Assembly: GCF_028369105.1 (NCBI RefSeq)
Contig: NZ_JAQNDO010000001.1
Location: forward strand, 2,287,711-2,351,710
Direction: 5' to 3'
DNA from: Polyangium mundeleinium
Lineage (GTDB): Bacteria > Myxococcota_A > Polyangia > Polyangiales > Polyangiaceae
Length of the DNA: 64,000 nucleotides
The notes under the pieces are model-generated. The model ran no database searches and was not told the origin of the DNA. It worked only from the letters and a program-made list of their open reading frames with translations. Shown here in pieces: positions 1 through 64,000 of this stretch (the stretch's first letter is position 1; the number at the start of each line of letters is the position of its first letter). Both the position numbers and the translations under genes were made by a program.

Positions 1-849
1 GCCGACTTTGGCAAAGCGCCGCGGGATCTCTCGGTCATCGCGGGCCCGGGCGCGCTCCGGCCGCCGCGCCAGCCGGGCGAGCGCACCGTGCTCGTCGTCG
101 ACGACGAGGTCGAGATCCGCAACATCCTCCGCCTCGTCCTCGAACAACGCGGCTACCGTGTCCTCGAAGCCGACCGCGGCGAGGCGGCGCTGCGCATCCT
201 CAAGGAGGACGTGCCGGACGCGATCGTCCTCGACGCGATGCTCCCGGGCGAGCTGCACGGGTTCGACATCGCGCGTCAGCTCAAGGGATCGGAGCGGTAC
301 GGGCACATCCCGATCGTGATCGTCTCGGCGGTCTACCGGGGCTGGCGGTTCGCGGAGGACCTCAAGGCGAGTTACAAGGTCGACGCGTACGTCGAAAAAC
401 CGTTCCGGGTGACGGACGTGATCGAGGCGCTCGAGCGCGCGATCGAGCAGGCGCAGGGCAAGGCGGCGCCGGTCGATCCGGAGCGGATCTCGGCGGAGGC
501 CGAGAAAAAACTCGCGGCGGGGATCGCGTCCTACCAGGCCGGCAAGTTCGACGAGGCGATCGGGTTTCTCCGCGAGGGGACGAAGATCGATCCGCTCGCG
601 TATCGCCTGCACTTCCACCTCGGGCTCTTGCTCGGCAAGCGGGGCCAGATTTACGACGCGATCAGCGAGCTCGAAACGGCGCTGCGCATCAACGACCGGC
701 ACTTCCCGGCCTTGAAGAACCTCGCGGTCCTCTACCAGAAGGCCGGCTTCCGCAACAAAGCCGTCGAGGTATGGGAGCGCGCGCTCCGGGCCGCGCCGGA
801 CGAACCGACGCGCCAATCCATCAAGGAGATCCTGGTCGGCCTGCTCTAG
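1..849 (+). CDS. Response regulator receiver domain with C-terminal TPR repeats (5' end outside window)
   Basis: The reading frame is open from the first base, so the true start probably lies upstream. An internal GTG at 88 is a possible start that would leave only the receiver domain and what follows. Numbering from that GTG, the receiver has the acidic pair D5-D6, phospho-acceptor D49 (in VLDAML) and the conserved K104 (in EKPF). After about residue 150 there are two to three TPR-like helical pairs. There is no DNA-binding output domain, so it probably signals by protein contact. Cognate kinase unknown; it may lie just upstream. The stop overlaps the end of the convergent gene by 4 bases. 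Confidence 0.85.
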   Translation, partial: ADFGKAPRDLSVIAGPGALRPPRQPGERTVLVVDDEVEIRNILRLVLEQRGYRVLEADRGEAALRILKEDVPDAIVLDAMLPGELHGFDIARQLKGSERYGHIPIVIVSAVYRGWRFAEDLKASYKVDAYVEKPFRVTDVIEALERAIEQAQGKAAPVDPERISAEAEKKLAAGIASYQAGKFDEAIGFLREGTKIDPLAYRLHFHLGLLLGKRGQIYDAISELETALRINDRHFPALKNLAVLYQKAGFRNKAVEVWERALRAAPDEPTRQSIKEILVGLL

Positions 850-1265
850 TCTTTGCGGCGCAGCTCGTCGATCCAGGCGCGGGCCGAGGCTTCGTCGGGG
901 AACGACTCGATCGGGATGCGGCCGATCTCCAGCCCGAGCAGCCGGGTGGCGCGCAGGATCATGTCGAAGACCGCGCGCTGGTAGAGGTTCGCGCCGAACA
1001 TCGCGGACGCACGCAGGGTGCCCGCCTGGAAGCTCTTGAAGCCTTGCACCGCCATCGAGGGCGCGTAGTTCGTCAGCTTCGTGAGGTCCGCGATGTAGTA
1101 GACGCCGTGCCCGACCTGCTTCGACGCCTTCTCCAGATAGGCGAGCCCCGCGCGCACGTCGTCCGCGGTGACGACGCCGGTGGGGCGGCAAAGGACGAGG
1201 TCCGGGGGCTCGAACCGGATGGGGTGGGGGCCCAGGGAGTCCCAACCGTCGCTCGGCGTTTGCAT
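846..1265 (-). CDS. STAS/SpoIIAA-like protein, copy B
   Basis: A 139-residue cytoplasmic protein without signal peptide or membrane segment. Its pattern (a PDLVLCRPTG strand near residue 25, YYIADLTKL near 57, and a C-terminal FPDEASARAWIDELRR helix) resembles the small STAS/SpoIIAA-like fold seen often in myxobacteria. The biochemical role is unknown. It is clearly homologous along its length to the next gene upstream (1278-1697), only 12 bases away, so the pair is a tandem duplication and probably one transcript. The ATG at 1265 aligns with the start of the paralog. The family call rests on pattern only. Confidence 0.7.
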   Translation of the reverse strand: MQTPSDGWDSLGPHPIRFEPPDLVLCRPTGVVTADDVRAGLAYLEKASKQVGHGVYYIADLTKLTNYAPSMAVQGFKSFQAGTLRASAMFGANLYQRAVFDMILRATRLLGLEIGRIPIESFPDEASARAWIDELRRKD

Positions 1266-1277
1266 GGGTGTGCTTTT

Positions 1278-1697
1278 CTAGCTTTGGCGGCGCAATTCGT
1301 CGATCCAGGCGCGGGCCGAGGCTTCGTCGGGGAACGTCTCGATCGGCAGGCGCATCATCGGGAGCCCGAGCCGACGCGCGGCCCGCAGGACCGCGCTGTT
1401 TTGCATGCGCTGCTGGAAGTTCGCCCCGAAGATCGCCGTGCCGCGCATGTACTGTGTCGGCCGCGAATTGAAGATCTGGAGCGACGTGGAGATCGCGTAC
1501 CCCGTGATCCTCGACGAATCCCCGAGATAAAAGATGCTGCGTCCGAGCTGGGCCGCGCGCTTCTCGCTGAAGTCCAGCACACCGCGTACGTCAGCGCCGG
1601 AAAGATATCCGTTGGGCCGGCAGAGGACGATGTCCGGGGGCTCGAACCGGATGGGGTGCGCCCCGATGTAGCTCCAATCGTCGCTCGGCGTGTCCAA
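1278..1697 (-). CDS. STAS/SpoIIAA-like protein, copy A
   Basis: Paralog of the 846-1265 protein: shared TPSDxW start, HPIRFEPPD, and an identical FPDEASARAWIDELRR tail, with divergence mainly in the middle. I place the start at the TTG at 1697. It aligns exactly with the ATG of the paralog and is preceded at a suitable distance by GGAGGAG. A longer version from a GTG at 1718 would add seven residues but places that GGAGGAG inside the coding region. First gene of a two-gene unit facing away from the zinc-ribbon gene at 1834. Function unknown; possibly anti-anti-sigma-like by fold. Confidence 0.72.
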   Translation of the reverse strand: MDTPSDDWSYIGAHPIRFEPPDIVLCRPNGYLSGADVRGVLDFSEKRAAQLGRSIFYLGDSSRITGYAISTSLQIFNSRPTQYMRGTAIFGANFQQRMQNSAVLRAARRLGLPMMRLPIETFPDEASARAWIDELRRQS

Positions 1698-1833
1698 CGG
1701 AGGCTCCTCCAGCTTCACAGATGAACGGACCCCCGCCTCGGTTCAATGTGGCCGCGCGCGGGTCGCAATGCTCCCGGAAGTTTCGTCACGCGGCCGAGTC
1801 GAGTAGAATCCCAGGCTTGCCGCGGCGGCGTTG

Positions 1834-3303
1834 ATGACTTCCACCTGCCTGAAGTGCAAATCTCCTCTCGGCTCCGGCGCGACCGGCCGGGTGACGTGTC
1901 CTTCCTGTGGGCACGTGAACGACGTCCGCCCAGCCCCGGGCCTGCCGCCGCGGCCCACCGGGATCGGCGCCGCGGCCGTCGGTCCTTCGGCGCCGAAGCC
2001 CCCCGCGCCGCGCCCGCTCGCGCCGCCGCGCGTGGGCAACGCCTTCGCGGCGCCCGCGAAGCCGACTCTGCCGGTGGGTAACGCCTCCACGGCGCCCGCG
2101 AGCCCGCCTCTGCCGGTGGGCAACGCCTTCGCGGCGCCCGCGAAGCCGCCTCTGCCGGTGGGGAACGCCTTCGCGGCGCCCGCGAGCCCGACTCTGCCGG
2201 TGGGGAACGCCTTCGCGGCGCCCGCGAGCCCACCTTTGCCGGTGGGCAACGCCTCCGCGGCGCCCGCGAGCCCGACTTTGCCGGTGGGCAACGCCTCCGC
2301 GGCGCCCGCGCAGCCGCCGCCTTTGCCGGTGGGCAACGCCTCCGCGGCGCCCGCGGAGACGTTTTCCACGGAAAACAACGCACCCGCGGCCGCTCCCGAC
2401 GCGCTCGACATCCTCGAAGACCCCTTCGCGATGCGCGACCCCTTCGCGGAGGCGCCCCTGGCCTCGCCCGGCGCGGCGACCACGAGCGACGCGGCCGCGA
2501 CCCTCGTCCGTCCGGCTCCCGCGCCGGCCCCGGAACCCGCGCCGGCCCCGCGCGCCCCGGCCACCTCGCTCGGCACCGTCGCCCCCGAGGTCCCGGACGA
2601 CATCGACGAGGACGCCCTCCTCGGCCGCCGCAAAAAAGGCTCCCTCCACCCCGCCGCCCTCGCGCTCATCGCCGCGGGCGCCGTTTTCGGGGGGGTCGCG
2701 GCCTTCCTCCTCCTCCGCCCAGCCCCGCCGGCCCCGCAGATCGTCTACGTCACCGCCTCCGCGAGCGCCGCCGCGGCCGCGCCTCCGCCCTCGGGCGGGC
2801 CCACGACCGAGGCCTCCGTCGCCGCCGGCGACCCGGCCGAGGCCCCCAAGACCGGCGCGTCGAACCGTCCGCTCGGCGGCCCCTGGCCCACGGCGGCCAA
2901 GACGGGGACGCCGGCCGCTGCCATCGATATGTCCGGCTTCCAGGGCCCGAACGTCACCGGCCCGACGAGCGGACCTGCGGGAGGCGCGCAGACCGCGGGC
3001 ACGGGGCAGCTCTCCACGGGCGAGATCAGCGGCGTCGTCGAGGCGAACCGGCCCCTCGTCAAGCGGCGCTGCTGGCAGCCGGCCCTCGACGCGACGAAGG
3101 GCATGGGCGGCTCGTCGGCGCGTGTCTCGGCCTCGATCGTCATCGCGCCCTCGGGGGCCGTGCAATCGGTGAGCGCGAGCGGGGCGGAAAAGGATTACCC
3201 GGGCTTGTCGAGCTGCATCGCGGCCCGCATCAAGGGGTGGAAATTCCCGGTCTCCGGGGGCTCGACCCCGGTGAACATCCCCTTCGTGTTCGCTGCGCAA
3301 TGA
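1834..3303 (+). CDS. Zinc-ribbon, repeat-linker, single-TM protein with AgmX/PglI-type C-terminal domain
   Basis: 489 residues from the ATG at 1834. The N-terminus has a CLKC...CPSC zinc ribbon (MJ0042-like). A linker of eight near-identical 14-residue repeats (core [11 protein letters not shown]) spans about residues 67-176. An acidic and Pro/Ala-rich stretch follows, then one transmembrane helix near residues 270-290 after a KKGS basic run, and finally a periplasmic domain with the [17 protein letters not shown] pattern typical of AgmX/PglI C-terminal domains (TonB-C-like). Known members relate to myxobacterial gliding or envelope energy transduction; the specific role here is inference. 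Other myxobacterial homologs also pair an N-terminal zinc ribbon with this domain. Confidence 0.8.
2032..2361 (+). repeat. Tandem 42-bp coding repeat, 8 copies
   Basis: Units begin with GTGGG(C/T)AACGCC at 2032, 2074, 2116, 2158, 2200, 2242, 2284 and 2329. The period is 42 bases, except the last interval of 45. Each encodes 14 residues of a Pro/Ala-rich linker. Copies differ mainly at a few codons (FAA/SAA/STA, AKP/ASP), consistent with expansion by slippage or unequal recombination. Confidence 0.95.
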
Positions 3304-3358
3304 ACGGCGCGCCCGAATCGCCTTTGATTTCCAGAGGAGAGGACGGTATCGAATCGCC

Positions 3359-3757
3359 ATGACCGAACGAAAGATCCGCATCCTCGTCGCCAAGCCCGGC
3401 CTCGATGGTCACGACCGCGGCGCCAAGGTCGTCGCGCGCGCGCTGCGAGACGCGGGGTTCGAGGTCATCTATACGGGCCTGCACCAGACGCCCGACATGA
3501 TCGCCAGCGCCGCCGTCCAGGAGGACGTGGACGCGGTGGGCCTGTCGATCATGTCCGGCGCCCACAACACGCTGTTCCCCGCCGTGATCCAGGCGCTCCG
3601 GGCGCGCGGCGCGGACGACATCGTGGTGTTCGGAGGCGGGATCATCCCGGACGACGACATCACCCGGCTGAAAGAGGCCGGCGTGAAGGGGGTCTTCACC
3701 CCCGGGACCCCGCTGAAGAGCATCATCGACTGGATCCACGACAACGTGGCCGCCTGA
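3359..3757 (+). CDS. Cobalamin (B12)-binding protein, methylmalonyl-CoA mutase C-terminal-like
   Basis: 132 residues, the size of a stand-alone B12-binding Rossmann domain. DGHDRG at residues 16-21 carries the histidine (H18) that supplies the lower axial ligand of the cobalt. The LSIMSGAH and VFGGGIIP motifs that hold the nucleotide tail are also present. The whole protein matches the C-terminal domain of acyl-CoA mutases; no catalytic TIM-barrel subunit is encoded beside it. It could be the small subunit of a split methylmalonyl/isobutyryl-CoA mutase or a B12-binding accessory protein. The ATG at 3359 follows AGAGGAGAGG. Confidence 0.9.
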
Positions 3758-3884
3758 GAGGGCCCCGGCCGGGACGCCCTCCCGGCCCCCCGCGCTCCTC
3801 GCGCTCCTCGCGCCCCCACTCCTCCCCACTCCGACCTTACCCACCCCGTCCCTCCCTCCTCCGCTCCGCGAAGAGGGAGGGAAG

Positions 3885-3916
3885 AAAGCGGCCTTGCCAA
3901 ACGGCGCCGCTTTTTT
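3885..3916 (+). terminator. Intrinsic terminator after the B12-binding gene
   Basis: AAAGCGGC at 3885-3892 pairs perfectly with GCCGCTTT at 3906-3913, and the run of six T's covers 3911-3916. Two GC-only hairpins lie upstream (3767-3787, 8-bp stem; 3850-3881, 9-bp stem). Confidence 0.7.
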
Positions 3917-4002
3917 GGCCATTTCCATCGTTATCGGCATACCTGCGCACTCGTGCAGAGGCGCATCGGTTCCGGATCATCCGCCATCCACCCAATCGGC
4001 GC

Positions 4003-4041
4003 TTGGGGGCTCCGCCTGGGCAAGCCGGGTTATGCCCCCAA
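4003..4041 (+). repeat. Dispersed 39-bp nested palindrome, copy A (intergenic)
   Basis: Outer stem TTGGGGGC (4003-4010) / GCCCCCAA (4034-4041), an inner imperfect stem CCTGG/CCGGG, followed by ACCCCC. Same architecture as the copies inside mraZ, rsmH, ftsL and ftsQ and at 30137 and 35282. Confidence 0.85.
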
Positions 4042-4204
4042 ACCCCCGGTGGTCACTCCTGAGTCCACCACCTCTTCCCACCGGAGCCTGGATCTCGCCT
4101 CCGGCGGGCCCGTTCGTCGCGTCGGGGTTGGTCCGGAAAGGTGGGAGAGGGGAGGATTCCTACCTTCCTTGGGATCCGCCAAACTCCACAAAAAATGCAA
4201 ACTG

Positions 4205-4233
4205 TTGACACCCAAGGGCCCTCTCCGTAGCGT
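4205..4233 (+). promoter_or_regulatory. Candidate sigma-70 promoter of the dcw operon
   Basis: TTGACA at 4205-4210 is a perfect -35 element. A 17-base spacer leads to TAGCGT at 4228-4233, a plausible -10. It is about 110 bases before mraZ. I did not identify a clear set of MraZ-box repeats (GTGGG-type) with regular spacing, although GTGGGG/GTGGGA words occur near 4250 and 4337. Confidence 0.55.
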
Positions 4234-4345
4234 GGCGGTGCCCCGTGGGGAAAAGTGGCAAAGATGCCCATGACCCGCCGGGTCCCTCCGGCGCGGGGAA
4301 AGCGCCTGGCTGGCAGGCACGAGCGGAGCCGACTCGGTGGGAACC

Positions 4346-4849
4346 ATGTTTCGCGGTCATTTCGAGCACGCGATCGACGCGAAAGGGCGGACCAGCCTGC
4401 CCGCGCGCTTTCGCGACGTGCTCGATGCCGCTTGGGGCTCCGGGTCGCCTGACGGCGCCCTGTGCCCCAAACCCCCGGCCCCCGCGAGCGAGGTCTGCTT
4501 GATCCTGACGCCCGCTCTCTTCGACCCCTGCCTGCACTGCTACCCCCTGCGCGCCTGGGAGGAGCTCGAAGCCAAGATCGCGGCGCTCCCCCAGTTCGAG
4601 CCGAACGTCGTCGCCTTCCGCCGGAAGTACCTGTCGGCCGCCGTCGAGTGCGAGCTCGACAAACAAGGCCGGATCCTCGTGCCGCCCTCGCTGCGCGAGC
4701 ACGCCGACCTGCACAAGGAAGTCCTGTGGGCCGGGATGGGCGCGACGGCCGAGCTCTGGTCGAAGGAGCGGTGGAAGGCCGCCCAGACGATGAGCGAGGC
4801 CGAGCTCGCGAGCTTCAAGGCCGCGATCGCGGAGCAGTTCCGCCTATGA
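4346..4849 (+). CDS. mraZ: Transcriptional regulator MraZ, with an inserted segment
   Basis: 167 residues against about 150 in E. coli. MraZ is a nucleoid-associated regulator of the dcw operon with two SpoVT/AbrB-like half domains. The first (MFRGHFEHAIDAKGR) and second (ECELDKQGRILVPPSLR) halves are both present. Between VLDA and EVCLILTP lies an extra segment of about 18 residues (WGSGSPDGALC and a Pro-rich tail), encoded by a copy of the dispersed palindrome. Start is the ATG at 4346, matching the family start MFRG; an in-frame GTG at 4337 is less likely. The stop overlaps the rsmH start (ATGA). Confidence 0.95.
   Translation: MFRGHFEHAIDAKGRTSLPARFRDVLDAAWGSGSPDGALCPKPPAPASEVCLILTPALFDPCLHCYPLRAWEELEAKIAALPQFEPNVVAFRRKYLSAAVECELDKQGRILVPPSLREHADLHKEVLWAGMGATAELWSKERWKAAQTMSEAELASFKAAIAEQFRL
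4432..4470 (+). repeat. Dispersed palindrome, copy B (inside mraZ)
   Basis: TTGGGGC (4432-4438) pairs with GCCCCAA (4464-4470). The inner arms GGGTCGCC and GGCGCCC pair with one bulge, and ACCCCC follows. It is read in frame as the MraZ insertion. Confidence 0.85.
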
Positions 4850-5919
4850 ACGTGGTGAACGTCGTGCCGATGCGAGACAAGGCCCCATCCCCCGAGCCGC
4901 ACAAGGCGCCCCACGTAACGGTCCTCCGCCGCGAGGTGGTCCAGGCGCTCGCACCCCACGCTGGCGGCCTCTACGTGGACGCGACCCTCGGCGCAGGCGG
5001 TCACGCCGAGGCGATCCTCGAAGCAGCCCCGGGCTGCCGGCTCATCGGGGTCGATCGTGACGAGACGGCCCTCGCGCTCGCCAAGGAGCGCCTCGCGGAG
5101 TGGGGGGTTCGGGGGCCTAGCTCGGCTTTGCCGAGCGGAGCCCCCGAGCGTTGGGGAGACGATCGGGTGACGCTCGTGCACGGGCGGTTCTCGGACGTCG
5201 AGGACCACCTCGCGAAGATGGGCGTGGGGCCGGTGGACGGGCTCGTCGCCGACGTGGGCGTGTCGTCGATGCAGATCGATGACGCGACGCGCGGCATGAG
5301 CTTCCGCGCCGAAGGTCCACTCGACATGCGGATGGATCCGTCGAGCGGCGAGACGGCGCTCGAGCTGATCGAGCGGCTCGACGACGACGAGCTGGCGAAC
5401 GTGATCTACCACTACGGCGAGGAACGAAGGTCCCGCCGGGTGGCGCGCTGCATCAAGCAAGCGCTGGCGAACGGGGAGCTCAAGACGACGCTGGATCTGC
5501 GTCGCGCCGTGGTGCGGGCCGTGGGGCCGTCGCGCGTGGGCGGGGTCGATCCGGCGACGCGGACGTTTCAGGCGTTGCGCGTCGCGGTGAACGGCGAGCT
5601 CGACGAGCTGGAAGCGCTGCTCCGCGCGGCGAGCCGCGTCGTGAAGATGGGCGGCATCGTGGCGGTGATCTCGTTCCACTCGCTGGAGGATCGGATCGTC
5701 AAGCACGCGCTGCGCGAGGCGAGCGTGTGGGAGCCGCTCTGGAAGAAGCCGCTCGTCGCGTCGGACGAGGAGGTCGCGGAGAACCCGCGCGCGAGGAGCG
5801 CGAAGCTCCGGGCGGCGCGGCGCGTCGCGCTCGCGGGGGATGAGGGCGGGCGGGGGTTCGGGGCGCAGAGCGCCGAAGGCGACTCGGAGCCCCGATCGTC
5901 AGAAGAGGTGTTCGCATGA
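4846..5919 (+). CDS. rsmH: 16S rRNA (cytosine-1402-N4)-methyltransferase RsmH
   Basis: 357 residues; methylates C1402 of 16S rRNA using S-adenosylmethionine. Family motifs: DATLGAGGHAEAIL, GVDRDETALALAKERL, DVGVSSMQID, RGMSFRAEGPLDMRMD, and ISFHSLEDRIVK near the C-terminus. Two extra segments are encoded by dispersed palindromes. One (RGPSSALPSGAPERWG) sits between LAEWG and DRVTLVHG in the SAM-domain loop; the other forms the C-terminal tail. The ATG at 4846 overlaps the mraZ stop; an upstream extension in frame would run through mraZ in another frame and is not credible. Confidence 0.95.
   Translation: MNVVNVVPMRDKAPSPEPHKAPHVTVLRREVVQALAPHAGGLYVDATLGAGGHAEAILEAAPGCRLIGVDRDETALALAKERLAEWGVRGPSSALPSGAPERWGDDRVTLVHGRFSDVEDHLAKMGVGPVDGLVADVGVSSMQIDDATRGMSFRAEGPLDMRMDPSSGETALELIERLDDDELANVIYHYGEERRSRRVARCIKQALANGELKTTLDLRRAVVRAVGPSRVGGVDPATRTFQALRVAVNGELDELEALLRAASRVVKMGGIVAVISFHSLEDRIVKHALREASVWEPLWKKPLVASDEEVAENPRARSAKLRAARRVALAGDEGGRGFGAQSAEGDSEPRSSEEVFA
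5109..5147 (-). repeat. Dispersed palindrome, copy C (inside rsmH)
   Basis: Outer stem TCGGGGGC (5109-5116) / GCCCCCGA (5140-5147). Perfect inner stem GCTCGGC (5120-5126) / GCCGAGC (5130-5136) with a TTT loop. Preceded by GGGGGGT, the reverse complement of the ACCCCC flank, so the orientation is reversed. Confidence 0.9.
5858..5895 (-). repeat. Dispersed palindrome, copy D (3' end of rsmH)
   Basis: TCGGGGC (5858-5864) pairs with GCCCCGA (5889-5895), with inner CGCC/GGCG around GAA, preceded by GGGGGT. Reverse orientation. It codes for most of the C-terminal tail of RsmH. Confidence 0.75.
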
Positions 5920-6347
5920 GCGAGCACATGAACGAGCGCATGAAGCAGCGGCCGTTCCTCGCGCTCTGGTCGCTCGCGGTGGTCGCGAGCGTGGCGGCGT
6001 TCGTCGTGCACCTCGGGCTCCGCGGGAGGATCGTGGACCTCGGCTACAAGCTCGGCCGCGCGCGCGCCGAGCAAGGGCGCCTGCGCGAGGTGAAGCGCGT
6101 GCTCTCGCTGGAGGCGGCGAGCTACGAGACCCCGCAGCGTGTCGAGATGGTCGCGCGGACGTTGCTCGGCATGACGCCGCCGCCGCCCGAGCGCGTCATC
6201 CCGGTGCGCTGGGTCGTGAAGATCCAGGACGAGCCTTCCACGGATGGGGCTCCGCCCGGCGAGCCGGGCTCTGCCCCCTCACCCCCGCCTGATCCGGCTG
6301 CACCGTCGGGTGCTGCTGGCTCTCCTGTGCCCGGAGGTTCTCCGTGA
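5916..6347 (+). CDS. ftsL: Cell division protein FtsL-like
   Basis: 143 residues. A short cytoplasmic N-terminus, one transmembrane helix about residues 14-35 (FLALWSLAVVASVAAFVVHL), then a helical, coiled-coil-like periplasmic stretch to about residue 90, as in FtsL of the FtsQLB complex. Position between rsmH and ftsI confirms the call better than sequence does. The last 35 residues are Pro/Gly/Ala-rich and partly encoded by a dispersed palindrome. Starts at ATGA overlapping rsmH; the stop overlaps the GTG of ftsI. Confidence 0.88.
   Translation: MSEHMNERMKQRPFLALWSLAVVASVAAFVVHLGLRGRIVDLGYKLGRARAEQGRLREVKRVLSLEAASYETPQRVEMVARTLLGMTPPPPERVIPVRWVVKIQDEPSTDGAPPGEPGSAPSPPPDPAAPSGAAGSPVPGGSP
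6246..6277 (+). repeat. Dispersed palindrome, copy E (3' end of ftsL)
   Basis: Perfect inner stem GCCCGGC (6254-6260) / GCCGGGC (6263-6269), with a shorter outer stem GGGGC (6246-6250) / GCCCC (6273-6277), followed by a C-rich ACCCCC flank. It is translated in the FtsL tail. Confidence 0.78.
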
Positions 6348-8434
6348 AAAACCTCGATCCCAAGCGCGCGCGCTGGATCCGCATCCGCATGGGGATCCTC
6401 TGCGGGATGATGGGCCTCGGGCTCGGCGTGATCGTGTCGGGCGCGCACCGCATCCAGGTCGAGGACGGGCAGGACTGGTACGACCTCGCCGAGCGGCAAC
6501 GGCAGCGGCGCCTGCACGTGACGCCGAAGCGCGGCACGATCTACGACCGCAACGGCGCGTCGCTCGCGGAGAGCGTCGAGGTGCCGAGCGTCTCGCTCGA
6601 CGCGGTGGAGCTGCTCCGTGGCATCGAGGACCGCTACCTGCCGATGCGGATCCAGCAGTACGGCGAGCGCATCGCGCAGGCCTTGAACCTCCCGCAGGAG
6701 GAGGTCGTCGAAAAGATCAGCCGTCGCCGGCGCTTCGTCTGGCTGAAGCGGCGCGTCTCGGAGGCCGAGGTCGCGGCCGTGCGCGGGCTCGGCGAGAAGA
6801 ACCAGCGTTACCCGCTGCGCGGGCTCCAGATCGAGGGCGAGGGCCACCGGTTCTACCCGAACCGCGAGCTCGGCGGCCCGCTCATCGGGTTCGTCTCGCC
6901 GGACGGCGAGGGGCGCGAGGGCCTGGAGCTCGCGCTCGATCACGAGCTGCGCGGCAAGAGCTCCGAGGTGCGCGGCCTGCGTGATCGCTCGGGCCGCCTG
7001 ATCTTCTCGGAGGGGATCGAGGACGAGGCCGCGCTCGCGGGCCACAACGTCTTCCTCACGATCGACAAGGGGATCCAGTTCACGGCCGAGCGCGAGCTCG
7101 ATGCCGCGATGAAGACCTACGAGGCCACGGGCGGCGCGGTCGTCGTCGCCGATCCCTCGACCGGCGAGATCCTCGCGATGGCGAGCGCGCCCGGCTACAA
7201 CCCCAACGACTACGGCACAGCCGACCCCGACGCGCGTCGCAACCGCTGCGTCGTCGATCGCTTCGAGCCCGGCTCGACGATCAAGGTCTTCTCGATCGCC
7301 TCCGCGCTCGCCGCGCGCAGCGTGAACCCCACCGGCTCGATCTACTGCGAGGAGGGGAACATGGCGATCGACAACGTCGTCATCCACGACACGCACCCGG
7401 CCAAGTGGCTCACGGTCACGCAGATCCTCAGTTTGTCCTCGAACATCGGGACGTCGAAGATCGCGCTCGGTCTCGGCGAGCAGCGGCTCTACGAGGGCTT
7501 CCGTCGGTTCGGGTTCGGCGACACCACGGGCATCCCGTTCCCCGGCGAGAGCGTGGGCGTCCTCAGGCCGCGTGCAAGGCCGTGGGTCTCGGTCGAGACG
7601 GCGGCGGCCTCGTTCGGTCAGGGCATCAGCGTGACGACGTTGCAGCTCACGATGGCGATGGTCGCGATCGCGAACGGCGGCAAGCTGCTCGAGCCCGTGC
7701 TGATCAAGCGCGTGACGGACGGCGGCGGCACGTTGCTGACGGAGACGCAGCCGCGCGTGCGGCGCGAGGCGGTGCAAGCGTCGGTCGCGAAGATGATGTC
7801 GGAGATGCTCGTCGCCGTCACCGAGGGCGAAGGCACGGGCGTCGAGGCTGCGATTCCAGGCTTCCGCGTGGCCGGGAAAACGGGGACCGCGCAGAAAATC
7901 GACCCGGCGACGGGGAGGTATACGGACACGCACTACGTCGCCTCGTTCGTCGGGTTCGTCCCTGCGGACAAGCCGCGCCTCGTGATCGCGGTGGTGCTCG
8001 ACGAGCCGCTCGGCGGCACCTACGGCGGTGGCTCGGTCGCCGCGCCGGTGTTCCGACGCATCGGCGAGATGGCGCTGCGGTACCTCGGTGTCACACCTCG
8101 CGGCAGTGTGCCCATGAAGCTCAGCGAGGTTTCGGATCGAGCGAAGGTCGGGGATCCGGCGTCGAGTACGTACCAGGTCCTCACGGAGGCGCGCGCGGCC
8201 GTGGCTCCGATCACGCCAGGCGTCGTGACGCCGTCGGCGCCGATGAAGAGCGGCGAGACGCGCGTCCCGGATCTGACCGGACAACCGGTGCGTGAGGCGA
8301 TCCGCGCGGCGACCGCGGCGGGCCTGACCCCCACGGCGTTCGGCACGGGCCGCCTGTCGAAGGTCGAGCCGGCGGCGGGGACGGTGCTGCCCAAAGGTTC
8401 GGCGGTGAAGCTTTTCTTCGAGCCCTCGTCATGA
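6344..8434 (+). CDS. ftsI: Septal peptidoglycan transpeptidase FtsI (PBP3), with PASTA domain
   Basis: 696 residues. An N-terminal membrane anchor (about 15-35), a PBP dimerisation domain with the RGTIYDRNG motif, then the transpeptidase domain. Its three active-site motifs are S311-TIK, SSN (365-367) and KTG (512-514). The C-terminus (about 630-695) is a PASTA domain (VPDLTGQPVREAIRAA). It cross-links septal glycan strands with FtsW. The GTG start at 6344 is set by the overlap with the ftsL stop. The stop overlaps the murE ATG. Confidence 0.96.
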   Translation: MKNLDPKRARWIRIRMGILCGMMGLGLGVIVSGAHRIQVEDGQDWYDLAERQRQRRLHVTPKRGTIYDRNGASLAESVEVPSVSLDAVELLRGIEDRYLPMRIQQYGERIAQALNLPQEEVVEKISRRRRFVWLKRRVSEAEVAAVRGLGEKNQRYPLRGLQIEGEGHRFYPNRELGGPLIGFVSPDGEGREGLELALDHELRGKSSEVRGLRDRSGRLIFSEGIEDEAALAGHNVFLTIDKGIQFTAERELDAAMKTYEATGGAVVVADPSTGEILAMASAPGYNPNDYGTADPDARRNRCVVDRFEPGSTIKVFSIASALAARSVNPTGSIYCEEGNMAIDNVVIHDTHPAKWLTVTQILSLSSNIGTSKIALGLGEQRLYEGFRRFGFGDTTGIPFPGESVGVLRPRARPWVSVETAAASFGQGISVTTLQLTMAMVAIANGGKLLEPVLIKRVTDGGGTLLTETQPRVRREAVQASVAKMMSEMLVAVTEGEGTGVEAAIPGFRVAGKTGTAQKIDPATGRYTDTHYVASFVGFVPADKPRLVIAVVLDEPLGGTYGGGSVAAPVFRRIGEMALRYLGVTPRGSVPMKLSEVSDRAKVGDPASSTYQVLTEARAAVAPITPGVVTPSAPMKSGETRVPDLTGQPVREAIRAATAAGLTPTAFGTGRLSKVEPAAGTVLPKGSAVKLFFEPSS

Positions 8435-10038
8435 CGAACGAAAGGACGAACGAAGAGCTCCTCCACCCGCGGGAGGTGAGCGAGGGCGCGCCTCCTTCGT
8501 GCAAGCAGGCGAAGCTCGGCCGGAGGCTCGGCGATCTCGTGAACGAGATCCCGGGCGCGAAGCTCGCCTTCGGGGATCCGACCGTTTTTCTCACGGGCGT
8601 GCACCACGACTCGCGGCGTGTGTGTCCGGGTGATCTCTTCGTCGCGCGGACGGGCGCGCGTACGAGCGGCGAGCGCTTCGTGGCCGACGCGATCGGGCGC
8701 GGCGCGAGTGCGGTGCTCACGGCGCCGGGGGTGAACGTCGAGACGAACGGCCTGCCGCGGATCGAGGTCGCGGACGTGCCGAGCGCGCTCGCGTACGCGT
8801 CGGCGGCCATCTACGGGCATCCGACGTTCGCGCTCGAGGTCGTGGGCGTCACCGGGACGAACGGCAAGACGACGACGACGCACCTCGTGCAGGCGTGCCT
8901 CGCGGCCGCGGGCCAGCGGCCGGGGATCGTGGGCACGCTCGGGTATCGGTTCGGCGATCTCGACCTGCCCTCGACGCACACGAGCCCCGAGGCCGACGAG
9001 CTCGCGCGGATCGCAGCGGCGATGCATCTTCGCGGCGCGACGCACCTCGTGATGGAGGTCTCGAGCATCGCGGTCGCGGCGCGCCGCGTCGAGGCCGTGC
9101 GCTTCCGCGTCGCGGCGTTCTTGAACCTCACGCAGGATCACCTCGACTACCACGGCACGATGGAGGCCTACGCCGAGGCGAAGGCCCGCCTCTTCGTCGA
9201 CCTCGCCCCCGGCTCGGCGGCGATCAACGTCGACGATCCGTTTGGCCCCGAGCTCGTCCAGAGGCTCGCGCCGCGTGGCCTCGGGGGTCCGTCGTCGGCG
9301 ACGATCGCGCGGTTCTCCACGCGGATCGGCATCTCGACCGAGGAGGCCGACATCGCGCCCGTCTCGGTGGAGCACACGGCGTCGGGCATCTCGCTCGTGG
9401 CGCGGACGCCCGCGGGGCAGCTCTCGATCCGGTCGCCGCTCGTCGGCGCGCACAACGTGCAGAACCTGCTCGCGACCGTGGCGATTTGCTGGCTCTTGGA
9501 GATCGACCTCCACGCGGCGGCGCGTGCGCTCTCGGGGTCGATCCGGGTGCCGGGGCGGCTCGAGCGTTGCGACGATCCGTCGCGGGACGACGTCATCGTG
9601 CTCGTCGACTACGCGCACACGCCGGATGCGCTCGATCGGGTGTTGCAGAGCGTGCGCGCGTTCGGACCAGGTCGCGTGCACTGCGTCTTCGGTTGCGGCG
9701 GGGATCGGGATCCGAAGAAGCGCCCGCTCATGGGCGAGGCCGTGGCGCGCGGCGCGGACATCGCGTTCGTCACGAACGACAACCCGCGCAGCGAGGATCC
9801 GCGCGCCATCGCGGAGGCGATCCTGCCGGGGCTCGCGGGCGGCCGGGCGATCGTCCACGTCGAGCTCGATCGCGCGAAGGCCATCGAGCGCGCGGTGCTC
9901 GAAGCGGCGTCGGGCGACGTCGTGCTCGTCGCGGGCAAGGGCCACGAGCCGTACCAGATCATCGGCGCGGTCACGCTGCCGTTCGACGATCGTGTCGAGG
10001 CCGAGCGCGCGCTCCGCCTGCGCAGGGGAGAGGCCTGA
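8431..10038 (+). CDS. murE: UDP-MurNAc-tripeptide ligase MurE
   Basis: 535 residues. ATP-dependent addition of the third stem-peptide residue. The P-loop GTNGKTTTTH is near residue 150, with the Mur ligase central and C-terminal domains after it. DNPRSEDP near residue 450 carries the DNPR signature of enzymes that add meso-diaminopimelate, implying a DAP-type wall. The first 30 residues are poorly conserved in appearance. ATG at 8431 overlaps the ftsI stop; the stop shares a base with the murF ATG (TGATG). Confidence 0.96.
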   Translation: MTNERTNEELLHPREVSEGAPPSCKQAKLGRRLGDLVNEIPGAKLAFGDPTVFLTGVHHDSRRVCPGDLFVARTGARTSGERFVADAIGRGASAVLTAPGVNVETNGLPRIEVADVPSALAYASAAIYGHPTFALEVVGVTGTNGKTTTTHLVQACLAAAGQRPGIVGTLGYRFGDLDLPSTHTSPEADELARIAAAMHLRGATHLVMEVSSIAVAARRVEAVRFRVAAFLNLTQDHLDYHGTMEAYAEAKARLFVDLAPGSAAINVDDPFGPELVQRLAPRGLGGPSSATIARFSTRIGISTEEADIAPVSVEHTASGISLVARTPAGQLSIRSPLVGAHNVQNLLATVAICWLLEIDLHAAARALSGSIRVPGRLERCDDPSRDDVIVLVDYAHTPDALDRVLQSVRAFGPGRVHCVFGCGGDRDPKKRPLMGEAVARGADIAFVTNDNPRSEDPRAIAEAILPGLAGGRAIVHVELDRAKAIERAVLEAASGDVVLVAGKGHEPYQIIGAVTLPFDDRVEAERALRLRRGEA

Positions 10039-11498
10039 TGGGAACGCCGATTCCCACGAATCAAGCCTTTTTCCAGGCCCTCGATCTCATCCAGATCGTC
10101 GAAGGAGAGCTCCTCTACAACCGGAGCCTCTTCCTGCTCGGCTCGGTGCAAGGCGTCTCGACCGACACGCGCACGATCGTGCCTGGCGGGCTCTTCGTCG
10201 CCCTCCAGGGCGAGAGCTTCGACGGGCACGACTACCTCGCGCAGGCCGCGGAAAAAGGCGCCCGCGCCGCGCTCGTGGAGCGGCCCGTCGACGATGTCCC
10301 GGGCCTCACCCTGATGCGGGTTCGCTCGACGATCGATGCGCTCGGCGCGCTCGCGCGGGCCCACGTGGCGAAGTGGCGCTCGCGCGGGAAGGGCGACGAC
10401 CGCAAGATCGTCGCGATCACGGGTTCCGCGGGGAAAACCACCACACGAACGGCGACCGCTGCGCTCCTCGATCGCCTCTTCCCGGACGCGGTGCACGCGA
10501 CGCGCGGCAACTTGAACAACCAGGTCGGCGTGCCGATGGTGCTGTTCGGGCTCGAAAACCACAAGTACGCGGTCGTCGAGATGGGCATGAACCGGCCTGG
10601 CGAGATCATGTCCCTCGCGGCGATGGCCCAGCCGGACATCGCGATCGTGACGCTCGTCGCGGCCGCGCACGTGGAGGGGTGTGGCTCGATCGAGGGCGTC
10701 GCGCGGGAGAAGGGTGCGCTCTTTCGAGCGCTCTCGCCCAAGGGCATCGCCGTCGGCAACGGCGACGATGCGCGTGTCGTCGCCGAAATGGAAGGTACGC
10801 CCGCGGCGCGCCGTGTCCGTTACGGCACGGGCGACGAGGTCGATCTGCGTATCGTCGAGCGTCGACCGGACGGTTTTTCCTCGTCGCGCGTCACCCTCGC
10901 GCGCCCCGACGGCTCGTCCTTCTGGTTCCGGACGCCGCTCATCGGCGAGGCCGGCGCCTACGCCTGCGCCGCGGCCGTGGCGGCCGCCGAGGCCCTCACG
11001 GGGGAGCGCGTGACCTCGCAGGTCGTCGAAGAGGCCTTCGCTCTCGCGGACGTGGGCGGCGGCGGCGGTCGCCTCGTCCCGCGCGAGCTCGCGCGGGACG
11101 TCGTCGTGATCGACGACAGCTACAACGCGAATCCCGCTTCCTCCTCCGCGTCGATCCGCACCGCGGCCGAGCTCGCGCGGGACGCGGGCCGCAGGCTCGT
11201 GCTCGTGCTCGGCGCGATGTACGAGCTCGGCCACGAGTCGGCGCGCGGGCACGACGACGTCGGGCGTGTCGCGGCGCAGAGCGGCGCGGCGCTCGTGATC
11301 GCGGTGAACGGCGACGCGCGGCGGATCGCCGATCGTGCTTCGGAAGCAGGCATTCCTGCGCAGTTCTTCGAGACGAGCGCGGACGCGGCCCCAGCCGCCG
11401 CGCTCGCCGTTCAGCCTGGGGATCTGGTCCTCGTGAAGGGTTCGCGCGGCGTCGGAACCGAGCGAATCGTGCGTGCCCTCGCGGAGGTGACCTCGTGA
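10038..11498 (+). CDS. murF: UDP-MurNAc-tripeptide:D-Ala-D-Ala ligase MurF
   Basis: 486 residues. Adds D-alanyl-D-alanine to complete the pentapeptide. Substrate-binding N-terminal domain (STDTRTIVPGGLFVAL), P-loop ITGSAGKTTTR, NLNNQVGVP and EMGMNRPGEI motifs, and the C-terminal DDSYNANP signature that marks MurF. The start ATG at 10038 gives a standard N-terminus. The same frame is open far upstream inside murE, but that part is a shadow. GTG of mraY overlaps its stop. Confidence 0.96.
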   Translation: MGTPIPTNQAFFQALDLIQIVEGELLYNRSLFLLGSVQGVSTDTRTIVPGGLFVALQGESFDGHDYLAQAAEKGARAALVERPVDDVPGLTLMRVRSTIDALGALARAHVAKWRSRGKGDDRKIVAITGSAGKTTTRTATAALLDRLFPDAVHATRGNLNNQVGVPMVLFGLENHKYAVVEMGMNRPGEIMSLAAMAQPDIAIVTLVAAAHVEGCGSIEGVAREKGALFRALSPKGIAVGNGDDARVVAEMEGTPAARRVRYGTGDEVDLRIVERRPDGFSSSRVTLARPDGSSFWFRTPLIGEAGAYACAAAVAAAEALTGERVTSQVVEEAFALADVGGGGGRLVPRELARDVVVIDDSYNANPASSSASIRTAAELARDAGRRLVLVLGAMYELGHESARGHDDVGRVAAQSGAALVIAVNGDARRIADRASEAGIPAQFFETSADAAPAAALAVQPGDLVLVKGSRGVGTERIVRALAEVTS

Positions 11499-12625
11499 TC
11501 TACGAGCTCTTCTACCCCCTCAAGTTTCATTACAGCTCGCTCTCCTGGCTGAACGTCCTCCGGTACATCCCGTTCCGGACCATCATGGCGACGATCACCG
11601 CCATGATCCTCACGTTCGTGCTGGCGCCGTGGTTCATCCGCGAGCTCCGGCGCAAGCAGATCGGGCAGGTCGTCCGCAAGGAGGGCCCCGAGACGCACAA
11701 GGTCAAGGCGGGCACGCCGACCATGGGCGGCGCGCTGATCCTGCTCTCGTTGCTCCTGCCGACGGCGCTCTGGGCCGACCTGCGCAACCCCTTCGTCCTC
11801 GCGACGACGGCGGTGACGGCGGGCTACGGCGTCATCGGCTACCTCGACGATTACCTCAAGATCAAGCGCAAGAACACGGGCGGTTTGCCCGGCCGGTACA
11901 AGCTGATCGGGCAGGTCCTCATCGGCGGCTCGGCCATCTCGTACACGTTTCTTTTCACGTCCAAGCTTCCTGCCGACTGGGCCGAGATCAAGACGCGGCT
12001 CGCGCTCCCGTTCGCGGCCTTCTCGAAGCACTCGATCGATCTGCCGGTCTGGTTCTACGTCCCGTTCGCGGTCTTCGTCGTCGTGGCCTGGTCGAACGCC
12101 GTCAACCTCACCGACGGCCTCGACGGCCTCGCGATCGGCCCCGTGATGATCAACGCCGGCACGTACCTCATCTGGGCGTACGTCGCGGGCGCGACCATCG
12201 CGAACTTCTCGCTCGCGAACTACCTCGACATCCCGAAGATCGCCTCGGCCGGCGAGCTCAGCGTGTACTGCGGCTCGGTCATCGGCGCGGGCATCGGGTT
12301 CCTTTGGTACAACACCTACCCAGCCCAGGTCTTCATGGGCGACGTGGGATCGCTGGCCCTCGGCGGGGGCCTCGGCATGCTGGCGATCTTCACGAAGAAC
12401 GAGCTCTTGAGCGTCCTGCTCGGCGGCGTCTTTTTCGTCGAGACGATCAGCGTCATCGCGCAGGTGACGTCGTTCAAGCTCACGGGCAAGCGCGTGTTCT
12501 TGATGGCGCCGATCCACCACCACTACGAGAAGAAGGGGTGGGCGGAGCCGAAGATCATCGTTCGCTTCTGGATCATCTCCATCCTCCTGGCGCTGGTCTC
12601 GCTGGCGTCGATGAAGCTCCGGTGA
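11495..12625 (+). CDS. mraY: Phospho-MurNAc-pentapeptide transferase MraY
   Basis: 376 residues with about ten membrane helices. Makes lipid I on undecaprenyl phosphate at the inner face of the membrane. Motifs: GTPTMGG, GYLDDYLKIK (catalytic Asp pair), NLTDGLDGLA, FMGDVGSLALGG, and a C-terminal APIHHHYEKKGW. The GTG start at 11495 gives MIYELFYPL and the usual length, and overlaps the murF stop. murD follows after 5 bases. Confidence 0.97.
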   Translation: MIYELFYPLKFHYSSLSWLNVLRYIPFRTIMATITAMILTFVLAPWFIRELRRKQIGQVVRKEGPETHKVKAGTPTMGGALILLSLLLPTALWADLRNPFVLATTAVTAGYGVIGYLDDYLKIKRKNTGGLPGRYKLIGQVLIGGSAISYTFLFTSKLPADWAEIKTRLALPFAAFSKHSIDLPVWFYVPFAVFVVVAWSNAVNLTDGLDGLAIGPVMINAGTYLIWAYVAGATIANFSLANYLDIPKIASAGELSVYCGSVIGAGIGFLWYNTYPAQVFMGDVGSLALGGGLGMLAIFTKNELLSVLLGGVFFVETISVIAQVTSFKLTGKRVFLMAPIHHHYEKKGWAEPKIIVRFWIISILLALVSLASMKLR

Positions 12626-12630
12626 GGCCG

Positions 12631-13992
12631 ATGGATCTTGCAGGTCAAAAGATCCTCACGATCGGGCTCGGCCGCAGCGGCGTGGCCGCGGCGCGGCTTT
12701 GCCTGGAGAAAGGCGCGCGCGTCACGGCGACCGACGCGGCCCCGCGCGAGCGTTTGTCCAAGGAGGCGTTCGCCCTCGAAGCCGCAGGCGCGACGCTCGC
12801 CGCGGGCGGACACCCGGCCTCGCTCTTCGACGGGGTCGACCTCGTCGTGATCTCGCCGGGCGTGCCCTCGTTCCCCGCGCTCGAAGCGTTCGAGAGGGCG
12901 GGCGGCGAAGTCATCGGCGAGCTCGAGCTCGCGGCGCGGTGTTTCGTGGGCACGCCCATCGCGCTGATCGGCGGGACGAACGGCAAGAGCACGACGACCG
13001 CGCTCGTGCACGTGATGCTCGAAGCGGCGGGGAAGAAAGTGTTCATCGGCGGCAACTTCGGCACGCCGCTCGCCGAGGTCGTGGGGCAATCGTTCGACGC
13101 GATCGTCCTCGAAATTTCGAGCTTCCAGGCCGAGCGGGTGCCCACGCTGCACGCCCGCGCCCACGCGTTGCTCAACATCACCGACGATCACCTCGACCGG
13201 TACCCGGACTTCCAGGCGTACGCCGACGCGAAGGGCAACCCCTTCGTCCCCATGGGTCCCGAGGATACGGCCGTGATCCCGCACGGCGATCCGCTCTGCG
13301 CGAAGCAGGCCGCCCGCGGCGGCGCCCGTGTGGTCACGTTCAGCGCGACCGACGAGGCCGCCACCGTGCGCCCCGTCGGCGGCTCGATCGTGCATCGCGA
13401 CGCGTGGCACAGCTTCCCGCTCGACGCGCTCCAGATCGCCGGCAAGCACAACGTCGAGAACGCATGCGCGGCGCTCGGCGTCGTGGCCGCGTTCGACGTG
13501 CCCTTCGACGACAGCGCGGACGCTTGGCTCTCGCGCGCCGTCCGTGCCTTCCGCGGCCTCGGCCATCGCACCGTGCTCGTCGGCGTGAACGACAGCGTAC
13601 GTTACTACGACGACTCGAAGGGCACGAACGTCGGCGCGTCGGTCGCCGCGCTCCGTGGCCTCACCGAGGACAAGGCCGTCCTCATCGCGGGCGGCAAGGA
13701 CAAGCTCGGCGCGTACGAGCCGCTCGTCGACGCGCTCCGCGACAAGGGCCGCGGCCTCGTGCTCATCGGCGAGGCTGCTGATCGGATCGCCGCGGCCGCG
13801 CAGGGCGTGCTCCCCATCGAGCGCGCCGGATCCATGGCCGAGGCCGTGCAGATCGCGCGCCGACTGGCCCAGCCCGGCGACGCCGTCCTGCTCAGCCCCG
13901 CCTGTTCGAGCTTCGACATGTTCCGCGATTACAAGGATCGCGGCGACCAATTTGCCCAGGCGGTCCAGTCCATGCTGGAGGTTCGGTCGTGA
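12631..13992 (+). CDS. murD: UDP-MurNAc-L-Ala:D-Glu ligase MurD
   Basis: 453 residues. Adds D-glutamate to UDP-MurNAc-L-alanine. N-terminal Rossmann-like domain (ILTIGLGRSGVAAARL), P-loop GGTNGKSTTTALV, NITDDHLDRY, and the C-terminal LIAGGKDKLGAYEPL motif typical of MurD. ATG at 12631, 5 bases after mraY; the stop overlaps the GTG of ftsW. Confidence 0.96.
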   Translation: MDLAGQKILTIGLGRSGVAAARLCLEKGARVTATDAAPRERLSKEAFALEAAGATLAAGGHPASLFDGVDLVVISPGVPSFPALEAFERAGGEVIGELELAARCFVGTPIALIGGTNGKSTTTALVHVMLEAAGKKVFIGGNFGTPLAEVVGQSFDAIVLEISSFQAERVPTLHARAHALLNITDDHLDRYPDFQAYADAKGNPFVPMGPEDTAVIPHGDPLCAKQAARGGARVVTFSATDEAATVRPVGGSIVHRDAWHSFPLDALQIAGKHNVENACAALGVVAAFDVPFDDSADAWLSRAVRAFRGLGHRTVLVGVNDSVRYYDDSKGTNVGASVAALRGLTEDKAVLIAGGKDKLGAYEPLVDALRDKGRGLVLIGEAADRIAAAAQGVLPIERAGSMAEAVQIARRLAQPGDAVLLSPACSSFDMFRDYKDRGDQFAQAVQSMLEVRS

Positions 13993-15383
13993 GCAGCAGC
14001 GCCGTCCTCTCGGGCAACCATGCGATCGGCGAGCGCCGCCATTCGAGCGCGCCCCCGCCGAAGAACCGCCTCCTTCCGCCGAGCGATCCGCCACCCGCGC
14101 CGCCGAAAAACGAGGCCCGCGCGCCGCGCAAGGAGAGCCCCGGCGCCGGCAACGGCGTCACCGCGCTCCTCCGTTCGAGCAAGGCCGGCCCCGTGGACTC
14201 GGTGCTCGCGGCCGTGGTCATCGCGCTCGTCGGCTTCGGCGTCGTCATGGTCTACAGCGCGAGCGCGATCGAAGCGACCGTGAAGTACCACGACGCGCAG
14301 TTCTTCCTGAAGCGCCAGGGCGTCTACGCGCTCGTCGCGCTCTTCACGATGTGGCTCGTGAGCCGCTTCGACTACCGCAAGCTCAAGCCCTTCACGTACC
14401 CGATCCTCGTCGCGGTCACGCTCATGCTGGGCCTGACGATCCTCGGCCTCGGCCACAAGGCCGGCAACGCCTACCGCTGGATCGCGATCGGCCCCGTGCA
14501 CATCCAGCCAGCAGAGACCGCCAAGCTCGGCATCGTCCTCTGGCTCGCGTACTCGCTCTCGAAGAAGGCCGACACGATCAAGAGCTTCTCCGTGGGCTTC
14601 TTGCCGCACCTGATCGTCGTCGGCTTCCTCATCATGCTGCTCTTGAAGCAGCCCGACTTCGGCAGCGCCGTCGTGCTCCTGTTCCTCACGTTCACGCTGC
14701 TCTTCGTGGCGGGCGCGCGCCTGCCGTACATCGCAGCGTTCACGGCCCTGCTCGGCATGGGCGCGGCTGCGCTCGTGGCCTTCAGCGACTACCGCTACCG
14801 GCGCTACCTGGCGTTCATCGACATGGACAACCACCGCCAGGACCTCGCCTATCAGCCCTTCCAGTCCGTCATGAGCTTCGGCTCCGGCGGGTGGACCGGG
14901 CTCGGCCTCGGCAAGGGCCTGCAGGTGCTTTACCTGCCCGAGGCGCACACGGACTTCATCAGCGCGATCATCGGCGAGGAGCTCGGCTTCCTCGGCATCC
15001 TCGGCCTCGTCACCGCGTACCTCGTCATCGTCTCGCGTGGCGTGAAGATCGCGCTCGAAGCGCACGACGACTACGGCAGCTTCCTCGCGTTCGGCATCGC
15101 CACGCTCTTCGGCGTGCAGGCGCTCGTGAACCTCGCCGTCGCCATGGCCATCCTGCCGACGAAGGGCCTCACGCTGCCGTTCATGAGCTACGGCGGCTCG
15201 TCGCTGCTCGTGAACGCCGCCGGCGCGGGCGTCCTGCTCAGCGTCAGCCGTCCGCGGACGAACGAGGTTCCGCGAGAGAAGCCCGCGCCCGTGCGCACGA
15301 GCGAGGGCGCGCCGAGCGCGTCGGCCCTCATCGCCACGGAGGCCCAGGATGGGGCCGCGGCCGCGGAGGGAGCGAGCGCGTGA
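13989..15383 (+). CDS. ftsW: Septal glycosyltransferase FtsW (SEDS family)
   Basis: 464 residues. A long charged and Pro-rich cytoplasmic N-terminus (about 60 residues), then ten membrane helices. SEDS signatures: YRWIAIGPVHIQPAE, KQPDFGSAVV (catalytic-loop Asp), FQSVMSFGSGGWTGLGLG, EAHTDFISAIIGEELGFLG and LPFMSYGGSS. Polymerises lipid II at the septum as partner of FtsI. GTG start at 13989 overlaps the murD stop. The C-terminal 45 residues are Ala-rich and not conserved in appearance. GTG of murG overlaps its stop. Confidence 0.96.
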   Translation: MSSSAVLSGNHAIGERRHSSAPPPKNRLLPPSDPPPAPPKNEARAPRKESPGAGNGVTALLRSSKAGPVDSVLAAVVIALVGFGVVMVYSASAIEATVKYHDAQFFLKRQGVYALVALFTMWLVSRFDYRKLKPFTYPILVAVTLMLGLTILGLGHKAGNAYRWIAIGPVHIQPAETAKLGIVLWLAYSLSKKADTIKSFSVGFLPHLIVVGFLIMLLLKQPDFGSAVVLLFLTFTLLFVAGARLPYIAAFTALLGMGAAALVAFSDYRYRRYLAFIDMDNHRQDLAYQPFQSVMSFGSGGWTGLGLGKGLQVLYLPEAHTDFISAIIGEELGFLGILGLVTAYLVIVSRGVKIALEAHDDYGSFLAFGIATLFGVQALVNLAVAMAILPTKGLTLPFMSYGGSSLLVNAAGAGVLLSVSRPRTNEVPREKPAPVRTSEGAPSASALIATEAQDGAAAAEGASA

Positions 15384-16504
15384 CGACCCTTCTTCTCGCA
15401 GGCGGCGGCACCGGCGGCCACGTCTTCCCGATGCTCGCGGTGGGCGAGGCGGTTCGTGCCGCCGACCCTTCGGCGCGTGTCGTCTACGTCGGCACCGCGC
15501 GCGGCCTCGAAGCGCGCGTCGTGCCCGAGCAAGGTGGCGAGCTCGAGCTCCTTGACATCCTGCCCCTGCGCGGCGGAGGAGTTTCCGGGTTCCTGAAGGG
15601 CGCGCAGCACGCCGCGGCCTCGATCCCCGCCGCGCGGGATCTCGTCCGCCGCCTCGGGCCGTCGGCCGTCCTCTCCGTGGGCGGTTACGCGGGCGGCCCC
15701 GTGTGCTTCGCGGCGCGCACGCTCGGCGTCGCCGTCACCGTGCTCGAACCGAACAGCGTGATGGGCCTGTCGAACCGCCTGCTCGCGCCGTTCGCCGTGC
15801 GCGCCTACACCACGTTCCCCGAGGTCGATCGTTTCTTCCGACCGAGCATCGTGCGCCGCCTCGGCGTGCCCCTCCGCAAGGCCTTCGCGCCCGCGCCGTA
15901 CGAGGTCCAGAAGGACCAGCTCTCGATCCTCGTCCTCGGCGGCAGCCAGGGCGCCAAGGCCTTGAACGAGACCGTGCCGCGCGCGATTTCCCAGGTCGTG
16001 AACCAGGTCCCGGGCCTGCGCGTCGTCCACCAGACGGGCCGCGAGCGCGAGGCCGAGGCGCGCGCGCTCTACGAGTCGCTCGGTTTGTCCGGGGCCGCCG
16101 AGGTCGTCCCGTTCATCGACGACATGGCCCGCGCGCTCGCGTCGGCCGACCTCGTGATCGCGCGGGCCGGCGCCTCCACGCTCGCCGAGCTCTGCGCCGT
16201 CGGTCGCCCCGCGATCCTCGTCCCGTATCCCTTCGCGGCCGACGATCATCAGCTCAAGAACGCGCGCTCGCTGGAGAAGCGCGGCGCGGCCGTGGCGCTG
16301 CCGCAGGCCGAGGCCACGGCCGATCGGGTCGCGGAGGAGATCCGCAAGCTCGCGGGTTCGCCCGAGGGGCGCGCTTCCATGGCGCGCGCCGCGGCCGAGA
16401 TCGGGGCGCCCGACGCGGCGAAGGCCGTGGCGGCGGACTTGCTCGAGCTCGCGCGTTTGCGGGAGTCGAAACACCGGGAGAAAGCCCGGGGAAGGACGGC
16501 ATGA
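15380..16504 (+). CDS. murG: Lipid II synthase MurG
   Basis: 374 residues. Transfers GlcNAc to lipid I (GT-B fold, peripheral membrane protein). The N-terminal [10 protein letters not shown] loop, HxxxN-region [12 protein letters not shown], and the UDP-binding [15 protein letters not shown] and [14 protein letters not shown] motifs are all present. The start GTG at 15380 gives the family N-terminus; longer frames upstream read through ftsW out of frame. The stop overlaps the murC ATG. Confidence 0.96.
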
Positions 16505-17925
16505 TGTTCCGCGGGCGCGTCCGGCACATCCACTTCGTGGGCATCGGCGGCGTGGGCATGAGCGGCCTCGCGGAGATCCTCCGCTCGCTCGAGTTCGACG
16601 TCTCCGGCTCCGACGTGAAGAGCGGCTCCACGACCCAGCGTCTTGCCTCGCTCGGCGTGCGCATCGACATCGGCCACCGCGCCGAGAACGTCCGCGGCGT
16701 CGACGTCGTCGTGTATTCGAGCGCGATCCGCGCGGACAACCCGGAACTCGTCGAGGCCCGCGCGCTCGGCATCCCCGTCATCGGCCGCGCCGAGATGCTC
16801 GCCGAGCTGATGCGCGTGAAGTACGGCGTGGCCATCGCGGGTTCGCACGGAAAAACCACGACGACCTCGCTCGTCGCCACGGTGCTCCGGCACGCCGGCC
16901 TCGATCCCACGGTCGTCGTCGGCGGCAAGATGGCCGCGCTTGGTTCGAACGCGCGCCTCGGCGCCGGCGATCTGCTCGTCGCCGAGGCCGACGAGAGCGA
17001 TGGCTCGTTCTTGCGCCTGACGCCCACGATCGCCGTGGTCACGAACATCGACCCCGAGCACCTCGATCACTACGGCACCCACGAGAAGATCAAGGACGCC
17101 TTCATCGAGTTCGCCGCGCGCGTACCCTTCTACGGCCTCGCCGTGCTTTGCCTCGATCACCCGCACGTGCAGGACATCCTGCCGCGGATCCCGCGCCGCC
17201 ACGTCACGTACGGCGTCTCGCCGCACGCGGACTACTGCGCGCGCGGCATCCAGTTCCGCGGCCTGGAGACGAGCTTCAACGCGTATCGCCGCGGCCAGCC
17301 GCTCGGCGGCTTCACCGTGAAGATGCCCGGCGCGCACAACGTGCTGAACTGCCTCGCGACGATCGCCGTCGCCGACGAGCTCGAAGTCCCGCTCGACGTC
17401 ACGAAGCAAGCCCTCGCCACCTTCGGCGGCGTCGCGCGTCGCTTCACGGTCGTCGGCGTGCACCAGGGCGTCACGCTCGTCGACGACTACGGCCATCACC
17501 CGGCCGAGATCCGCGCCACGATCGAGGCCGCGCGCCGCGCGTATCCCGATGACGCACACCGCATCGTCGTCGCGTTCCAGCCGCATCGCTACACGCGCAC
17601 GAAGGATCTCTTCGAGGACTTTACGCGCGCCTTCAACCTCGCGGACGTCCTCTTCGTCACGGACATTTACCCCGCGGGCGAGGCGCCGCTGCCCGGCGTG
17701 AACGCCGAGCGGCTCGTGCAGTCGATCCGCGAGCACGGCCACCACGACGCCACGTACGTGCCGAACAAGGCCGATTTGCCCGAGGTCCTCGCGAAGGTCA
17801 CGCGCCCCGGCGACGTGGTCATCGCCCTCGGCGCGGGCGACATCAACAACATGCTGAAGGGCCTGCGCGCGCGGCTCGAAGGCGTCACGGAGCCTCCGCC
17901 CGCGAGCCGGGAAGGCGGTCCATGA
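16501..17925 (+). CDS. murC: UDP-MurNAc:L-alanine ligase MurC
   Basis: 474 residues; first amino-acid-adding step of the stem peptide. [15 protein letters not shown] at the N-terminus, P-loop [22 protein letters not shown] and [10 protein letters not shown], then the C-terminal Mur domain ([21 protein letters not shown]). All MurC-diagnostic residues I can name are present. ATG at 16501; a second ATG at 16504 is possible. It overlaps murG before and ftsQ after, so the usual murB/ddl insertion point is closed. Confidence 0.96.
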
Positions 17926-18899
17926 GCGACGCCCTGCCCACGAACCGCCGGCTGAAGAAGCCCTCCACGCCGCCAATCGTTGCTGCTCCAAGGGATCCGG
18001 TCAACATTTGGGGCTCCGGATCGCCTTCGGCGTCCTCCGCCCCAAACCCCGAGCCCCAGCACGACTCGCCGCCGCCGCCCGGGGCCACGACGAGCACGAT
18101 CCGCCCGCCGAAGCCCAAGGCGAAGCCGCGCCTTTCGCTCCCGCGGCCGAAGCTTCCGCGCGCGCTCTCGTTGTTCCTCGGCGTGATGGTGGTCCTCTCG
18201 GCCTCGGTCGCGGTGGCCTGGGGCGCGCGCCGGTACATCATGACGAGCCCGCGCTTCGCGATTCGCACGGTGCTCGTCGACGGAAACCGCCGTTTGCCGG
18301 CCGAGCAGGTCGCCGGCGCGGGCGGCGTCACCGTGGGCCGCAACATCTTCGAGCTCGACCTGGAGACGGCGGGCGCCACGATCACCACCGAGCCCTGGGT
18401 CGAAAAGGCCCAGGTGACGCGCACGCTCCCGTCGACCGTGCGCATCACGGTCGTCGAGCGTGAGGCCTGGGCCGTGGCCACGATCGGCGGCGAGCTCTAC
18501 CTCGTCACGCGCGACGGCGACCCGTTCAAGCGTGTCGCCGACGGGGACCCGATCGACCTGCCCGTCGTGACCGGCATCACGCCCGAAAAGGTCGCCGCGG
18601 ACCGTCCCGGCGTGGTCAACGCGCTGCGGCGTGCGCTCGACGTGGTCGAGGACATGGATCGGGCGGGCATCAGCAAGCGCTACCCGATCCAGGAGGTCCA
18701 CCTCGAGCGCGACGGCACGATCGTCATGACGATCGGCAAGGACGCGATCTCGCTTTACCTGGGCCAGACGAGGTTTCGCGAGAAGATCGAGCAGGCCGCG
18801 CGCGTTCTGATGGAGCTCGCCAAGCGCAAGGCGAATCCCGCGGTGATCTTCCTGGACAACGAAGCACACCCCGAGCGGGTCGTCGTGAGGATGCGATGA
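17922..18899 (+). CDS. ftsQ: Cell division protein FtsQ (POTRA)
   Basis: 325 residues. A cytoplasmic tail of about 80 residues rich in Pro and Lys contains a peptide encoded by a dispersed palindrome ([14 protein letters not shown]). One membrane helix lies around residues 85-105, then a POTRA domain ([19 protein letters not shown]) and the FtsQ beta domain ([16 protein letters not shown]). It recruits FtsL/FtsB and downstream divisome proteins. ATGA overlap with murC. About 110 bases separate it from ftsA. Confidence 0.93.
18007..18046 (+). repeat. Dispersed palindrome, copy F (inside ftsQ)
   Basis: TTTGGGGC (18007-18014) pairs with GCCCCAAA (18039-18046). The inner arms GGATCGCC and GGCGTCC pair with one bulge, and a CCCC flank follows. 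Its translated peptide nearly matches that of copy B in MraZ, same frame and orientation. Confidence 0.88.
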
Positions 18900-19011
18900 T
18901 CCGCCGCGTCTCGTGCTCGTTGTCGTTCTCGAAATTTGGCCAGCCCCCGCTCGCCATGTCAGCGTCGCCCTGCTTCGCGAGGCGCACGGCCTCCGTATCG
19001 GGTGGATGCGA

Positions 19012-20331
19012 ATGAAGAGCAGGATGGAGCAGAGCGAGATTGTCGTTGGTCTCGACATCGGGACGACGAAGGTGTCTGCCGTCGTCGGCGAGGTCGACGC
19101 CGATGGGATCACCATCCTCGGCGTGGGCAACGTCCCGTGCCGCGGGCTGCGAAAAGGCATCGTGGCGAACATCGACTGGACGGTCCGGTCGATCGCGGAG
19201 GCCATCGAGGCCGCGCAGACGATGGCCGGCGTCGAGATTCGCACGGTGTATGCAGGCGTCGCCGGCAACCACATCCGCGGCCAGTCCTCGGACGGCGTGG
19301 TCGCGGTGGGCGGCGGCGAGGTGACGGACGTCGACGTGACACGTGTCCTCGAAGGCGCGCGTGCCATTCCGATCGACGCCGATCGGCAGATCCTGCACGC
19401 CTTGCCGCGCGAGTTCACCGTCGACAACCAGGACGGTATTCGTGATCCCGTGGGAATGAGCGGCGTTCGCCTCGGCGTGAAGGTGAACCTCATCACGGCC
19501 GCGACGTCTTGCGTGCAAAACGTGGTCCGTTGCGCGGAGCGCTGCGGATTGACCGTGGCGGACGTGGTCCTCGAGCCGCTCGCGAGCGCCGAAGCCGTTC
19601 TCTCCGAGGACGAAAAAGAGATCGGCGTCGCCGTGATCGATATCGGCGGCGGTACGACGGATTTGCTGATTTACGTGGACGGCGGAATCGCGCATGCGAG
19701 CGTTATTCCGGCGGGCGGAAACAACGTGACGGCGGATCTCGCGGCGGGCCTGCGCACGCCGATGGCCGAGGCGGAACGGCTGAAGCGCAATTTCGGCTGC
19801 GCGCTCGGGCGGATGGTCGCGGACGACGAGGAGGTCGAGGTGCCGGGCGTCGGTGGGCATCCGCCGCGCAAGGTGCCCCGTCGGGTGCTTTCGGACATCA
19901 TCGAGCCGCGGATCGAGGAGATCTTCGCGGTGATCCGCAAGCGCATCGAGGATGCGGGCCTGCTCGATCAGCTCGCGGCGGGCGCGGTTCTCACGGGCGG
20001 CGCGGTGCTCATGGAAGGCATGAGCGAATTCGCCGAGGAGATCCTGGGTATGCCGGTTCGTCTCGGCGTACCGGTCGGGATGCGTGGAATCACGCAGCTC
20101 GTGGCGGGCCCGCAATATGCAACGGGCGTGGGGTTGCTCCACTACGGAGCGAACCAGCTCCGCGAGGCGCGCGAGCCGCGCGTCGTCGTGGAGTCGCAGC
20201 CTCCGCCGCGCCAGACCGCGCCGCGCGTGACGGCGCCTTCGAGGCCGGATCGACGAGAGCTCTCCGAGGAGACGGTCGTCGAAAAACGGCAAGGCGGTCG
20301 GTTCTGGAATTGGTTGCGCGCAGCTTTCTGA
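19012..20331 (+). CDS. ftsA: Cell division protein FtsA (actin-like ATPase)
   Basis: About 439 residues from the ATG at 19012; ATGs at 19006 and 19024 are nearly equal choices, while a far upstream start at 18913 gives a non-conserved leader. Tethers FtsZ to the membrane. Actin-family motifs: VVGLDIGTTKVSAVVGE (phosphate 1), AVIDIGGGTTDLLIY (phosphate 2), and GAVLTGGAVLMEGM (adenosine). The SHS2 (1C) domain sits near residues 85-165. The C-terminus ends in RFWNWLRAAF, an amphipathic helix fitting membrane attachment. Confidence 0.94.
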   Translation: MKSRMEQSEIVVGLDIGTTKVSAVVGEVDADGITILGVGNVPCRGLRKGIVANIDWTVRSIAEAIEAAQTMAGVEIRTVYAGVAGNHIRGQSSDGVVAVGGGEVTDVDVTRVLEGARAIPIDADRQILHALPREFTVDNQDGIRDPVGMSGVRLGVKVNLITAATSCVQNVVRCAERCGLTVADVVLEPLASAEAVLSEDEKEIGVAVIDIGGGTTDLLIYVDGGIAHASVIPAGGNNVTADLAAGLRTPMAEAERLKRNFGCALGRMVADDEEVEVPGVGGHPPRKVPRRVLSDIIEPRIEEIFAVIRKRIEDAGLLDQLAAGAVLTGGAVLMEGMSEFAEEILGMPVRLGVPVGMRGITQLVAGPQYATGVGLLHYGANQLREAREPRVVVESQPPPRQTAPRVTAPSRPDRRELSEETVVEKRQGGRFWNWLRAAF

Positions 20332-20402
20332 GCTGACGCACGAGGGTAAATTTCGTAAAACGAAGTCGAGATAGCGAAGCGTGAGTGATTGATAGGCGGT
20401 TT

Positions 20403-20453
20403 CATGGGGGAGAGGCACCCCATGGAGTCGCCCTGGGAGCAGGCGAGGCTCCC
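20403..20453 (+). promoter_or_regulatory. Two hairpins in the ftsZ leader
   Basis: CATGGGG (20403-20409) / CCCCATG (20418-20424), and GGGAGC (20435-20440) / GCTCCC (20448-20453), both in the 163-base ftsA-ftsZ gap. The gap also holds a small TTCGT/ACGAA hairpin near 20351. This could be an RNA leader or simply GC-rich structure. Confidence 0.35.
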
Positions 20454-20494
20454 TTGGCCCCGAGCGGCCGGAAAGAATTCCCGGGAGGCGTTTC

Positions 20495-21820
<1,326 letters not shown>

Positions 21821-21832
21821 ATCCGGGTAGGG

Positions 21833-21874
21833 GGGGCTGGCCAAGCCGGGTACGCTGGCTTGGTTGACAGCCCC
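21833..21874 (+). terminator. Hairpin after ftsZ, probable dcw operon terminator
   Basis: GGGGCT (21833-21838) pairs with AGCCCC (21869-21874), and CCAAGCC (21841-21847) pairs with GGCTTGG (21857-21863), with G-T pairs between. No T-run follows. It shares CAAGCCGGGT with palindrome copy A at 4021, so it may be a diverged member of that family. Confidence 0.5.
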
Positions 21875-21938
21875 TAGGGGCGACTTATCGTCTCACGGCC
21901 TTGCGGCCTGTGCGGCCGCCGCCCCGGTCGCCGCGATC

Positions 21939-23057
21939 ATGAGCCAAAAACGGGATTATTACGAGGTTCTCAGCTTGTCGAAGGAAGCTTCGACCGACGA
22001 GATCCGCAAAGCGTACAGGGCGGCTGCCCTCAAGAACCACCCTGACCGGAACCCGGGCGACAAGGAGGCCGAGGCGCGCTTCAAGGAAGCCACCGAGGCC
22101 TATCAGGTCCTGTCCGACGACCAGAAGCGCGCTCGGTACGACCGCTACGGTCACGCCGGCGTCGAGGGCATGCCCGACATGGGCGGCCAGGACATCTTCA
22201 CGCACTTCCAGGACATCTTTTCGGAGCTGTTCGGCGGCTTCGCGGGTGGCGGCGGGTTCGCCGGCGGCGGGCAACGTCGTTCGCGTGGCCCGGCGCGCGG
22301 GCAAGACCTTCGCGTCGAGCAACGCCTCACGCTGCGCGAGGCGATGACCGGCACGAAGCGCGAGGTCGTGCTGCGGACGCCCGTTGCCTGCGAGGAGTGC
22401 CAGGGCAGCGGCGCCAAGCCCGGCACGAAGCGCAAGACGTGCGGCGTGTGTGAAGGCGCCGGGCAGGTGTCCACCGCGCGTGGGTTCGTCATGTTCACGC
22501 AGACGTGCCCCGAGTGCCGCGGCGAAGGCACGGTCGTGAAGACGCCGTGTCCCTCGTGCAACGGCGCCGGCGCGGTCGAGAAGTCGCGCAAGGTCGTGGT
22601 GAACTTCCCGGCCGGCATCGACGCGGGCCAGCGCCTCCGCGTGCCCGGACAAGGCATGCCCGGCGCACTCGGCGGCCCGCCCGGCGACCTCTACGTCGAC
22701 GTCGACCTCCTGCAAGACGAGCGCTTCGAGCGCGACGGCGCCGACCTCGTCACGCGCGCGCTCGTGTCGTTCGCCAGCGCGACGCTCGGCGGCACGTCCG
22801 AGATCGAGCTGCCCGACGAGAGCAAGGTCAGCATCGACATCCCCGCCGGCACGCAGCCCGGCGAGGTGATCACCATGCGCGGCAAGGGCATGCCGCGCGT
22901 CGACGGCCGCGGCCGCGGCTCGCTCCAGGTCGTCGTGCAGGTGCAGGTGCCGAAGCAGATCTCGGCCCGCGCGCAGGAGCTCTTGAAGGAGCTTCAAGCC
23001 GAGCTCGGCCACGAGAACGAGACCGCCCCCGCGGCGTCTGCGGCGACGACGTCTTAA
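21939..23057 (+). CDS. dnaJ: Chaperone DnaJ
   Basis: 372 residues, full type-I DnaJ. J domain with HPD at 34-36, a G/F-rich linker (FGGFAGGGGFAGGG), four CxxCxGxG zinc repeats (CEECQGSG, CGVCEGAG, CPECRGEG, CPSCNGAG), and the C-terminal substrate-binding domains. Stimulates DnaK ATPase and binds unfolded clients. ATG at 21939 gives MSQKRDYYEVL; an upstream in-frame start at 21864 lies in the hairpin region and is unlikely. No dnaK or grpE is in the window. The stop overlaps the end of the convergent gene by 4 bases. Confidence 0.96.
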   Translation: MSQKRDYYEVLSLSKEASTDEIRKAYRAAALKNHPDRNPGDKEAEARFKEATEAYQVLSDDQKRARYDRYGHAGVEGMPDMGGQDIFTHFQDIFSELFGGFAGGGGFAGGGQRRSRGPARGQDLRVEQRLTLREAMTGTKREVVLRTPVACEECQGSGAKPGTKRKTCGVCEGAGQVSTARGFVMFTQTCPECRGEGTVVKTPCPSCNGAGAVEKSRKVVVNFPAGIDAGQRLRVPGQGMPGALGGPPGDLYVDVDLLQDERFERDGADLVTRALVSFASATLGGTSEIELPDESKVSIDIPAGTQPGEVITMRGKGMPRVDGRGRGSLQVVVQVQVPKQISARAQELLKELQAELGHENETAPAASAATTS

Positions 23058-24238
23058 GCGTCCGACAGCCCGAGCCAAGCCCCGAGACAAGCCAGCGCGA
23101 ACGCGAGCGGCGCGCACGCGAGCGCGATCACCACCGCCACCGGCGCCGCGAGCCCGAGCAGCACGATCGTCCCGACGATCGCCAAGAGCGCGCTGATCGC
23201 CGGTTCGAGCACGCTCCGCGCCGCCGACGCGCGCGCCACGATCCACCCCGCGAAGAGGAACGAGAGCAGCGCCGCGCTCGCCAGGAGGAGGAGCGGCGCG
23301 ACGGCGTTCGACGCGTCGCGATCGATGGCCGCGAACTGGAAGCCGAGCCGTCGCCCGAGCAGCACCGCGCCCACGAGCATCGCCGTGATCATGCCCGTCG
23401 TCACGAGCATGCCGAGCCCGATCCAGAAGAACGAGAGGGGCCGCTCCGAGCGCCGGAGCGCCTCGCGCATCGCCCGGAGCGACGGCGGCGCGAGCGGCAA
23501 GAGGCGCGGCTTCTTCGGCTCGTGCTCGCGCTCGCGTGGCTCGATCTTCTCCGCCTCCGCGCTCCGCTGGAGCACGTCGCGGACGCCGATCCAGGCGATG
23601 ACGCCGGCGACCACGAGGATCGGGATCGTCGCGAGCACCGACGCCGGCCCCCGGGCAAACGCGACGTGGTGCGCGATCGCGTTGCCGGCCGCGGCGAGGG
23701 CCCAGGCCCCGTTGAACCAGCCGCCGCCCATGCGGCCCTGCCCATCGCGGCCGAGCGCGAAGCCCCACCACGTCGCGAGGCACGTCGCCGCGAGCGTCGT
23801 CAGCGCCGTGCGTGCCGGCGCGATGAGCGAGAAGGGAAGGCCGATCAGGAACAACGCGCTCTTCAGCGTCATGAACCCGAGCGCCGCGGCCGCCGCGTAC
23901 GAGATCGCGTCGATCGGCCGATGTTGCCCCACGCGCAGGCGGAACGCCGGCGTCGCGGCCGCGACCTTGAGCGCCTCTTCGAGCGGCGCGGCCACGAGGT
24001 AGGCGTACACGAGCGCCGCGAGATCGATCCCCACGTCGAGCTTGCGCGGCCCGAGCACGCCCGTGAGCGCGCGCTCGCAGAGCTCCGCCGGGATGCACGC
24101 GAGCATGCCGAGCGCGAACGTCGCCACGACCGAGCGCGGGCTCGACGGGCGCAGCGTGTCGCGCGAGGCAAACCCCACGTACAGCGCGACGGGCGCTGCG
24201 AGGGCGAGCAGGCCGAGGAGGATCTGGAGGGCGAGCAA
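23054..24238 (-). CDS. PrsW-like intramembrane protease family protein
   Basis: 394 residues with about eight to ten membrane helices. The PLEEALKVAA motif about 65 residues after the first helix and the later NAIAHHVAFA helix fit the PrsW/CPBP-like glutamic intramembrane protease superfamily (EE plus His residues). PrsW of Bacillus cleaves an anti-sigma factor; the substrate here is unknown. The start is probably the TTG at 24238, just after the stop of the upstream gene. A longer frame to 24424 overlaps that gene and its added sequence is Arg-rich shadow. Terminal gene of the three-gene unit with 24243-25067 and yacG. Confidence 0.7.
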   Translation of the reverse strand: MLALQILLGLLALAAPVALYVGFASRDTLRPSSPRSVVATFALGMLACIPAELCERALTGVLGPRKLDVGIDLAALVYAYLVAAPLEEALKVAAATPAFRLRVGQHRPIDAISYAAAAALGFMTLKSALFLIGLPFSLIAPARTALTTLAATCLATWWGFALGRDGQGRMGGGWFNGAWALAAAGNAIAHHVAFARGPASVLATIPILVVAGVIAWIGVRDVLQRSAEAEKIEPREREHEPKKPRLLPLAPPSLRAMREALRRSERPLSFFWIGLGMLVTTGMITAMLVGAVLLGRRLGFQFAAIDRDASNAVAPLLLLASAALLSFLFAGWIVARASAARSVLEPAISALLAIVGTIVLLGLAAPVAVVIALACAPLAFALACLGAWLGLSDA

Positions 24239-24242
24239 CGGT

Positions 24243-25067
24243 CTAGAAGTGGAGCCCCAGCACGGCGGTGCCGGTGACCGCGGCACCGTAGCTCGAACCC
24301 TCGGCCTTGAGCACTTCTGCGCGTGCTCGTTCGAGGGTCGTGAGATTCGGGTCGCCCTGGATCTCCGTGACCTTCGAGGGATCGAGCCCCGGGCGCGTGA
24401 GGCCGAGGATCTCGGCGCTCGCACTCACGCCGAGCGAAAACATGGGCGTGATGTAGTAGTCGAGCCCGGCCTGGCCGCGCACGTAAAACCCGTGGACCTG
24501 CGTGTTCTCCAGGGCCGTCGCCGCCGCGCCGCTCTGGAGCGCGCTCTTGAAGCTGCCGAGCGCCGTGTAGCCGCCGCCGAGCTCGAAGTGCGGCTCCAGG
24601 TTGCCGAGCGGCAGGTGCAGGCCGATCTCGCCGCCGACGCTGAAGAGGTCCCACGTGTTGAAGAAGCCCACGCGGCCGCGCGCGCCGATCGTGATGAACA
24701 CGAGCCGCAAGCCGAGCCCCACGCCGATCACCGGGCCGCTCGCTTGCGTCTCGATGAACCCCGCGCTGAAGCTCTGCTCGTCGATGTTGAAGGTCCGCAG
24801 ACCAACGTGCTGGAAGCCGCCTTCGGCCTCCAGGTACACCCACTCGAGGCCGCGGCCCGAGTCGCCCTTCTTCGCGTCGTCGAGGTCTTGCGAGGTCTCC
24901 GAGGCGGCCGGCGCTTGGCTCGCCGAGGGCGCCATCGGGGGCGGCGGCGAAAGCCCTCCGGCCGACATGTCCTGTGCGTCTGCGGTCCGTACGTAGGCCA
25001 AGGATACGAGCAAGACCGCGGAGGCGAGCGTGATCCCGGCAAGCCGGGTCGTGCGTTTCGTCGTCAC
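24243..25067 (-). CDS. Secreted outer-membrane beta-barrel-like protein
   Basis: 274 residues from the GTG at 25067. Signal peptide about 1-28 (LAGITLASAVLLVSLAYVRTADAQ), a Pro/Ala/Ser linker, then alternating hydrophobic strands (VGLGLRLVFITIGARGRVGFF, EIGLHLPLGNLEPHFELGGGYTALG) ending in GLHF, a terminal Phe as in many outer-membrane proteins. Function unknown. The start overlaps the yacG stop (GTGA), so both are translated from one message. Confidence 0.75.
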   Translation of the reverse strand: MTTKRTTRLAGITLASAVLLVSLAYVRTADAQDMSAGGLSPPPPMAPSASQAPAASETSQDLDDAKKGDSGRGLEWVYLEAEGGFQHVGLRTFNIDEQSFSAGFIETQASGPVIGVGLGLRLVFITIGARGRVGFFNTWDLFSVGGEIGLHLPLGNLEPHFELGGGYTALGSFKSALQSGAAATALENTQVHGFYVRGQAGLDYYITPMFSLGVSASAEILGLTRPGLDPSKVTEIQGDPNLTTLERARAEVLKAEGSSYGAAVTGTAVLGLHF

Positions 25068-25297
25068 GTTTCTTCGTCTCCCTTCGGTTCGTCGGGATCG
25101 TCCTCCCTGCGCGCCCCCTCGCCCTCCAGCATGCTCGTGTCGACAGGTGGGCCGGGGACACGGTAGGCACCCGTGAGCCAACGCTCCAGGTCGAGCACCT
25201 TGCACCGGGCCGAGCAGAAGGGCCGCGCGGGATTTTCGGGCCCGAGCACGGCCTCGCGGCCGCACTGCGGGCAAGTCGATCGGGAGGATGCTCCCAT
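25064..25297 (-). CDS. yacG: DNA gyrase inhibitor YacG-like zinc protein
   Basis: 77 residues. CPQCGRE near residue 9 and FCSARCKVLDLERWL near residue 28 form the CxxC...CxxxC zinc site of YacG, followed by an acidic tail. In E. coli YacG binds GyrB and inhibits gyrase. The ATG at 25297 fits the family start; the ORF is open further upstream but the extra sequence is low-complexity and overlaps the divergent promoter area. First gene of the leftward unit. Confidence 0.85.
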   Translation of the reverse strand: MGASSRSTCPQCGREAVLGPENPARPFCSARCKVLDLERWLTGAYRVPGPPVDTSMLEGEGARREDDPDEPKGDEET

Positions 25298-25349
25298 GAT
25301 GGCGCTAACGTAGCAGCCTCCCGGGCGACCATGTAGCCTCGGGGGCATC

Positions 25350-27134
25350 ATGCGCTCGTGGAATCGAGCCGCGGCATTCGTGCTTGCCGCGGCGCTGCCG
25401 TTCGGATGTGCGGGTCGTGCGGGCCTCGAGATCACCCTCGAAGGCGAGGACGATGTTTCCGTCCCGCCGATCGACACGGGTCCGCCCCCCGCGGCGGCTC
25501 GTGCGGACAAGCTCGATTTGCTGCTCGTCGTGGACAACTCGCGGAACCTCGACGCCGCGCAAGGCCTGCTCGTCGAGACGTTGCCTTACCTGCTCGACAG
25601 GCTCACGCGCCCCGCTTGCGTGAACGGCTTCGGCACCATCGTCTCCGAGACGGCGAGCCCCGAGGAGCCTTGCCCCGTCGGCGTGCGGGACTTCGCGCCT
25701 GTCAGGGACATCCACATCGGCGTGATCTCCACGAGCATCGGCGGCCACGGTGCGGACATCTGCAGCCCGGCGAGCACGACGTTCGACCCGAGCGCCAACG
25801 ACCGCGCGCGGCTGCTCACCCGCGCGGCGAGCGGCGGCGCCGTGCCCACCTGGGAGAACAAGGGCTTCCTCGCGTGGGATCCCGGCCAGGCGTCGGACCC
25901 GCCGGGCGACGCGGATCTCGGCGCGCTCGGCGCGAAGCTCGCCGAGGTCGTGGGCGGCGTCGGCACGAAGGGCTGCGGCTTCGAGGCGCAGCTCGAGAGC
26001 ATCTACCGCTTCCTCGTCGACCCCGAGCCGTACCTCGACATGACGCTGGAAGGAAACAAGGCCGTCCCGAGCGGCGTCGACGACGTCCTGCTCCAGCAAC
26101 GCGCCGACTTCCTCCGCCCCGACTCGGTCGTCGCCGTCCTGCTCCTCACGGACGAGGACGACTGCTCGACGCGTGACGGCGGCCAGTACTTCGCCGTCAA
26201 CCAGGGCACGGGCACCGATGGCAAGCCCTTCCGCATGCCGCCTGCCCGCAGCGCGTGCGCGTCGAACCCGAACGATCCCTGCTGCGCCTCGTGCGCGCAG
26301 CCCACGCAAGTCAGTTGCCTCGGTACGGAGGTCGATCCCGCGTGTACCAAGCTCCCAACGGCGATCGAGGATCCGCTCAACCTCCGCTGCTTCGATCAGA
26401 AGCGTCGCTTCGGCATCGACTTCCTCTACCCGACCTCGCGGTACGTCGACGGCTTCACGCGCGACGTCATCCCGAACCGCGCGGGCGAGCTCGTGAAGAA
26501 CCCGCTCTTCGAGAGCGGCCGCCCGCGTGAGCTCGTCTTCTTCGCCGGCATCCTCGGCGTGCCTTGGCAGGACATCGCGGTCGATCCCAAGGCGCTCGCG
26601 ACGGGCCTCTTGCCGGCGACGGAGCTCGACTGGTCGCTCCTCCTCGGGGATCCCGAGACGGGCGAGCCGCCCGCCGATCCGCTGATGCGCCCCTCGATCG
26701 ATCCGCGCGAAGGCATCCACCCGCGCACGGGCATCCCGCTCGCGCCGCCTTCGGCGAGCGCACTCGAAAACCCCATCAACGGCCACGAGCGTACGACCAC
26801 CGCCCGCGACGACCTCCAGTACGCGTGTATCTTCCCGCTGCGCGTGCCCAAGGAGTGCACGGGGCAGGCCGACTGCGAGTGCGCGGGCACGGACGTCACG
26901 ACGAACCCCGTTTGCCAAGCTCCCGACGGGAGCTACGGCGCGACGCAACGTTTCGCCCGCGCCGTGCCCGCCACGCGCCCGCTCGCCGTCATGAAGGAGC
27001 TCGGCACGCAGGCCGTCGTCGCCTCGATCTGCGCCGAGAAGGTGAGCTCGCCCGTGCAGCCGACCTTCGCCTACAAGCCGGCCGCCGACGCGCTGCTCCG
27101 CACGATTCGCCGAAGGCTCGAGCCCGGCGGCTGA
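25350..27134 (+). CDS. Lipoprotein with vWA-like domain
   Basis: 594 residues. Signal peptide with lipobox LPFGC (lipid-modified Cys at residue 20). From about residue 54, DLLLVVDNSRNLDAAQ resembles the first strand and metal site of a von Willebrand A domain, though the DxSxS is altered to DNSRN. Many Cys pairs follow (CCASCAQPTQVSCLG, CEC), suggesting disulfides in the periplasm or on the surface. Typical of large lipoprotein families in Polyangiales; function unknown. Ends 3 bases from the convergent htrA gene. Confidence 0.82.
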   Translation: MRSWNRAAAFVLAAALPFGCAGRAGLEITLEGEDDVSVPPIDTGPPPAAARADKLDLLLVVDNSRNLDAAQGLLVETLPYLLDRLTRPACVNGFGTIVSETASPEEPCPVGVRDFAPVRDIHIGVISTSIGGHGADICSPASTTFDPSANDRARLLTRAASGGAVPTWENKGFLAWDPGQASDPPGDADLGALGAKLAEVVGGVGTKGCGFEAQLESIYRFLVDPEPYLDMTLEGNKAVPSGVDDVLLQQRADFLRPDSVVAVLLLTDEDDCSTRDGGQYFAVNQGTGTDGKPFRMPPARSACASNPNDPCCASCAQPTQVSCLGTEVDPACTKLPTAIEDPLNLRCFDQKRRFGIDFLYPTSRYVDGFTRDVIPNRAGELVKNPLFESGRPRELVFFAGILGVPWQDIAVDPKALATGLLPATELDWSLLLGDPETGEPPADPLMRPSIDPREGIHPRTGIPLAPPSASALENPINGHERTTTARDDLQYACIFPLRVPKECTGQADCECAGTDVTTNPVCQAPDGSYGATQRFARAVPATRPLAVMKELGTQAVVASICAEKVSSPVQPTFAYKPAADALLRTIRRRLEPGG

Positions 27135-27137
27135 ACC

Positions 27138-28520
27138 TCACTCCACGCGCACCGCTGCATAGAGCGCCTCGCCGTCGCGGCGCAGCCGCACGAGCAGCGT
27201 CCCCGGTCGTTTCGCCTTGTCCACCACGCGCAGGAAGCCCGCGCCGTCCTCGATCGGCTGGCCGTTGACCTCCACCACGATGTCGCCCACTTCGAGTTCG
27301 CCCGCGGCCGCGCCGCGCGGATCGAGCCCCTCGATGCGCGCCCCGCCGCCGAGCGCGTCGCCCACCGACACGCCGATGGTCTTGCGCGGGCCGACGTCCT
27401 CCAGCTTCTGCGCCGGTTTCTCCTCGGACACAGGCTTCGCCAGCACCACGCGCTTGACCCGCTCGTCCTTGCCGTGCCGGATCAAGAGCCGCATCGAATC
27501 GCCGGGCTTTCTGTGCCCGAGGAGCCGCGCGAGCTCCGCCGCCTGATCGATCGGCTCGTCGTCAGCCGACAAGATCACGTCGCCCGGCTCGATCCCCACC
27601 TTCGACGCCGGCCCGTCCGCCTCGACGTCCGTCACGAGCGCGCCCGTCGGCCCCGGCAGCGCGAGCGCCCGCGCGAGCTCGTGCGAGATCGCCTGGAACG
27701 CGACCCCAAGCACGCCGCGCGAGACGTGCCCCGCGTCGCGCAGCTCCGGGATCACGGCGCGGACGTCGTCGATCGGGATCGCAAAACCGATGCCCTGCCC
27801 GCGCGCATGGATGACCGTGCTCACGCCGACGACGCGGCCGCGCCCATCGAAGACCGGGCCGCCGCTCGAACCAGGGTTGATGCTCGCGTCGGTCTGGATG
27901 AGGTGGTCGAACGGCCCGAGCCCGAGGACGCGCTCCTTCGCGCTCACGATGCCCAAGGTGACCGTGTGCCGCAGGCCGAACGGGCTTCCGATGGCCACGA
28001 GGTAGTCGCCCACGCGGAGCGCCTCGCTCGTCCCGAACTGCGCAACCGCAAGGCCCGTCGCGCCGCGCAGCGCGAGCAGCGCCACGTCGAGCTTCTCATC
28101 CTCACCGAGCACCGAAGCTTCGAGCTCGCGCCCGTCAGAGAGCTGCACGCGCACGCGCTCGGCGCCGTGCACCACGTGGGCGTTCGTCACGACGAGCCCG
28201 TCGGTGCTCACGATGAAGCCCGATCCCACCGCCCGCTCGATCGCACGTGACGTCCCGCCCGCGCGCACGCGCTGCGGATCCCCCCGCTCCTCGGCCCCAC
28301 GTGTGGCCGCGATGCTCACCACGGTCGGCCGCACATGCTCGACGAGCGCCGAGATGTCGAGCGCGACGCCCGCCTCTCCCGGCGGAGCCGGGGGCAACGC
28401 CGCCGCCGCCATGGGCGTGATGGCGCGGTCGTTCATGGTCGCATCAGCGCGGTTGCTGCAAGCCGGGACCCCGTGAGCCAGGGCCAGGCCAAGCGTGAAG
28501 GCCAGCGCGGAGGACGTCAT
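27138..28520 (-). CDS. htrA: HtrA/DegP-family periplasmic serine protease
   Basis: 460 residues. Probable lipoprotein signal with VPAC (Cys 21). The trypsin-like domain has catalytic H115 (NAHVVHG), D145 (KLDVALLAL) and S219 (NPGSSGGPV). Two PDZ domains follow (about 275-365 and 375-455). It is a protein quality-control protease/chaperone of the envelope. I chose the ATG at 28520; the longer frame to 28745 reads through the palindrome cluster and lacks coding character. Confidence 0.92.
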   Translation of the reverse strand: MTSSALAFTLGLALAHGVPACSNRADATMNDRAITPMAAAALPPAPPGEAGVALDISALVEHVRPTVVSIAATRGAEERGDPQRVRAGGTSRAIERAVGSGFIVSTDGLVVTNAHVVHGAERVRVQLSDGRELEASVLGEDEKLDVALLALRGATGLAVAQFGTSEALRVGDYLVAIGSPFGLRHTVTLGIVSAKERVLGLGPFDHLIQTDASINPGSSGGPVFDGRGRVVGVSTVIHARGQGIGFAIPIDDVRAVIPELRDAGHVSRGVLGVAFQAISHELARALALPGPTGALVTDVEADGPASKVGIEPGDVILSADDEPIDQAAELARLLGHRKPGDSMRLLIRHGKDERVKRVVLAKPVSEEKPAQKLEDVGPRKTIGVSVGDALGGGARIEGLDPRGAAAGELEVGDIVVEVNGQPIEDGAGFLRVVDKAKRPGTLLVRLRRDGEALYAAVRVE

Positions 28521-28656
28521 GGACGGCACGTAAAGCCGTCCCCTTGGGTCGCAAGCGAGCCTCTGCCCATGGGTCTCCTCGCAGGTCGTCGCGCCGGGGC
28601 GCTGCCCCGGGCCCCGCGGGGGCTGTTCGCCCCTCGACCCGAACCAGGCACGGCCT

Positions 28657-28701
28657 GGCCCGTTGGAAGAACTGCGCAACGCGCAGTTCTTCCAACGGGC
28701 C
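28657..28701. repeat. 21-bp perfect inverted repeat (REP-like), copy 1
   Basis: GGCCCGTTGGAAGAACTGCG plus C (28657-28677) pairs perfectly with 28681-28701 around a 3-base AAC loop. The core GAACTGCGC-AAC-GCGCAGTTC recurs at 28815. Confidence 0.95.
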
Positions 28702-28814
28702 GGTGGCAAGACCATGGAGGTGGGTTCCAAGCTGGCGACGGGCACGTTGCCGGTTGAAACGTCAGCGCTGCGGTCTTGGTGGGCAGGGTCGTTGCCGGTC
28801 TTGACCCTGGCTGT

Positions 28815-28845
28815 TCGATGAACTGCGCATCGCGCAGTTCATCGA
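28815..28845. repeat. 14-bp perfect inverted repeat (REP-like), copy 2
   Basis: TCGATGAACTGCGC (28815-28828) / GCGCAGTTCATCGA (28832-28845) with an ATC loop. Shares the GAACTGCGC core with copy 1, 114 bases away. Confidence 0.93.
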
Positions 28846-28953
28846 CCCCGAGTCCAGCGCTTGCGCTGGTCCGGGTCCAGGGGTGGACAACCCCTGGTCG
28901 GGGCCCGGGGTGAAACCCCGGCTCCGCGCCTCCGCGCGGCGGAGACGGTGCGG

Positions 28954-30042
28954 TCAGAGCTCGACGCGTAGGAACTGGACGGTGATCTCGACGTGACGCC
29001 CGCTCGTTTGCGTGAAGGAGGCCACGCCGCGCTTGCCTTCCCAGCGGTGGGCGAGGCCGAAGGCGCCGGCGCCGCTCGGATCTTCTGGTGCTTCTGTGTC
29101 GCTGAGCTCGACGGAGAGCCGGAGGATCTGCTTGCCTGCGGTGACGGCTCCGCCTTGCAGCGCGAAGGTCCCGCCGCGGAGGAGGGCCATGGTGTTCTTG
29201 GCGGCCTTGAGCAGGTGCGCGGGCGGGTTGGGCGCGAGCGGCTCGACGCCGGTGATCTTGCCCTCCTCGCTGATGATCATGGCCACCTCGACCGACCCGC
29301 CGCTGCCGACGGGCAGCTTCCCCCATGCCGCGTCCGAGCCGCTGGCCATCGGCAGGGCGCGTGTGAAGGCTCGCCCCAGGTCGCGGACCGACGACGCCCC
29401 CTCTGCGCCGAACGAGCCCCCGCCTCCCGGAGACGATCCCCCCGGGGGATTTTTGTCTTCGGAGCTGGGGGATGTGTTTTCGGATACGGGGGGCGTCGTT
29501 TTGGTGCGGGGGGATGTGTTTTGGGATACGGGGGATCGCTTGCCGGAGCTGGGGGATCGCTCGTCGGAGCTGGGGGATCGTTCGTCGGAGGGGGGGACTG
29601 GCTCTTCGGAGGGGGGGACTCGCTCCTCCGGATCCTTTTTCGGCTCCTTCGGCTCCTTCGGCTTGGGCGGATCGGCCTTCGGCTTGGGCGGATCGGCCTT
29701 CGGCTTCGGCGGGTCGACCTTGGGTGGGGCCGGCGGCGGCGGCTCGACGGGCTCGCTCGGGGCGGCTGCGGGCGGCTCGCTCGGGGCGGCGGGTGCGGGT
29801 GCGGGCGGCGGCGGTTCGACGGGTGCGCCGCCCACCTCGCTGCCTGTCACGTCCACCTCGTGCAGCTCGCCGCCGATCGGCGCGGCCGTCGTCCCGGCCC
29901 AGGTATCAGCCGGGGGAGCCAGCTCCTCGGGGGCGCCCTCCTTCCGCAGCCCGGCGGCGGCGATCAGCGACGCGTGCGCCAGGATCGACACGATGACCGC
30001 CCCCTGCATCACCCACGTCGTGCTGGATCCGTCGCGTGCCAT
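28954..30042 (-). CDS. TonB/AgmX-like envelope protein with long Pro-rich spacer
   Basis: 362 residues from the ATG at 30042. One N-terminal membrane helix (about 12-30, VMQGAVIVSILAHASLIAAAG). A periplasmic spacer of about 150 residues follows, with repeated DPPKPKA and SPSSDER/SPSSGKR units. The C-terminal domain (about 235-362) has VEVAMIISEEGKITGVEPLAPNPP, as in TonB-like or AgmX/PglI C-terminal domains. Such proteins span the periplasm to transmit force or energy; the partner is unknown. Divergent from tsaB. Confidence 0.72.
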   Translation of the reverse strand: MARDGSSTTWVMQGAVIVSILAHASLIAAAGLRKEGAPEELAPPADTWAGTTAAPIGGELHEVDVTGSEVGGAPVEPPPPAPAPAAPSEPPAAAPSEPVEPPPPAPPKVDPPKPKADPPKPKADPPKPKEPKEPKKDPEERVPPSEEPVPPSDERSPSSDERSPSSGKRSPVSQNTSPRTKTTPPVSENTSPSSEDKNPPGGSSPGGGGSFGAEGASSVRDLGRAFTRALPMASGSDAAWGKLPVGSGGSVEVAMIISEEGKITGVEPLAPNPPAHLLKAAKNTMALLRGGTFALQGGAVTAGKQILRLSVELSDTEAPEDPSGAGAFGLAHRWEGKRGVASFTQTSGRHVEITVQFLRVEL

Positions 30043-30136
30043 CCCGGTTGTCCTCGCGCCTTCGCGCTCGTAGTGTCCGTCGGGCAGGACAACGCCCGCG
30101 CGCCCACGTTCCCCGGTTCCGGTTCTTGGTTCTCGC

Positions 30137-30175
30137 TTGGGGGCTCTGCTTGGACAAGCCGAGCTAGGCCCCCAA
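30137..30175 (+). repeat. Dispersed palindrome, copy H (intergenic)
   Basis: TTGGGGGC (30137-30144) / GCCCCCAA (30168-30175), inner GCTTG/CAAGC, followed by ACCCCC. Lies between the divergent genes at 30042 and 30193, 18 bases before tsaB. Confidence 0.88.
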
Positions 30176-30192
30176 ACCCCCTCCAGGTTACC

Positions 30193-30903
30193 ATGAGGCT
30201 CCTCGCCATCTCCACCTCCACGCCTCGCGGCAGCGCGGCCGTCTTCGACGGTGACAAGCTCCTCGGCGCGTCCGTCTACACGGACCTCGCAGGCCACGCC
30301 GAGCGCATCTTCCTCGCCGCCGCCGAGGCCCTCGCCGCGGCCGGCGTCTCCGCGGCGTCGATCGAGGCCTTCGCCTGTGACATCGGCCCTGGCTCGTTCA
30401 CGGGCGTCCGGGTCGGCGTCGCCGCGGCGAAGGGCATGGCCATCGGCCAGGGCGCGCCGCTCGCCGGCGTCGGTTCGCTCGAAGCCATGGCCGCGGACGC
30501 CTTCGCGAGCGGCCGGGCCGGGCCTCACGACGTTGTCGTCGCCGCCCTCGACGCGAAGAAGCAGGAGCTCTTCCTCGCCGCCTTCGACGCGCACGGCGCC
30601 GTCTGCTGGGCCCCGCGCCACGTGCCCCGCGCCGACGTGGCCGCGCTCGTGCTTGCCGGCCCGGGTGCTTCCCTTCCGCCGGGCGGGCTCCTCCGTGTTG
30701 TCGGCGAGGTCGCGGCCGAGGATCCGGGGCTCGAAGCCTTCGTCCTCCGATCCCCCGGGACCGACCTGCCCGACGCTGCGGCCGTGGGGCGCGTCGCGCT
30801 CGGCCGGCTCGTGGCCGGCGGTGACTTCGACGCCGAGCATGTCGAGCCGCTTTACGTCCGTCCGCCCGACGCGAAGCCGATGGCATCGGGCGGGCCCAGC
30901 TAG
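30193..30903 (+). CDS. tsaB: tRNA threonylcarbamoyladenosine biosynthesis protein TsaB
   Basis: 236 residues, ASKHA fold. MRLLAISTSTPRGSAAV and IGPGSFTGVRVGVAAAKGMA are the TsaB (YeaZ) signatures. It dimerises with TsaD to make t6A37 on ANN-decoding tRNAs. ATG at 30193; frames open much further upstream but run through the palindrome and the antisense of the divergent gene. No tsaD/tsaE nearby. The Crp-like gene starts 16 bases later. Confidence 0.92.
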   Translation: MRLLAISTSTPRGSAAVFDGDKLLGASVYTDLAGHAERIFLAAAEALAAAGVSAASIEAFACDIGPGSFTGVRVGVAAAKGMAIGQGAPLAGVGSLEAMAADAFASGRAGPHDVVVAALDAKKQELFLAAFDAHGAVCWAPRHVPRADVAALVLAGPGASLPPGGLLRVVGEVAAEDPGLEAFVLRSPGTDLPDAAAVGRVALGRLVAGGDFDAEHVEPLYVRPPDAKPMASGGPS

Positions 30904-30919
30904 GTAGACTCGCCACCGG

Positions 30920-31603
30920 ATGGACCTACTCGACGAAGATCCCGAGGCCGCCGAGGCGGCGCGTGTGCTCATCGCGCGCTTCGGCAAGAGCTTCCAGCCC
31001 GGCGAGGTGATCTACCGGGAGGGCGAGCCCGGCACGGAGGCGTATCTGCTCGAGGAGGGCCGCGTGCGCCTCATCAAGAAGGTGCGCGGCGCCGAGCGCA
31101 GCTTGATGGTGCTCAAGCCTGGCGACCTCTTCGGCGAGTCGGCCCTGCTGCCTGGCGCCGAGCGCTCCTCCACCGCGGTCGCGCTCTCGTCCGGCCTCGC
31201 GCTCGCGATCGACCAGGCGACGCTGCAGAACTTGCTCGAGCACAACGCGGGCATCGCCTCGCGCATAGTCAAGCAGCTCGTGCGACGGCTGCGGGATGCC
31301 GAGGATCAGATCGAGCTCATCATGCTCACGGACGTGCAGTCGAAGATCGTCAGCGCGCTCCTCAAGCTCGCGCAGCAGACGCGCGAGCCGGGGGGCAACA
31401 ACGCGCTCTTCTCGGTCTCGCCGATGGAGCTCGCGACGCGCGTGGGCCTCGACGTCGACACCGTGAAGCGCAGCGTGCAGAAGCTCCGGGAGGGCCAGTA
31501 CATCCGCGTCGCCGACGAGCGACTCGAGGTCCCGGACATCGAGGGCCTGCGAAAGCTCTACGGCCTGCTCGGTCAGAAGGACGAAGTCGCGAACGAGGCG
31601 TGA
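30920..31603 (+). CDS. Crp/Fnr-family transcriptional regulator
   Basis: 227 residues. Cyclic-nucleotide-binding fold at about 20-130 (FQPGEVIYREGEPGTEAYLLEEG, KPGDLFGESALL), a dimer helix, then a winged helix at about 150-215 with recognition region SPMELATRVGLDVDTVKRSVQKL. The effector is not assignable: the phosphate cassette (FGESALLPGAERSSTAVA) has a Ser/Ser-Thr region like cAMP binders, but this is inference. Possibly co-transcribed with tsaB. Confidence 0.9.
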   Translation: MDLLDEDPEAAEAARVLIARFGKSFQPGEVIYREGEPGTEAYLLEEGRVRLIKKVRGAERSLMVLKPGDLFGESALLPGAERSSTAVALSSGLALAIDQATLQNLLEHNAGIASRIVKQLVRRLRDAEDQIELIMLTDVQSKIVSALLKLAQQTREPGGNNALFSVSPMELATRVGLDVDTVKRSVQKLREGQYIRVADERLEVPDIEGLRKLYGLLGQKDEVANEA

Positions 31604-31747
31604 TTTTGCGCTCGTCCGTCCGAATGTTTCGCCTCAAAGCAACGCGAAATCTTCCCGCATAACACGCCTTGTGTCCCCCACGCCACCCTTTCCAGGTGTA
31701 GGTGTGTTTCTTTGTTCCGGTGCGTGGGGGCGGGCGTCTTTTGCGGG

Positions 31748-31776
31748 TTGACGCTTCTTCCAGCCTGGGTTACCCA
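31748..31776 (+). promoter_or_regulatory. Weak promoter candidate for the TPR lipoprotein gene
   Basis: TTGACG at 31748-31753, 17 bases, then TACCCA at 31771-31776; the -10 is poor. It is the best match in the 280-base gap after the Crp-like gene. No terminator with a T-run is evident there. Confidence 0.25.
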
Positions 31777-31883
31777 AGTTTTCCCGGGCGACTGGCCCGG
31801 ATTTGGGCCTCGGGCAGAGCCCAGGGGCGGATCGGGAGAGTCCTTCTTCGACGAAACAAGGGCATCTCGATCAGTAAGGACGC

Positions 31884-32741
31884 ATGATCCAGGGGCAAAC
31901 GGGCAAGAAAACGGGCGTTTGGTCGCGCAGGATGCGTGGCCCTGCGGCGCTCGCTTGCTCGGTCTTGTTCCCTGTGCTGCTCACGTTCGCGCCGGCGTGC
32001 AGCGGCGCGCAGGAGCGTGTGGACGGCGTCGACGCGAAGGCGCGTGCCGAGTACGACCTCGGGCGGGAGGCGTTCGAGGGAGGACGGCTGCGCGAGGCGC
32101 TCGGCCATGCGCAGGCCTCGCTCCGGATCGACGAGACGAACCCCGACGCGCACTACCTCTCCACCGTCATTCTTTTGGCATTCTGTGCGTCGGACGAGAC
32201 GTCGACGGATTGCCGTTTCGAGGCGGCGGAGCGCCACGCGCGCGCCGCGCTCGAGTCTGCGCCCGAGATGCGCGACGCGAAGAACGCGCTCGGCGTCATT
32301 CTCGTGCATCGGAAAAAGTACGACGAAGCTGTGGCCGTCCTCAAGCCGCTGGCCGAGGACATTCTTTATGCTTCCCCCGAGCAGGCGTGGGGAAATCTTG
32401 GCTGGGCATATCTTTCGCGTGGGAGCCTCGACGAGGCGATCGACGCGCTTCGGCGGTCTCTCGCGGCGCAGCCGCTGTTTTGTGTAGGGAACTACCGGCT
32501 CGGGCTGGCGTACGAGAAAAAAGGCGAGCTTGCGCTTGCGCGAGAGGCCTTTACGAAAGCGCTCGAGACAGATAAACCTCAGTGTCGGAACCTCCAGGAG
32601 GGGTTCGCCGCCCGCGCTCGCGTGGCGGGGAAACTCGGGCAGCAAGATCTCGCCCGGGAAGATCTCGAACGATGCCGCGATGTGGCCCCGGCGACAGTGG
32701 CCGGGAAGCGTTGCGCTGCGGAACTCGGATCGTTGCAATGA
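31884..32741 (+). CDS. TPR lipoprotein, Tgl/PilF-like
   Basis: 285 residues. Signal with lipobox FAPAC, then about five TPR units (YDLGREAFEGGRLREALGHAQASL, AWGNLGWAYLSRGSLDEAIDALRRSL, YRLGLAYEKKGELALAREAFTKAL). Size, lipoprotein signal and a RodZ-like gene immediately downstream match the pilF/tgl neighbourhood of Pseudomonas and Myxococcus, where the protein is the pilotin that assembles the type IV pilus secretin. Orthology is inference. Other pil genes are not in the window. Confidence 0.72.
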   Translation: MIQGQTGKKTGVWSRRMRGPAALACSVLFPVLLTFAPACSGAQERVDGVDAKARAEYDLGREAFEGGRLREALGHAQASLRIDETNPDAHYLSTVILLAFCASDETSTDCRFEAAERHARAALESAPEMRDAKNALGVILVHRKKYDEAVAVLKPLAEDILYASPEQAWGNLGWAYLSRGSLDEAIDALRRSLAAQPLFCVGNYRLGLAYEKKGELALAREAFTKALETDKPQCRNLQEGFAARARVAGKLGQQDLAREDLERCRDVAPATVAGKRCAAELGSLQ

Positions 32742-32778
32742 GTCTTTGCGCGGCTTGTTTGAAACGTGCAAAAGGGAG

Positions 32779-32795
32779 TCAATCGAATCGATTGA
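32779..32795. promoter_or_regulatory. Perfect 17-bp palindrome before the RodZ-like gene
   Basis: TCAATCGA-A-TCGATTGA, unusually A/T-rich for this genome, 20 bases before the start at 32815. It looks like an operator half-site pair. Confidence 0.5.
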
Positions 32796-32814
32796 ATGAA
32801 CGGGTGAAGTAGGG

Positions 32815-33258
32815 ATGGAGTCGATCGGCCGCTACCTGAGACATGCCCGTGAGACGAGGGCAATGAGCGTGGAGGAAGTCTCCCGCGCCACCCGCATTCC
32901 CGTCCCCTCGATCGAGCGAATCGAGGCGGATCATTTCGATGATTTGCCAGGTGAAGTGTTCGTCCGGGGGTTCCTGCGCGCCTACGCGCGGGCCGTCTCC
33001 CTCCCCGTGGAAGAGGTGCTCGCGCGTTATACCGCGAGCCGCCGCGTCGCCGTGGTCACTCCACTTCCCATTGCCTCCCCCGCTGGAGGTTCGCAGGGCA
33101 AACGCTTCGGCGTGGCGATGGCCTTCGTCCTCCTGCTGATCCTGTTCACGCTGGCCCTGAGCATCGTCATGCGGCCGCGCGGGCACGATATGCCCCCTGA
33201 ATTGTCGCAGGTGGGGGACTCGCAGGGCGTATCCTCGAGCCCTATGCTCGGGGCGTGA
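32815..33258 (+). CDS. RodZ-like helix-turn-helix membrane protein
   Basis: 147 residues. N-terminal HTH_25 domain (IGRYLRHARETRAMSVEEVSRAT, IPVPSIERIEADHFDDLPGEVFVRGFLRAYAR) exactly as in RodZ, then a membrane helix at about 100-120. The periplasmic part is only about 25 residues, much shorter than E. coli RodZ (lacking its C-terminal domain). RodZ links MreB to the elongation machinery; short forms occur in other phyla. The stop overlaps the GTG of recO. Confidence 0.82.
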   Translation: MESIGRYLRHARETRAMSVEEVSRATRIPVPSIERIEADHFDDLPGEVFVRGFLRAYARAVSLPVEEVLARYTASRRVAVVTPLPIASPAGGSQGKRFGVAMAFVLLLILFTLALSIVMRPRGHDMPPELSQVGDSQGVSSSPMLGA

Positions 33259-34004
33259 CCGAGCCAAGCGGGCGTCGCCGGGGCCGGAGCGCCCTCCTCA
33301 AAAAGATTCTGCGCACCGAAGCGCTGCTCGTCCGGCGGGTCCCCGTGGGCGAGGCCGATCTCATCGTCACGCTTTTCACGGAGGCGCGGGGAATCGTTTC
33401 GGCTGTGGCGCGATCGGCCCGTCGATCGAACAAGCGTCTCGTCGCGCTGGAGCCGATGCACCTGCTTCGCGTGACCCTCGAAGAGCGCGAGCAAAAAGAC
33501 CTGGCCGTGCTCGGCGAGGCCGCAATCGCGCACCCGCGCATGCACCTCGTCGCTGCGCTCGATCGTCTGGAAGCCGCAGGCAGAGCGCTGCGCTGGGTCC
33601 GATCGGTCGCGCCGCCGGGCACACGCGAGCCGGGGCTTTTCGCCACCGTAAACGAACTGCTCGACGCGCTCGACACACCCGCGTCCACGCGCTCGCCCGA
33701 AGCAGAGCTCGCGACATCAGGCTTGCGTTTGCTCTCGGATATGGGCTTCGGCCTGGTGCTCGATCGATGCGTGCGGTGCAGCCGCGTTTGCCCGGCAGAG
33801 GCGCCCGCGTGTCTGGATGCGCTCGCCGGCGGGCTCGTCTGTCGTGCTTGCGGCGGAGCGCGACTCGTGCTGCGGGCGGACCTCCGCGCGCGCGTCGAGG
33901 CTGCATGCGCAGGCGACGACGAGGCACTGCGCGCAGAGGACACGCGAATCGTGGTGGACCTCGTGGAGGCCGTAATCCAGGCGCACGCCGGTCCGGCGAA
34001 GTAG
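33255..34004 (+). CDS. recO: DNA repair protein RecO
   Basis: 249 residues. N-terminal OB fold (TEALLVRRVPVGEADLIVTLFTEARGIVSAVARSARR), helical domain, and a C-terminal zinc site (CVRC...C...LVCRACGG). Loads RecA on SSB-coated DNA with RecR and RecF. GTG at 33255 overlaps the RodZ-like stop. Faces the metallophosphoesterase gene 4 bases away. Confidence 0.92.
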   Translation: MTEPSGRRRGRSALLKKILRTEALLVRRVPVGEADLIVTLFTEARGIVSAVARSARRSNKRLVALEPMHLLRVTLEEREQKDLAVLGEAAIAHPRMHLVAALDRLEAAGRALRWVRSVAPPGTREPGLFATVNELLDALDTPASTRSPEAELATSGLRLLSDMGFGLVLDRCVRCSRVCPAEAPACLDALAGGLVCRACGGARLVLRADLRARVEAACAGDDEALRAEDTRIVVDLVEAVIQAHAGPAK

Positions 34005-34008
34005 GCGC

Positions 34009-35205
34009 CTAGGCGCGCGCTTCCTTCGGCTCCATCGGCAGATACCGCCGCACCGCCCGCGGCACCCCATAGGTCTGCTCGATCTCCAGGTACGGCCGAC
34101 CCGGCGTATTGCGTGGAAACGCGAAGCTCGCCGTATTCGCATATCGCTCCGTGAGCGCCTCGCGGTGCGTGTGACCAAACACCACGAGCCGCGCGCCCGT
34201 CGTGTCCGCGATCCGCGCCGCGCCCTCGGCGAGCTGCTCGGCCACCGACCCGGCATAACGGTTGTGCCCGCGCGCCCAGCTCAGCGTCATTGCGAGCGCC
34301 CCGATCGAAAACGCCGCTCCGCCTGCCCGTTTCTTGCCGAGCGCTGCCGCCGAGAGCCCTGCGCTCATCGCCAGCGTGGACAGCACCCGATCGAAATAGA
34401 GACGCGAAAACGTCCGGCTCAAGCTGGCCATCGTCGGCCGCGCGCCGAGCGGCAGCATCGTGCCCACGAGCTCGGGCGGAATGCCGAGCTCCGCGATGAA
34501 ACGAGCGGCCTCCTCCGCGCCGAGCGGCGCCTCGTCCTCCGCGCGCCGTTGATACGTCCGCCCGCTGCGGAGCATCGCGTGAATGGCAGCGTGGAAATAA
34601 CGATAGATCACGTAGGGCGCGCGCGGGCCGTAGAACGAGAACGCGGAGAGGAAGAGCCGGAGGGGCGTCTCGTCGTTCATGTTGAGGTAGCGAAAGGCGC
34701 CTGTCGGCGCGATGAATTGCTCGACGAAATGGACGCCGAGGCTCGCTTCGCCCACGACGAGCGGGTGAGCTGGGGCGTTGTCGGGGTCGTAGAGGTGGCC
34801 GTGCTCGATGTGGAGGTCGCCCTCGCGAAAGAACCAAGGGGTCGTGCGCAGCCGCGCGCGCGCCTCGGCCGGCGGATCGAGCGCCGTCACGAGGGCGCTC
34901 CGGAAATCGGCCAGCGCGAGGGCTGCGTCGTGGTTGCCGCTCACGAGCCAGAGCTCGCCTCCTCGCGCGAGGTGCCGGCCGAACGCGGCTTTGGCGGCCG
35001 GATGCGCCTCGAACACCGCCTCGACCGCGCGCGGCAGCGGCAGGCGGGGCAGATCGGCCGAAAGATCGAAGAGATCGCCGGCGCACACGATTCGCGCGCC
35101 CGGGTGCGCGTCGACCAGGCGGGCGAGATCCTCGGACACGGCCCGTGGCACCGAGCGGGTCAGGTGAACGTCACCGAGCACGACCGTGGAGGGCGATTGC
35201 ACCAT
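34009..35205 (-). CDS. Calcineurin-like metallophosphoesterase
   Basis: 398 residues. Metal-binding motifs in order: GDVH (about 11), GDLFD (about 43), GNHD (about 90), EHGH (about 135) and GHTH (about 340). The domain resembles LpxH/YbbF-type phosphoesterases at the N-terminus but is much longer, with a helical insert and possible hydrophobic segment (ALAMTLSWARGH). Substrate unknown; lipid A or nucleotide substrates are both possible. Confidence 0.85.
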   Translation of the reverse strand: MVQSPSTVVLGDVHLTRSVPRAVSEDLARLVDAHPGARIVCAGDLFDLSADLPRLPLPRAVEAVFEAHPAAKAAFGRHLARGGELWLVSGNHDAALALADFRSALVTALDPPAEARARLRTTPWFFREGDLHIEHGHLYDPDNAPAHPLVVGEASLGVHFVEQFIAPTGAFRYLNMNDETPLRLFLSAFSFYGPRAPYVIYRYFHAAIHAMLRSGRTYQRRAEDEAPLGAEEAARFIAELGIPPELVGTMLPLGARPTMASLSRTFSRLYFDRVLSTLAMSAGLSAAALGKKRAGGAAFSIGALAMTLSWARGHNRYAGSVAEQLAEGAARIADTTGARLVVFGHTHREALTERYANTASFAFPRNTPGRPYLEIEQTYGVPRAVRRYLPMEPKEARA

Positions 35206-35281
35206 GGTCGTTTCTTATGACGCGTCCAGTCGGGGCGAGCAAAGTGATGTTTCCGGTCTCCGAGCGCCCGGCGGGCAAGGG

Positions 35282-35321
35282 ATGGGGGCTCTCGCTCGGC
35301 AAGCCGAGCTACCGCCCCCAT
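35282..35321 (+). repeat. Dispersed palindrome, copy I (intergenic)
   Basis: ATGGGGGC (35282-35289) / GCCCCCAT (35314-35321), perfect inner GCTCGGC (35294-35300) / GCCGAGC (35303-35309). The inner stem is identical to copy C in rsmH. Lies between the divergent genes at 35205 and 35365. Confidence 0.92.
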
Positions 35322-35364
35322 ATCCCCATCGACAACCCCGAGGGCACGCACCAGGGAGCCATTC

Positions 35365-35775
35365 ATGGAGAGCTCGATCCGTCGCCGAGAGGCCAATGAG
35401 CAGCCCCTCATGGGGCAGATTCGCCACGCCCTGGAGATGCGGGACGTGGAGGCGCTCGCGGACCTTTATGCCGAGGACGCGATCCTCGAGGAGGTCTCGA
35501 GCCTGAACCCGCCCGCGCACCCCATCGTGGTGCACGGCCGCGAGGCCATCTTGAAGCAGCTCCGCGACGAGTTCCTGCGGGACCCGGTCGGCGGGTGGCA
35601 TCGTGAGGTGAAGAGCACGGACATCATCGACGAGATGGAGACGGATGAGGCCGTCGCCTTCACCGAGGTGCGTACCTATGCGGCCGGCGACAAGGTGATC
35701 ACGCAGCACCTGGCGCACAAACGGAACGGGCGTATCCAGCACGATCGGCTGGTCGTGGCGCGCGACTCCGATTGA
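35365..35775 (+). CDS. NTF2/SnoaL-like domain protein
   Basis: 136 residues. ALEMRDVEALADLYAEDAILEE and HGREAILKQLRDEF are typical of the SnoaL-like cone fold. It may be a small enzyme or binding protein; no catalytic residues can be assigned. ATG at 35365 chosen; an internal ATG at 35410 (MGQIRHAL) would also leave the full domain. Confidence 0.78.
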   Translation: MESSIRRREANEQPLMGQIRHALEMRDVEALADLYAEDAILEEVSSLNPPAHPIVVHGREAILKQLRDEFLRDPVGGWHREVKSTDIIDEMETDEAVAFTEVRTYAAGDKVITQHLAHKRNGRIQHDRLVVARDSD

Positions 35776-35977
35776 CGGGGCCCGGCCGGAGGCGCTCGTT
35801 CGAGCGCGCGCTCCATTTCGGCGAACACCTCCGCGTCTTCGTCCATTCGCCGCGCGTGTCGAGGTTGGTGGGGTAGGCCCGCTTTTCTCTTCGCGCGCGG
35901 CCTCGGCGTCGTCCGGCGAGACGAACCGCCCGGCCGTGCTCGGCGCGTGATAGCGTCGAGCACGGAGGTCGAGGGAG

Positions 35978-38089
35978 ATGAGACGTCGCTCGCTTGGATT
36001 GGGCTGGTTCGTGATGTTCGCGGCGATCACCGCGTATGCGTGCGGGGGGGGCGGGGAGAATTCGTCGGGCGCGGGCGGCGGCGGCACCGGCGCCGCGGGG
36101 CCCGGCGGCTCGGGCGGCGGCGCGCCCGACGCGGGCGAAGACGGGCTGTTCGTCGATCATGGCCCGGTCGTCTCGCTCACCGTGGATCCGCCAACGGCCA
36201 TGATCGTCGTGCAGAATGGTGTCGCCGCGCCCGTCGACTTCCAGGCCATTGCCACGTTCCAGGACCAGACGACCGCCGTCGTATCGGCGGATTGGACCTT
36301 CGATCGGCCGGACGTGGCGCTCGTGGGCCTCGGCACGGGCAAGCTCTCGCCGACGGGCACGGTGGGCGGCATGGGCAAGGTGACGGCGAGCTCGAATGGG
36401 CTCACGGCTTCCGCGGACGTCACGGTCAAGCTCGCATTCGTGGAGAACGCGGGCGGGCTCACGCCCGAGGAGCAAGCGGCCTTCGACGCGCCGGATCCGG
36501 GCCCCTCGGGCTCGATCGTGTACCCCTACGACAAGACCGTCTTCGCGCGGGGCATTCTCGCACCCGAGATCATGTGGAATGGCGGCGCGCCGGGCGACGC
36601 GTGGCTCGTCCACCTCCAGCAATCGTACGTCGATGCGAAGTTTTACGTGAAGGCCGATCCGCCGTCCGCCTTCCTCATGGCGGAGGACTTCTGGGGCAAG
36701 CTGGCGGCCTCGAATGCGGGCGAGCCCGTGCAGGTCTCCGTCTCGCGTTTCTCGGGCGGCAAGGCGTACGCGCCGGCGAGCCAGACGTGGTCGATCGCCC
36801 AGGGCAGCCTGCGCGGCTCCATTTATTACTGGGCCGTCAACACGGGCCAGCTCATGAAGATCTCGCCCGGGTCGGCGAACCCGTCGGTCGTCTTCGATTC
36901 GGGTTCGTACGATCAGCTCGGCGCGCCGCCGCCGCCCGATTACGATCAGTACCAGCCTCCCTGGTCGCAGGGCGTGAACAACAAACGTTGCGTCGCCTGC
37001 CATGTGGTCAGCAAGGACGGCAGCCGCCTCGCCGCCGTCTTCGAGCGCAAGGGCCAGGCGCCGAGCCCCTGGGGCACGATCGACCTCACGCTGCCGGATC
37101 CGCAGGTCATCCAGGTCTCGTCGTACAATTCGCAGACGCTCTTCGTCGCGCTCACGCCCGACGGCAAGGTCGCCGTGCAAAACGACGTCGACCTCCGCAT
37201 GCGCATGAAGGACGCGACCACGGGCGCGGCGATCCCGAGCGCGCTCGACGGGATCGCCGACAATACCGCGGACCCGGCCTTCTCCCCCGACGGCAAGCTC
37301 CTCGCGTTCTCCAGCTACGTCACGGGCGCCTACCCCGTCGAGTTCTGGCGCGGCGACCTCGACGTCTTCGATTTCGACGCGGGAACCAATGCGCTCGCGA
37401 ACCGCCGCCAGATCGTCGCCGCCGGCAACCTCGCGATCGCGTTCCCGAGCTTCTCGCCCGACTCGCAATGGCTCCTCTACCAGAAGGGCGATTACAGCCG
37501 CGCGAAGTACGGCGCGAACCAGGTCGGCCTGAACGACCTCTACATGGCGGACGTGGCCAAGGCCGTCGGCGAGATCCCGCTCGACGCGGCGAACGGCGTC
37601 GGATACCTCGACGAGAAGAACCGCCGCATCAATTACCAGCCGACGGTGAACCCCATCGCGGTCGGCGGCTATATGTGGGTCGTCTTCGTCAGCCCGCGTG
37701 ATTACGGCAACCGCATGCTCTCGGCGACGAACCCGACCTACGAGAATCGCAAGCAGCTCTGGGTCGCGGCGATCGACGTGAACCCGACGCCCGGCAAGGA
37801 CCCGAGCCACCCGGCGTTCCTGCTGCGCGGCCAGGATCTTTCGACCATCAACATGAGCGGCTACTGGTCGCTCGAGGCCTGCAAAGGCGAGGGCAACTCC
37901 TGCGCGCAGGGCTTCGAGTGCTGCACGGGCTTCTGCCAGCCCGACGGGAGCGGCACCTACGTCTGTGTCCCGCCGCCCGCGGGCAAGTGCTCCGAGATCG
38001 GCGAGAAATGCACGACCGGCGCCGATTGCTGCGGCGCGCCCCAGGACCAGTGCATCGGCGGGTTCTGCGCGCAATCGCAGCCGAAGTGA
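35978..38089 (+). CDS. Beta-propeller (PD40-like) lipoprotein with haem c motif and Cys-rich tail
   Basis: 703 residues. Lipoprotein signal ending TAYAC (Cys 22), a Gly/Ser linker, an Ig-like region (VSLTVDPPTAMIVV), then TolB/PD40-type blades (DPAFSPDGKLLAFSSY, AFPSFSPDSQWLLYQKGDY). Between blades is KRCVACHVVSKDG, a CxxCH motif able to bind covalent haem c. The last 60 residues hold about 12 Cys in paired motifs (CAQGFECCTGFCQ, CTTGADCC), a knot-like surface module. ATG at 35978 follows GGAGGTCGAGGGAG. Function unknown. Confidence 0.85.
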   Translation: MRRRSLGLGWFVMFAAITAYACGGGGENSSGAGGGGTGAAGPGGSGGGAPDAGEDGLFVDHGPVVSLTVDPPTAMIVVQNGVAAPVDFQAIATFQDQTTAVVSADWTFDRPDVALVGLGTGKLSPTGTVGGMGKVTASSNGLTASADVTVKLAFVENAGGLTPEEQAAFDAPDPGPSGSIVYPYDKTVFARGILAPEIMWNGGAPGDAWLVHLQQSYVDAKFYVKADPPSAFLMAEDFWGKLAASNAGEPVQVSVSRFSGGKAYAPASQTWSIAQGSLRGSIYYWAVNTGQLMKISPGSANPSVVFDSGSYDQLGAPPPPDYDQYQPPWSQGVNNKRCVACHVVSKDGSRLAAVFERKGQAPSPWGTIDLTLPDPQVIQVSSYNSQTLFVALTPDGKVAVQNDVDLRMRMKDATTGAAIPSALDGIADNTADPAFSPDGKLLAFSSYVTGAYPVEFWRGDLDVFDFDAGTNALANRRQIVAAGNLAIAFPSFSPDSQWLLYQKGDYSRAKYGANQVGLNDLYMADVAKAVGEIPLDAANGVGYLDEKNRRINYQPTVNPIAVGGYMWVVFVSPRDYGNRMLSATNPTYENRKQLWVAAIDVNPTPGKDPSHPAFLLRGQDLSTINMSGYWSLEACKGEGNSCAQGFECCTGFCQPDGSGTYVCVPPPAGKCSEIGEKCTTGADCCGAPQDQCIGGFCAQSQPK

Positions 38090-38135
38090 CGTCGCAGCCG
38101 GGGGGCCCTCCCGCCCCCCGCGCCTCGCTTCCCGA

Positions 38136-38318
38136 TCAGCTCCGACTCGCGGACCGGATCAACCCTCGGACGAACTGGATCCCTCCGAAGATGATCGCGC
38201 CCCACGCCATCACGTATTTCCCGCCGCCGTTCGAGGCGCTCGCGTACGTGGCGGCCGTGATGACGATGCCGCCCACGCACCAGAGCCCGCCCACAACCAT
38301 GTCACGCTTGCCATCCAT
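38136..38318 (-). CDS. Small two-helix membrane protein
   Basis: 60 residues: a short charged start, two hydrophobic helices (MVVGGLWCVGGIVITAATYA and YVMAWGAIIFGGIQFVRGLI) split by a Gly/Ser/Asn turn, and a basic tail. The hairpin pattern with clean charges at both ends supports a real gene. No assigned function. It lies 78 bases downstream of the TPR lipoprotein gene on the same strand. Confidence 0.65.
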   Translation of the reverse strand: MDGKRDMVVGGLWCVGGIVITAATYASASNGGGKYVMAWGAIIFGGIQFVRGLIRSASRS

Positions 38319-38396
38319 CGCTGCTCGTCTCCCGCGCCGTGCGCCCGAAACGCATCATCGCCGCGGCGCGGCAGAACACGCAAGCGTGGATTTGGG

Positions 38397-39593
38397 TCAG
38401 GGCTTGCAACCGAGCCGGAGGCTCCGGTTCACCTCGTCGGCGCGGATCGCGTTGTTGCCGCTGCGGGTGGCGATCTCGATGGCGCGCGCCTGGATCGCGC
38501 ATTTCTCGGCCTTGTAGCGGTCGATCATCACGTGAAGGACCTCGGTCGCTTCGAGCGGCCGCCCCTCGTCTTCGAGGATCTGCGAGAGCCGGTTCAGCTC
38601 CTGCTTGATGACGTCCTCGTTGCTCTCGGCGAGGCGCACGAAGAAGGCGGCGGCGTCTTTCGCGCTGAGCGGCTTGCGGGTGGCCGCGAGCTTGGGCGCG
38701 TCGCGGTAGATCTCGTCGACCGTGCCGGCGGGCCCGTGGATGCGGGCCGCGCTGGCGGCGCCTTCGAGCGCCTTCCACGACTCGTCGAGGCGGCTCAGCT
38801 TGTGGAGCGAGATCGCGAGCCGGTAGCCCGCGACGCTCGTGCGCTCGCTCGGCGTGTACTCGACGATGCGCGCGTAGAGCTTGTAGGCGTTCTCGTGGTC
38901 CTCTGCGTTGAAGAAGAACTCGGCGAAGTTCCAGTACGCCTCGGGCACGAGGGGGCTCTTCGGGTGCTTCTCGATGAGCTCGAAGTAAACGGGCCGCGCC
39001 GCGGCGCCCTGGCCGTACGCGACGTAGAGCCCGCCGAGCCGGAAGAGGACCTTGTCCATCTCCTTGTAGTCCGGATGATCGGCGATGAGCTTCTTGTGCG
39101 CCTTGATCGCCTCGGCGGCGTACATGTCGGCCTTCTGGATGAGCTTCTGCGCGTCGGGCTTGAGGCGCTTGACGGCGGCGGCGTTGCGCGGGGGGAGGAC
39201 GGGGCCGGCCTTCGCGGGGGCCTCGGTCTCGCCTTCGGGCGCCTTCGGCTCGGCCGGCGGGGGCAGGGAGGCGACGTTCGGATCGGCGGCGAGGGCGCGG
39301 TCGCGATGGTTCTTCGAGAGCTCCGCGAGCAGCTCGCCGAGCCGAGCGAGCGCCTTGGGCCGACCCGAATCGGATTTGTCGATCGCGGAGAGGAGCTGGT
39401 TCAGCTGCGTGATCTCACCGAGCAGCGCGGCGTCCGGCCCTTGTTCGGCCTGGGGCTGAGGTTTGCCCGAGGTGCCCTCGGACGAAGGATCTTTCGGCTC
39501 GGGCGTCTCTCCGCCGCCGCACCCGGCGAGGGCGAGGGAGAGGCTGAGGCCAAAGGGGAAGAGGAGCGAGGCGGCCGTGCGCATTGCGAGCAT
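38397..39593 (-). CDS. TPR-repeat lipoprotein
   Basis: 398 residues. Signal and lipobox LALAGC (Cys about 25), a Pro/Glu linker, then helices typical of tetratricopeptide repeats (KVLFRLGGLYVAYGQGAAARPVYFELIEKHP, AYWNFAEFFFNAEDHENAYKLYARIVEY). Resembles outer-membrane TPR lipoproteins that accompany myxobacterial envelope machines; precise system unknown. The alternative ATG at 39584 changes only three residues. Confidence 0.82.
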   Translation of the reverse strand: MLAMRTAASLLFPFGLSLSLALAGCGGGETPEPKDPSSEGTSGKPQPQAEQGPDAALLGEITQLNQLLSAIDKSDSGRPKALARLGELLAELSKNHRDRALAADPNVASLPPPAEPKAPEGETEAPAKAGPVLPPRNAAAVKRLKPDAQKLIQKADMYAAEAIKAHKKLIADHPDYKEMDKVLFRLGGLYVAYGQGAAARPVYFELIEKHPKSPLVPEAYWNFAEFFFNAEDHENAYKLYARIVEYTPSERTSVAGYRLAISLHKLSRLDESWKALEGAASAARIHGPAGTVDEIYRDAPKLAATRKPLSAKDAAAFFVRLAESNEDVIKQELNRLSQILEDEGRPLEATEVLHVMIDRYKAEKCAIQARAIEIATRSGNNAIRADEVNRSLRLGCKP

Positions 39594-39667
39594 GCTAGGC
39601 GATCTTTACCGTTCCGCATCGACCATAAGCAAGATCATGTCGCCCTCGTCGGGTCGAAACGCACAGC

Positions 39668-41080
39668 TCACGCCTCCTGCTTCGAGGCGAGGAGCCGCGC
39701 GAGCCGCTCGGGCTCGACACGCACGGTGAGGATCTTCTCTCGATCGAACGTGACGGCGCCGGGCGCGCTTTTCCTGGGCTTTCGGACATGCCGGCGCTCG
39801 ACGTAGCTCACCTCGCAGGCGCTCTCGCCGCGTGCGTCGCTGAAATGGGCGGCGAGGGTGGCGGCGTCGACGAGCAGCTCGGCGGGACAATTCTGCCCCT
39901 TGTCGAGGGGCACGATGACATGCGCGCCGTGGATGTTCTTGGCGTGGAGCCAGAGATCGTGCGGGCGCGCATGCCGCGTGATGAGCTCGTCGTTGTCCTT
40001 GCCGCCGCGGCCGACGAGGATGGTTCGTCCGAGCGCATCACGAAACGTGTGGTACGGCCTGCGCTCCTTGTCCTGCTGGCGGGTGGCCTTGCCGCGGGAA
40101 GCGGCCTCGATCTCGGAGGCGGAGACGCCGGCGTGTTTGGCCGTCTCGGCGAGCGCGTCGAGGGCGGCGGGATCGGCCGGGGCCTCGGCGATCGCGTCGA
40201 CGAGCGGGAAAACGGCCTCCCACGCGCGTTCGGTCTCGGCGAGCCGCTTCTCCATGACGGCGGCGCCGCGCTGAAGTCGCCGGGCCTTCTGAAAAAACGT
40301 CTCGGCCTGGGCCTTCGCGGGTTTGTCCGGCGCGAGAGCGACCTCGATCGTGCCGCCTTCTTCCCAGTCGTCGAGCGTGGCCTTGGTCGCGCCCTTGGGG
40401 ACCTTGTTTCCCTGGGCGACGAGGAGCCGCCCGATCTTCTGGAGCCGCGGCGCATCCTGAAGGCGCGCGAGATCCTGCCGCACGGCCTCGGCGCGCCGTT
40501 CGAGGGCCTTGAGCTTGGCCTTGGCCGCACGAAGGAGGCCCGCGCGAAGGAGGTCGAGCGCGCGCGCATCGGAGGCCTCGACCATGGCGAGGCCGTGGCG
40601 TTCGAGGGTGTCGGCGGCGTCGAGCCAGCGGGATGGATCGACGCCGTCACGCGGGGGCGCGCCCTCGGGATCGAGCGGCCAGACGACGACGGCCCCGGAA
40701 GGAGACGAGACAGAGGCCTGGCCACGTCGTCCGACGCGAAGGGAGAGGCGCGCGCCGGGGAGCGCGTCGTCGGGGGGATCGAAGGTGAGGTGAAGGGCGC
40801 CGTCCTGGAGGTGGATCGAGCGAACCCGGTGATCGACGAGGTGCGCGCGCATGGCCGCGACGAGGGGGTGGGCGGAGGTGGCGCGCGCCCGCGGGAGGCG
40901 CGGGAGGAAGCCGAATCCGGTGACATGCGGGCCGAGGCCCACGCCGAGGGAGAGCCTGCGGCCGATGTAGAAGGCGAGGGTGAGGAGGCCGGTCTCCGGG
41001 CAGAGGTGGGCAGCTTCGAGGCGGGCGTCGAGAAGGGGGGCGAGGGGAGGGGGAGGCGGGTCCGAGGTGGGGGTGGTCAT
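39668..41080 (-). CDS. NFACT (RqcH/FbpA-like) RNA-binding protein
   Basis: 470 residues. The C-terminal NFACT-R domain is clear: DLWLHAKNIHGAHVIVP, LAAHFSDARGESACEVSYVERRHVRKPRKSAPGAV. A middle coiled coil (AKAKLKALERRAEAVRQDLARLQ) precedes it. The N-terminal NFACT-N domain is present but divergent, and I do not see the classic helix-hairpin-helix. RqcH-type proteins bind stalled 50S peptidyl-tRNA and add Ala tails. Whether this shortened form (usual about 550-570) does so is open. Confidence 0.82.
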   Translation of the reverse strand: MTTPTSDPPPPPLAPLLDARLEAAHLCPETGLLTLAFYIGRRLSLGVGLGPHVTGFGFLPRLPRARATSAHPLVAAMRAHLVDHRVRSIHLQDGALHLTFDPPDDALPGARLSLRVGRRGQASVSSPSGAVVVWPLDPEGAPPRDGVDPSRWLDAADTLERHGLAMVEASDARALDLLRAGLLRAAKAKLKALERRAEAVRQDLARLQDAPRLQKIGRLLVAQGNKVPKGATKATLDDWEEGGTIEVALAPDKPAKAQAETFFQKARRLQRGAAVMEKRLAETERAWEAVFPLVDAIAEAPADPAALDALAETAKHAGVSASEIEAASRGKATRQQDKERRPYHTFRDALGRTILVGRGGKDNDELITRHARPHDLWLHAKNIHGAHVIVPLDKGQNCPAELLVDAATLAAHFSDARGESACEVSYVERRHVRKPRKSAPGAVTFDREKILTVRVEPERLARLLASKQEA

Positions 41081-41179
41081 GACCGGGGGAGAAGGTGTAT
41101 ACAGGCAGGTCGATGCGAGCGGGAGCGGAGGCGCGAGCGGAGCGAGGTGGACGAGAGGGGACGGAGGTACGGTAGATTG

Positions 41180-41262
41180 GGCCTCATGGCGGAATGGTAG
41201 ACGCCGGGGATTTAAAATCCTCTGCCCGAAAGGGCGTCCCGGTTCGAGTCCGGGTGGGGCTA
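41180..41262 (+). tRNA. tRNA-Leu (anticodon TAA)
   Basis: A class II tRNA fold of 83 bases. D-arm region GGCGGAATGGTAGACGC, anticodon arm GGGGA-TTTAAAA-TCCTC giving anticodon TAA, long variable arm GCCC-GAA-(A)GGGC, T-arm CCCGG-TTCGAGT-CCGGG, and discriminator A. The acceptor stem has G-T pairs at two places including the first. CCA is not encoded. Its 3' half overlaps the end of the integrase remnant on the other strand, as at an attachment site. Confidence 0.93.
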
Positions 41263-41753
41263 CTGAGCGGAAATCGGTGGTCTTTTAGCTGAGCGAGCAG
41301 GGCGGGGATCGCGGAGCGTGTCGCCTTTTCCGTCGCCTTTTCGGGTCGCATCGTGCGGGCGAGCTCGGGGATGGCGCGATCGAGCGGTGCGAGGTCGCCG
41401 AGATTGAGTTCGGCGGCGGTGCGGGCGGCGCGGCGATAGCGATTGATCCTCACGCTCGACTTGTGGCCGGTTCGATCCTGAACCCACGCCTCGGAGCGGC
41501 CGTTTGCCAGGGCGATGGTGATGAACGTCGCCCGCGTGTCGTGGATGCGGATGGGCTGGCGCGCCTTCGTGCGCTCGAACAGGGCGGCGCGGTTGATGCC
41601 GGCCGCGGTCTTGTTCTTGTCGAGGGTGATCGCGCCGCGGGCGAGGTCGCCGCGGGTCCAGCGCTGGCCGATTTCGCGGATTGTGGGGGTGAGATCGACG
41701 CGGGCAGGTTGGGCGGCGCCGGTGATTCGCTCTACTGCGGAACCTTCAACCAC
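41184..41753 (-). pseudogene. Internally deleted tyrosine recombinase (integrase) remnant
   Basis: A 189-codon open frame that joins pieces of a phage-type integrase. PTIREIGQRWTRGDLA resembles the N-terminal arm, ITLDKNKT the start of the catalytic domain, and a complete C-terminal end follows: IRIHDTRATF, DRTGHKSS and INRYRR carry the HxxR, GH and Tyr active-site motifs. The core-binding domain and first catalytic Arg region are missing, so full length would be about twice this size. The last 25 codons are antisense of the tRNA 3' half. Confidence 0.75.
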
Positions 41754-41855
41754 CCCTGAACGAGCGGCGCGGCCGGGGTCCAGGTAGGATTCGCCGCCGG
41801 CGGCGCGACGAGCCGTTGATCTTGCTCGTCGCCGCCGGGCTGCGCGGGGATTCGC

Positions 41856-43316
41856 TCACATGGGACCGGGGGTGCCGAAGTGGAGCGCCACGCCGGGGCC
41901 GAAGTCGAAGGACCCGTAGAGGGTGACCGAGCCGTCGCTCTCGATGGTTCCCGAGATGGCGTCGGTGTTCGTGGTATCGATATCGATCGACTGCAAGCTG
42001 CCCGTGCTGCCCGGCCTGCCCACCGTGAGCGCGCCTTCCACGTGGAGCGGCACGGTGAAGGGGTCCAGGGAGAAGGCGTTCGTGACGAGGGAGTAGGCGC
42101 CCGACGCGGGTCGCGGGATGTCGAGGCTCAGGTTGCTCGAGGAGAAGGGGGTGCCGGGGCTCGTCGAGCTCGACTGCCACGTGCCGCTCACCGGATAGGT
42201 CATATCGAGCGACACGTTGTTGATCACGATGCCGCAATTGGGAGTCCCCGGCGCGCAGTCGTAGGTGGAATAGGTGAGCGTACCGCTGAAGCTGGTGGTG
42301 GTGTAGGTGCTGCCCTGCTGGAGGGATGCCGCCAGGGTCAATGGCACGGTGATCGGTCCGACGAGCGGCGGGGGCCCCGCCTGGTTGCACATGGTCTCGG
42401 CGATGAAGCTGTCACAGTTGTCGTGCAGGATCCGGGCTGCCTCCGGATCGTTCGGGTTCTGGTTCTGTGCGTCCAGTTCGAGGGCGGCGACGCGCTCCGC
42501 GCAACTGGCCTGGCAGATCTGATCGTCGTTCAGGCCCGACAGCTCGTAGAGGATTCGGTACACCTTGAAGCCGCAGTTCGTGTCATACCCGACATACCCC
42601 GGCGTGGCATGCCACTCGTCGAGCTCCCACGTCTCGAGCCAGTAATTGAGCTGCGTGGCATTCGGGAAGGTGTAGGGGTCGGCGCTGGCCGGCGCGCTGC
42701 TGGGCTGTGCCGTGCCGTGGCAGAAGATGTGATCCAGATCCTCGTCGGGTTCGACCGTGGGCTCGGGGGCGTTCGGATCGGCGCCGTCCGCCGCCGGGCA
42801 CACTTCTTCTGGCTTGTAACTGAAGGGGATGTTCCCCGGGGGCGCGTTCTTGCAGACGACCTGTTCGTCATTCACGTACCAGAGCTCCGGCATCGCCGTG
42901 GAGTTCTGGCAGAGGACCATCGTCTCCTGCAGCGTGTAGCCATTCTGGGCGCCGGCGGTCATGCACTCGCTCAAGCAGAAGGCGTCGGCCGCTTGCTGAC
43001 TGTATTCGCACATCGTCCGGTAACCGTCTTGCATGGCGAGGGTGTTGCCATTGCAGAGACGGAGGGGATCGGGATCGGGGTTTGACGCCGTGGGCGCGGG
43101 GGCGGGGGCGATGCACGAGAAGACGTACCTGCAGGGCTCCTGATCGCACACCGTGGGCTCGATGCATTCGTCGGATTCATCGCCCACTTCGCAGGCGGGA
43201 CAGCTCCCATCCGACTCGCAATCGTTGGGCGGGGGCGGAGGGTTGCATCCGGCGACGAGGGTGAGTCCGAGCGAGAGGAGGGCGAAGGAGAGGGAATGGA
43301 GTCGTGTCGAGCGCAT
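41856..43316 (-). CDS. Large Cys-rich lipoprotein
   Basis: 486 residues. Signal with lipobox LVAGC (Cys about 24), Pro run, an acidic Cys-rich segment (CESDGSCPACEVGDESDECIEP), a helical middle with many Cys, and a C-terminal beta-rich Ser/Thr domain (TYTTTSFSGTLTYSTYDC, GSVTLYGSFDFGPGVALHFG). No known domain recognised. ATG at 43316 puts the signal peptide at the start. First intact gene after the tRNA/integrase remnant. Confidence 0.8.
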   Translation of the reverse strand: MRSTRLHSLSFALLSLGLTLVAGCNPPPPPNDCESDGSCPACEVGDESDECIEPTVCDQEPCRYVFSCIAPAPAPTASNPDPDPLRLCNGNTLAMQDGYRTMCEYSQQAADAFCLSECMTAGAQNGYTLQETMVLCQNSTAMPELWYVNDEQVVCKNAPPGNIPFSYKPEEVCPAADGADPNAPEPTVEPDEDLDHIFCHGTAQPSSAPASADPYTFPNATQLNYWLETWELDEWHATPGYVGYDTNCGFKVYRILYELSGLNDDQICQASCAERVAALELDAQNQNPNDPEAARILHDNCDSFIAETMCNQAGPPPLVGPITVPLTLAASLQQGSTYTTTSFSGTLTYSTYDCAPGTPNCGIVINNVSLDMTYPVSGTWQSSSTSPGTPFSSSNLSLDIPRPASGAYSLVTNAFSLDPFTVPLHVEGALTVGRPGSTGSLQSIDIDTTNTDAISGTIESDGSVTLYGSFDFGPGVALHFGTPGPM

Positions 43317-44375
43317 GGGAGGCCTCGCAAAGCTTGGGGGATGGAGTCGGCCCGGCTCCACGCGACGGCGCACTCCTCGTGGGGGCCATCCGGTGAAGGG
43401 AAACGGGTCGACGTGGTTCGAGGCGGGTCATGGCAACCTGCGTGCCACGCTGTGGAGAGGCGTGCAGGCGGCTCTCGTGGCGCCGCGGGCGGGGAGCGCC
43501 ATCGTGGGCCGTCCCCGAGCGACATGGCGCCGTGACAGCGTGGTGTCACGTGCGCGTTCCACCGTCATGCCCGCGTGACAGCCGCGGTGAGATGGGAATC
43601 GCTACGGCGCGGTCGACATGCCGGCCTCGTGCCTTCGGCACGGGTCCAGGAAAGCGCGCGCCTCGGCTTCTGTTTCGACGAACGCGACGGGGCGGGCGGA
43701 TTGGCGGGGGATGTGAGCTCGCCGGAAGCCGCCGCCGGGATGGTCGCCGGGGACGCCAGGGCTTCCGCGGCCGGTGGGCATGGGCCGCGGGCGGCGATGC
43801 TGGCGGCGCTGGTCTTCGAGGCCCCTCGCGAAGTCACGAGAACGACTGCAAAATCAGCGTCGTTCCGGGCACTTTCGCCCATGCGAGGGGGTTCCACGAA
43901 GTGCCCGGGAGAAGACGGGACGAGGCGTGGCGGGAATGAATTCGTGGTAACGCTCTGGTAACGGGGACGAGCGGACTCGCCCTCGAACCCTTGGTCGGAG
44001 CGCGTGTCAGAACATGTGACACTGGGACGGCTCACGAGCGCTCGCCATCCTCGGTGCGCACGCGGAGCCCTCGCGGGCGCGCGCAGGGCCGTCTCGACCC
44101 GCCAGACGCCCTCCGCGCCGCGTCGCGAGCCTCCATTAAAAAATGTTAAGTGGGCGGCCGGCGCTGCTGCTTCAAGCTCGAGCCCTCGTGGACTCACTCT
44201 TTCGCAAACGCCACGACGTAACCCCCCACGAAGTAGCACCAACCCTTGCCCATTCGAGCGCTCCCGGCCCCGCGGGGCATCGGACCCGGGACCTCCGCGC
44301 TTCCAGGATGTTATGAGGGCGCGGTCGGCGTCGTCAGATACCGTCTTCGAGCGCACCACCGAGACCAGGCACCGG
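43317..44375. other. Long intergenic region without a recognised gene
   Basis: About 1.06 kb between divergent genes. Open frames on both strands (for example 43575-43961) have Arg-rich shadow composition and no motif. A direct repeat TGGTAACG sits near 43946-43966, and GTGTCA/TGACAC arms near 44004. An A/T-rich patch with TTAAAAAATGTTAA near 44134 is the most promoter-like point. Confidence 0.6.
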
Positions 44376-45191
44376 ATGCAAACCGCCTCCGTTCGCCACC
44401 TGTGTGCCTTGCTGGTGGGCCTGTCCTGCATCGCCGTTTCGAGCCGTGCCCATGCCACGGATGAGGAGGGTTGGAACGGAGCCTTCGTACCTTTCCTGGC
44501 GCTCCTGGGTGCCATCCCGGGAGCGGTACCGTACCTGGCGACGTTCTCCACCAAGGATCCTGGTTACGGGACGCTGGGGATGGACATGGGCGCTGGCCAG
44601 CGCATGACTGCATTTGCCGTGAGCGTCGACTTTGGCGGCTACCCTCGCCAGGATTCCCGCTTCGGTTTCATGGGACGCTCGCATTTCGACGCGTTCGGCA
44701 AGTCGGGGCTCATGGGGCTTCGCCTCGACGCGCTGGCCCTCGTGACCGTGGTGGGCAACGCGCGCGGCCCGTTGGTCCTGGAGGGGATCGGAGGCCTGAC
44801 CGTCGCACCTCACTGGCTGTGGAAATCGGCCCTCGATTCGACCGTGTACGCCGGAGTGGGGCCGGCAGCCGGTATGCGCATTCGCGCCGTCGCCGAGCGC
44901 CCCAGGCTCGATGCAGACCTCGAGCTGCTGTACACGCCGCTCTTCGGAGAGCCGCTGAGCGAGCGGCTCCACCATGCGAGCGCCATCGGCGCGCTCGGCT
45001 TCTCCCCCGGCGGCGGATACTGGGATGCGTTCACGTTCGAGCTTCGCGGACGTGTCGAATGGGCGTGGGGCGGCGCCGACGCGGGAGGCGGTCGGCCCGA
45101 TGCGAGCCTGGTGGGTGGGATGCGGTTTCATCTGGGCCGGCTCAACCGAGGCCGCAGCGCACGTGTGACCGCCGAAGCAGCCAAGCGCTGA
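44376..45191 (+). CDS. Secreted protein, outer-membrane barrel-like
   Basis: 271 residues from the ATG at 44376. Signal peptide MQTASVRHLCALLVGLSCIAVSSRAHA, then alternating Gly/aromatic strands (FAVSVDFGGYP, VYAGVGPAAGMRIRAVAERPRLDADLELLY, FELRGRVEWAWGG) that suggest a beta barrel. No family assigned. A longer frame to 44004 adds shadow-like sequence. Confidence 0.68.
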   Translation: MQTASVRHLCALLVGLSCIAVSSRAHATDEEGWNGAFVPFLALLGAIPGAVPYLATFSTKDPGYGTLGMDMGAGQRMTAFAVSVDFGGYPRQDSRFGFMGRSHFDAFGKSGLMGLRLDALALVTVVGNARGPLVLEGIGGLTVAPHWLWKSALDSTVYAGVGPAAGMRIRAVAERPRLDADLELLYTPLFGEPLSERLHHASAIGALGFSPGGGYWDAFTFELRGRVEWAWGGADAGGGRPDASLVGGMRFHLGRLNRGRSARVTAEAAKR

Positions 45192-45303
45192 CCCACGTTT
45201 TCTCGCCATGCCGTGAATCACTGACCCGCTGCGTCTCGCCGGTCCCGCGCTCTCCCTGACGCCCGGGACCGGATCGAACGAATGCCCAGAATCAGTCCAC
45301 CCC

Positions 45304-45765
45304 TCACCCCGCGGGCCGCGCGCGGCGCTTCGCGCGGCAAAGGGCGAGCGCGGCCAGGGCGACGGTGATCCCGAGCGGCGCGCCTTCGTTCGAGCTTCCC
45401 GCGGCGGACACGGAGCAGCCCTTTTTCTCGGCCACGGACGCGGTCGCGGCGGACGGCGTGGGCGCCGGCGTTTTTGCGTCGGCGGCCTGCGGGGTCGCGG
45501 TCTTCGCCGCGGTCGGGGCATTCGCGCCCACCACGCAGCGGAGCCGCTGCCGCCCCCCGAGGGCCTCGGAGGCGACGCACGTGCCGGCCGCGCCTGCGGG
45601 CTCGGCGCACGCATCACCGGCGGCCTTGTTTTGACAGGCCTCTTCCGCCGGTCCGATCAAGTCCGCGGCCGCGGAGGCAGGGCCGACGAGCACGGCGATC
45701 GCGAGGAGAGCGCCGGAAAGCCGGCGCGCGAGGGAGGGTTTGTCTTGGGAAATGGGAGCGTGCAT
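45304..45765 (-). CDS. Secreted protein with MYXO-CTERM-like sorting tail
   Basis: 153 residues. Signal peptide (LSGALLAIAVLVGPASAAA), a short Cys-containing domain (CQNKAAGDACAEPAGAAGTC), a Thr/Ala/Pro linker, then KKGCS, a hydrophobic helix (APLGITVALAALALC) and a basic end (RAKRRARPAG). That tripartite tail matches MYXO-CTERM, which in myxobacteria directs processing by a myxosortase and surface attachment. ATG at 45765 preferred over a GTG at 45774. Confidence 0.78.
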   Translation of the reverse strand: MHAPISQDKPSLARRLSGALLAIAVLVGPASAAADLIGPAEEACQNKAAGDACAEPAGAAGTCVASEALGGRQRLRCVVGANAPTAAKTATPQAADAKTPAPTPSAATASVAEKKGCSVSAAGSSNEGAPLGITVALAALALCRAKRRARPAG

Positions 45766-45946
45766 CCTGCACACCTCGCTCCTTCGCCCGGCGAAGTCAA
45801 GGGTGACGGGGCGCGGGATTCCTCAAGCAAGGCAAGCACTCCCCTCGTCGTATCCCAGCGGTTCCCCCACCATGCCCGAGCCGCTCGGCAACCGCGTCGG
45901 AGCGATGCCTCGAGCGTCCCCGCCCTCCCCTCTCCGAGCCCGAGCC

Positions 45947-46219
45947 CTCGGCAACCGCCTCCGCGCGGATCCCCATCGCGTCTACACCCTCGGCAACCGC
46001 CTCCGCGCGGATCCCCATCGCGTCCTCACCCTCGGCAACCGCCTCCGCGCGGATCCCCATCGCGTCCTCACCCTCGGCAACCGCGTCTTTGCCCTCGGCA
46101 ACCGCGTCTTCGCCCTCGGCAACCGCGTCTTCGCCCTCGGCAACCGCGTCTTCGCCCTCGGCAACCGCGTCTTCGCCCTCGGCAACCGCGTCTTCGCCCT
46201 TGGTCACCGCGTCCTCACC
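45947..46219. repeat. 42-bp and 21-bp tandem repeat block
   Basis: Three 42-bp units starting CTCGGCAACCGC at 45947, 45989 and 46031, then six 21-bp units at 46073, 46094, 46115, 46136, 46157 and 46178, and a degenerate unit at 46199. Related words continue to about 46330, including a duplicated CTGGACCTCCGGAACCGCGT. All periods are multiples of three, so frames stay open on both strands (ALGNRVF on plus, EDAVAEG on minus). Coding status is unresolved. Confidence 0.9.
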
Positions 46220-46412
46220 CTTGCCAACCGCGTCCGCGCGATTCCCCCCGGCGTCCTGGACCTCCGGAACCGCGTCCGCGCGATTCCCCCCCGGAGGCCT
46301 GGACCTCCGGAACCGCGTCCGCGCAGCCCCCGCTCCCTTGGGGCGCGCCGCATTCACACGTGGTACACGACCGATTGTCGGTCACCAAGCCTGAACCAGC
46401 GCAGCGATGACT
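46220..46412. other. Flank between the repeat block and the duplicated fragment
   Basis: Degenerate repeat words to about 46330, then plain sequence. No gene seen. With 45766-45946 and the repeat block it forms a 650-base stretch without a supported gene. Confidence 0.5.
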
Positions 46413-46663
46413 TCAGGGCAGGATGATGAGGGCCTTGGACTCTTCCTGGCTGCCGAAGCGGGCGGTGATTGGGACCGTTCCCTCGTCGATCGCGGTCACG
46501 AGGCCGTCAGGGGAGACCGTGGCGGTCGCCGCGTCGCTCGAGCTCCACTCGACATCGGCGTGCCTGGACATCTCCCCGTTCGACGTCCCGTCGGAAGACC
46601 TCACCTTCAGCGTGTGCTGAAGCGTCTCACCCTTCTTCATCGAGCTCGTGTCGGGGGTGAGAT
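46382..46663 (-). repeat. Duplicated segment, partner of 53455-53733
   Basis: About 282 bases closely matching 53455-53733 on the same strand, with scattered substitutions and a 3-base difference outside the coding part. Homology stops abruptly at GGGGGTGAGAT, 16 bases before the end of the glutaredoxin-like gene. Confidence 0.92.
46413..46640 (-). pseudogene. 5'-truncated copy of the Big-2-like lipoprotein gene
   Basis: 75 codons beginning MKKGETLQHTL and ending ALIILP, matching the last two thirds of the lipoprotein at 53483-53836. The signal peptide, lipobox and first strand are gone; upstream sequence becomes unrelated at LTPDTSS. The frame is intact and many changes are conservative, but without a signal it is probably non-functional. 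Confidence 0.85.
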
Positions 46664-46678
46664 GGTGGCAAGCCGTGC

Positions 46679-47038
46679 CTATTTCTTGAGCTTGCCGGCC
46701 GCCTCGATTTTTTTGAGCTCGCTGTGTCCGCCGACGAGGATGCCATCGATGAACACCATCGGGAAGGTTGGAAAACCTGCCCAGAGCTTGATGGCGAGGC
46801 GTTCCTTCCAGCGGGAAAAGTAGCTTCCGTATTCGAGATACGTATACTTGACGCCTGCCTGGTCGAGCAATTTGCGGGCGTTTTTCACGACCGGATTTTG
46901 CGCCATGCCGACGACGACGACGGGATCACGCGTGACCGCGGCTGCGACTTCGTCGACAATGCCTCGGTGGAAAGATGCGATGAGGTCGTGGACCTCGGGG
47001 GAAACCTTGTCGCTCGGAAGGGTGGGGCGAGTGCTCAT
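46679..47038 (-). CDS. Glutaredoxin-fold protein lacking the active-site cysteines
   Basis: 119 residues. The thioredoxin-like Grx pattern is clear: VVVVGMAQNPVVKNARKLL at the first strand and helix, then GVKYTYLEYGSY, and the cis-Pro strand FPTFPMVFIDGILVGGHSEL. At the CxxC/CxxS position the sequence is NPVV, and the protein has no Cys at all. Monothiol Grx proteins bind glutathione or Fe-S clusters; this one cannot do thiol chemistry. ATG at 47038 preferred over an upstream frame start at 47098. Confidence 0.8.
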   Translation of the reverse strand: MSTRPTLPSDKVSPEVHDLIASFHRGIVDEVAAAVTRDPVVVVGMAQNPVVKNARKLLDQAGVKYTYLEYGSYFSRWKERLAIKLWAGFPTFPMVFIDGILVGGHSELKKIEAAGKLKK

Positions 47039-47177
47039 GGTCACACTCGTGTAGTCCAACCACGAGCATGTTGCAACGTGCTTGCCCTTCGCGGTCAAGG
47101 TCGACGGGGGCGAGACTCAATCCACGGAGACGCGCGCGACCCCGCGTCCGGAACCGCAACCGTCCCTGACGAATGAG

Positions 47178-47531
47178 TCATTGCCCACGAGCGAAGGAAC
47201 GCTGAACTTTTCTCGCCCAATCCTCCAGCACCTGTGTCGCCTCGCGTGCCGGAAGATACCTCAGCTTGTCGAACTCGCGCGACAAGTCGTCGTCATTGGC
47301 ACCTGTAAACATGAACATGGGCACGACATCGAGCGCTGCCGCAATGCGGTAAATGGGGATCATCGTCGCGTTGACGCGGGCGCGCTCGATGCTCGATAGA
47401 TACCCCCTGGACAAGCCGCTCGCCTCCGCGAGCTCCGCCTGCGTCATCCCCCGATGCAGGCGCAACTCACGGACGCGGGCACCCACCCGGACACGAGTCT
47501 CTTGAGCGTCGCGTTTTTCTTGTCGAGGCAC
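47178..47531 (-). CDS. XRE-family helix-turn-helix regulator
   Basis: 117 residues from the GTG at 47531, which follows GGGAAGGA at good spacing; a TTG at 47594 would add 21. The HTH is ELRLHRGMTQAELAEASGLSRGYLSSIERARVNAT, about residues 25-60, then a C-terminal extension (FDKLRYLPAREATQVLEDWARKV). Target unknown; could control the adjacent glutaredoxin-like gene. Confidence 0.8.
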   Translation of the reverse strand: MPRQEKRDAQETRVRVGARVRELRLHRGMTQAELAEASGLSRGYLSSIERARVNATMIPIYRIAAALDVVPMFMFTGANDDDLSREFDKLRYLPAREATQVLEDWARKVQRSFARGQ

Positions 47532-47718
47532 AGTCTGGTCCTTCCCGACGGAGGTCGTCAACCCACCCCTACCACGCCTTGCCTCCACCGACAAACCCTT
47601 CCGTCAAACCCGATTGTCCGGTCACACGGTAGCGGCGGCAGAGGCCCGATGATCCGACTCTCCTGGGTTTGTCTCCGGCCTTGACGCGTCACAAGGCGCT
47701 CGGTAGCATCACTCCAAG

Positions 47719-48861
47719 ATGCACGTCCGCCTCTACCTCGCTGCATGGCTCGTGACGTTGGCGACTGCCGCATCGTTCCTGGGGGCCGGTTGCTGGTTTG
47801 ACGACGGCGATCCCGGTTCTGATTGCGCGCCGGGGACGCCCCCGAAGTGTTGTCCATGCCCTTGGCCGGAGGACTGCCCGGACGGTGCTCCTCCGCCGCT
47901 CCCCGAGTGCGTCGATGGCGGCACCGAGGCGGGCGATGGCTCGCAATCCTCCTGCACGGATGGGACGTGCGTGGTCCCTGCTCCCGACTGGCCGCCCGTG
48001 TTGCTCGCCACCGGCGCAGAGATCGACGTGCCCTTTTGTCCGGAGGACGCGCCTGAGATCGCCTTCGAGGGAAGACCCGCCCCGGCGTGGGGGCCCGTAT
48101 GCCCGACGTGCACGTGTGATTCACCCGTAGGAGGAGGATGCCACGTGCCCACGACGTGGACGGTGACCTCCGATTCATGTGCGGGCGGCGGTGTCAATAC
48201 TCCTTTCGACCCTCCTGCGAGTTGGGAAGGTGGTTGTTCCGCGACGAACTCCATCCCGGCAGGTCTCCAGTGTGGCGGCGTGCCGTGTGTCGGAGGGATC
48301 GACATCTCCGCGCCCACCATCGAGGAGCCGCCCTGTACGCCACATGGCAGTGATCCTCCGCCCGGACCGGCCCGTTTGGTCCCCGAAGGGTTTGGCGCGC
48401 CGTTCGCCCGCGCCTGCGCCCGTGCGCCTTGGCCGGCATGTGAAGGAGAGGACGAGGTTTGTCTGCCGCTCTCGGGCGCGCCGTTTGCCATGTGCTTGAT
48501 GCACGCGGGCGACGAACCGTGTCCCGAAGGCTGGCCGGACAAGCGCCTCCTCTACGGACAGGTCGACGATCAGCGGCAGTGCGAGGCTTGCTCGTGTGAT
48601 CCGCCGACCGGCGCGATGTGCTCCGTCAAGGTCCACGTGTACAGCGACGCGGCGTGCATGACGGAGCGTTTGGCCGTTGACATTTCGCCCGAGATGGGAG
48701 GGGGCTGCTTCCCTCTGATGTCTGGCGTCGCGCTCGCTGGCATCGCAGCCGAGGTGCTCGCCTATCAGCCTGGCACCTGCGAACCGCACGGCAGCGAACC
48801 GGTCGGCGAGGTCTTCCTCGCGGGCGCGACGACGTTCTGCTGCCGCGAGCCCATGATCTGA
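47719..48861 (+). CDS. Cys-rich lipoprotein
   Basis: 380 residues. Signal with lipobox FLGAGC (Cys 25), then about 35 further Cys in repeated pairs (CCPCPWPEDC, CPTCTCDSPVGGGC, CEACSCDPPTGAMC), suggesting a disulfide-rich surface protein. Two internal stretches resemble each other (CPTCTCDSPVGGGC / CEACSCDPPTGAMC, CTPHGSDPP / CEPHGSEPV), so it may have two repeated modules. No known domain. Confidence 0.8.
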   Translation: MHVRLYLAAWLVTLATAASFLGAGCWFDDGDPGSDCAPGTPPKCCPCPWPEDCPDGAPPPLPECVDGGTEAGDGSQSSCTDGTCVVPAPDWPPVLLATGAEIDVPFCPEDAPEIAFEGRPAPAWGPVCPTCTCDSPVGGGCHVPTTWTVTSDSCAGGGVNTPFDPPASWEGGCSATNSIPAGLQCGGVPCVGGIDISAPTIEEPPCTPHGSDPPPGPARLVPEGFGAPFARACARAPWPACEGEDEVCLPLSGAPFAMCLMHAGDEPCPEGWPDKRLLYGQVDDQRQCEACSCDPPTGAMCSVKVHVYSDAACMTERLAVDISPEMGGGCFPLMSGVALAGIAAEVLAYQPGTCEPHGSEPVGEVFLAGATTFCCREPMI

Positions 48862-48867
48862 ATCGGA

Positions 48868-49914
48868 TCAGAACCAGTAAAGGAGCGACGCACCGAAGTT
48901 TGCCGTCACCGGCTCGGTGCGCCATCGCGTCGGTTTCTCTTCGGCTTTGAACCTCGATCGAAAGAGGTTTCCAGCGAGCTCTGCGTCCATTCGGATCTTC
49001 AGTCGATCGCCGATCGGATGTTCGAGGAGCCCGCGGATGGCGACGCCGAAGAAGTGGAGGCGGATCGGGGTGGGGTACGTCCGGTTCACGGTCTCGGCCC
49101 ACGTTGCGCCGGCCACGATCAGTCCGCACACGCCAAACGATCCGCGCAGATAGCAGGGGCCGAGCGTGGTCGAGGCCGTGTGCACATGCACGAGCGTCGT
49201 TCCGAGAGGCCGCGTGCTCCGCGGAAACGTCGCGCGCGCATTCGCCTCGATCGTCCACCGCTCTGCGACGCGATACCCGCCGCCGATGTGCGCGCCGCCG
49301 ACGACCTCGGGGGTGATGCCGACCGCGAACAGCCCTCCGGCCCCGAGGAACCATCGACGCTCGACCGGCAGCGGGGGCGAGGGAGGCTCCGTGGGCGTCG
49401 ATGGCGGCGGAGCTGCGGGCGGAGGCGGCTTCGGCGCGGGGCAGGGCTCGGTCCCCATTGCAGGCACCGGTGGCTCCTCCGGGGGCGGCGTTTCGCGCTT
49501 CTCCATCCAGAGCGCCGCTGCGAGCGCCGCCTTGTAGAGCACCTCGTGGCAACACGTCGCGGCCGGGTATTCGCGATGGATGGTGTCGAGCACCTGGTCG
49601 TCGCGGTCCTTGAACACGAGATCCACGCCGTACCCACCCGTTGACGTTCGGACGATGCGCGCCGAAAGGACCCGGGACGCAGGTGGCTCCAGAAGCGGCT
49701 GCGCGAGCACGAGATCGAGGAGGCCCTCGAAGTCCTCGAGGCGGTCGCACGCCGGGAGCCGCTTCGCAGAGAGCTCCACCCGGTAGTGGGACGGCTCGGC
49801 GTTCGCGGGGGCTTCGGCCAACATGGCGAATGCGGGAGCCAGGACCGTAAAACCTAGTTTTGTGTGCCGTTTGGTTCGGTGGAACACGGTCTCCCGGAAT
49901 TTTTCGGGGTGCAT
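48868..49914 (-). CDS. Secreted protein with Pro-rich linker and C-terminal barrel
   Basis: 348 residues. Signal peptide to about residue 40 (FTVLAPAFAMLAEAPANAE), an N-terminal domain with a Cys pair (ATCCHEVLY), a Pro/Ala linker (about 140-185), then strands ending ASLLYWF, with a terminal Phe like many outer-membrane barrels. It diverges from the sigma-factor gene 80 bases away; the pair is probably functionally linked (envelope target of the sigma factor). Confidence 0.75.
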   Translation of the reverse strand: MHPEKFRETVFHRTKRHTKLGFTVLAPAFAMLAEAPANAEPSHYRVELSAKRLPACDRLEDFEGLLDLVLAQPLLEPPASRVLSARIVRTSTGGYGVDLVFKDRDDQVLDTIHREYPAATCCHEVLYKAALAAALWMEKRETPPPEEPPVPAMGTEPCPAPKPPPPAAPPPSTPTEPPSPPLPVERRWFLGAGGLFAVGITPEVVGGAHIGGGYRVAERWTIEANARATFPRSTRPLGTTLVHVHTASTTLGPCYLRGSFGVCGLIVAGATWAETVNRTYPTPIRLHFFGVAIRGLLEHPIGDRLKIRMDAELAGNLFRSRFKAEEKPTRWRTEPVTANFGASLLYWF

Positions 49915-49994
49915 GTCGATCGTTGAAGGGATTTGGGCCTCATCGACCCTCTCATGGGTGAGGGGACGTTGGCGCGACCCCGAGAGGTTTTACC

Positions 49995-51068
49995 GTGAAC
50001 CAACCCAAAAAAGAAGAATACGATGAGCTGATCGCGCTCGTCCCGATTCTTTATGAACGAGCCGTAGCGAAGGGGGTTCGCGAACAGGACGCCGAGGATA
50101 TCGTCGCGAATGTTTTTGTCGACGTGTATGCACGGGAGAAACCACTGCCGAGCGCGCCGGACGAACGGAAGAAGATCGTTCTGGCAATCCTGAGTTTCCG
50201 CATCCTGACGCACATCAAGGAGCGCAGGGCGTTGGCGCGGCAGGAGCTCGTCGAGGGGCCAGCCATGGAGTTGCTCGTGCCCGATTCGCGGGATGCGATC
50301 ATGGCTTTGGAGGAGCGCCAGAGGATCGAGGCGATCTGGTCGCGGCTGCGGCCGGAGTATCGGCTCGCCATTGAGGGCAACGCACTCGGGGAGAACGCCC
50401 AGGAGACCGCAGCGAGGATCGGCGCGAGCGTCAAGTCCGTCGAGACGTGGCTGCGTCGTGGTCGAAAGATGGCTCTTTTTGAGCTGACGACGCTCGACAC
50501 GATCAAGCGGCCCCGCGGCATTCGCAGCGTGGTGGTCCTGGTCGGGCTCGGGAGTTTCCTCGCGGCGGCGAGAGGGGCCGAGGCATTCGAGGGGCGGGTG
50601 CGCGGGTTCTTTCGTGTCAGCGCGCGTGTGCTTGGCGCGCCGCTCCGCGTATTGCCGAGCGTGGCGGCCGGCGTCCTCGCATTGGTCATCACGCAGCCGA
50701 GGCCATCCGCTTCGGCGAATGAACCGGGGGCGGTCGTGGTGCAGGCGGAGCCGAGGGGGAATGCGGAGGCGCCGCGGATGGAGTCGAGCGCATGTGCGCC
50801 TCCTCCGGTGATGTTGTCGTCGGTCACGATTGTCTCTGTGCCGACGACGAAGCCGCGGTCCGGCGCGAATCCGTCCGATAGACCGAGCTCCGATACGGCT
50901 TCGCTGTCGGATGCATGGCTCTTCAAGGCGAAAGCGGCATTGCGTCGTGGGAATGCTCGACGTGTCCTGGAGCTCGTGGAGCTCGACGCACGCGCGAGAC
51001 GGCAGCCGGACGAGGATCGGGAGAACCTTCGCGCCGCGGCGCTCCGGGCCTTGGCCGGCCAGCGCTGA
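49995..51068 (+). CDS. ECF-like sigma factor fused to a membrane segment and extension
   Basis: 357 residues from the GTG at 49995. Region 2 at about 5-75 (EQDAEDIVANVFVDVYAR, FRILTHIKERRA) and region 4 at about 115-155 (RPEYRLAIEGNALGENAQETAARIGASVKSVETWLRRGRKM). Then hydrophobic segments (VVVLVGLGSFLAAARG; VAAGVLALVIT), a Ser/Pro linker, and a C-terminal helical domain (WLFKAKAALRRGNARRVLELVELDA) like a TPR pair. Fusion suggests an in-built anti-sigma-like anchor. Confidence 0.78.
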   Translation: MNQPKKEEYDELIALVPILYERAVAKGVREQDAEDIVANVFVDVYAREKPLPSAPDERKKIVLAILSFRILTHIKERRALARQELVEGPAMELLVPDSRDAIMALEERQRIEAIWSRLRPEYRLAIEGNALGENAQETAARIGASVKSVETWLRRGRKMALFELTTLDTIKRPRGIRSVVVLVGLGSFLAAARGAEAFEGRVRGFFRVSARVLGAPLRVLPSVAAGVLALVITQPRPSASANEPGAVVVQAEPRGNAEAPRMESSACAPPPVMLSSVTIVSVPTTKPRSGANPSDRPSSDTASLSDAWLFKAKAALRRGNARRVLELVELDARARRQPDEDRENLRAAALRALAGQR

Positions 51069-51103
51069 CGCGCGGATCGGGTTCGTCGAAAAGATACGTT
51101 GCG

Positions 51104-51176
51104 CGCTCCCGGAAGGGCGCGAGGGCACCTCTCTGGGCGAGCTGCGCCCGTTGCACCCTTCCGGGAGCGATTTTAT
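51104..51176 (+). terminator. Terminator-like 14-bp inverted repeat after the sigma factor
   Basis: CGCTCCCGGAAGGG (51104-51117) pairs perfectly with CCCTTCCGGGAGCG (51156-51169), followed by ATTTTAT. The 38-base loop is long for an intrinsic terminator. Confidence 0.5.
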
Positions 51177-51179
51177 CGG

Positions 51180-51285
51180 ATCACGAGCATCACGAGGGCG
51201 ACGGCTGCTTCGCGGAGTCGCGTTTCGTCTCGGCATGAGGAAGGGAGATCCCGCGCGTGGTCGCCGCCCTCGTGATGCTCGTGAT
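51180..51285. repeat. 21-bp perfect inverted repeat with internal direct repeats
   Basis: The left arm 51180-51200 reads ATCACGAG-C-ATCACGAG then GGCG. The right arm 51265-51285 is its exact reverse complement. The spacer is 64 bases. Each arm is itself a tandem pair of ATCACGAG, so it could be a set of four regulator half-sites. Confidence 0.92.
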
Positions 51286-51380
51286 TCACCCACGTCACGG
51301 AGATGCGTTCCTGTCGCAGGAACTTTGCCGAGCGATACGTCCCGACGAACCCCTGCGCGTCGTCATTGGAACGATTGTGC

Positions 51381-51408
51381 TTGACTTTTCGAATCAATTT
51401 GATTCATT
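51381..51408 (+). promoter_or_regulatory. AraC gene promoter with overlapping operator
   Basis: TTGACT (51381-51386) is a good -35; a weak TTCATT (51403-51408) is the -10 candidate. The perfect palindrome GAATCAA-T-TTGATTC (51391-51405) fills the spacer, as an autoregulatory operator would. Confidence 0.5.
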
Positions 51409-51417
51409 TCACGCCTG

Positions 51418-52245
51418 GTGTCGCATCCTCAATCAGTGGTCCAGCCGACGCTGCGGCACGGAGACTTTTTCGGCACGCGTGAGGTGCGCCGCGACGTCGC
51501 GGGCTTCTCGCTTTCGATTGCGGCGGCGGATCCAGCGCGGCCGGTCGCGCGTCACACGCACGAGGACGCGCACTTCATCTTGCTGCTCGACGGCCATTAT
51601 GTGTCGTCGGCGCGTGGTGCGGGGCACCTGCACGCGGAGCCCGCGCTGATCTACAACCCGCCGGGGACGACGCACCAGGACACATTCCCGGAGCACTGCG
51701 GCCGGTTTGCGGGCGTGTCGGTGTCGGCGGCGCGGTTCGCGGAGGCGGCGGATGTGGCGGTGCCGAGCGAGGCGGCAATCCGCATGTGGGAGCCGGGGGC
51801 CCTCGCGATCGCGCACCGGATCGCGGCGTCCGCAGCGCAAGGGGGCGACGCGCTGGCGCTCGAGGCGTTATGCCTGGAGCTGGTCGGCGCGTTCAGCCGC
51901 GCGCACGCGGTGGAGCGGCGGCCACCGCGCTGGCTCACGCGGGCGCGCGAGGTGCTGCACGATCGGTCGCGCGACGAGCTGACGATGGCGGAGGTCGCGG
52001 CGGCGGCGGGGGTGCACCCGGTCTACCTCGCGCGCATGTTCCGGCGGTTCTTTGGCTGTACGCCGGGCGACTACGTACGGCGCTGCCGGATCGAGCGCGC
52101 GGCGCTGCTGGTACGAACGACCGGGCGGCCGCTCGCGGAAATCGCGACGGCGTGTGGCTACGTCGACCAGAGCCACCTGACGCGCACGTTCGCGCGGACG
52201 TTCGCGACGAGCCCGGGCGCGTACCGCCGGCAGTACCGTGGCTAG
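51418..52245 (+). CDS. AraC-family transcriptional regulator
   Basis: 275 residues from a GTG at 51418. N-terminal cupin sensor (HTHEDAHFILLLDGHYV, YNPPGTTHQDTF), then two helix-turn-helix motifs in the last 100 residues (MAEVAAAAGVHPVYLARMFRRFFG; LAEIATACGYVDQSHLTRTFARTF). Ligand unknown; cupin His residues suggest a small-molecule or metal effector. Likely controls the serine hydrolase that starts 62 bases downstream. Confidence 0.92.
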   Translation: MSHPQSVVQPTLRHGDFFGTREVRRDVAGFSLSIAAADPARPVARHTHEDAHFILLLDGHYVSSARGAGHLHAEPALIYNPPGTTHQDTFPEHCGRFAGVSVSAARFAEAADVAVPSEAAIRMWEPGALAIAHRIAASAAQGGDALALEALCLELVGAFSRAHAVERRPPRWLTRAREVLHDRSRDELTMAEVAAAAGVHPVYLARMFRRFFGCTPGDYVRRCRIERAALLVRTTGRPLAEIATACGYVDQSHLTRTFARTFATSPGAYRRQYRG

Positions 52246-52307
52246 CCCGCAGGCGGAGCACGAAGTTGCGCGCGTACAAGACGCGGAGGGCGCGACATGA
52301 CAAGGCG

Positions 52308-53339
52308 ATGGGCATGTGGATCGTGCTCATTGCCTTGTTTCTGTGGGGATGTGGCGCCAGACCGGCGCGCCACGACGGTATTGCCGAGGCGCTCGCGCGC
52401 GGCGACGCGCCGAAGACAACGAGTGTGCTCGCCATGCGCGGCGGTCAGGTCGAGTACGAGCAATACTTCGCCGGCGCGACGCCGGAGACGCTGCATGACA
52501 CGCGCTCGGCGACGAAATCGTTGACGGCGCTCGCGGTCGGGATCGCGATCGAGCGCCACGCGCTGCCGGGGCTCGACGCGCCGGCGTTCGCGTACCTGGC
52601 GGACCTCGCGCCGTTCGCGCACGACGAGCCGGGCAAGGCGGCGATCACGATTGAGGACCTGTTGACGATGTCGTCGGCGCTCGACTGCAACGACGACGAT
52701 GAAGCATCGCCCGGCAACGAGGAGAACATGTACCCGAAAGAGGTATGGGGGCGGTGGGCGGTCGACCTGCCGGTGCGCGCGGGCTACCAGCGCGACGCGA
52801 GCGGGCGCGGGCCGTGGCATTACTGCACCGCGGGTGTCTTCCTGCTCGGCCAGATCGTCCAGCGCGCAGCGCAGCAGCCGATCGACCGCTTCATGGCGGA
52901 GCACCTGTTCGCGCCGCTCGGGATCACGCGTTGGGAGTTCTCGAGATCGCCGAGCGGCGAGATCATGACGGGCGGAGGGCTGCGGCTGCGCACGCGCGAT
53001 CTCGCGGCGATCGCGCGGCTCGTGCTCGCGCACGGCCGGGCGGGCGAGGGGCAGGTCGTGCCCGCGGCCTTCGTCGACGCGGCGCTGAAGGTGCACCGCG
53101 AGGCGATGCCCGAGCAGCACTACGGCTACCTCTTCTGGACGCGCGTGTATCAGACGCCGTGCGGCGCGCATACGGGCTGGTTCATGGGCGGCAACGGCGG
53201 CAACGCGGTGGTGATGTTCCCGGCGCTCGACGCGGCGGTGGTCGTGACCCGCACGAACTACAACATGCGCGGCATGCACCAGCAGACGACGCACCTGATC
53301 GAGGACGCGATCCTCCCGATGCTGGCGTGCAGGCGGTGA
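52308..53339 (+). CDS. Serine hydrolase, beta-lactamase/DD-peptidase (class C) family
   Basis: 343 residues. Short hydrophobic start with LFLWGCG, possibly a lipoprotein. Active-site motifs: SATKS (SxxK, about 71), YCTAG (YxN-like Tyr, about 163) and HTGWF (HxG, about 286). Such proteins are esterases, DD-peptidases or beta-lactamase-like; substrate not predictable. ATG at 52308 or 52314. The best ribosome-binding site (GGAGGG) precedes an out-of-frame ATG at 52297, so start context is odd. Shares the AraC gene direction. Confidence 0.82.
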   Translation: MGMWIVLIALFLWGCGARPARHDGIAEALARGDAPKTTSVLAMRGGQVEYEQYFAGATPETLHDTRSATKSLTALAVGIAIERHALPGLDAPAFAYLADLAPFAHDEPGKAAITIEDLLTMSSALDCNDDDEASPGNEENMYPKEVWGRWAVDLPVRAGYQRDASGRGPWHYCTAGVFLLGQIVQRAAQQPIDRFMAEHLFAPLGITRWEFSRSPSGEIMTGGGLRLRTRDLAAIARLVLAHGRAGEGQVVPAAFVDAALKVHREAMPEQHYGYLFWTRVYQTPCGAHTGWFMGGNGGNAVVMFPALDAAVVVTRTNYNMRGMHQQTTHLIEDAILPMLACRR

Positions 53340-53425
53340 GCGGCGTTCACCACGTCCCACCTGTCTCGTCATGTCCACGCATCTTTTGAGCCCTCCAAAA
53401 GCCAGCCATAACCTGTCCCAAAGCG

Positions 53426-53458
53426 GAGAGGCCCGCTCTCCCCGAGATCGGGCCTCTC
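53426..53458. terminator. 10-bp hairpin between convergent genes
   Basis: GAGAGGCCCG (53426-53435) / CGGGCCTCTC (53449-53458), 13-base loop. It lies between the ends of the hydrolase gene and the Big-2-like gene and could end both. The duplicated segment starts right at its edge. Confidence 0.6.
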
Positions 53459-53733
53459 ACCAAACCTGAATCAGCGCTGACTTCAGGGCAGGATGACGAG
53501 GGACTCGGACTCTTCCTGGCCGCCGAAGCGGGCGGTGATTGTGACCGTTCCTTCGTCGATCGCGGTCACGAGGCCGTCAGCGGAGACCGTGGCGGTCGCC
53601 GCGTCGCTCGAGATCCACTCGACATCGGCGTGGCTGGACATATCCCCGTCCGACGTCCCGTCGGAATACATCACCTTCAGCGTGTACTGAAGCGTCTCAC
53701 CCTTCTTCATCGAGCTCGTGTCGGGGGTGAGAT
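53455..53733 (-). repeat. Duplicated segment, partner of 46382-46663
   Basis: The intact source copy: last two thirds of the Big-2-like gene plus its 3' flank. See 46382-46663. Confidence 0.92.
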
Positions 53734-53836
53734 CGAGGTCCGAGACCGTCTTGTTGTCCTCATCGCCGCAACCGACGGCGGCAACCATCGACATCGCCGA
53801 GAACGCCATGGCGAAAAGCATGCGATACAGTTTCAT
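53483..53836 (-). CDS. Small lipoprotein with bacterial Ig-like (Big-2) domain
   Basis: 117 residues. Signal and lipobox (AAVGC, Cys 23), then one Ig-like domain: LDLTPDTSSMKKGETLQYTLKV, VEWISSDAATATVSADGLVTAIDEGTVTITARF, the classic Big-2 pattern. Good ribosome-binding site AGGAGCAAAG before the ATG at 53836. A partial copy lies about 7 kb away. Confidence 0.88.
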   Translation of the reverse strand: MKLYRMLFAMAFSAMSMVAAVGCGDEDNKTVSDLDLTPDTSSMKKGETLQYTLKVMYSDGTSDGDMSSHADVEWISSDAATATVSADGLVTAIDEGTVTITARFGGQEESESLVILP

Positions 53837-54305
53837 TTTTCTTTGCTCCTGGGGGCTACCCGCCCTTTGATGTCCGGCGGTTCGCCATACACGTCGCGTG
53901 CCGACGTCGAAGCGGCATTTTTCTGCCCATGGATGTGCAACTTGTGCCCGGAAATTACGTTACGGGAATTTTTCACGGTATTCCTTGCGACAAGTGCCCC
54001 CTGTAACAGATCCCAACGATCTTCCATTATAACGGCAAACATTCGCAGGTTTCATGACCTCGACCCAGCGCAACACGCCCGTGCTCTCGCCCTCACAGCG
54101 GGTGGCTATTTTACCAGATGCGCCACGGAAAGGTTTGTCAGCGTGCGCCAAACCGTTACGTGCTGGACGTCAAAGGGGCGGCCCTGGCAGCGGGGAATCT
54201 TTCAGGACACCAGCGCCACCGCATCGGGACCGGCTGGGAAACGGAGCTTCCCCGTCGCGTCGTTCGCGGCACGCCACACCACATCGGCCACGTCGGCCTC
54301 GCTCG
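53837..54305. other. Intergenic region upstream of the Big-2-like gene
   Basis: About 470 bases, noticeably more A/T-rich than its neighbours. A 69-codon open frame (53833-54042, minus) ends with an ATGA overlap onto the lipoprotein start but has no recognisable motif. A TATAAT on the minus strand (54026-54031) is the clearest promoter word. Confidence 0.5.
54026..54054 (-). promoter_or_regulatory. Candidate promoter for the Big-2-like lipoprotein
   Basis: Perfect TATAAT on the minus strand (54026-54031) with a 17-base gap to a weak TGAAAC at 54049-54054. It would give a leader of about 185 bases. Confidence 0.3.
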
Positions 54306-55009
54306 TCACTGCAGCCGTCTGCCCAAGAGAAGCGAAGATGCGCTTTGCGAAAGGCGTGTAAGCCTCCTGGAGGCAGGTGACTTCGTCCTCTTGCCGGCGA
54401 CGCTGTCAGCTCGCGCGTTCGTGGACGGTGGCCTAGCCTGCGGCCGTTGATGAAGGGAGGCCAGCGTCTCGACCGTCACGCGCGTGTCTTGGATGCCGCT
54501 GTCCTCGTGAAGCATCCGTGCTATCGACTCGGCCACCTCTGGGAAATCGGTCGCTGCATCTCGGGCGACGTCCTTCCAGCAATTCACATACAGCCGCTCG
54601 ACCCCGTCCGTGCCGCAAAACGATACGCGACGGAAGCTTCCCTCTTGGGACGGGCCGTCCGGAGCAGGGCCTTCGCATCGCCAATGTTCAAAGGCTCGAC
54701 ATCGATGATCGGAGACCACGTGGGATCCGCGGTTCGAGGCGGACGCTCCTTGTCGGCATGGTCACGCTTATGAAACATGTCATCGAACATCGAGCGCGCG
54801 TAGTATTCGAGCGACTTTCTCAAGTCCCCTCGATGTTCCTCGCGCAGGTCGAGATGGAGGTCGGGAAAGAAGAAAAACCACCACACCACATTCTTCGGCT
54901 CATCGACGAGCTCGGCGCATTCCTCCTCGTCGCGGCAAACCTTCAGGTGGGAAGGCAATTGTAACGTGACTCCAAACCGTCCAGTTTGCAGGGACTCGAT
55001 CACATGCAT
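54306..55009 (-). pseudogene. Frameshifted gene of unknown function
   Basis: Two overlapping frames look like one protein. The first (from ATG 55009) runs MHVIESLQTGRFGVTL...DVEPLNIGDAKALLRTARP. Protein-like sequence then continues in another frame from about 54655: QEGSFRRVSFCGTDGVERLYVNCWKDVA...VTVETLASL. A one-base deletion in the C-rich stretch near 54655 would explain it. The combined length would be about 200 residues. No domain recognised. Sequencing error or programmed shift not excluded. Confidence 0.6.
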
Positions 55010-55063
55010 GGAATCCGTCCTCGGCTGCGTATCGTCTTCCCCTCGTGCTCGTTGACGTGTCGT

Positions 55064-56227
55064 TCAGGGCGTCGGCACCGCGATTTCGATCACCCCATCC
55101 GCCTGCCGGAGCTCGAAACGCGACAGGAAGCTCAACCCCAGAAGCCCCTCGACGCCCGCGCCGAGATCGTCGACCACCACCGCCGGCACGCGCTTCGCCG
55201 CGAGCTTGTCCACCGCGATGGAGCTCATCAGGATGAAAAGCCCGTCCTTTCGCCCGTTCGCCGTCTGCAGCTCGACCTTCGGTGCCCCGGTGAGGTCGAG
55301 GCCCAGCCTGTCCGCGAGTGCTCGCGGCAGCGTCACGTAGCTCGCCCCGGTATCCACCACGAAGGACGCCGTCTCCTTGTCGTCGAGGCGAACCTTGGCG
55401 CGAATCTGGAGCTGGCCCGGCTCCATACGCAGCGCCGCGCGGCCCTCGCCCACGACCGAGCAGCCCCCTTTTTGCAGGAGATCGGCGATGCGCGTCCGGA
55501 TGCCCGGCGTCCAGGGCGCACGCGGGTGATGAAAGACGAGCTGTTGCAACGGAAATGCCGCCTCGCAGGGCTTGCCCTGCTTCTCGTAGACCGTCGCCAG
55601 GTTGAGCGGGATGTCGGTGAGCTTCGGGTAGAGCAGGAGCGCCTGGCGGAAATCCTCCGCCGCGCGGTCGAGGTCGCCCTTCTCCTGGTACACCACGCCT
55701 CGCCACGCACGATAATGGAATTGATAAGGCTCGGAATTCACCAGCGCCGTCAGATCGGCCGCCGCCGCGTCCGCCTCGCCCAGGCGCTGGTGCGCGCGGT
55801 AGGTGATGCGCCTCGTCTGCACGAATTCGCCGCATGCAGCGGAAAACGTGGCGGCCCGCGCCAGCACCCCGCGACTATCGCCGGCCGCGAGCATCGTCTC
55901 GAGGAGCTCGAGCGTCTTCGGGCGGTCGCAAGGCTCCTTCTGCAGCTCGGCCTCGAGCTTGTGCACCGAGTTCGAGGCGGCCCCGTAGTCGTAGCGCGGC
56001 TGGTAGGTGCGGTAGGCCCAATAGCCACCACCCCCGACCCCGCCCAGCACGACGAGGGCGACGAGGGCACGTACGAGCGGCGCCCGGCGCTGCTTGCGCA
56101 GGCAATTGGGGCAAACGGGCTGCATGCCGTCGAACTGCCGGCAGACCGTGCAGAGGGCCACGAAGCATTGGCTGCACGAGGCCGCCGCGGGCTGTCCGGG
56201 GTGGGCTTGGCAAACGGGGCGCTGCAT
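55064..56227 (-). CDS. B-box-like zinc finger, TM, TPR and retropepsin-like protein
   Basis: 387 residues. The N-terminus has five paired Cys (CQAH, CSQC, CTVC, CPNC), a B-box-like zinc module (1-45). A membrane helix covers about 50-70. TPR-like helices (LGEADAAAADLTALV, KGDLDRAAEDFRQALLLYPKL) span about 130-240. A clan AA aspartic protease domain follows, with VVDTGASYVTLP and GLLGLSFLSRFELR (TIGR02281/retropepsin type). Retropepsins act as dimers; the target is unknown. ATG at 56227. Confidence 0.85.
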   Translation of the reverse strand: MQRPVCQAHPGQPAAASCSQCFVALCTVCRQFDGMQPVCPNCLRKQRRAPLVRALVALVVLGGVGGGGYWAYRTYQPRYDYGAASNSVHKLEAELQKEPCDRPKTLELLETMLAAGDSRGVLARAATFSAACGEFVQTRRITYRAHQRLGEADAAAADLTALVNSEPYQFHYRAWRGVVYQEKGDLDRAAEDFRQALLLYPKLTDIPLNLATVYEKQGKPCEAAFPLQQLVFHHPRAPWTPGIRTRIADLLQKGGCSVVGEGRAALRMEPGQLQIRAKVRLDDKETASFVVDTGASYVTLPRALADRLGLDLTGAPKVELQTANGRKDGLFILMSSIAVDKLAAKRVPAVVVDDLGAGVEGLLGLSFLSRFELRQADGVIEIAVPTP

Positions 56228-56326
56228 GGGCGCCGTTTTACCGCGAGGACCCTCCGCCGAGCAAGCGTGCGAACATGGGGACCGTACGATCGCGTGGCGT
56301 GAGGTCGCCGATGGGGCGCTTGCGCG

Positions 56327-57001
56327 TCAGCGGTATTTCGGGAGCTCTTTGTTGAGCCGAACGAAGAAGTCGATGATGTCGTCCTTGGCCTGGCCCTTCC
56401 CGAGCCACGAGGGGACGTTGCCCGCGACATCGAGGTGGAAGCGGTAGACGGCGCGGGTGCCCTTGCCGCCTTCGGGCTCGAATCGCCAGCCGCCCTCGTG
56501 CGTGTTCACGCGGACCACGTCGGCCACGGGCTTTGGCCCGCGCTCGTTGGCGGCGGAGAAGCGCATCCACAGGATCGGGCCCTCGGCGCCCCAGGTGACC
56601 TGAATGGTGTAGTCGCGATCGTCGATCACCGGGAGGTCGAGCCGCTGATAGACCAAGAGAGAGTCGGCGTTGCGGGCGAGGACCTTGTTCTCCTTGAGGC
56701 GCTCTTGCCACTTCTGGTGGTTCGCGTAATCGAGCAGCGCGCGGCGCACCTGCTCGGGCGGCGCCGGGAAGCTCGCCTCGGCCGCGAACTCGACGCCGGA
56801 GCGCTTCTCGCGGCGGTGGACGCGGACGCCCTTCTCCTCGCCGAGGAGCGTGAAACCCTCCGACGCGAGCGAGCTCGCGGGCGCCGGAGCGCGCACCGTC
56901 GACGGTGCCCCGGCCTGCGCGGGCGAGGGCGGAGGAGGCTCGGCCGAAGCGGCCAAGGGCGTGACGGCGAACAGGATGGCGAAAAAAGTCCAGCGTCTCA
57001 T
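56327..57001 (-). CDS. START-domain lipid-binding-like secreted protein
   Basis: 224 residues. Signal peptide (FFAILFAVTPLAASA), Pro/Ala linker, then a START/SRPBCC-like domain: GVRVHRREKRSGVEFAAEASF, VRRALLDYANHQKWQERLKENKVL, DRDYTIQVTWG. It probably binds a hydrophobic ligand in the periplasm. 98 bases upstream of the retropepsin-like gene on the same strand; may be co-transcribed. Confidence 0.85.
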   Translation of the reverse strand: MRRWTFFAILFAVTPLAASAEPPPPSPAQAGAPSTVRAPAPASSLASEGFTLLGEEKGVRVHRREKRSGVEFAAEASFPAPPEQVRRALLDYANHQKWQERLKENKVLARNADSLLVYQRLDLPVIDDRDYTIQVTWGAEGPILWMRFSAANERGPKPVADVVRVNTHEGGWRFEPEGGKGTRAVYRFHLDVAGNVPSWLGKGQAKDDIIDFFVRLNKELPKYR

Positions 57002-57412
57002 TCGTCCGTGTCCTCAAAGTAGGTGGATAAATGTGCTCGCGGATCGATCATAACCGAAACGGACAGCAGAAGTCATCTCCTAAACTGTCCAGGATGGCCA
57101 TCCGGTTTAGGATCAATCGAACGATCCCCGGTTTCAGCGGTTGCATATTTTTCGTGGTGGACATACGCACGGTGTGGACCTGACAGACCCTCCGTGGGCG
57201 CAGCTCTCGTCCCGGTTCGCGTCCGGGTAGGGCACCTGCGTTGGAACGCTTGTGTGCACGTCCGTTCCGGGCTGATAAGCCCATTGGCGGCCGGCGTCTT
57301 TGGGGAGGGGATTTTTCCGCTGGTAGACGATGCTACCGCAGGGGCTTCGTCGGCTCGTGCGCGCGTGGGCAAGGAGGGGCCTCATCGACCGCACCGAGCG
57401 GCACGCCTCCCA
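57002..57412. other. Intergenic region with a tRNA-Leu 3'-end-like sequence
   Basis: About 410 bases without a supported gene. Holds the 57208-57238 match to the tRNA-Leu 3' end. A fragment reading VDLTDPPWAQLSSRF before it resembles the start of IS5-type transposases, but only about 15 residues. Confidence 0.5.
57208..57238 (+). repeat. Candidate right attachment-site relic (tRNA-Leu 3' end copy)
   Basis: CGTCCCGGTTCGCGTCCGGG then TAGGGCACCTG, matching 41235-41265 at 27 of 31 positions, including the whole T-arm except one base. No D-arm or anticodon arm precedes it, so it is not a complete tRNA. Confidence 0.5.
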
Positions 57413-58798
57413 TCAATCGGGCGAGAGATACGTGAACGTGACCGATTGATGAAAATCATTTCGGGCGTGGCCGAACCGTAGACCCTGACTGAACGAGATC
57501 TCGTATTGACGTCGGTCGCCGGCGCACATGGAGATGAGCGACCATTCCGGGCCCACCGACGCGCCGAAGAGCACCGGGTCCTGCTGCAGATCCGCCACGA
57601 ACCCAGCCGAAAGCCCTGCGGCCGAGGAGAACCACGGGCTCCAATTGACGCGGAGCATGGCCGGCACGACGACGGAGACCTGGGTGACCTGATAGTCCGG
57701 ATCTTCGACGAATCGGTGCACGACGGTCAGCGTGCCGCCCGTCCGGAAATCGAACGTCGGCGTGATGCCGATGTTCATCACGAAACCCCCCGCCGCGCCG
57801 AACATGAGCGCGCCCCCTTCGGTATACACCGCCATTGCGGGGCTGAACGACCCGCCGAAGTGGAGGCCTTTGCGGTGCCGCGCCACTTCATCCATGGGGG
57901 ACGGTCGAAACTCCACGCGTTCGGTCTTGCCGGCGACGACGGTCGCCTGCCTTTTTTCGCGGGAGCCGCCCGGGTATTGTATCTCGACCTCGTGCACGCC
58001 CGCCGTGACGGGCACCTCCAGCGGCGTTGCACCCACGGCTCGCCCGTCGATAAAGACGTTCCCCTCGTTCGCAGAGCTCTCGATTCGGATCTTCCCGCCG
58101 CCCTCGATCGTCTGCGCAGCCGGGGCCGGCGGCGGCTTGCTGCCATCGGCCGGGACGAGCTTGATCGTCACCTTCTCGTTTGCGCCTTCCTTTACATTGA
58201 CCGTCGTGCTCGCGGGATGGAATCCGCTTGCGGAGGCAGTAATCGTATGCGAGCCAGGATTGACTTTGCGTGGCGCGGAGAGCGCCGCCGCGGGTATCGA
58301 CGCGCCGTCCACGGCGACGACAGCAGCATCGGTCGAGGCGCCGTCCACGACGATGACCAGGGACGGGATACGTGTCGTGAGCTTTTGCGCGAGCTCCGCG
58401 GCCTCTTCGCGGGCTTTGGCGAATGCCGCAGGCTCGTTGGCATCCTTGGGGTGACGTGACACCTGCAACAAGGTATCGCGCGCCTCGACGAGCAGCCCGC
58501 GCTCGATCTGTGCTTTGGCGAGCGGAAGGCCCGTGGACGGGACCTGCATGATTGCATGGGCCGCCTGATACGCCTTGAGGGCACCTGCGTAGTCTCTCGT
58601 GGCAAACTTCGCGTCGCCCTCCTTCATGAGGTTTCGGGCGGTCTCCTTGTCCGCCGAGGAGGGCTCCGCGAGCGCGAGAGGCGGGGCGAGGAGAGCCGTC
58701 GTGACGAACAACGCCGCGGCGCTCGACACCCTCGCAAGCCCCCTGAAGAAACGCACCAGCGTGACGCGACTCGAAATCACCGACCGTTCAGAATCCAT
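57413..58798 (-). CDS. PEGA-domain TPR secreted protein
   Basis: 461 residues from the ATG at 58798. Signal peptide (FVTTALLAPPLALA), a TPR-like N-terminal part (LMKEGDAKFATRDYAGALKAYQAAHAI), a first PEGA-like region (GSHTITASASGFHPASTTVNV), a second clear PEGA domain (GNVFIDGRAVGATPLEVPVTAGVHEVEIQYPGG), and a C-terminal beta-rich domain that could form an outer-membrane barrel. Its start overlaps the end of the kinase gene by 11 bases, so the two are translated together. Confidence 0.85.
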   Translation of the reverse strand: MDSERSVISSRVTLVRFFRGLARVSSAAALFVTTALLAPPLALAEPSSADKETARNLMKEGDAKFATRDYAGALKAYQAAHAIMQVPSTGLPLAKAQIERGLLVEARDTLLQVSRHPKDANEPAAFAKAREEAAELAQKLTTRIPSLVIVVDGASTDAAVVAVDGASIPAAALSAPRKVNPGSHTITASASGFHPASTTVNVKEGANEKVTIKLVPADGSKPPPAPAAQTIEGGGKIRIESSANEGNVFIDGRAVGATPLEVPVTAGVHEVEIQYPGGSREKRQATVVAGKTERVEFRPSPMDEVARHRKGLHFGGSFSPAMAVYTEGGALMFGAAGGFVMNIGITPTFDFRTGGTLTVVHRFVEDPDYQVTQVSVVVPAMLRVNWSPWFSSAAGLSAGFVADLQQDPVLFGASVGPEWSLISMCAGDRRQYEISFSQGLRFGHARNDFHQSVTFTYLSPD

Positions 58799-60341
58799 AA
58801 TCCTTCTCGGGTAGCGGAGTGCTTCGCGGAGGGCCGCCTGGTTTTGCCGACGGCTTCGGGCTTGCCACCGGCGCGGACGCACTCGGAGCGGAGGCATTGG
58901 CTGCGGACGCACTTGGCGCGGGTGGACTCGGGGCGAGCGTACTCGGGGCGAGCTCCACGCGGCTCGAGACCGGCGCGACCACAGGTGGCTCCTTCGGGGC
59001 ATTCGTGGTCACGCTCGCGGGCGCCGCGGTCACGCCGGGTTCGTTTTCGATGGCCGGCGTCGATGCCCCGGCGAATGGTTTCACGGGGCGGTTCAGGAAG
59101 ACAAACCCCAGCGCGCCTGCCCCCGCGAGGCCCACCACCGCCGCGATGATCACGGCCCGTCGTCGCCCCGACCCCGGCCGCCCCGACGCGTGGGCGGCCG
59201 CCTCACCGACGTACGTCGTCGCCGAGGCGGCCCCTCCAAGGGAGCTCGGATCTTTCGCCGCGTGTCGGGAGCCCGCGTCCTCGCCGTGATGCGCGGAATC
59301 CTCCGTGGAGAGGCGGGCGTCGTCGTTGTCCGACGAAAACGACCGATACCCGTTTTCGAGAACCGTGACGTGTTCTTCCCGCCGTACGCTCCCTCCGACG
59401 GCGGATCCACCCCCCGTCGATTCTCCGCGGGCGACGTGACGCGACGAGTCGACCGCCTTGTGGGGAGCACGCGTGAGGGAAGGAGACGACGTCCGCCCCA
59501 GGGCCGCGTAGAGCGCGTTTGCCATCTCTCGGGCCGAGCCAAAGCGCGCCGCAGGATCGTGCGCCAAGGCCTGCTTGCACCACTCGTCGACCTCGGGCGG
59601 AATGGTGTCCACGATCTGGCTCGGCGGAGCGAAGCGGCCAGCTTGCATGGCCAGAAACAATGCGCCGATCCCATTTTCGTCCGAAAAGGGGAGCTTCCCC
59701 GTCATCGCGCGGTAGGCGACGACGCCCAAGGACCAGAGGTCGGCGCGGAAATCCACGCTCTTGGCGTTGAGAAGTTGTTCGGGGCTCGCGTAGAGGATGG
59801 TCCCGACGATCATCCCGGTGCTCGTCACTTCGCTCGATTCGCCGCCCCCCGGCTTTGCAATGCCGAAGTCGAGCACTTTGACGAAAGTGTCTCCCTCCGT
59901 GTCGAGGAGGAAGATGTTGCTCGGCTTGACATCACGATGCACGATTCCGAGCCGATGGGCCTTGCCGAGCGCCTTGCAGGTCTGCGAGATGATCTTGGCG
60001 ACCTCGTCGAGGTGCAGGGGGCCTGCTCGTTTGATGCGCGCCGACAGGTCTTCCCCATCGAGGAGCTCCATGACCATGTACGGGATCCCATCGCCCGTGA
60101 TCCCGTGGTCATGGATATTTACGATGTGGGGGCTCCCTATCTGCGCGGCGCTCGTGGCCTCGCGTTGGAAGCGCATCCGCGTCGCCGGGTCGCTGGCGTG
60201 CACATCCGAGACGAACTTGACCGCGACCTGCGTTTTCAGCCCGAGGTGGTCCGCGATCCACACGCTTCCCATGCCGCCCCTGCCGAGCAGGCGCACGAGT
60301 TTCACGTGCTTCGAAACCGGGTATCCGGGACCGAGGCCCAT
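58788..60341 (-). CDS. Hanks-type Ser/Thr protein kinase with membrane anchor
   Basis: 517 residues. Kinase domain 10-280: GRGGMGSVW loop (20-28), K42, HRDVKP catalytic loop (135-140) with Asn 142, DFG at 158-160, APE-like ASPEQ. A charged linker follows, one membrane helix at about 412-432 (VIIAAVVGLAGAGALGFVFL), then a Ser/Ala/Pro extracytoplasmic tail. Likely regulates the overlapping PEGA gene product or its regulon; this is inference. Confidence 0.93.
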   Translation of the reverse strand: MGLGPGYPVSKHVKLVRLLGRGGMGSVWIADHLGLKTQVAVKFVSDVHASDPATRMRFQREATSAAQIGSPHIVNIHDHGITGDGIPYMVMELLDGEDLSARIKRAGPLHLDEVAKIISQTCKALGKAHRLGIVHRDVKPSNIFLLDTEGDTFVKVLDFGIAKPGGGESSEVTSTGMIVGTILYASPEQLLNAKSVDFRADLWSLGVVAYRAMTGKLPFSDENGIGALFLAMQAGRFAPPSQIVDTIPPEVDEWCKQALAHDPAARFGSAREMANALYAALGRTSSPSLTRAPHKAVDSSRHVARGESTGGGSAVGGSVRREEHVTVLENGYRSFSSDNDDARLSTEDSAHHGEDAGSRHAAKDPSSLGGAASATTYVGEAAAHASGRPGSGRRRAVIIAAVVGLAGAGALGFVFLNRPVKPFAGASTPAIENEPGVTAAPASVTTNAPKEPPVVAPVSSRVELAPSTLAPSPPAPSASAANASAPSASAPVASPKPSAKPGGPPRSTPLPEKDYGF

Positions 60342-60613
60342 GTACAGACGACTACCACAGCTCTCGGTCGGCAGGCTATTTTCGTTGCTCAGCCCGCTGT
60401 CGTTCGGATGACGCTCCCGAGATCCACCGGCGCTGGCATCGCCAACGGGCCAGGGTCGAGCTCATGGCTGTGCGTCGCCCAACAAGTGCGTGGGGTGACA
60501 AATTTTGCTGGGGCGTTCGGGATTGGATCGGGCTCAGGCGACCCGAGCGAGGAAGGGTTCCTGCGGCGGATGCAGGAGCATTGGCGGGGAGCTGCGCGCC
60601 GACGCGCGATGCG

Positions 60614-61027
60614 TCACTTCTTCTTCACGGTACAGTCGTAGAGGGTGACGAAACCGGCGCCATCCTCTTTGCCTTCGATGTCCGCGAGGTCGCCGACCTG
60701 CATCCCCTCCGGATTGGGGATGTTCACGCACGACAGCTTCATCTTCCCATTGCCCGAGAACTGCGCCGTCTTGCTCTTCGGGCTGTACGACTCGAGCTTG
60801 CAGCCGGTGAGCTTCCTCGGCGTGTGGCTCTGGCGGCCCTTCTCGTCTTGCTCCTTCTCGAAGGCAGCGACGTCGCAAACGCTGCCTGAAGCCGCCGACG
60901 CGCCGGCCGCGGAGCCTGCAGGCGCGGCCGAATCCGTCGACGATTTGTTGCAGCCAACCAGGAAACCACTCAATGCGAGCGCCAGGACTGCGGGGGAAAA
61001 AGCAATCATCCGGCTGTTCGATTTCAT
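60614..61027 (-). CDS. Small lipoprotein
   Basis: 137 residues. Signal with lipobox FLVGC (Cys 26), Ser/Ala linker, then a small domain with three Cys (VCDV, GCKL, SCVN, DC) and beta character (TAQFSGNGKMKLSCVNIP, GFVTLYDCTV), possibly an OB-like fold. The ATG is at 61027. Function unknown. A 272-base gap to the kinase gene holds no other gene. Confidence 0.8.
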   Translation of the reverse strand: MKSNSRMIAFSPAVLALALSGFLVGCNKSSTDSAAPAGSAAGASAASGSVCDVAAFEKEQDEKGRQSHTPRKLTGCKLESYSPKSKTAQFSGNGKMKLSCVNIPNPEGMQVGDLADIEGKEDGAGFVTLYDCTVKKK

Positions 61028-61673
61028 GCTCGTCCTATCTCCTTCGGTGATCTTTTCTCGTGTCTGCGGGCCGATAACGGGGCGCAGAAGGATGAGCGGA
61101 ATCCTCTCCGCCGGTCAACCGAGGCGGCAGAATGCGAACAGGTGTGTCCGTCGTCCCCGCGGCGGAGCCTAGTTCTTCCTGTCGAACCGAGCAAGAAGAA
61201 CGCGAACAGGCGCGCCCGTCACTCCCAGCGACAGGACCCTGCCCGGAGGGAGCCGCGACCTGGGCCGCCCGGCGGAACGCCCCCGGAGCGGGGCCCCGAG
61301 AGCACCAGGGCACTATAGGGATGCGTGAAAACAGAACGCCCGAAGCCGTAAGGGACCGTCATTTTGCGGCCGACAATCCCATCCGCATCTCCGTTGGGCA
61401 AGGATTCTTCATCTCAGTCTCCGCGCGTGAGGGTCAGGGTGGGACGAGGAGACCCCGGCGATCGTGGCGTCTGCCTGAGGGAGGGGGACGACGGCACGTC
61501 GCCGGCAGGGTTCCATCAGGTTTTTCCTGACCCGATGGAGACCCCGTTGGTTAGGCAGGGCAGTACAGAGTGGAAACGTTCTTCCCTCCAGACCATGATT
61601 GATGTACGGTTGGTCGCATGGCAACGCCACACGTCGCCAAGGAACCTCGATCCCTACTCACGCGTGGTGCGAC
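61028..61673. other. Intergenic region before the vWA operon
   Basis: About 650 bases. Short open frames have no motif or start context. No convincing promoter or terminator seen. The region is less biased than coding DNA around it. Confidence 0.5.
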
Positions 61674-62375
61674 ATGACATCCGAACTGGTCAGGTACGTC
61701 GACTTCCAGGACAACCCCGAGCCGCGATGCCACTTCGTCTTGTTGGTGGATACCTCCGGATCGATGCAGGGGCCGAAGATCGACATGGTCAACTACGGCC
61801 TGGAAATGCTCAGGACGGATCTGTGTGATCACGATAAAGCCCGCAATGCCGTCGAACTGACGGTGGTGAAGTTTGGCGCCACGGTCGAGCCTTTGGTGAC
61901 GTTCTCGCGGCCGGACGCGTTCGCGCCGCCAAAGCTGGTGGCCGGTGGGCGAACCTATCTCGCAGCGGCCATTCATTGCGGCCTCGACCTGATCGAGCGT
62001 CGCCGAGAGACGTACCGGCAGGCGGGCGTACTGTATTATGCGCCCTGGCTCTGGTGCATCACCGACGGGCGCCCGACGGACTACAACGATATCCCAGCGG
62101 CCGTCACGCGCGTGCAGCAAACTGCCCGCGACCCGGCCACCGGAAAAACGAGAGTCGATCTGTTCATGGTGGGCGTCGAGACCCCGGATGACCCCGTCGA
62201 TCTCAAGATCCTTCGTCAGCTTTCACCACAGCGCGAGCCGCTGATGCTTCGCGGAATCCATGCGTTCCAGGGGATGTTCAACTGGATCTCGCAGAGTCTC
62301 ATTGCCGTATCCCAATCGAACCCAGGGGCACAGGTCTCGATGCCACGCGTCGACGGCTGGGGCACGGTCGGATGA
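61674..62375 (+). CDS. vWA domain protein, TerY-like
   Basis: 233 residues, almost entirely a von Willebrand A domain. MIDAS motif DTSGS at 26-30 (LLVDTSGSMQG), T/D residues in GGRTYLAAAI and CITDGRPTDYN. No signal peptide, so cytoplasmic. Matches TerY-type proteins that go with a PP2C phosphatase and an atypical kinase, as here. ATG at 61674. The stop overlaps the next ATG. Confidence 0.88.
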   Translation: MTSELVRYVDFQDNPEPRCHFVLLVDTSGSMQGPKIDMVNYGLEMLRTDLCDHDKARNAVELTVVKFGATVEPLVTFSRPDAFAPPKLVAGGRTYLAAAIHCGLDLIERRRETYRQAGVLYYAPWLWCITDGRPTDYNDIPAAVTRVQQTARDPATGKTRVDLFMVGVETPDDPVDLKILRQLSPQREPLMLRGIHAFQGMFNWISQSLIAVSQSNPGAQVSMPRVDGWGTVG

Positions 62376-63499
62376 GGGAGGATGCGACGGTAGCGGCTTG
62401 GCGCGTCACGCGCGTATCCGTAGCGGGCACGAGCCATATCGCTCGGGGGGTACCGTGTCAGGACGCCTCGTACCACGATGTGAACGGCGATCTATGCGTG
62501 ATTGCGGTCGCGGACGGTGTCGGCTCTGCCCCACGCTCCGAGGACGGCGCGCGCGTCGCGTCCGAGATGGCCGTTCGCTTTCTCATCGAGAAAGCCGTCG
62601 CACGCGACGCGAGCGAAGCAGAGTGGCGCGCGCTGCTGCAAGAGGCGGCAGAGCGGGCGTTGCTCGAGGTCCGTGCGCTGGCAGAGCGCGAGACGGAAGA
62701 ACTTCGTGCCTTCGCCTCGACCTTGTTGATCGTCGCCGCGACAGGTGAAAGTGCCGCAGCCTTTCAAGTTGGCGACGGGGCGATCGTCGCTCTCTTCGGC
62801 ACTGCGGATCTGCAAGCGCTCACCTTGCCGAAGAAGGGGGAGTATGCAAACGAGGTGCTTCCCTTGACGTCGAGGGGGGCACTCGAAAGTGCGCAGTTCA
62901 CGTTCGTTCCGCAATCACCCACGGCGGTCGCGGCTTTCACGGACGGTCTCGAGGCCTTGGCACTGTCACTTCCGCGTGGAGAGCCCTACGACAGGTTTTT
63001 TCTTCCCATTTTCGATCTCGGGGCGAGGGTCGACGAGACGAAACTCGCGGCAGAGATAGGCGAGCTTTTCGAGCAGCGGGTCAAGAAGCGCTCGGATGAT
63101 GATCTGACGCTCGCCGTCGCCATTCGCGCCGCTGGCAAGACGGTCGAGCCGATCCCCGCGAAACCGGAATCGGCTCCGGGCACCGCGGCTTCCCGTGCAC
63201 GGGAGATCGCCTCGGCGAGAGGAGAGAGCGATCCGTCGCCACCCGCGGAGCCGCCACCTCCAGCGACGCCACCTCCAGCGACGCCCCCCGCGCATAGAGG
63301 ACCGAATCCGCCCACTTCCAGGCTCCGGTCGGTCGTTCTCGGGATGTTTCTCCTCCTCCTGGTTGGCTCCGCCGCGAGCGTCCTCCTGGCGAAGACGTGG
63401 TTTCGGTCCGCAGAGGGCATCGCGTGTGCTCGAAGCTCCGATTGTGAGGAGCCGCTGCACTGCATCGGTGGATTTTGCCGGTTCGAGAGGAAGCGATGA
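62372..63499 (+). CDS. PP2C-family protein phosphatase with C-terminal membrane helix
   Basis: 375 residues. PP2C domain about 10-250: GVPCQDASYH, AVADGVGSAPRSEDGAR (metal Asp), FQVGDGAIVA, FTDGLEALAL, and DDDLTLAV at the end. A Pro-rich linker leads to a membrane helix (VVLGMFLLLLVGSAASVLLA, about 315-335) and a short Cys-rich extracytoplasmic end (CARSSDCEEPLHCIGGFC), an unusual addition for this family. ATGA overlaps on both sides. Confidence 0.9.
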   Translation: MREDATVAAWRVTRVSVAGTSHIARGVPCQDASYHDVNGDLCVIAVADGVGSAPRSEDGARVASEMAVRFLIEKAVARDASEAEWRALLQEAAERALLEVRALAERETEELRAFASTLLIVAATGESAAAFQVGDGAIVALFGTADLQALTLPKKGEYANEVLPLTSRGALESAQFTFVPQSPTAVAAFTDGLEALALSLPRGEPYDRFFLPIFDLGARVDETKLAAEIGELFEQRVKKRSDDDLTLAVAIRAAGKTVEPIPAKPESAPGTAASRAREIASARGESDPSPPAEPPPPATPPPATPPAHRGPNPPTSRLRSVVLGMFLLLLVGSAASVLLAKTWFRSAEGIACARSSDCEEPLHCIGGFCRFERKR

Positions 63500-64000
63500 A
63501 CGGCGGGTTTCAAGGCTCGTATCGCCTTGCGCTCGGCGGAGAACGCATCGAGGTAGGGAATCGAATCGGCCGCGGGGGAGAGGGCGAGGCTTACTTTCTT
63601 GCGAGCCATCCGCGTCTGGCGGCGAAGTTTTTCTTCGAGCACAAGCGCGCTGCCATCGTGCCGAAGGTGCAAGAGATGCTGGTGCACAGGCCCAGGCAAA
63701 CGAGCTTTCAAAGCCACACGATCTTCACGTGGCCCGAGGACCTGATCCTGGACGCCGCGGAGCAGCCCATCGGCTACGTCATGCCGCGCATCCACGACGC
63801 CGAGAAGCTCTACAAGCTCAAGCATCCGGCATCCAGAAAGAACGACAGGAGAACGCGCGCCTTTTTCTACGATCGTCTCGTCAGCATTGCTCGTAACCTT
63901 GCCAAAGCCGTCGATTTCGCTCACGACCAAGGGCTGATCGTGGGCGATCTCAATGCACAGAACGTGCTTGTCCTCGGCAACACGAACGTTTCGCTCATCG
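63496..64000 (+). CDS. Atypical protein kinase of the TerY-P triad (3' end outside window)
   Basis: 168 codons visible. Glycine loop IGRGGEGEAY, Lys in LAAKFF (44), and catalytic loop VGDLNAQNVL in place of HRDLKPxN: the His-Arg pair is VG, but the catalytic Asp and the metal Asn are kept. This is the form seen in bacterial kinases associated with vWA and PP2C partners. ATGA overlap with the phosphatase shows a three-gene operon. DFG-like motif and C-lobe lie beyond the window. Confidence 0.88.
   Translation, partial: MNGGFQGSYRLALGGERIEVGNRIGRGGEGEAYFLASHPRLAAKFFFEHKRAAIVPKVQEMLVHRPRQTSFQSHTIFTWPEDLILDAAEQPIGYVMPRIHDAEKLYKLKHPASRKNDRRTRAFFYDRLVSIARNLAKAVDFAHDQGLIVGDLNAQNVLVLGNTNVSLI

Follow-up and report, generated by a model that had tools for sequence, protein, structure and literature searches.

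We asked to which known system a vWA-PP2C-kinase operon of Polyangium mundeleinium belongs, and what the cysteine-rich tails of its kinase and phosphatase may mean for the way it takes in signals. The operon stands at the right end of the window, the 64,000-nucleotide stretch of DNA that we analysed (G000:C1:2287711-2351710, within a 13.25 Mb genome). An earlier note on this DNA had described three genes joined by two ATGA overlaps, which the sequence confirmed (Table 1); the second overlap joins the PP2C gene to the kinase gene, which starts at 63496. The kinase extends 1,571 bases past the window to a stop at position 7571 of L003 (window coordinate 65571), yielding a protein of 691 amino acids; L003 (G000:C1:2345711-2365710) was the sequence used beyond the window end.

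Table 1. Features of the triad, in window coordinates
Feature	Position	Strand	Evidence or remark
vWA protein, YegL/TerY-like, 233 aa	61674..62375	+	Pfam; 41% identity to E. coli YegL; profile score
D-x-S-x-S (MIDAS-type) of vWA protein	61749-61763	+	residues D26, S28, S30
ATGA overlap, vWA stop / PP2C start	62372..62375	+	sequence; 4-base yegL/pphC overlap also in E. coli
PP2C Ser/Thr phosphatase, PphC-like, 375 aa	62372..63499	+	Pfam; PphC identity; Asp positions conserved
PP2C membrane helix (predicted), residues 321-339, after Pro-rich linker	63332..63388	+	hydropathy; AlphaFold2
PP2C C-terminal four-Cys module CARSSDCEEPLHCIGGFC	63425..63478	+	spacing equal to 2/4 kinase-tail modules
Kinase, YegI-like, first 168/691 aa inside window	63496..64000	+	runs on to 65571 (L003:5496-7571)
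Kinase catalytic loop VGDLNAQN, residues 149-156	63940..63963	+	alignment of 82 kinases
Synteny-break segment	61219..64000	.	G060 DNA homology ends 61218; G056 homology resumes 65752
Kinase parts beyond window: CHCC knuckle; probable TM ~403-421; four Cys modules 430-519; C-terminal domain ~557-691			

Protein families and catalytic residues

Pfam assigned the three proteins to VWA_2/VWA (29 and 27 bits), PP2C_2 (163 bits) and Pkinase (62 bits), and profiles built without the window scored them at 219 (vWA), 233 (PP2C) and 361 bits (kinase), bearing out the identities first proposed for them. For comparison, the other PP2C match in the genome reached 55 bits with the same profiles, and two nearby Ser/Thr kinases of ordinary type stayed at 19 and 9. 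Within its own genome the vWA protein retrieved itself as sole match (E 0.001) and the PP2C retrieved one further, weak match (E 0.001). Searches by sequence returned no solved structure for the vWA protein or the PP2C at E 0.001, nor for the kinase at E 1e-10. AlphaFold2 modelled the PP2C with a confident core and a low-confidence linker (210/375 residues at pLDDT >=90).

The residues expected of each family are in place. The vWA protein has D26-x-S28-x-S30, T94 and D131, which we take to be the MIDAS. The PP2C keeps D31, D48-G49, D135, D191-G192 and D243-D244, positions conserved in 80-82 of 82 aligned PP2Cs. In an alignment of 82 kinases, from which short ones were excluded, the window kinase keeps K44 (81/82), D151 (82/82), N156 (76/82), D169 and D171 (each 82/82) and a knuckle at C318/H324/C333/C336 (conserved in 72-76 of 82) of the form C-x5-H-x8-C-x2-C; Pfam found no OB-fold in it. 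The motif at the DFG position starts at the window's last base and reads DVDSF. From these residues, both kinase and PP2C would be expected to be active enzymes.

The catalytic loop VGDLNAQN, on which the earlier note had commented, is present as described, and calling the kinase atypical is right when it is set against kinases at large but not within its own family: among 99 kinases retrieved at 107 vWA loci, xGDxN occurs in 85, DxD[ST][FYW] in 94 and the knuckle in 88, so the loop that had drawn attention is the family rule. The idea of an atypical, possibly inactive kinase was rejected, the kinase motifs being the rule in the YegI-type family. The same note had staked its reading against an unrelated downstream operon combined with a kinase lacking a DFG-type motif; the next downstream gene is indeed unrelated, yet the kinase has DVD at that position (Asp in 82/82).

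Relation to E. coli yegL-pphC-yegI and spread of the triad

Judged by sequence, the triad is a gene-for-gene relative of E. coli yegL-pphC-yegI, the closest known system. Gene order is the same; in E. coli, yegL and pphC overlap by 4 bases, and pphC is separated from yegI by yegJ, which runs on the opposite strand. The vWA protein is 41% identical to YegL over 223 aligned positions, nearly its whole length, the PP2C is 33% identical to PphC (YegK) over the core (E 5e-31), and the kinase is 30% identical to YegI in a BLAST match that ends at the CPWC knuckle. The two kinases have an uncommon combination of motifs, which read VGDLNAQN, LIDVDSF and CPWC in the window and VGDVNQNS, LIDSDSF and CPWC in YegI. 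It is in the tails that the two systems differ. YegI carries two hydrophobic segments and a long soluble part, whereas the window kinase has one probable helix and a Cys-rich region instead; PphC has no tail, whereas the window PP2C has a helix and a Cys-rich module. The soluble part of YegI presumably contains a helix-hairpin-helix-like stretch. A tail of the YegI type (membrane segment, coiled part, helix-hairpin-helix) was not found in the window kinase; since tail length and hydrophobic segments vary among the other loci, we took such a tail to be usual rather than defining. Extracts of a published study describe YegI as membrane-bound and autophosphorylating on serine, and PphC as dephosphorylating YegI (PMC13232886).

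To place the triad among its relatives, three aligned vWA proteins served as query against named genomes, and the best 80 of at least 181 confirmed relatives were kept; 8 further loci came from family genomes and 17 from phylum genomes. One set of 90 loci includes the window and E. coli, and a set of 107 adds the 17 phylum loci. The order vWA-PP2C-kinase was seen in 69/90 loci, the window among them, though these counts are not independent because this set, which holds the best 80 of at least 181, was sampled by vWA similarity and contains many close cyanobacteria. The 69 span Cyanobacteriota, Pseudomonadota, Bacteroidota, Verrucomicrobiota, Planctomycetota, Chloroflexota, Acidobacteriota and Armatimonadota. 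A Methanoregula record is also found among them. Seven of the 90 loci have the order kinase-vWA-PP2C, five of these being from the window's taxonomic family, and in 14 the triad was incomplete within 5 kb, some at contig ends.

Kinase-first triads of the same family (G055, G030, G017) are made of the same three protein families, with vWA proteins 34-39% identical to the window's, but lack the four-Cys module. Across the phylum, the closest vWA proteins that the search found are 40-47% identical and come from outside the window's family, 15 loci being in one family (f24) and one in a further one; their PP2Cs have no Cys tail and their kinase tails look YegI-like by eye, the kinase being missing at a contig end in L173 and cut in L163. 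In a quick vWA tree the window formed a long branch, which leaves its sister group unsure.

Cysteine-rich modules on kinase and phosphatase

The PP2C had been credited in the earlier note with an added membrane helix and a Cys-rich outer tail, and both are there: after the linker comes a helix of mean hydropathy 2.59 over 19 residues, followed by about 36 residues that include the module CARSSDCEEPLHCIGGFC. AlphaFold2 models a helix at residues 318-354 (pLDDT 72 in 321-340) and a low-confidence tail. The proposed tie of the phosphatase to the envelope is thus supported as a prediction. By itself the module gave no DUF7107 match in Pfam. Spacings that satisfy the module pattern, itself drawn up with the sequences in view, arose in 103/100000 shufflings of the last 30 residues of the PP2C.

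In the kinase, the knuckle is followed by a Pro-rich linker, a weak hydrophobic stretch (1.42 over 19 residues, below the threshold of 1.7), which may be a membrane helix, and then four modules of the form C-x5-C-x4/5-C-x4-C; Pfam matched this tail to DUF7107 and EB. These four modules of the same type lie beyond the window and were out of the earlier reader's sight. The last 135 residues of the kinase had, besides the own genome, one weak match among 115 genomes of the order (32%, E 1e-3), to L145, a 480-aa lipoprotein-like frame of G132.

We then surveyed the tails at the 107 vWA loci, where a PP2C was retrieved within 9 kb at 99 and a kinase within 9 kb at 99. The four-Cys module was found in 1/99 PP2C tails and 1/99 kinase tails, both the window's; as it was absent from the other loci (0/98 PP2Cs, 0/98 kinases), there is no second locus on which conservation could test it. 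Hydrophobic helices occur in only one other PP2C tail of the 99, that of L066. The PP2C tail of L103 has four Cys without the spacing of the module.

The same type of module recurs in the own genome, where at least seven other DUF7107 matches lie in six frames, each of them Cys-rich (150/302 candidates scored). By eye, four of these frames (L107, L108, L109 and L110/L111, the last pair being one frame) have starts that we take to be lipoprotein-like, and the ends of the other two (L105, L106) presumably resemble those of MYXO-CTERM surface proteins. These surface-protein-like frames agree with an outside location of the triad's modules, and on both kinase and PP2C the modules are predicted to lie outside the membrane.

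In a different account of the tails, they may be passive envelope tethers or anchors, gained when local surface-protein modules became fused to a triad that works in the manner of YegL-PphC-YegI, with no sensing of the outside. The recurrence of the module in long Cys-rich proteins of the same genome would make such fusion easy. Most kinases of the family do have a hydrophobic tail segment without such modules (81/99 at a threshold of 1.4, the window kinase included in the count), which fits simple anchoring. We nevertheless consider passive tethering rather doubtful, given that the same kind of module is found on both kinase and phosphatase and that the kinase bears four modules and a further, putatively outer, domain, beyond what a tether needs.

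Genomic setting and origin

At E 1e-10 the vWA gene was found in one of six genomes of the genus, its own, and not in the five congeners, and in 7/60 genomes of the family; at E 1e-25 it was found in 5/144 genomes of the order and 22/282 of the phylum, the own genome being counted each time. On the left, DNA homology to the congener G060 ends at 61218; on the right, homology to the congener G056 picks up again at 65752, 5 bases upstream of the probable start codon (ATG) of the following gene. No clean empty site was found, and none of the congeners among the matches listed joins both flanks, so a simple insertion is not demonstrated. Eight long frames beyond the synteny breaks, some of which may not be genes, had no Pfam match. 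GC3 is 0.71-0.77 in the triad and 0.795-0.85 in six flanking genes. The triad was likely gained by transfer, the alternative being its loss in sister genomes.

Relatives were found on 50 records of a plasmid collection (24 non-mobilizable, 23 predicted conjugative, 3 mobilizable), a figure that overstates mobility since 3/15 records listed are E. coli of 4.8-4.9 Mb and chromosome-like. A phage collection held relatives on three contigs, of which one alone covers >=80% of the protein.

Neighbours of the 90 loci fell into 48 groups; among the 25 widest, those with 9 to 29 loci come mostly from cyanobacteria, with E. coli dgcE and further unrelated loci also falling into the largest. Eight proteins from 7/48 groups were inspected (a receiver/DUF4388 protein, a nucleotidyltransferase, an FAD oxidoreductase, an epimerase, two ABC ATPases, a short-chain dehydrogenase and a DUF4236 protein), and no conserved fourth partner gene was found among them.

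Comparison with TerY-P and ter systems

The earlier note had matched the operon to the TerY-P triad of tellurite or stress-type systems. This holds for the broad composition, but it overlooked the closest relative, yegL-pphC-yegI, and the vWA protein was unmatched by the TerY model of PADLOC. Like TerY-P, the window triad combines a vWA protein, a PP2C and a Ser/Thr kinase with a candidate zinc knuckle after the kinase domain, as far as extracts of the literature describe these systems; it differs from TerY-P by the unmatched TerY model, by the absence of ter or restriction domains among ten neighbours and of a Pfam OB-fold, and by a kinase and a PP2C that are predicted to be membrane-anchored with Cys modules. 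Membership in TerY as defined by PADLOC was rejected for the window, its vWA protein being unmatched. YegL itself scores E 0.032 against this model, and one of six other relatives' vWA proteins matches it (L102, E 0.0019).

TerY-P triads (Anantharaman 2012; Gao 2020; both via extracts of PMC11090510, PMC7699616, PMC10889362 and PMC4978471) are hypothesised to be a metal-sensing, phosphorylation-dependent switch (PMC11090510) and are reported in extracts from this literature to be active against T7-like phages and Autographiviridae. The remark in the earlier note that the role of such triads is little tested is accordingly right in part, this antiphage activity and the biochemistry of YegI and PphC having been published.

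If the triad served antiphage defence in the way of TerY-P, this would account for the three activities that the two have in common, for the patchy presence of the gene in genus (E 1e-10) and order (E 1e-25), for the synteny break and low GC3, and for relatives on predicted conjugative records. The CHCC knuckle also sits where the zinc ribbon of TerY-P kinases is described in the extracts consulted, and the kinase domain matches the PADLOC models mad6 (68 bits) and PD-T4-6. These two matches, however, are to the kinase domains of other systems, the kinase reaches 33 bits with the NCBIfam MAD6 model against a cut-off of 460, and neither the vWA protein nor the PP2C has a PADLOC match. We scanned ten neighbours with Pfam (window 55064-61027 and L003 7757-19983; 2/10 proteins had no Pfam family) and found no restriction, nuclease, helicase or other defence domain. 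Plasmid mobility is overstated, as noted above; within groups of cyanobacteria the triad has the same neighbours, which is not how a roaming defence gene behaves; and the extracts of the TerY-P literature describe no outward sensor. Taken with these points, a role in antiphage defence appears unlikely.

That the triad belongs to a tellurite/ter stress system is very improbable. Only the TerY-P name and composition speak for it. Following the suggestion in the earlier note to read beyond 64000 for ter genes and further vWA proteins, we found no ter-type or second vWA domain among the ten scanned neighbours, both sides taken together, and the downstream TSP3-repeat gene adjoins the same right flank in G056, where the vWA gene was not found. 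The tellurite link was therefore rejected on the evidence of this neighbourhood of ten proteins and given the unmatched TerY model.

A proposed receptor-type variant of the triad

We somewhat favour the view that the operon encodes a YegL-PphC-YegI triad of a receptor type, placed at the envelope, in which the vWA protein is the cytoplasmic partner. The three proteins would be made together. Kinase and PP2C would each have a cytoplasmic catalytic domain, one crossing of the inner membrane and disulphide-type four-Cys modules outside, and a signal in the envelope, or contact between the matching ectodomains, would set the balance between them. The kinase may autophosphorylate, its other probable substrate being the vWA protein or a target brought by it, the PP2C would reverse this phosphorylation, and the vWA protein could serve as a metal-dependent cytoplasmic adaptor. 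No substrate gene is evident at the locus.

A narrower form of this proposal, which we put forward tentatively and hold to be somewhat doubtful, is that kinase and opposing PP2C have become a matched receptor pair, each having gained an extracytoplasmic cysteine module of one kind; a single envelope ligand, or ectodomain contact, would then set both arms of the phosphorylation switch together. Against a receptor function stand the weak kinase helix, the short and poorly modelled PP2C tail, and the fact that a passive tether would look identical. Paired ectodomains have a parallel in PknB, which carries PASTA repeats, and PstP, whose PASTA domain is putative, as described in extracts of PMC12088040 and PMC6213207. 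The likeness, of a kinase and a PP2C that both sit in the membrane and share one kind of ectodomain as far as those extracts go, is one of analogy and not of membership; the ectodomain of the window proteins differs, the Pfam scan finding no PASTA. We know of no vWA partner in the PknB/PstP pair.

The triad itself is ordinary in kind and intact, and the paired Cys-module architecture on kinase and PP2C is the new feature; a limited literature search returned no title reporting a paired Cys-rich kinase and PP2C in myxobacteria. For the yegL-pphC-yegI triad, the portions of the literature examined name no signal. If the matched-receptor reading were true, an inner-membrane kinase of the YegI type would become an outward-looking receptor. 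The triad is widespread over many phyla, and outward modules on both of its enzymes suggest a point of entry for a signal; deleted or swapped, these modules may offer a handle for finding what the triad senses.

Genomic surroundings of the triad

Using Pfam domains, we found that the vWA-PP2C-kinase triad is flanked by two similar minus-strand gene pairs, in each of which one gene encodes a protein with a Pkinase domain and the other a protein with a PEGA domain. Comparison at the DNA level showed many copies of the kinase DNA of these pairs in congeners, about 70% identical, and recombination between such Pkinase/PEGA pairs could therefore account for the synteny break at the triad. Among the other neighbors, the START-domain protein has an N-terminal start that, by eye, resembles a signal peptide.

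Neighbors of the triad (L003, DNA of the same genome reaching past the window end)
Feature	Location	Strand	Basis
TPR protein, retropepsin-like aspartyl protease domain (Asp_protease_2) at C-terminus	window 55064-56227	-	domain scan
START-domain protein	window 56327-57001	-	domain scan
Pkinase/PEGA pair, first side	window 57413-60341	-	Pfam domains
Pkinase/PEGA pair, other side	L003:11090-13712 (window coordinates 69090-71712)	-	Pfam domains
Kelch-repeat protein, 1201 aa, with Cys-rich repeats and TSP3 repeat, downstream of triad	L003:13799-17401	-	

Triad variants and kinase forms

In the Ruminococcus and Thermoguttaceae triads (L102, L103), the kinase gene comes first and two vWA genes lie in tandem; the Ruminococcus kinase has a tail with 18 Cys. 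A short triad in genome G346 (L179) has the order vWA-PP2C-kinase, and its kinase frame of 384 aa stops shortly past the knuckle, with one strongly hydrophobic segment, possibly representing an intermediate between soluble and receptor-like forms. Part of the last domain of the triad kinase weakly matched L145 (G132:C268:2228-2416; 32%, E-value 1e-3), within a 480-aa lipoprotein-like frame; if the likeness is real, this would point to that domain having a secreted relative.
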